From positions 1-23,256 of the forward strand of contig RBNI01001286.1 of NCBI GenBank assembly GCA_003990745.1: a DNA stretch of 23,256 nt. Reading direction: 5' to 3'. This document shows positions 1-23,256 of this stretch, in pieces (position 1 is the first letter of the stretch; each line of letters starts with the position of its first letter). Below the pieces are notes generated by a model. That model was not told the DNA's origin, did not search any database, and saw nothing but the letters and a program-made list of their open reading frames with translations. Made by a program: the position numbers and the translations under genes. The DNA is from Jimgerdemannia flammicorona. Lineage: Eukaryota; Mucoromycota; Endogonomycetes; Endogonales; Endogonaceae.

Positions 1-213
1 TCTAACTAGAATTCCTACTTTACCCCGCCAAATTGCCACCCCCCCCCACTCTCTTGTCCATTCCAGTACATCGTCCTCCCCCTCACATCGCACATCTTGA
101 AGTAAAAAGAGATCTGCCTCCAGTTTCTTCAGCTATCCAAAAATCATATGTCACTCTCTAGTCCCCCTAAGCCCATTGACATTCATAGAAAAAATGTTGG
201 TTGTACTATTCAT
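1..213 (-). pseudogene. LINE ORF2, N-terminus of APE-type endonuclease (partial, two stops)
   Basis: Reading from the ATG at 213, codons 10-16 give MNVNGLR, the usual first motif of the APE-like endonuclease of LINEs (Asn metal-site region). In the same frame follow a TGA (153-151) and a TAG shortly after, then ADLFLLQDVRCEGE, which matches the second motif (normally LLQE, the metal-binding Glu). Here the position after Gln is Asp, not Glu. The frame stays open to the window edge through WTREWGGVAIW. ORF2 would nick the target DNA and reverse-transcribe the LINE RNA; only the first 70 or so codons are visible. It starts 32 bases after the ORF1 stop, so reinitiation after ORF1 is plausible. 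The two stops make this copy inactive as read. Confidence 0.72.
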
Positions 214-245
214 AGCGAATTATATAAAATATTGAATCTCTACAT

Positions 246-2033
246 CTACAATTCCATGCTCACTTCCTCTCCAGCCATATCCAGGTTCCATTCTGCTGCA
301 ATCTCAGCTTCCACATTCTGTTGTTCATTCAGAGCTGCCAATAGTTCTGCACAGTCCTCACCATCTACCATCTCCATTGTCACCTGATGCTCCTCGCACA
401 CCACCTGCCACTTTTCCAGTCCCTTCCTCGGTCCCCACAGATAAGCTGCCCTTTCATTAGCAATGCCCAAAAGTGTCGCCTCCCTTGCCTCTGTGATCTC
501 ATACTCCTCCGCCTCCAGAAGCGCAGCCATCATCTCATCTCTCAACTTCCTCACAACCTCCTCCCCTCGCAGCACTCTCCCCCAGAATTCCTCACTGATC
601 ACCCGGAAGTCGATCTCACCCAGTTCCTCAGCAGCGACATTCTGCAGCGCCCTCAATAGCCACTTCTCCCCTCCAACTACCTCTGCCTCCTATGCCATCT
701 CTTCCTCCCATTCCTTCCTCTCCTCAGTTCGTACAGACTCATCCCAATCATCCTCCGACACATCCTCCAGCTCCCCCTCTCCCACCTCAGGAACTCCATA
801 CTGGACCAAATTATCCACCACCATTGCCGTGCCTGCTGCAGCCTCCTCCGACCTCTGTCCCCCACTCTCCTTTGCCTTCCCCCCTTGCTGTACCTCCTCC
901 GCCCAGATGCTAGCACTCGCTCTGGTGCCCTCCTCTACAGCCCCGGCCTTTTTACCCCCCTCCAAACTGGCCAACAAATCCTTCTGCAGCTGCCTCCCCT
1001 TTGCCTTCTCCCAAAGCACCTTATCCATTCGCACCTTCTTGCCCTTGATTACCTCCACTACCATCCTAGCCTCGTAAGCCATCCAAGCCCTTCGCCTCCT
1101 CTCCACTACCCCAGCAAGATCCTCAAGTACCTCCAGCAGGTCCTTCTCCTCTTCCTCAGACCCTTTCACCCTTGAAACCTTGTACTCCACCGGGCCCCAC
1201 TTCAGTGCCACTGGCCAATCTCTAGCCTTCCCTGTATTCTCCATTCCAAACAACCTCAGCCGGACATCCACATCGCCTGTCCTGAGCTCAGTCCCCTCCC
1301 ACACCCTGAACCCAATGTCGACCACCTCACCATACTCCTTCACCCCATCCGTGACCAGCCTCTTCGCCTCCTCCTTCTTCACCGTCGGCAAATCCACAAT
1401 CACCAGATGAACCACTCAGGGATCCCAACACATACACCTCGCCATCGGCACCGAAATCCCTCCAATTACCATGCCCTTCTCTACTGCCTCCAGCAGCAGG
1501 CCCTCCTCTTCAAACCCCACCTCAACTGCCTCCAACTTCTTCAAAAACTTGACCGAGGCTGCTCTTTTCACCTCACTTGCCAGCAACCCCAGCACCATCT
1601 TTGCCGTCACCGCTAAGCCCCGGAAGCACAATGTGATGGCGAATTCTGAGCAAGATTTTTTGAGTAACGGGGCTGCCACCAGGCCCGTCACACCATCAGC
1701 CAGATCTCTGGGTCTCGCGCTGCTCCCCTGACCAGGTCCCCCATCAGCCGTCATATCTGGATTTTTTTCCAGATTATCCATCACACCGTCATCAGCAGTC
1801 ACTGCCTCAGCCACTACACCACCAGCCCCACTACGCTGACCCCCCAGTGGAGGGGCCTCCTTGCCACTTGCAGTAGCAGCCGCCTTCCCCAGCTCCAGCC
1901 AGCCATCCAGTCCAGTCACCTGCTTCCCCATCCTGACCTTATCGGCGAAGGTCATCCTCCCTCCCCCATATGGCCTTACACCTCCTCTGCCACCACCTCC
2001 GGCCCCACGACCCCTTGTCGAAGCACTCGGCAT
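246..2033 (-). pseudogene. LINE ORF1 (Gag-like RNA-binding protein), two in-frame stops
   Basis: One reading frame of 595 codons runs from the ATG at 2033 to the TAG at 248-246. It is interrupted by TGA at 1418-1416 (codon 206) and TAG at 692-690 (codon 448) with no frameshift. The TGA can come from CGA by a single CpG transition. The N-terminus is Arg/Gly-rich (RGRGAGGGGRGGVRPYGGGR, RGG-box-like), suited to RNA binding, followed by a MTFADKVRMG segment. The middle (around VHLVIVDLPTVKKEEAKR to the DVRLRLFGM stretch) alternates hydrophobic strands and helices like an RRM-type fold, but I cannot confirm that. The C-terminal third is acidic and helix-prone. I see no CCHC zinc knuckle, which many LINE ORF1 proteins have. 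Assignment as ORF1 rests mainly on its place immediately before an APE endonuclease ORF. Confidence 0.65.
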
Positions 2034-2329
2034 GCCAAGACCCACACCTCAACCCCCCCCCACATGTTGCCAGTCAAAGGCACTGGGGCCCCCCTGCCCA
2101 GTACACTCACCAGAATGCACGTTGCTTGCCATCTTGATAGCACCAATACTTGAAGACGTTGTTGAAAAGTATTGCCTGAGTCTTGTGTCACCCGAATGGT
2201 ACTGGTGAAAGATCATCTTATCGATGAATCTGGATCTTCTGGAGAGTGTTCCCATTGACTTCTCAGAATTGAGGTAGGGGAACTGGCAGTGATTGAAATG
2301 AGCTGAGAATAAGAGTCTGAAGGCAGTTG
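2034..2329. other. Junction: LINE 5' end and Gypsy copy 1 3' flank
   Basis: Composition changes from C-rich with a run of Cs near 2050 to the balanced, CpG-poor sequence of the Gypsy element somewhere between about 2060 and 2120. The part next to the integrase stop (2113-2329) is probably the 3' untranslated part of Gypsy copy 1. I looked for the LTR start (TGTGA-CAAG type, on the minus strand) and for a polypurine tract and found neither, so the 3' LTR was displaced by the LINE or deleted. No open frame here looks like a gene. Confidence 0.45.
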
Positions 2330-3398
2330 TCAACTCTCTGATTCATGATGTAAGGAAAGATATATCTTGAGGCAGTTGATGTGTACTGGTGTTCTGAGAG
2401 TCTGTCTATCCATGCTTCTTAAATAGATGCTAGTTCCTCTGATGTTGTGTACAAGATAAGGTCCTTCCCATTTCGGTTCTAGTTTGGTAGCAAAGTTTAT
2501 CTTGATCATGTTTCTCCAAACTAGGACTTGATCCCCATTCTTGATCTCCTGATCCTTCTGTTTTTGGTTGTAGTACTTCTTTTGTCTTTCCTGGGCTTTG
2601 ATAATCTGTCCTTAGGCTTGATTTCATAACTGTTCTGAGGTCTCCGAGATTCTCATGGTCAGTAGTTCTGGTTCTCTTGGCATACATCATTTCAAATGGC
2701 TTTTGTTTGGTAGATGTAGCAGGTGTGTTCCGAATTTCCCATAAGATCTCAGATAAGCAGAGGTCCCAATTTGTAGGATTGACTTGGGCAAGTCCTTTCT
2801 TGATGGTTTGGTTCATTCTCTCTATCATGCCATTGGTCTGGGGGTGGTATGATGTGGTCCTTTTGAGGTGGATCTTGTGAATTTGGGCATAACTTGTGAT
2901 TATGTTGTTGATGAATTCTGTGTCTCGATTGGAAATGAGTTCTTCTGGGGGTCCATATCTGAGTGTGAGTCCATGAAGGAGGCCTACAATGGTTAAGGTA
3001 TCTGCGATTTCCATTGGGAAAGCCTCAGGCCACTTGGTCAGGTGTTCCACAAATATAAGGATGTATTTGTTTCTTCTTGGTGTAACTGGTAGAGGTCCAA
3101 CTATATCTACTCCCCATCTCTGAAAGAGGTGAGTGGGTGGGAGAATCGGTTGCAAAGGGGCTTGATAGTTCTTCTTTCCTTGGTACTTCTGACAAGTGTT
3201 ATATTTCTGGATGATGTTTCGGACTTGAGTTCTGAGGTGAGGCCAGGGTTGATACAGTTTTTGAATCTTCTCTTCTGTGCTTGTCTGTCCTTGATGGGCT
3301 CTCTGATGTTCTTTTTGGATGAGATCTTCTTGTGCCTTAATGGTCTGAGGAGCTTCCTTTAGGGTGTAGTTTCTTGGGACACCCTTCTTCTGGTTCAT
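2330..3398 (-). pseudogene. Integrase of Gypsy copy 1 (frameshifted, catalytic Asp lost)
   Basis: Retroviral-type integrase that would insert the cDNA into host DNA. Order seen: an HHCC-like zinc region (HQRAHQGQ ... YNTCQKYQ), the catalytic core with WGVDIVGPLPV, ISNRDTEF and SYHPQTNGMIERMN, then after a frame change near 2612 a C-terminal part with KKYYNQ, NGDQVLVW and KWEGPYLV, ending at the TCA-complement stop 2332-2330. Two key residues are lost by G-to-A changes: the first zinc Cys is Tyr (codon 3203-3201), and the second catalytic Asp is Asn (codon 2930-2928; the family norm is SDRGTEF). The third catalytic residue (Glu of IERMN) remains. The frame differs from RNase H, consistent with loss of one base at about 3398. 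No chromodomain is visible at the C-terminus. Confidence 0.85.
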
Positions 3399-4879
3399 TG
3401 GGGTTGGCAGGAAAGTACATCAACATTGTTGTGAGCTTTCCCTGCTTTGTGAATGATAGTGATTTTGTAATCCTGGAGGATAAGGATCCAGCAGGCTAGG
3501 ATTCCTATGAGTTCCTTGCAGTTGAATAACCATTTGAGGGCTGCATGGTCTGTGATCAGAGTGAACCTTTTTCCGATGAGGTAATGCTTAAATAGGGTGA
3601 CCGCCCATATGACTGCAAGGCATTCCAGTTTGGTGCTACTATAGTTCATCTGCTGCTGATTGGTAGCTCTGCTTGCATATGCTATCACATGGTGCTGTTG
3701 ATCAGGTCCTTCCTGGGCTAGAACTGCTCCAAGGCCATCTTTAGAGGCATCTGTATACAAGATAAATGGCTTCTGTAGATTGGGGCACACAAGGATTGGT
3801 GCTGTAGTCATGCAGTTTTTGAGTTCTCTGAAAGCTTTTTCCTGTGATTCTGTCCATTTGAATGGCACTCCTTTCTTGAGAAGGATTCGGATTGGGGCAG
3901 CGATTTGGGCAAAATCTTTGATAAACCTTCTATAGTAGGATACCAGCATCAAGAATGATAGTGTTTCCTTTGGAGTTTTGGGTACTGGCCAATTGTTAAT
4001 TTTCTTGGTTTTCTTTGAGTCTGCATGAGTTCCTTCTTTTGAAACTATGAATCCAAGGAATTCGAGTTTCTGTTTCCCAAAGTAGCATTTCTTTGCATTT
4101 AGTCTCAAGTGGTTTTTGCAGGTGAGCTTGAAGAATTCCTCTAAGTAGTGCAGGTGTTCTTCGAAATTTGCTGAATAGATGTTGGAATCATCCATGTATA
4201 CAATTAGGCAATAGTGAATCAAAGAGGCGTAGACTGAATTCATCATCCTCTGGAAGGTGGGGGGTACATTGCAAAGTCCAAAGGGCATTTGGAGGTACTT
4301 GAACAGTTTTCCTAAAGCAAGGAAGGCTGTCTTATGAATGTCCTTGGGGTCCATGGGGATCTTGTGGAATCCTGCAAAGAGGTCCATACTGCTGAAGTAT
4401 CTCGCATCTTGTAACTGATCCAAAAGGTCATCGATTCTGGGCAAAGGATAGGCATCCTTTTTGGTGACTGAATTGAGTTTTCTGTAATCCACACAGAGTC
4501 TCCATCCTCCCTTCTTTAGTACAATAAGTATAGGACTGGCCCAAGGGCTGGTAGAGGGTCGGATGACTCCATTGTCTAAGAGTTCTTGTATGTGCTCCTT
4601 TTCAAATGTTTTCAAGTGATGGGGTATTCTATAAGGTTTCTGCCAGATGGGTGTTGCACTTCCTGTATTTATGCTGTGGTGATATGATGGATTATATGGC
4701 AGGTTGCCATAATCGGTAGTGAAGATATCTTGATATTTGTTGAGAAGTTCTGCTAGTTGTTGCTGTTGTTGAGGTATCAATTCTTCTCCAATGTTGGTGG
4801 AAGGCTTCACTGTCTCCTGGGTCGCAGAGGGGCCTTTCCTTTCTTCTGGGACATTTTGCCGTTTCCTGATAGGTTTAGT
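3395..4879 (-). CDS. Reverse transcriptase and RNase H of Gypsy copy 1
   Basis: The longest intact frame of the window: uninterrupted from after a TGA at 4882-4880 to the stop at 3395. RT motifs in order: WRLCVDYRKLNSVTKKDAYPLPRIDDLL, split here as WRLCVDYRKLN and YPLPRIDDLL; SSMDLFAGFHKI (first catalytic Asp); MPFGLCNVPPTFQ; IVYMDDSNIYS (catalytic Asp pair, Tyr-Met-Asp-Asp rather than the commoner Leu); and LEFLGF. RNase H follows with FILYTDASKDGLGAVLAQ, the Glu in TKLECLAV, and FTLITDHAALKWLF. Near the end, DVLSCQP stands where Gypsy elements have DALSR; Arg to Cys fits a CpG transition. There is no ATG in the first hundred codons, so expression must come from an upstream frame. The preceding dUTPase frame is offset by -1, the same in copy 2. 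Confidence 0.9.
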   Translation of the reverse strand, partial: TKPIRKRQNVPEERKGPSATQETVKPSTNIGEELIPQQQQQLAELLNKYQDIFTTDYGNLPYNPSYHHSINTGSATPIWQKPYRIPHHLKTFEKEHIQELLDNGVIRPSTSPWASPILIVLKKGGWRLCVDYRKLNSVTKKDAYPLPRIDDLLDQLQDARYFSSMDLFAGFHKIPMDPKDIHKTAFLALGKLFKYLQMPFGLCNVPPTFQRMMNSVYASLIHYCLIVYMDDSNIYSANFEEHLHYLEEFFKLTCKNHLRLNAKKCYFGKQKLEFLGFIVSKEGTHADSKKTKKINNWPVPKTPKETLSFLMLVSYYRRFIKDFAQIAAPIRILLKKGVPFKWTESQEKAFRELKNCMTTAPILVCPNLQKPFILYTDASKDGLGAVLAQEGPDQQHHVIAYASRATNQQQMNYSSTKLECLAVIWAVTLFKHYLIGKRFTLITDHAALKWLFNCKELIGILACWILILQDYKITIIHKAGKAHNNVDVLSCQPQ

Positions 4880-4899
4880 TCATAAACTTCCCTATGAGT

Positions 4900-6322
4900 T
4901 CAGTTGAGAAAAGGCACCAGATGTCCTATGATGGTTCCTTTCAGCAAGATGATGGTCTCCCAGCTTTGATTGGTTCCTCGGGAGTGTACTGGATTCATCT
5001 TGTTGGGGAATGTGTGTCCCTCTATGTCCAGGTGTGGGATATCTTCCTTGGGTTCAAAGAAGAGGTTTCTGGGCTTGGGTGGTGTAAAGATTTCGAAGGT
5101 AGTTTGTTCTCCAGGCTCCAGGATGAGATTCTTATGCAGTCTGACTGGTTGCTGATACACTTGCTGGGGAACATCCTCTTGAGGTGGTTGACTTGAAGGA
5201 AATGTACCTCCTTCCTGTCTGAACTTCCAAATCCCTTTACTTGTCTTGCTCCTTCAGTTAGTTCAGAGACTTCTTGTAGCTGTGGGGTCTTGACCTTCAT
5301 GAAGACTGCTTGGGCAATCTTCTGTCCTCTAATAATTTGGTGCCATTCTGCACTGCTGTTGTGTAAGATAACCTTGATTTCGCTTGTATATCCAGGGTCA
5401 ATAGTTCCTCCTTCTACAGTTATCCCTTGTCTGGCAAGTCCAGACCTTGAGGTCAGTTGAATATAAGCTCCTTGGGGTGGCTGCATGGCTAGTCCGGTTC
5501 TGACCATGAAGGTCTTTCCAGGCTTGATAGATTCATCCTCAAGGCTGTGAAGATCATCTTCTACATCTTCTGGGTGGGCTTTGGTCGGGGGTTTGGCTTT
5601 TGGGTGCAGCAGGACATATTGGGCAATATCCTTGCTGAGTTCAGGCTTTCCTAGGGCTGAAGCTCCACTAGCAGAGAGCCTCCAAGCTCTGAGGTTGAGG
5701 TGTTGCCATCTGGCTCCAGTAGAAGGGTCAGGTAATTAATTCCCCTTCTTCCTGTAGGGTCCAGGGCTTCCATGAAGTTGGCAGCATCTTCTGCCCATCC
5801 TTGGCAGGTAGTGTGTCTGATAAGAGCTAGGATATCCTCTCCCAAATTATAGATCTTGAGGATTCTTCTTCCTGGCTTCTTGGTCTGGCTTTTTCGAATC
5901 TGGCTCTTTCGGATCTGGCTTTGGTTATCTCCTTTCTTCAAAGTATGCACTGCAACATCATGACTGAGGTGAATTTTCTGATGTTTACAGTCCCGGCAGT
6001 CAGGGTGTCTCTCATGGTTGCAATATCCCATTGCTCGAAAATGATGTTCTTGGCTATTTATCTCTTGTTGTCTTGGAAAGCAGTACCCATCTTGATCATA
6101 AGTTGGGGGAAGGGTAGACAAGGGATATATTTCTGTTCAGGTGAAGAAGTCTTGTCCCCTAAATTGACTTTGTAACCTTGTGGTGACTTCTTGAAAGATG
6201 GTGGACTGTGCAAGAGTAGTCAGGGGTTCTGGTCTCTGGGGTCTCTGTCTTTCTTGTTGGTCCAACAGATGACACTGGTAGCAGTAGTCTCCGGGAGAGT
6301 AGAAGACCATTTGGTGGGACAT
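4900..6322 (-). pseudogene. ORF2: Cys/His-rich, dUTPase and beta-rich module of Gypsy copy 1
   Basis: Start candidates are the ATGs at 6322 and 6310. The N-terminal third has Cys/His clusters (DYCYQCHLLD; then GYCNHERHPDCRDCKH near 6010-5960) that could bind zinc, followed by a helical stretch (GEDILALIRHT ... NFMEALDPTGRRG). A dUTPase comes next (see separate entry), then a second beta-rich module (LILEPGEQTTFEIFTPP ... KGTIIGHLVPFLN) ending at TGA 4902-4900. In this copy the module is spread over three frames. Comparison with copy 2 shows a 4-base deletion near 5735 and a 1-base deletion near 5170; adding five bases makes the distance between outer parts divisible by three, so it was one frame originally. 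Copy 2 keeps it in one frame. There is also a stop at about 6137. Confidence 0.75.
5212..5578 (-). other. Retroelement-encoded dUTPase domain (copy 1)
   Basis: dUTPase hydrolyses dUTP to dUMP and pyrophosphate and keeps uracil out of newly made DNA. Motifs in order: motif 1 is degraded (EDDLHSLEDESIKPGK; copy 2 has the canonical GYDLYSLENESIKPGK), then VRTGLAMQPPQGAYIQL; motif 2 TSRSGLARQG; motif 3 EGGTIDPGYTSEIKVILHN with the catalytic-type Asp at 5399-5397; motif 4 IRGQKIAQAVF; motif 5 KGFGSSD. Length (about 120 residues) fits the trimeric family. It lies between protease and RT of the element, in its own frame relative to both because of indels in this copy. Motif 2 to motif 5 are intact here, so decay is limited to motif 1 and the flanking frame. 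Alternative reading as another beta-barrel is unlikely given motifs 2 to 5 in order. Confidence 0.9.
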
Positions 6323-6345
6323 CTTCCTAGCCAAAAAGCTTTCTC

Positions 6346-7869
6346 TTAGTGGGTTTCTTTCTTGGGAATAATGGTGATTGTACTGGGTCCTTCTTCTATA
6401 TTCCAGGGGTCATTGTCTTCAGGTGGTGTCCGGCGAGGGTCATCCCAGGGAATGAGTTCGGGGACCTCTTCTTTATTGGGTGCTTCTTGTTCAGGAACTT
6501 CTTGGTCAGAAGTTTCTTCTTCCTCCGATTATTCTTGACCCCAAATCGCTTGTACTTCTGCAGCTTTGGTTGCAGGTGTTTCTGGAACATGTCTGCATTT
6601 CTTCTACTTTCTTCTGCACTCTGGGCAGGCTGTGCCAGGCGATTTCCTTGTTCCCATAATCTTGGAGGAGTGCTCGGGACACCTGTGTCTCTTGAGGCAT
6701 GTAGGGCATCCTTTGATTTCTCCTGCAATGGCTCCAATGGTGATAGAGATGGTATTCTTGGCCCACACATTGTCTTCTGGTCTGTCATCCACCAGGTTAA
6801 TTCAGGGATTGAGTCTGGGATCATTTCCATCTTCAGATTCTTCCTCTTCTTCTGTAGTGGATTCTTCACTACTGGCATACTCTTCTTGAATGGTGACCTT
6901 CTTCTTCTTCTTTGATTGTTCATAGCTGGTTATCTTAACTCTGTACTTCTTGCCTCAGTAGTCAAACTTGAGTACTTGTTGACCAATATCAACAACTGCA
7001 TTCATTTCCTTCATCCAGTTGGTGCCATGGATTATATCATAGATGACAGCTTCTGTGACAACAGCTTTGGAAATGGAGAACTGAATGTGTCCCAGAGATA
7101 TGGTGATGTTTCATACTTCTCCAAGAGGTTGAGTTCAGGCTCCATCTGCTACTATGATGCTGAGGTTGGATGGTCCATCAATGGGCCATTGGAGGGTTTC
7201 CAAGAATCATTTGGCAATAACACAGACAGCTGCTCCTGTGTCTATAAGGATTTTCGCTTTTTGTCCTCCAATATCTCCATGTAAGTAGGTGCTGACATGT
7301 CTCTCGGCTGCTTGGACAGGGATAGAGACTGGTTCTTGCTGTGGGATTGGGACTTGGCCAGTGCTAGACCTTGTTGTTCTCAGTAATTTGTTTTGAACTC
7401 TAGCTGGTGTCAATTGCAAGAACTGCAGGAGAGGGACTTCCATCTTGGCTTCTTGAATCTTCTGCCAGGCTTCATTGTAAATGTCTCTAGGCATGGTCTT
7501 CAGAGTGTACTTCTTCTTGGGTTTCGGAGCAACAGGTTCCCATTCTTCTTGTTCCATTTCTTCATCATCTGGTGGTAACTCATTTGTTTCGGGCACAAAT
7601 AGTGAGGGAGTTTGGGGAGGTGTGTCTACCTGTTCCTCCTCATGCTCTTCATCTTCTTCCTGGATCATTCTTCTGCTGACATTTCTAGATGGCCTTCCCA
7701 CAGGTCTCTTCCTTTTCTCTGCTGAGTAGACTGTTTTTCGGGTGCTAACCTTGGTAGGGTACAAGTCTAGGTCACTGTAGTCTTCATTGTTGCTTACTTC
7801 TTCGAAATCTTCAACAGGATGGGCTTCAGTCTTCTTGTACTGAGTATCATTCTTTCGGTTCAGTGGTTC
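6346..7869 (-). pseudogene. ORF1 C-terminal half of copy 1: linker, aspartic protease, zinc-ribbon-like tail
   Basis: This is the same frame as Gag. It begins with a basic AT-hook-like motif (KRPVGRPSRN, about 7716-7681) and an acidic Pro/Glu stretch. The protease has ILIDTGAAVCVIA (active-site DTG at 7242-7234) and, further on, the IIHGTNWMKE segment expected near the end of a retropepsin. It is broken by TGA at 7209-7207 and three further stops before 6950. After the protease comes KKKKVTIQEE, then a Cys-rich patch (GCPTCLKRHRCPEH ... ACPECRRK, about 6720-6604) that resembles a zinc ribbon, and an acidic tail ending PKKETH at TAA 6348-6346. The same TAA is present in copy 2. In copy 1 the next frame is displaced; in copy 2 it continues in frame after the stop. 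Confidence 0.78.
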
Positions 7870-9322
7870 TGAGTCCCTTCAGTCACTTCTTTTATTGTCA
7901 CATTCAGTGGCATAGTGTCTGAATTGTCCACAGTGGAAGCATTGGACTTGGGCTCTGTCTCAGGTAGGGTACCTTCTTTCTTCTTACTGGTAATTCCTGT
8001 TATCTCTTGGTGAGTAACCTTGGCTCCTCTGTGATGGGTATGCTCTGTTATCCTGGTAGCTCTGATTTTTGCATATGGTGAGATTTTCTATCTATCCAAC
8101 CAATCGGTCCAACTTGGAGCTAAGGTCTTGGATTTCACTTCTGTCCTTCTTTCCCTCTTTGGCTGGCCTTCTTTCTTCAGTTCTTTCTTGTCCTTGAAGG
8201 AGTCCTTGTAGGGCTTTGACTAGGATGTCTTCCTTCTCTTCTTTTCTGTCATGATCACTCTAGGTAGTTCCTTGTCTAACATCAAAGTATCCTTGGGCTG
8301 CATCTACTTGTTTCTCGGATCTTCTGATGCCTAGGGTGCAGACATACTGAGCAATATTTGGAGGAATTCCATTCATGAAGGTAATTGGACCTATGATATC
8401 TTGGTTGGTGACATTGAACCTGGCAGAATGCATTCTCTTCTGGATTCTTGTGAAGAAGGCTCTGGGTGATTCGCCAAGATTCATCTTCATCTCCATGATG
8501 GATTCCTGAGCCTTGTGGTGAGTTTCATTTCCTGCATACTTTTCAATGAGCCAATGGACCATGGCCTCATATTCTAGCTCATCAGACATTGCTGCTTGTA
8601 TCTGTCTTGCTAGTTCTGAATCTCGGTTGGTTGCTGTTTGATGGAAAATTCCTCTGGTTGGTTCTCTGAGCTGGGCTTTGTAAATAGCGATTTTTCTTTC
8701 ATCTGAGAGGTTTCTCAAGGCTGCAATTCCTTCAATTCCATCAAGGAATTCTCTGGGGTCTTCCTCTGAGTATCCTGCAAAGGTTGGCAATGAAGTGGCC
8801 ATTTCTTCGTCACTTTCTTCTGATTCTGGTTCAGGTTTGGATTCGGATTCTGATTCACTTTCTGAGCTTCCACTGGAGATAGGGGTGCTTGGGTATCCTG
8901 AGGATAGTGTTCTGGTCCTTGGGCAGAGTGGAATAGGCCTAGGTAATCTTGTAGGGGCTACTTCTGGTTCTGTAAGGAGTTGTGGTAGGGGTTCTATTGG
9001 TGAGATTGGTGGGGCTGAGGAGGGTTGTCTGGCTGTAAAGTGTTGGGTTCTTGTGATAAGATCTTCTAGTTCTTGTGCAAGTTCTCCGAAATCTCTAGCA
9101 GGGCTGTCTGTATTGTCTGGTTGATCTGGTTAGTCTGGTTGGGGATTTCAGGCTGTACTGCCTTCTGGTTCTGGTTGGGATCCTTCTGATGCTGGGTAGT
9201 TGGCAAGTCTTGATGTGATTACTTCTCTTCCTATCCTAATGCTGGTGATAACTGGTTCTCCTGTAGTGGCAGAGGTTGGTGTTGGATCAAATGTATCCAG
9301 TTTGACTGTGGGTTCCTGTGAG
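7870..9322 (-). pseudogene. ORF1 N-terminal half of copy 1: Gag
   Basis: Gag would form the particle and bind the element RNA. The N-terminal part is rich in Pro, then in Ser/Glu (SESESESESKPEPESEESD, just before 8803). The capsid-like domain runs from FAGYSEEDPREFLDGIE through MVHWLIEKYAG and SPRAFFTRIQKRMHS to about 8270, a retrotransposon Gag domain. A single CCHC knuckle of perfect CX2CX4HX4C spacing lies at 7941-7900. I cannot fix the start: no good ATG in frame is visible after the primer-binding site. A TGA near 9146 and a TAA near 9129 (copy 2 has CAA at both), a TAG at 8262-8260 and another at about 8090 (copy 2 has CAA) break the frame. All are explained by C-to-T or G-to-A changes. 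It continues in frame into the protease half. Confidence 0.82.
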
Positions 9323-9350
9323 CTAAAAAGTCATGTCGATTTTGAATTCA

Positions 9351-9368
9351 TTCTCAGTTGAGCCCCCA
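9351..9368 (-). other. Primer-binding site, copy 1 (proline-tRNA-like)
   Basis: Two bases after the LTR the minus strand reads TGGGGGCTCAACTGAGAA; the copy 2 version differs at three positions and, between the two, the consensus is TGGGGGCTCAACTGGGAA. TGG is the complement of the CCA tail, and the following G-rich acceptor complement with a C discriminator fits tRNA-Pro, the primer known for several retroviruses. The exact host tRNA is not in the window, so the match is by pattern. Confidence 0.65.
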
Positions 9369-9445
9369 AATGTAATGTACCTGGCTCAATGGAGGCAAAT
9401 GATAAGGTTGGGGGTTGATGTAGTTTGGCTTGAGCCCCCAGTTAC

Positions 9446-9451
9446 TTTATT
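9446..9451 (-). promoter_or_regulatory. Possible polyadenylation signal in LTR
   Basis: AATAAA on the minus strand, 75 bases before the LTR end. The same place in copy 2 has lost it. Position fits the R/U5 part of an LTR; function is inferred. Confidence 0.35.
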
Positions 9452-9720
9452 AAAAAGCAACAAAATGTTCTAGGATTTCCTGAGGTCTTTGGTGTTTAGT
9501 GGTATAATAGTCAAAGGCTGGATATCTGTGAGCGATTCTGGCAATTTCCTTATTGGGATGGTTCTCTGAGTGTAGCAGTGATTTATGTGTGAATGGGTTT
9601 CCTTCTTGGGTCAACTGGGAATGGCAGAATTTGTGTAGTGTGAGTGGTTTCCTTCTTGAGTAACGATCTCTGATTTCAGCGTAACGATCTGGCAATTTAG
9701 TGGTTCTCCTTATGTGGTTT

Positions 9721-9839
9721 CTGCATGACGATCTCTGTGTAGTGTGATGATCTCTGCATGACGATCTCTGTGTAGTGTGATGATCTCTGCATGATGATCT
9801 CTGTGTAGTGTGATGATGATCTCTGCATGACAATCTCAT
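9721..9839. repeat. 33-bp tandem repeats inside the copy 1 LTR
   Basis: Unit (plus strand) begins CTGCATGACGATCTCTGTGT and is 33 bases: 9721-9753 and 9754-9786 are identical; 9787-9822 is a 36-base variant with one extra GAT and one C-to-T; 9823-9839 is a partial fourth unit. Copy 2 has only traces of the motif (for example near 16200), so the array expanded in, or before the insertion of, copy 1. Confidence 0.9.
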
Positions 9840-9963
9840 ATAGCATGACAATTTCCAAAAGTATGTGATTTCTGGTGGATAGCTCAATTTGGCTCACTGG
9901 GAATTGTATGGCATGGATTCTTCTAAATCGGGCTCACTGGAAATGTGGATAACTTGAAAATGA

Positions 9964-10048
9964 CAGATGACGCAGATTCTTCTGGAATCAGCGGCTTCAA
10001 CTGGGAATACAGTGGTTAACTTAGAGATGGCAGATGACGCAGATTCTT
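9964..10048. repeat. Longer direct repeat in the copy 1 LTR
   Basis: The 18-mer CAGATGACGCAGATTCTT occurs at 9964-9981 and 10031-10048, a 67-base period, with weaker similarity on both sides. It is part of a series of diverged units in this LTR. Confidence 0.7.
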
Positions 10049-10604
10049 TCTGAATCAGTGGACTTCTTGAAAACAGCGGCTTAACTGGGAATTAACTCGG
10101 ATATCATGAATCGGGCTCTTCCGGGAATACTACTCGGATTCTTGGCAAGTTATGTCAAAACTGGCTTCATTTGCATGAACGGGTCACTGTGAAGTTGCAT
10201 CAAGGACTGGCTTGTGGCAAGAAAGGCGGGCTCTCTGGGAATGTGGCAGAAGGGCGAAAGTCTTCAGGCTTATCTGGCAAGCGAACCAAAATGTAACAGA
10301 CTTCTCTTAAAAATAGACTCGTTCTTTGTATCGGAAAGTGGACCAGAGTGGGAAAGGGGCAAAGCTCACAATCTCCTAGTAGTGGCTGTAGAGCAGGCAT
10401 TTCTTCTAAGTATTGCAATCCAATTCCTTTAGGATCAAGTGACTTTTGGCAGGCATATCTCTCGAAGTGTAGTAGGCAGACTTGTCTTTTGCTTTGTATT
10501 TTGGAACTGAGGTTTATTCACTCTTATCTCTGGGGTAATTTATACAAGTTGGTTGCTATCCAGTTACTATGTGGCTAACTATAGATTTGCTATCTATGGC
10601 AAGT

Positions 10605-10660
10605 TGTGCAGGTCCAACACAAGTGTGCAGGTCTGGCACAGGTGTGCAGGTCCTGCATAG
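10605..10660. repeat. Palindromic tandem units in the copy 1 LTR
   Basis: Three units of 18-19 bases start at 10605, 10624 and 10643, each opening TGTGCAGGTC. The last contains TGCAGGTCCTGCA, an inverted repeat with one central base. The array sits between two TATA-like boxes, at the same place as the array in the right-hand LTR (23016-23087), but with a different sequence. Confidence 0.75.
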
Positions 10661-10806
10661 ATATATCTTATCTGGTAGTCTGGCTATTTATACAGTTTCC
10701 ACAACAATGGTTGCTGGTTACTATGCTGGGTGTTCATGTCATCTGGCTAATTTTTCGCATCATCTGGCTAAGGTATAATTCAGGTGGTACGTCCTAGTTC
10801 ATCACA

Positions 10807-11480
10807 ATATATACAATCAGGCAGTAGTGGATCAAGGGGGCATAGACTGAATTCATCATCCTCTGAAAGGTGGGGGGCGCATTGCAAAGTTCAAAGGATA
10901 TTCAGAGGTATTGAAATAGTTTTTCTAGAGCAAGAAAGGCTGTCTTTTGAATGTCTTTGGGGTCCATGAGGATCTCATGGAATTCTGCAAAGAGATCTAT
11001 ACTGCTGAAGTATCTGGCATCTTGTAACTGAATTGATTCTGGGTAAAGGATAGGTATCCTTTTTAGTGACTAAGTTGAGTTTCTGTAATCTACATAGAGT
11101 CTCCATCCTCCTTTCTCTGGTACGATAAGTATAGGGCTGGCCCAGGGGCTAGTAGAGGGTCAGATGGCTCTATTGTCTAAGAGTTCTTGAATGTACTCCT
11201 TTTCAAAGGGTTTCAAGTAGTGGGGTATTTTGTAGGATTTCTGTTAGATGGGTGTTACATTTCCTATATTTATGCTGTGGTGATATGATGGATTGTATGG
11301 CAGGTTACCATAATCAGTGGTGAAGATATCTTGATTTTTATTGAGAAGTTCTACTAGTTGTTACTATTGTTGAGGTGTCAATTCTTCTCCAATGTTAGTG
11401 GAAGGCTTCACTGTCTCCTGGGTCGCAGAGAGGCCTTTTCTTTCTTCTGAGATCTTTTGCTGTTTCCTGATAGATTTAGC
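10807..11480 (-). pseudogene. N-terminal half of RT, copy 2 (truncated, stops)
   Basis: The frame is collinear with the copy 1 RT from VKPSTNIGEEL (about 11411) through LLDN, STSPWASPILIV and the following palm segment, and ends at IVY just before the active-site Asp pair, where copy 1 begins. Stops include TAG-TAA in the Gln run (CAG CAA in copy 1), TAA near 11245 and TGA near 11160. A small deletion lies near 11028, where copy 1 has extra bases in the LLDQLQD region. The offset of this frame relative to the upstream dUTPase frame equals that in copy 1 (170 bases between matching codons in both). Confidence 0.85.
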
Positions 11481-11500
11481 TCATAAACTTCTCTATGAGT

Positions 11501-12901
11501 TCAGTTGAGAAAAGGCACCAGATGTCCTCTGATGGTTCCTTTTGGCAAGATGATGGTCTCCCAACTTTGGTTGGTTGCTCAGGAGTATACTGGATTCATC
11601 TTGTCAGAGAATGTGTGTCTCTCTATATCCAGGTGTGGGATATCTTCCTTGGGTTCAAAGAAAAGATTTCTCAGGTTGGGTGGTGCAAAGATTTCGAAGA
11701 TAGTTTGTTCTCTAGGCTCCAGGATGAGATTCTTGTACAGCTTGACTGGTTGGCAGTATACTTGCAGGGGAACATTCCTTTTGAGGTAGTTGACTTGAAG
11801 GAGATGTACTTCTTTCTTGTCTGAGCTCCTGAATCCTTTGGATTGTCTTGTTCCTTCAGTTAGTTCAGAGACTTCTTGCAATTCTGGGGTCTTGATCTTC
11901 ATGAAGACTGCTTGGACAATCTTCTGTCCTCTAATGATTCAGTGCTATTCTCCACTACTGTTGTATAGAATGACCTTGATATTGCCTATATATCCTGGGT
12001 CAATAGTTCCTCCTTCTACAGTTATTCCTTGTCTGGCAAGTCCAGACCTTGAGGTCAGTTGGATGTAGGCTCCTTCAGATAGCTACATGGCTAATCTGGT
12101 TCTAATCATGAAGGTTTTTCCAGGCTTGATAGATTCATTCTCCAGACTGTAGAGATCATATCCTACATCCTCTGGGTGGGCTTTGGTCGGGGGTTTGGCC
12201 TTGGGATGCAGCAGGGCATACTGGGCAATGTCCATGCTGAGTTTGGGCAGACCTAAGGCCGAAGCTCCAATAGCAGAGAGTCTCCAAGCTCTAAGGTTGA
12301 GGTGTGGCCATCTGGCTCCAGTAGAGGGGTCTCAGAGGTAGTTAATTCCTCTGCTTCTTATGGGGTCTAGGGCTTCCATGAAGTTGGTGACATCTTCTAC
12401 CCATCCTTGGCAGATTTCATATCTGATGAGAGCTAGGATGTCTTCTCTCAAATCATAGATCTTGAAGATTCTTCTTTCTGGCTTCTTGGTCTGGCTTTTT
12501 CGGATCTGACCTCTATTGTCTCCTCTTTTCAAAGTATGGATTGCAACATCATGACTGAGATGAATCTTCTGATGTCTGCAGTCTCAGCAGTCAGGGTGTC
12601 TTCTATAGTTGCAATATCCCATTGCTTGAAAATGGTGTTTGCAGTTGTTGATCTCCTGTTCTCTTGGGAATCAGTACGCATCTTGATCATAAGTTGGTGG
12701 AAGAGTAGATAAGGGATATACTTCTGTCCAGGTGAAGAGGCCTTATTCTCTGAATCAGCTTTGCAACTTGGTAGTAACTTCTTAGAAGGTAGTTGACTAT
12801 ACAATTATATTTAGGGGTTCTGATCTCTGGGGTCTCTATCTCTCCTATTAGTCTAGTAGATGACACTGATAGCAGTAGTCTTGGGGAGAGTGGAAGACCA
12901 T
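11501..12901 (-). pseudogene. ORF2: Cys/His-rich, dUTPase and beta-rich module, copy 2
   Basis: From the ATG at 12901 (MVFHSPQDYCYQCHLLD) the frame continues without indel to the TGA at 11503-11501, interrupted only by point stops (for example after HLLD, near 12344, two near 11940, and TGA 11581-11579). dUTPase motifs: GYDLYS at 12163-12146 (canonical motif 1), then ESIKPGK, TSRSGLARQG region, DPGY with NIKVILYN, RGQKIVQAVF and KGFRSSD (third Gly changed to Arg). The dUTPase runs directly into the beta-rich module (KNLILEPREQTIFEIFAPP), which shows that they are one polypeptide. The stop at 11581-11579 is CGA in copy 1 (4980-4978), a clear CpG-to-TpG change. It ends at the same TGA as copy 1. 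Confidence 0.83.
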
Positions 12902-12937
12902 TTAGTGTGGACATCTTCCTAGCCGAAAAGCTCTCTC

Positions 12938-15900
12938 TTAGTGAGTTTCTTTCTTGGGAATAATGGTGATTGTACTGGATCCTTCTTCCATATTCCAAGA
13001 GTCATTATCTTCAGGTAGTGTCCAGCAAGAGTTATCCCAGGGGATGAGTTCAGGAACTTCTTCCTTTTCGGGTACTTCTTGTTCAGGAACTTCTTGGTCA
13101 GGAACTTCTTTTTCCTCAGATGATTCTTGTCTCCAAATTGCTTATACTTCTATAGCTTCAGTTGCAGGTGTTTCTGGAATATATCTGTATTTATTCTTCT
13201 TTCTTCTGCACTCAGGGCAGGCTGTGTCAGGAGAATTCCTTGTCCCAATGATTTAGGAGGAGTGCTCAGGGAATTTGTGTCTTTCGAGGCAGGTGGGGCA
13301 TCCTTTGATTTCTCCTGTATTGGCTCTAATGGTGATAGGGATAGTGTTCTTGGTCCTCACATTGTCTTCTGGTCTGTCATCTACCAGGTTAATTTGGAGG
13401 TTGAGTCTGGAATCATTTCCATCTTCAGATTCTTCTTTCTCCTCTATGGTAGATTCTTTGCTGCTGGTATATTCTTCTTGGATAGTGACCTTCTTCTTCT
13501 TCTTTGATTGCTCATAGCTCATTACCTTAACTCTGTACTTCTTGCCTCAGTAGTCAAACTTGAGTACTTGTTGGCCAATATCAATAACATTCATTTCCTT
13601 CATCCAGTTGGTACCAATAATCATATCATAGATGACAGCTTCAGTGACAACAGCTTTTGAGATGGAGAACTGAATGTATCCAAGGGAGATAGTGATATTT
13701 TATACTTCTCCAAGGAGTTGAGTTTGGGCTCCATCTGCTACTATGATGCTAAGGTTGGATGGTCCATCAATGGGCCATTAGAGGGTGTCCAGGAATCATT
13801 TGGCAATGACATAGACAGCTGCTCCCATGTCTATGAGGATTTTTGCTTTTTGTCCTCCAATATCTCCATATAGGTAGGTGCTGACATGTCTTTCAGCTGC
13901 TTGGACAGAGATGGGAGCTGGTTCTTGCTATGGGATTAGGACTTGACCAGTGCTAGACCTGGTGGTTCTCAGCAATTTGTTTTGGACTCCAGCTGGTTTC
14001 AGTTGCAGGAACTGCAGGAGAGGGACTTCCATCTTGGCCTCTTGAATCTTCTGCCAGGCTTCATTGTAGATGTTTCTAGGCATGGTCTTTGGGGTGTACT
14101 TCTTCTTGGGCTTTGAAGCAGCAGGTTCCCATTCTTCTTGTTCCATTTCTTTATCTTCTGGTAGTAATTCATTTGTCTCAGGGACAAAAGATGAGGGGGT
14201 TCAGGGAGGTGTTTCTACTTGTTCCTCTTCATGTTCTTTGTCCTCTTCTTGGATGATGCTTCTGCTGATATTTCTGGATGGCCTTCCTACAGATCTCTTC
14301 CTTTTTTCTGCTGGATAGACTGTTTTTTGGGTGGTAACCTTGGTAGGGTATAAGTCCAGGTCACTGTAGTCTTTACTGTTGCTTGCCTCCTCAAAGTCTT
14401 CAACAGAGTGGGCTTCAGTCTTCTTAAACCGAGTGTCATTCCTTTGGTTTGATGGTTCTGAGTCTCTTTGGTCCTTTCTTTTATTGTCATATTCATTGAC
14501 ATAGTGTCCAAATTTTCCACAGTGGAAGCATTGGACTTGAGCTCTGTCTTGGACAGAGTATCTTCTTTCTTCTTGCTAGTAATTCCTGTTATCTCTTAGT
14601 GGATAACCTTGGCTCCTCTGTAGTGGGTATCTTCTGTTGTCTTGGTAGCTCCAATTTTTACATGTAGTGAGTTTTTCAATTTGTCCAACCAATTAATCCA
14701 ACTTGGAGCTGAGGTCTTAGATTTTGCTTCTGTCTCTCTTTCCTTCTTTGGCTGGTCTTCTTTCTTCAGATCTTTCTTGTCCTTGAAGGAGCTCTTGTAG
14801 GGCTTTGACCAAGATGTCTTCTTTATCTTCATTCTTGTCATGATCACTTCAGGTAGTTCCTTGTCTGACATCAAAGAATCCTTGGACTACATCTACTTGC
14901 TCCTTAGACCTTCTGATGTCTAGGGTGCAGACATGCTGGGCAATGTTCAGAGAGATTCCATTCATGAAGGTCATTGGACCTATGATGTCCTGGTTGGTAG
15001 CATTGAACCCAACAGTATGCATTCTCTTCTGGATTCTTGTAAAGAAGGCTCTGGGTGATTCTCTAAGATTCATTTTCATTCAAATGATGGATTCTTGGGT
15101 CTTGTGGTAGGTTTCATTTTCTGCATACTTTTTGATGAGCCAGTGGACCATGGCCACATATTCTAGCTCATAGGACATTGCTGCTTATATCTGTCTCACC
15201 AGTTCTGAATCAGAGTTATCTGCTGTTCAGTGGAAAATTCCTCTGGCTGGTTGTCTGAGCTGAGTCTTATAGATGGTGATTTTTCTTTCATCTGAGAGGT
15301 TCCTCAGGACTGTGATTTCTTCAATTCCATTAAAGAATTCTCTGGGGTCTTCCTCTGGATATCCTGCAAAAGTTGGCAATGAGGTGGCTATTTCATCATC
15401 ACTTTTTCCTAATTCTGGATCTGGTCTGGATTCTGATTCTAATTCGCTTTCTGAGCTGTCACTGGAGATAGGAGTGCTCAGGTATCCTGAGAATAGTATT
15501 CTGGACCTTGGATAAAGTGGAATGAGCCTAGGTATTCTTGTAGAAGCTACTTCTAATTCTGCAAAGGGTTGTATTGGTGAGATTGATGGGACTGGTATGG
15601 AGTGTCTGGCTGTAAGATCTCAGGCTTATATAATAAGATCTTCTAGTTCTTGGGCAAGTTCTTCAAAAACTCCAACAGGACTGCCTGTGTTGTCTAGTTG
15701 ATCTGGTTGGAGATTTTGGGCTATACTGGCTTCTGGTTCTGGTTGGAATCCTTCTGATGCTGGGTAGTTGGTGAGTCTTGATGTAATTACTTCTCTTTCT
15801 GTCCAGATGCTGGTGATAACTGGTTCTCCTGTAGTGATAGAGATTGGTATTGTATCAAATGTATCCAGTTTGACTGTATGTTCTTGTGAGCTAAAAAGTC
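12938..15900 (-). pseudogene. ORF1: Gag-protease, copy 2
   Basis: Collinear with copy 1 ORF1. The Gag domain is recognisable through SPRAFFTRIQKRMHT and DIRRSKEQVDVVQG (15060-14850). The CCHC knuckle (14530-14489) has lost its last Cys (TGT to TAT, Tyr). The linker keeps the AT-hook-like VGRPSRN and the Glu-rich stretch. The protease site reads IDMGAAVYVIA, with the Thr of DTG changed to Met (Asp codon 13831-13829), so it would be inactive. The zinc-ribbon-like tail keeps GCPTCLERH and ACPECRRK but has lost one Cys (Phe in HKFPEH). It ends at TAA 12940-12938, the same place as in copy 1. The TGA near 14860 aligns with a TAG in copy 1, which suggests an ancestral Trp. The start is not resolved. 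Confidence 0.78.
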
Positions 15901-15917
15901 ACATTGATTTGAAATCT

Positions 15918-15935
15918 TTCCCAGTTGAGTCCCCA
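15918..15935 (-). other. Primer-binding site, copy 2
   Basis: The minus strand reads TGGGGACTCAACTGGGAA two bases after the LTR end. It matches the copy 1 site except for one G-to-A in the G run and two differences at the far end. It supports the LTR boundary and the proline-tRNA-like primer. Confidence 0.62.
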
Positions 15936-15937
15936 AA

Positions 15938-17134
15938 TGTAATATGCCCAACTTAATAGAGGTAAATTATAAGGTTAGGGGTTAATATAGTTTGGCTTGA
16001 GCCCTCAGTTACTTTGTCCAAAATGTTCTATAATTCCTGAGGTCCTTGGTGTTTAGTGGTATAATAGTCAAAGCTGGATATCTGTGAGTGATTTATATAT
16101 TGACTTCCTAATCAGGACAGTTCTCTGGATGTAGTGGTGATTTGTATGTCTTTTCTTCTTGGGTCAACTGAGAATTGATAGAAATTCGTATATTGTATGA
16201 TGATCTCTGTGGGTTCCTTATGCGATTTCTGGGTAATGATCTTGTATAGCATGATGGGTTCTTTATATGTAATGGTCTGGTAATTTAGCAGTTTTCCTTC
16301 TTGAGTGATAGGCGATCTCTGTATAGTATGACAAGCTCCAAAAGTAGATTTGGCTCACTGGGAACAATGAATAACTTGGATGTTATAGGTTCGGCTTCAA
16401 CTGGGAATACTACTCAGATAGTACAGATTCTCTTAAATTAGTAGGCTTCTGGGAAATAACTTCAGTTCTTGGTAAGTTACATCTAGACTGGCTTCGTTTG
16501 TGCAAACAGATCACTGTAAAGTTGCATCAAGAGACTGGGTTGTGGTAGGAAAGGCAGGCTCTCTGGAAATGCAGTAAATAACTTAGAAATAGTGGTGAAG
16601 TTCTTCCTTGAACTTGGCAGCAAACTTCAGGCTTAGTCTGGCAAGCATACTAATAGCGCAGCTTATTCCTTAAGTGGTGGATTCTTCAGACTTAGTCTGG
16701 CAAGCGACTAATAATTCCAAAGGCAGCAAAGTTCTTCACTCAAACTTAGTGGCAAAATCTTCAAGCTTTGTATCAGAAAGTAAACCAGAGTGGAAAGGGG
16801 ACCAATGCTCAATCTTTAGAGGCTTTTTTGATATTTGTATTTCAGACTGAGGTTTATTCACTCTTGCCTCTGGGGTAATTTATATATTGTAGTTGCTATC
16901 TGGTTACTATGTGGCTAACTATAGGTCTGCTACTTGTGGCAAGTATAGAGAGTCTGTACAGATAAACAGACTCTTTCTGGTATGTCTGGCTAATTATAAG
17001 TGTGGTAGGCTTGAGTAACTATGATATACTGGAGGTCATGTTATGCTGGAGCCTATATCATCTGGTTAAGTATGCTAATTGTTTGCATCATCTGGCTAAG
17101 TTATAATTCAGGTGGTATATTTTGGTTTGTTACA
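15938..17134 (-). repeat. 5' LTR of Gypsy copy 2 (1197 bp)
   Basis: Begins TGTAACAAAC at 17134 and ends ATTACA at 15938 on the minus strand, matching copy 1 and the right-hand LTR in both TG...CA ends and internal order. The segment equivalent to the first 390 bases of the right-hand LTR has no CpG. It has one remnant of the palindromic unit (AGTCTGTACAG near 16955) instead of three or four. The 15-mer CTTAGTCTGGCAAGC occurs twice (16632-16646 and 16691-16705), again showing internal repetition in these LTRs. The right end abuts the AT-rich block. Confidence 0.82.
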
Positions 17135-18564
17135 ATAGATATATTGTAGTATATATAGTTATGGTAGACTATGAGATTTCTACTTCATGTAAGACTAAAT
17201 ATTACTATTTCTCTCTCTTCTCAAAAGCTATATTAGTTTTTTCCTGAAACTCTATCTTAATCTATATCACTTCTCTTTTCTGCCATACTATAGATTATTA
17301 ACTTCATCAATTACATCCTTTAGACCAATAACTGAGAGACAGAAAAGAGACAAACATGAAGCACTAGAGATAGATGATCAATAGTATATAACAAATATTA
17401 TAGTTTCCTTGAGATAGTAGTAGAATGCTAAATTATTTGCAAATCTTAGTGAGCATATATATATTATTAATACAGCTGTTAACTGGTTATCCAATAGTAA
17501 TAAAAACTATAATATATATTATGTCTAGTCATATAGTCTCAAATTAGAATAGTTTATATTACTTTCTACTTAATAATCTATAGTAGTATATAGTTGGTAC
17601 ATATCTTAAAATTAATGAGTAAGAATGTACTTATTTGAATTATTGTAGAAATTTGACATTTTGTGATTTTTTGTATACATATCTAATCAATACTGTATTA
17701 CTTGTTTTGAATTTAGTTTTATCACCAATCCAGTTACTACTGTAAAAATTAGTCATTAGTAAATAAAGTAGAGTATTACTAGACTTCTTTATCTGGATAT
17801 ATAAAATTGCCTTTTAGTGATGATTAATTTCTATCAAAATTACTCTAATATAGAAAGTGACCAAATTATATCAGATGATATCACAATAATTCCATCACTA
17901 CTAATCATATTGAAGCTCAAAATCATGACCCAATCAGTCTTATTTTATTTATATACTCATATCAAATAGAATATAAAAATATAAATAGACAGAAAAATGA
18001 ATTGATCATAATTATTTCCTATTCATTTTTTGTCATTAACTTATAATATTTTCCATTGACTTACATTTTATCTTTACTTCTATACATACTTTTATTTATT
18101 ACTATACAATAAATCAAATAACTGATCACTTCTTAGATATATAGTATAATGTTATTAGTATAGTTATATCTCATATATATAGCTATAAATAAATAAGGAT
18201 TTGAGATCACATGAATAAATAGTATAATAAAAATCACAATATATATCATTAATAGGATAAAAATACTCAATTATACCCAATACTAATGAAAAAATTAATA
18301 TAAAAGTACTAGCAAATAATAGATAATAATTACAGTATTAACATATATATCTCAAACATAATAAATAGTCAGCAGTGAAATAGATAATTAATGTATAATT
18401 ATAATGAATGAGAAATTATACTTCTATCTAACCAATTATATTAATTAAAACCCAATAATAACTGACTATATAGACACCTCAGAACTATATGGATATATTG
18501 TGGTTTAAATGTATATATTTAGAAAATATAATAAAACTAGCCCTCATGCAAATAGATAAACAGA

Positions 18565-18649
18565 AGAGAGAGAGAGATAGTAAATATGAGTATATGATAT
18601 GAATATATGAGTATATGAGTAAAGAATATATATAAGTATATATAAAAGC
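18565..18649. repeat. Simple repeats (AG run and ATATGAGT-like units)
   Basis: An alternating AG run of 13 bases (18565-18577) is followed by irregular units of the type GAGTATATGA / ATATATAAGTAT up to 18649. It looks like ordinary microsatellite growth in AT-rich DNA. Confidence 0.7.
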
Positions 18650-20964
18650 AGATGTAATTAAATAATAACTAATATATGTAATATTAAAGGAGTTGTCTTC
18701 TGCTAAAATAAATTATATACACCAGCACTTAAAAAATAATTTGATCTTCTATATCTTGGTGAAATGACTTATACTCCCTACATATGTCTAAGATATTTCT
18801 ACTATCATTGACTTACAATTTCTAAGAAACTCACTCATAGAATGTACCAAGCTATATCTTTGTAAATTGAGATAAACTAAGTTAATATAAATTATTTAGA
18901 ATAGTGTTTTATCTAGGTTATTGACTATAGTTCTCAGTTAATTGATATTGATATAGAGAAGAGAGTATAACAGAATAGGATAACAATAGTGGTCATAAGG
19001 GTAGAAAGGATAGTAAAGTGGTTATTATAACAAAATATATCATATATACCTACAGTATTATTAGAAATGAACTACTATTGGGTTCTGACAGACTTTTTAG
19101 GAGTTATGAAAGTATACATAGTGTATAAATATAAAATTATTTTTAATTTAATATTTGTTTTGAATCTTCCATTCTGTGGCCTTATATTATACTCAATTCT
19201 TTACAAAATCAAAAACAAATACTTTACTATATTCTATCTATTCTATATTATATTATCTACCCAAAATTAAGTCAATATTTTAATAACCCAACTTTTATTA
19301 TTTTCTACTCAGCTGATCAATCTTACTGTAACTTTGGTATGATCACTTATATTTACATTATCCAGTAGTATATTTCCATACTTTTCCTTGATACCAGTGG
19401 GTATAGTAATAAGGAGTCTTATAACTTAGCAACCTTATAATATTGATCATATTATTAAATTCAGCTTCAGACAATCTTTGAATCAAGTTATAGTTGATTT
19501 TAGAAATTGAAAGATGAGTGATTGTATCTTCTTAAATAGTAAAAAAAAGTATAAAGAGAATATTAAACCAAAGAGAGTATGAGAATGACAAGTCAATATA
19601 TAGACATAGATATGTCTTATATTTACTCTTTTATATATAAATATTGATCAAATCACATAAATATCAATATACTTAAATATTTGTCAATACTAATAAATAC
19701 TGTAATATCACATGAGATTTGCATCTACATCTACTATCAAGGGTGGCTGTCCTTCTCTTGGACTAGCAATACATTAGTATAGATTTATGCATATTATTTA
19801 TATTAAAGCAGAATAATAATATCTGATCTCTAGTTATGTAATATATAAGAATAAGTAACCCTTGAGACCTTTGAAATCTTATAAGGCCAGACTCACTTGC
19901 AAGACTTACTTAGCTTGCTAAAATTATCATTATTAGTATTTCTGATACATCAAGAACTAAGCAGCAGTATTTTCAGATTGAGAAATACTTTAATAGACTC
20001 TGAATTCTTGAGAACTACAAGAGTACCCCAGTTATCTAGTACTCTTCATTCTTATATTATATTTGTGAAGATGTGAAGGAAAAAGTGAATAAAGAAAATA
20101 GCATATTGAAAAAGATGTTTAAACTATATTATTATTACATAATGTATTTCAGATTATAGATTTTGGAGTAAGTTTAGTTACTATTATATAATGAAGATAG
20201 TATAGAAGCTTATATTAGTGATAGTGATTTTACCAGATTCTGATAAGAATATCAAAAGAATGATCTACCCCCCTCTTCTCTGCTTATGAGAAAGAAAATT
20301 TATATATGTTAAATAAGGAGATCATAGCCTATATATTTATATCTACTAAATAAAGTTGCCAAACTTACCACTATTGAGAATTTACAGTATATAAACAATC
20401 AATAATTATTTTATAGTGATGATAGTATGGGCAATATACTTCCTATAGGCTCTTAATGAGATTGATTATCATACTTGATACTTTCTTCCCCTCTCCAATA
20501 ACCTTCACCTTCTTTATCTCTATCAAAATTACATATAGCTCCTTAATCATCATCACCATATCTCTATTTGCTCTTCTCATACAGCCTGGTACTCAGTCTA
20601 CAAATTGAATACTCTATTGTCATACAAAATCTTTGTCATACATTACATCTTCACCAGCATATTTTGAGAAAGATTTCACAGCTGAGCCCTAGGACTACCT
20701 GTAGTATATAATTAGTAATGAGAACTAAAATACTGGTGTATCTAGTAATAGTAACTAGGTCATTATATAGTTGAATCTTATAGATATAGATAGCATAGAT
20801 AAGTTTCTATTGATGTTGAGAAGAATCACCTAGTGATCAAAAAAATAAAATAAAATACTATGTCCTATATCACTACTACTAAAACCAATTATATATACTT
20901 ATACAGTGCTATGCACTGAACTTTCATTTATGATTATAGAAGAATATAACTAAATATTCAAGAG

Positions 20965-20979
20965 AAAAAAAAAAAAAAA
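20965..20979. repeat. A15 homopolymer
   Basis: Fifteen consecutive A on the plus strand. It could be the tail of an ancient retroposed copy, but the sequence to its left is not recognisable, so this is only a possibility. Confidence 0.5.
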
Positions 20980-21239
20980 TAACATATAATCTTTTCATGG
21001 CTTACATCAGAGTCCTTGAAGATTATTGATCATTATACTCAAATATGATATAAAAATATACCAGCAGAGCAGTGATATAAATTGTGATAGTAGGAAATTA
21101 AGTGTTGTACATATACTAATTGAGAGTGAGCTATACTATAACCTCTCTCATATATGTATCTGAGTATACTATATACTAATAAAGAATTTAACTTTATCAG
21201 TCTTACTTTACAGAATATGACAAAGATAGAATGAACTCT

Positions 21240-22130
21240 TGGATTCTATCATACTCATAGTCCTCTATTGTCACTAATGGTCAAGTTGGTCTTTATACAT
21301 ACTTTTATTTGACTTTAGCTTGAGTATGGCCTTTCTCTTCTATGAGCTTTCTGTCAGGCTACTACTATCAGACTTCAGGTATTGAGGTATCCCAAGTAGG
21401 TCTTTGATGATGCAATTGCTTGAGTAGTTAGATTTTCTAGCTGAGCCCTGTTTGGTAGTTTAATCCTGGACCTCTCTTCTTTCTTGTGTCATATATTGAA
21501 CCTCTACTATATATTTTAAGCCTATTTGAATTAGTGTAGTAAGTCTGACAACAACCTCATTGATCCTCTAGTAAGTGCTTTGTCATATATTCCCTAGGTT
21601 TTCTTATTGATAAGTTCTAGTTTTGGAACTCTTGGATTGACTTTCTTGACTAGTACTGAGATCTTCATCCTCTGGTCTGCAAGGCTCACTCACAATACTC
21701 CTTCCTCCAGTCCTTTCTTCAGAATCTGCTACTGTCAAATGGACTTTCTTATCTCAGGCCCTCATTCAGTATATTATGCTCCATGTTCACTTATAGTTTC
21801 AGAGAGATAATAAGATTCTCAACTTTCACCTCTGACTTGTATATTCTGTACTTACCTGGCACTATGGTTATTTTGGCCAACTTTATCTCTGTCCTTATAG
21901 AAACTAGTTTGATCATGACCATCTCTATAGGTATGATCTTCTTGATAATTTATATTCTGCTTTCTAAAGTAATTTTGATTGTGAACAACTTGACTAATTT
22001 ACTATTGATGAATGGCAGAAGGAACTTGTGCCTACTCTCTTCATGCTCTCTATGAGACTATCTATCATGCTATTGATACTATATATATTTCTGATAGTCA
22101 TCTTATAGTTGAGTTCTATATAACTGAACT
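21240..22130 (-). other. Possible decayed coding relic in the AT-rich block
   Basis: This part of the block is less AT-rich and pyrimidine-biased on the plus strand, the same bias seen over the minus-strand Gypsy genes. Minus-strand frames hold short peptide-like stretches (for example KLAKITIVPGKYRIYKSEV and NSMIDSLIESMKR) separated by many stops, with the usual TGA/TAG/TAA expected from C-to-T decay. I could not match it to a domain. It may be a relic of a transposon gene older than copy 2; weakly supported. Confidence 0.25.
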
Positions 22131-22516
22131 CATGAAGATGTTTGGATTATCAAATAATTAAACATTTTTTTTATTTCTTCTTTCTCTTTTCTATCTTAGT
22201 TAATTCCTTATTTTATTGAGAGAGTATGAGTTATATATCTCATATTAATCACTTGGTATTTAGTTGTTGATATTATTCCTATAGTTGGCACTGGGTATAT
22301 GTATACTTTATTTAGCTTCTCTTTTTTTACTTTTTACATTTTGTTATCTTTACTACTATAATGAAATGGTTTATCCAGCCTGTTTATAGAGTGCTCACTT
22401 CTCTGATATTTATTTTATTCTTCTTATCTAGTTATTTACTTCACTGACCTCATTTTGCTTCTCTCATCTTAGAAGTCTTTGCTATTTATTACTCTGATAT
22501 ATCTCTTCTCCTCAAT

Positions 22517-22592
22517 AATGAATAAATCCTTACTTGAAGCCTAACCCTAAGTCTTTACAATGAATAAACTATTACTTGAAGCCTAACCCTAA
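22517..22592. repeat. Duplicated unit with telomere-like CCTAACCCTAA
   Basis: Two 34-base units, 22517-22550 and 22559-22592, differ at three positions and are 42 bases apart. Each ends CCTAACCCTAA; the second continues with CC. This is close to the TTAGGG-type telomere repeat of most fungi but only about two units long. Confidence 0.7.
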
Positions 22593-22976
22593 CCTTAACT
22601 CATACTTAGAAAGGATACAATTAGTCAATCTTAATGATTATAAATAATACATCTGTATGTATCATCTAGCAAATAAGTTAATTTTGAAATTTTACTAATA
22701 TATGTAGCTAAATAATTTTAATTAAATATATTATTATAAATAAAATTAGGAAATTAGATAATATATCTACTATAGCTTAGATATTGATTTTATTTGTTTT
22801 TATATTTCTTTGGATTTTGTCAGAATATTTATCTTTAATATATCAATATATATTTAAAGTATAACTACTGTGACAAGCCAAGACGTACTACCTGAATCAT
22901 ATCCTAACCAGATGACGCGAACAAGATGACGTGAACACTCAGCTTAGTAACCAAGCAACCCTTGTTGCGGAAACTG

Positions 22977-22984
22977 TATAAATA
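22977..22984 (+). promoter_or_regulatory. TATA-like box 1 of the LTR
   Basis: TATAAATA, just upstream of the palindromic array. The same octamer is conserved in copy 1 (10692-10685, minus strand). Confidence 0.4.
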
Positions 22985-23015
22985 GCCAGATATACCAGAA
23001 AGGGTCTGTTTACCT

Positions 23016-23087
23016 GTACAGACTCTGTACACCGTACAGACTCTGTACACTGTACAGGTCCTGTACACCGTACAGACTCTGTACACC
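23016..23087 (+). repeat. Four palindromic 18-bp tandem units in the LTR
   Basis: Units at 23016-23033, 23034-23051, 23052-23069 and 23070-23087. Units 1 and 4 are identical (GTACAGACTCTGTACACC); unit 2 differs in the last base, unit 3 in the core (GTACAGGTCCTGTACACC). Each contains an inverted repeat, GTACAGA-C-TCTGTAC, with one central base. In unit 3 both arms changed so that symmetry is kept (GTACAGG / CCTGTAC). The array sits between two TATA-like boxes and could be a binding array for a dimeric regulator or a set of RNA hairpins. Confidence 0.93.
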
Positions 23088-23143
23088 TGCCATAATTAGC
23101 AATCTATAGTTAGCAACATAGCAACCAGGTAGCAACCAACTTG

Positions 23144-23150
23144 TATAAAT
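23144..23150 (+). promoter_or_regulatory. TATA-like box 2 of the LTR
   Basis: TATAAAT downstream of the palindromic array; conserved in copy 1 (10544-10538, minus strand). Either this box or box 1 could set the transcription start, with the array upstream as enhancer or within the 5' transcript. Confidence 0.4.
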
Positions 23151-23256
23151 TACCCCAGTGGCGAGAGTGAATAAAACCTCAGTCCGAAATACAAACACCA
23201 AAGAAGTCTCTAAAGATTGAGCATTGGTCCCCTTTCCACTCCGGTCCACTTTCCGA

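Follow-up and report, generated by a model that had tools for sequence, protein, structure and literature searches.

That fungal Ty3/Gypsy retrotransposons can carry a dUTPase, also between the protease (PR) and the reverse transcriptase (RT), is already known from reports of 2008 to 2010 (PMC2864245). The 2008 reports, which we know by citation (as cited in PMC2864245), concern Metaviridae of Phanerochaete chrysosporium and Tmt1 of Tuber melanosporum, fungal LTR retrotransposons that, like the family described here, include a dUTPase; in elements of Postia placenta the domain is found between PR and RT or at either terminus of Pol, amino or carboxy (PMC2864245). Among the latter, PosPlaTy3-5 (Novikova, 2010; PMC2864245) resembles our family as a fungal Ty3/Gypsy element with its dUTPase between PR and RT but differs in being listed among the chromodomain-bearing Gypsy elements, and the likeness is one of description rather than of sequence, linker or frames. 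The bdelloid rotifer elements Juno, Vesta and TelKA (Rodriguez, 2017; PMC5408684) also place a dUTPase between PR and RT, and Juno is described as having an extra zinc knuckle after it, although these are animal elements and the likeness of sequence and knuckle is again taken from description. Gypsy elements with a dUTPase have been described in planarians as well (PMC6431247). In betaretroviruses, the NC-dUTPase (Hizi and Herzig, 2015; PMC4531489) is a Gag-side product that is more abundant than in lentiviruses, much as we propose below, but it is a trans-frame protein between gag and pro that ends beside PR, whereas the dUTPase described here follows PR in the PR frame.

The DNA analysed here, the window, is a 23,256-nt stretch of Jimgerdemannia flammicorona (contig RBNI01001286.1, assembly GCA_003990745.1). 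The sequence comparisons support reading it as two decayed copies of one fungal Ty3/Gypsy family that appears to carry a dUTPase as a fixed trait. An RPA1 fragment also marks the host as a fungus: among solved structures it best matches two chains, named Pol I rpa1 and RPA190 and presumably from fission and baker's yeast, with two other RPA1 chains, presumably human, far behind. The preliminary description regarded the domain as uncommon in LTR retrotransposons, which was only partly right, as it has been published from fungi, rotifers and planarians and is common in this genome: in a search with the dUTPase profile PF00692, all 150 scored places were above the cut-off (5391 first-look candidates, which, like the 11,005 candidates for RVT_1 of which 150 were scored, are not gene counts).

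Anatomy of the element and its dUTPase

The features of both copies lie on the minus strand. Copy 1 begins with a 5' LTR-like repeat (10478..10814) directly next to copy 2; the match of copy 2 to copy 1 starts at 10807, within RT, and copy 2 has its own 5' LTR-like repeat at 16834..17141. Comparison of the window with itself recovered these 5' repeats but not a 3' LTR of copy 1, and showed copy 2 to be cut off inside RT; an LTR-like repeat that belongs to a third copy, in the opposite orientation, lies on the plus strand at 22859..23256. A 33-base tandem repeat (3.5 copies) occupies 9720-9837 in the 5' part of copy 1. Positions 17200-22900 are AT-rich (21-34% GC in 1-kb windows) with no open frame longer than 131 aa, and positions 249-2048 are GC-rich and strongly skewed and have open frames on the minus strand (147, 241 and 210 aa) that resemble fungal LINE-type ORF1 by look; five ORFs tested from this stretch gave no Pfam match.

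Reading downstream in copy 1, a Gag-like open frame (8263..9129), assigned by position and look and lacking a Pfam gag match, is followed by a Gag-type CCHC zinc knuckle, CFHCGQFRHYATEC (7900..7941), and by a frame for the N-terminal half of the protease (7210..7878), with DTGA at 7231-7248 and a weak Pfam match (E 0.044). Sister copies add to the case for a protease, modestly by a Pfam match in L053 (E 1.3e-4) and by ILGTNW in L042. A linker (5987..6708) then leads to the dUTPase, with Cys/His clusters at 6670-6708, 6616-6627, 6272-6319 and 5987-6022, the third of which is of the CPH type discussed below, except that its first Cys reads Ser. Beyond the dUTPase lies a segment that we call domain X (NLILEP...GHLVPFL; 4906..5130 in copy 1, 11507..11731 in copy 2), separated from it by a frame break in copy 1 but in the dUTPase frame in sister copies; modelling of domain X gave no confident structure (pLDDT 29-44). 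The RT-RNase H open frame (3398..4879; RVT_1 4.4e-31, RT_RNaseH 4.2e-37) and the integrase open frame (2433..3419; H2C2 2.6e-7, rve 3.8e-6) come next, and copy 1 has the order of PR, RT, RNase H and integrase by which Ty3/Gypsy elements (Metaviridae) are recognized. At the end of the integrase (2333..2611), the sequence WEGPYLV (2450-2470) resembles the GPY/F motif, and the C-terminal domain of MLV integrase is matched weakly (E 0.0046); searches of 2611-2333 and 2342-2052 in copy 1, a single and possibly truncated copy, returned no chromodomain match.

The minus strand of copy 1 encodes a trimeric-type dUTPase. The domain had been placed at about 5580-5200 from the letters alone, and PF00692 bears this out, matching the frame at 5507-5022 with E 4.6e-18 and a score of 65.7 bits, where the curated cut-off is 22; in one sister copy the match reaches E 6.2e-28. 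A comparison of 4900-6300 with phage records returned no match. Motifs 2 to 5 are intact and in order, as had been described (5453-5433, 5411-5388, 5330-5307 and 5237-5217), and motif 1, which had been pointed out in copy 2, is in copy 1 damaged rather than absent, being present in the same frame as EDDLHS (5561-5544). Because the frame remains open upstream beyond 5600 and continues through this damaged motif, we take the stop-free domain of copy 1 to span about 5600-5214 (5214..5600). In copy 2 (11819..12202) the canonical motif 1 reported earlier, GYDLYS, was found at 12163-12146, in a domain with three stops and an altered motif 5, KGFRSSD. At the level of the family, all five ordered motifs are present. 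The domain had also been placed between protease and RT; it does lie between DTGA (7248-7231) and the start of RT at 4879, but rather than adjoining the protease it starts about 440 aa after the last recognized protease motif, as judged on L042 and L039.

The structure prediction suggested at the outset was carried out on a natural relative, the 404-aa P0008, which is 68% identical to the frame of L057 over 81% of it. The model, built with 18 sequences, has a mean pLDDT of 56 overall, and ten-residue blocks over residues 131-250 average 85-97. Foldseek returned 248 PDB matches with E <= 0.001, and the 50 listed are all dUTPase entries, identified by title or, for 6h4c, by chain name, with target TM-scores of 0.68-0.92. 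On this relative, the dUTPase beta-fold is thus predicted for the family of the window. For P0001, a search of the PDB at 1e-25 gave no match and was redone at 1e-23.

Frame layout and a proposed way of working

In the sister copies, protease, linker, dUTPase and domain X share one frame, which has fewer stops than the other frames. In L039, this frame and that of RT, which is the -1 frame, overlap by 82 nt, and within the overlap is an in-phase GGGAAAT, an instance of the heptamer G GGA AAY that we take to be a slippery sequence of the retroviral type. P0008, P0022 and P0023 share their C-terminal end with the frame of L039. In an alignment of 31 rows (30 loci, of which window copy 1 is L036, and window copy 2), the heptamer is GGGAAA[CT] in 22 rows and AGGAAA[CT] in nine, including both window copies (AGGAAAC at 4861..4867 in copy 1). 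The overlap, as seen in L039, and the heptamer with GGG would together be suited to a -1 frameshift. The available portions of the open-licence literature (PMC2864245, PMC2774666, PMC11105155, PMC6431247, PMC5408684, PMC4531489) yielded no report of a PR-linker-dUTPase frame that overlaps RT with such a heptamer.

Given the 82-nt overlap of the shared frame with RT and the heptamer in phase, synthesis of the dUTPase may precede a -1 frameshift. Its position ahead of this likely shift would mean that its amounts are like those of Gag and not those of Pol. The reading that we consider likely for the locus as a whole is that of decayed Ty3/Gypsy copies whose Gag-side dUTPase, made ahead of the shift, would keep uracil from the cDNA. 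The capsid-side polyprotein would run from the Gag-like part through the CCHC knuckle, the protease, the Cys/His linker of about 440 aa and the trimeric-type dUTPase to domain X, with Gag presumably in the same frame as the protease and dUTPase; RT-RNase H would come next, reached in the -1 frame by frameshifting, and then the integrase. Packaged in the particle, the dUTPase would split dUTP to dUMP and pyrophosphate, and the purpose of removing dUTP might be to hold uracil out of the cDNA during reverse transcription in cells with little host dUTPase. A rival on this point is that RT has a start codon of its own or is expressed by some other route and not by a -1 frameshift from the dUTPase frame, and the nine of 31 rows without GGG in the heptamer would fit such a route; set against the 82-nt overlap, the retroviral type of the in-phase heptamer and the position of RT in the -1 frame, we think it rather unlikely.

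Conservation, selection and decay

Across the dUTPase stretch, all 31 aligned rows are free of frame indels and 17 are free of stops (one stop in eight, two in five and three in one), compared with a mean of 7.0 stops in its other two frames, which argues that the frame is not there by chance. All 31 rows keep the Arg and Ser of motif 2, the Gly, Asp and Tyr of motif 3 (the Asp presumably being the catalytic residue), the Gln of motif 4 and the Arg, Phe and Ser of motif 5, and losses are few at the Gly of motif 1 (kept in 30/31), its Asp (28/31), the Gly of motif 4 (30/31) and that of motif 5 (29/31). When copy 2 is compared with the 30 other copies over the domain, mean dN is 0.074 and mean dS 0.423, a ratio of 0.18 that indicates selection; within the family, the 435 pairs give dN 0.033, dS 0.113 and a ratio of 0.29, a figure blurred by decay.

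The dUTPase of this family is conserved and probably an enzyme. It might instead be a dUTPase by descent that now has a structural or regulatory role, for example as a trimer that aids particle assembly, and it is true that motif 4 of the family reads RGQKIAQ where aligned relatives mostly have GDRIAQ. That the residues which we take as catalytic or substrate-binding are kept in 28-31 of 31 rows, most of them in all 31, and that motif 5, the arm needed for catalysis, is kept as well, makes such a change of role improbable.

The preliminary description also held that the dUTPase was a trait of the family and not a chance capture by one copy, and here it was sound. A 2.1-kb query around the dUTPase matched at 85-100% identity in all 40 scored places of the genome, the window included (1224 first-look candidates; two places at contig ends with like scores may be one), covering essentially its full length in 36 and crossing the dUTPase in all 40, and the dN/dS of 0.18 against copy 2 points the same way. 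The capture of a host dUTPase gene or pseudogene by a single element is refuted by these 40 matching copies, as well as by the presence of the domain in both window copies, 84.5% alike across 5.4 kb, and is hardly credible even though the host must own a dUTPase that could not be picked out among the element copies: a search with a yeast query (4927 first-look candidates, 150 scored) returned two loci, both element-borne.

Copy 1 is 91.8-94.1% identical to 29 other copies, and on that ground we place it in a group younger than copy 2. Most copies are broken. The stretch from the late linker to the end of domain X is free of stops and indels in three of 31 rows, and the RT frame (L039 3016-4509) is clean in none, although L037 and window copy 1 are each open there for 494 aa. 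Most of the decay consists of C-to-T and G-to-A changes, and the share of C that reads T depends on the next base (on the two strands, 0.266/0.263 before G, 0.067/0.066 before A, 0.042/0.038 before C and 0.024/0.017 before T), an excess before G that fits deamination of methylated CpG. For copy 2, the counts by codon position over the RT stretch (0.232, 0.201, 0.297) lack a codon pattern, which we read as a consequence of copy 2 ending inside RT, and they were left unused.

Other dUTPase types and a Cys/His motif

In a tree of 54 dUTPase rows, those of this genome form five types, A1, A2, B, C and D; the tree omits P0001, P0003, P0004, P0005, P0009, P0011, P0021 and matches that cover too little of the profile, and its bootstrap had not settled. 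Type B, the family of the window, weakly joins D (87/66), and A1, A2 and C fall together with rows from yeast, Entamoeba and retroelements (96/89). Several gains of a dUTPase are likely, though not proven. Type A2, represented in the tree by L001, L004, L008 and the first element of L032, has the order Gag-CCHC-dUTPase-PR and then RT, with a dUTPase of 90-97% identity beside a protease in all 30 of L001-L030 and, in L032, a chromodomain (E 3.6e-15). In type A1 (L031, L033, L035), Gag-CCHC-dUTPase is seen in L031 and dUTPase-PR followed by RT in L033 and L035, and type D has a Gag-like part, CCHC, dUTPase and PR in L068 and RT in L067; A1, A2 and D thus have the dUTPase-PR order of betaretroviruses. 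Type C, with one long-branched row, is the second element of L032 and has a CPH motif, the dUTPase and then RT; a protease before its dUTPase (L032:6505-6768), read by eye, was rejected, there being no Pfam protease match. The two elements of L032, each with a different dUTPase, lie in the same orientation within one 8-kb stretch. That one fungal genome holds five types of dUTPase in abundant Gypsy elements, with the enzyme before or after the protease, lets one ask whether guarding cDNA against uracil aids the spread of elements in fungi, and how often elements gained a dUTPase.

All six reading frames of 68 loci, 290 kb in total, were scanned for the CPH motif as C[PN]H-x(6,16)-C-x2-C. It occurs in 20 of these loci, once each: L031 and L035 (A1), L032 (C), L067 and L068 (D) and 15 of the 30 type B loci (L036-L065), where all matches are at the same place; the scan found it neither in L033 nor in any of the 30 A2 loci (L001-L030). 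When the same bases were shuffled, the mean number of matches was 0.25 (20 mononucleotide shuffles), and this chance control favours the motif. A looser form, C-x-H-x(6,16)-C-x2-C, is found in P0007 (a B-family translation), P0010, P0019, P0020, P0021 and P0038. Four of the five types have the motif close to the dUTPase, and at least three have it between this domain and the protease, with the dUTPase first in A1 and D and the protease first in B.

The protease-first arrangement recurs in P0020, which has a CPH-type motif between protease and dUTPase and resembles the window's family in its order of PR, CPH-type clusters, dUTPase and RT, but differs in a single frame that runs through to RT, in showing no domain X by eye and in a dUTPase of another clade. 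Two partial relatives of P0020 are P0021, with Gag-CCHC, PR and the clusters, ending within the dUTPase, and P0019, which begins at the clusters. From its residues, we infer that the motif binds zinc. It is tempting to speculate that the dUTPase and this zinc-binding-like motif are a module shared by several Ty3/Gypsy families of one fungus, with the protease beyond the motif in either order and, in type B, the dUTPase ahead of the -1 frameshift in capsid-like amounts, but we put this forward tentatively, as a possibility with somewhat more against it than for it. We met no report of the motif in the available portions of the open-licence literature, which was not searched by motif, and claim no absence from print; the motif and the frame layout, neither of them met in print within those portions, are details worth a second look.

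Three further sequences place dUTPase domains in other settings. P0011, named a majanivirus dUTP diphosphatase, has three dUTPase-like stretches in tandem. In P0013 (1174 aa), a dUTPase is located before PF07727, presumably the Copia-type RT domain, and P0018 is a 762-aa ginger protein with a dUTPase domain, the remainder of which resembles a plant pararetrovirus protein by look.
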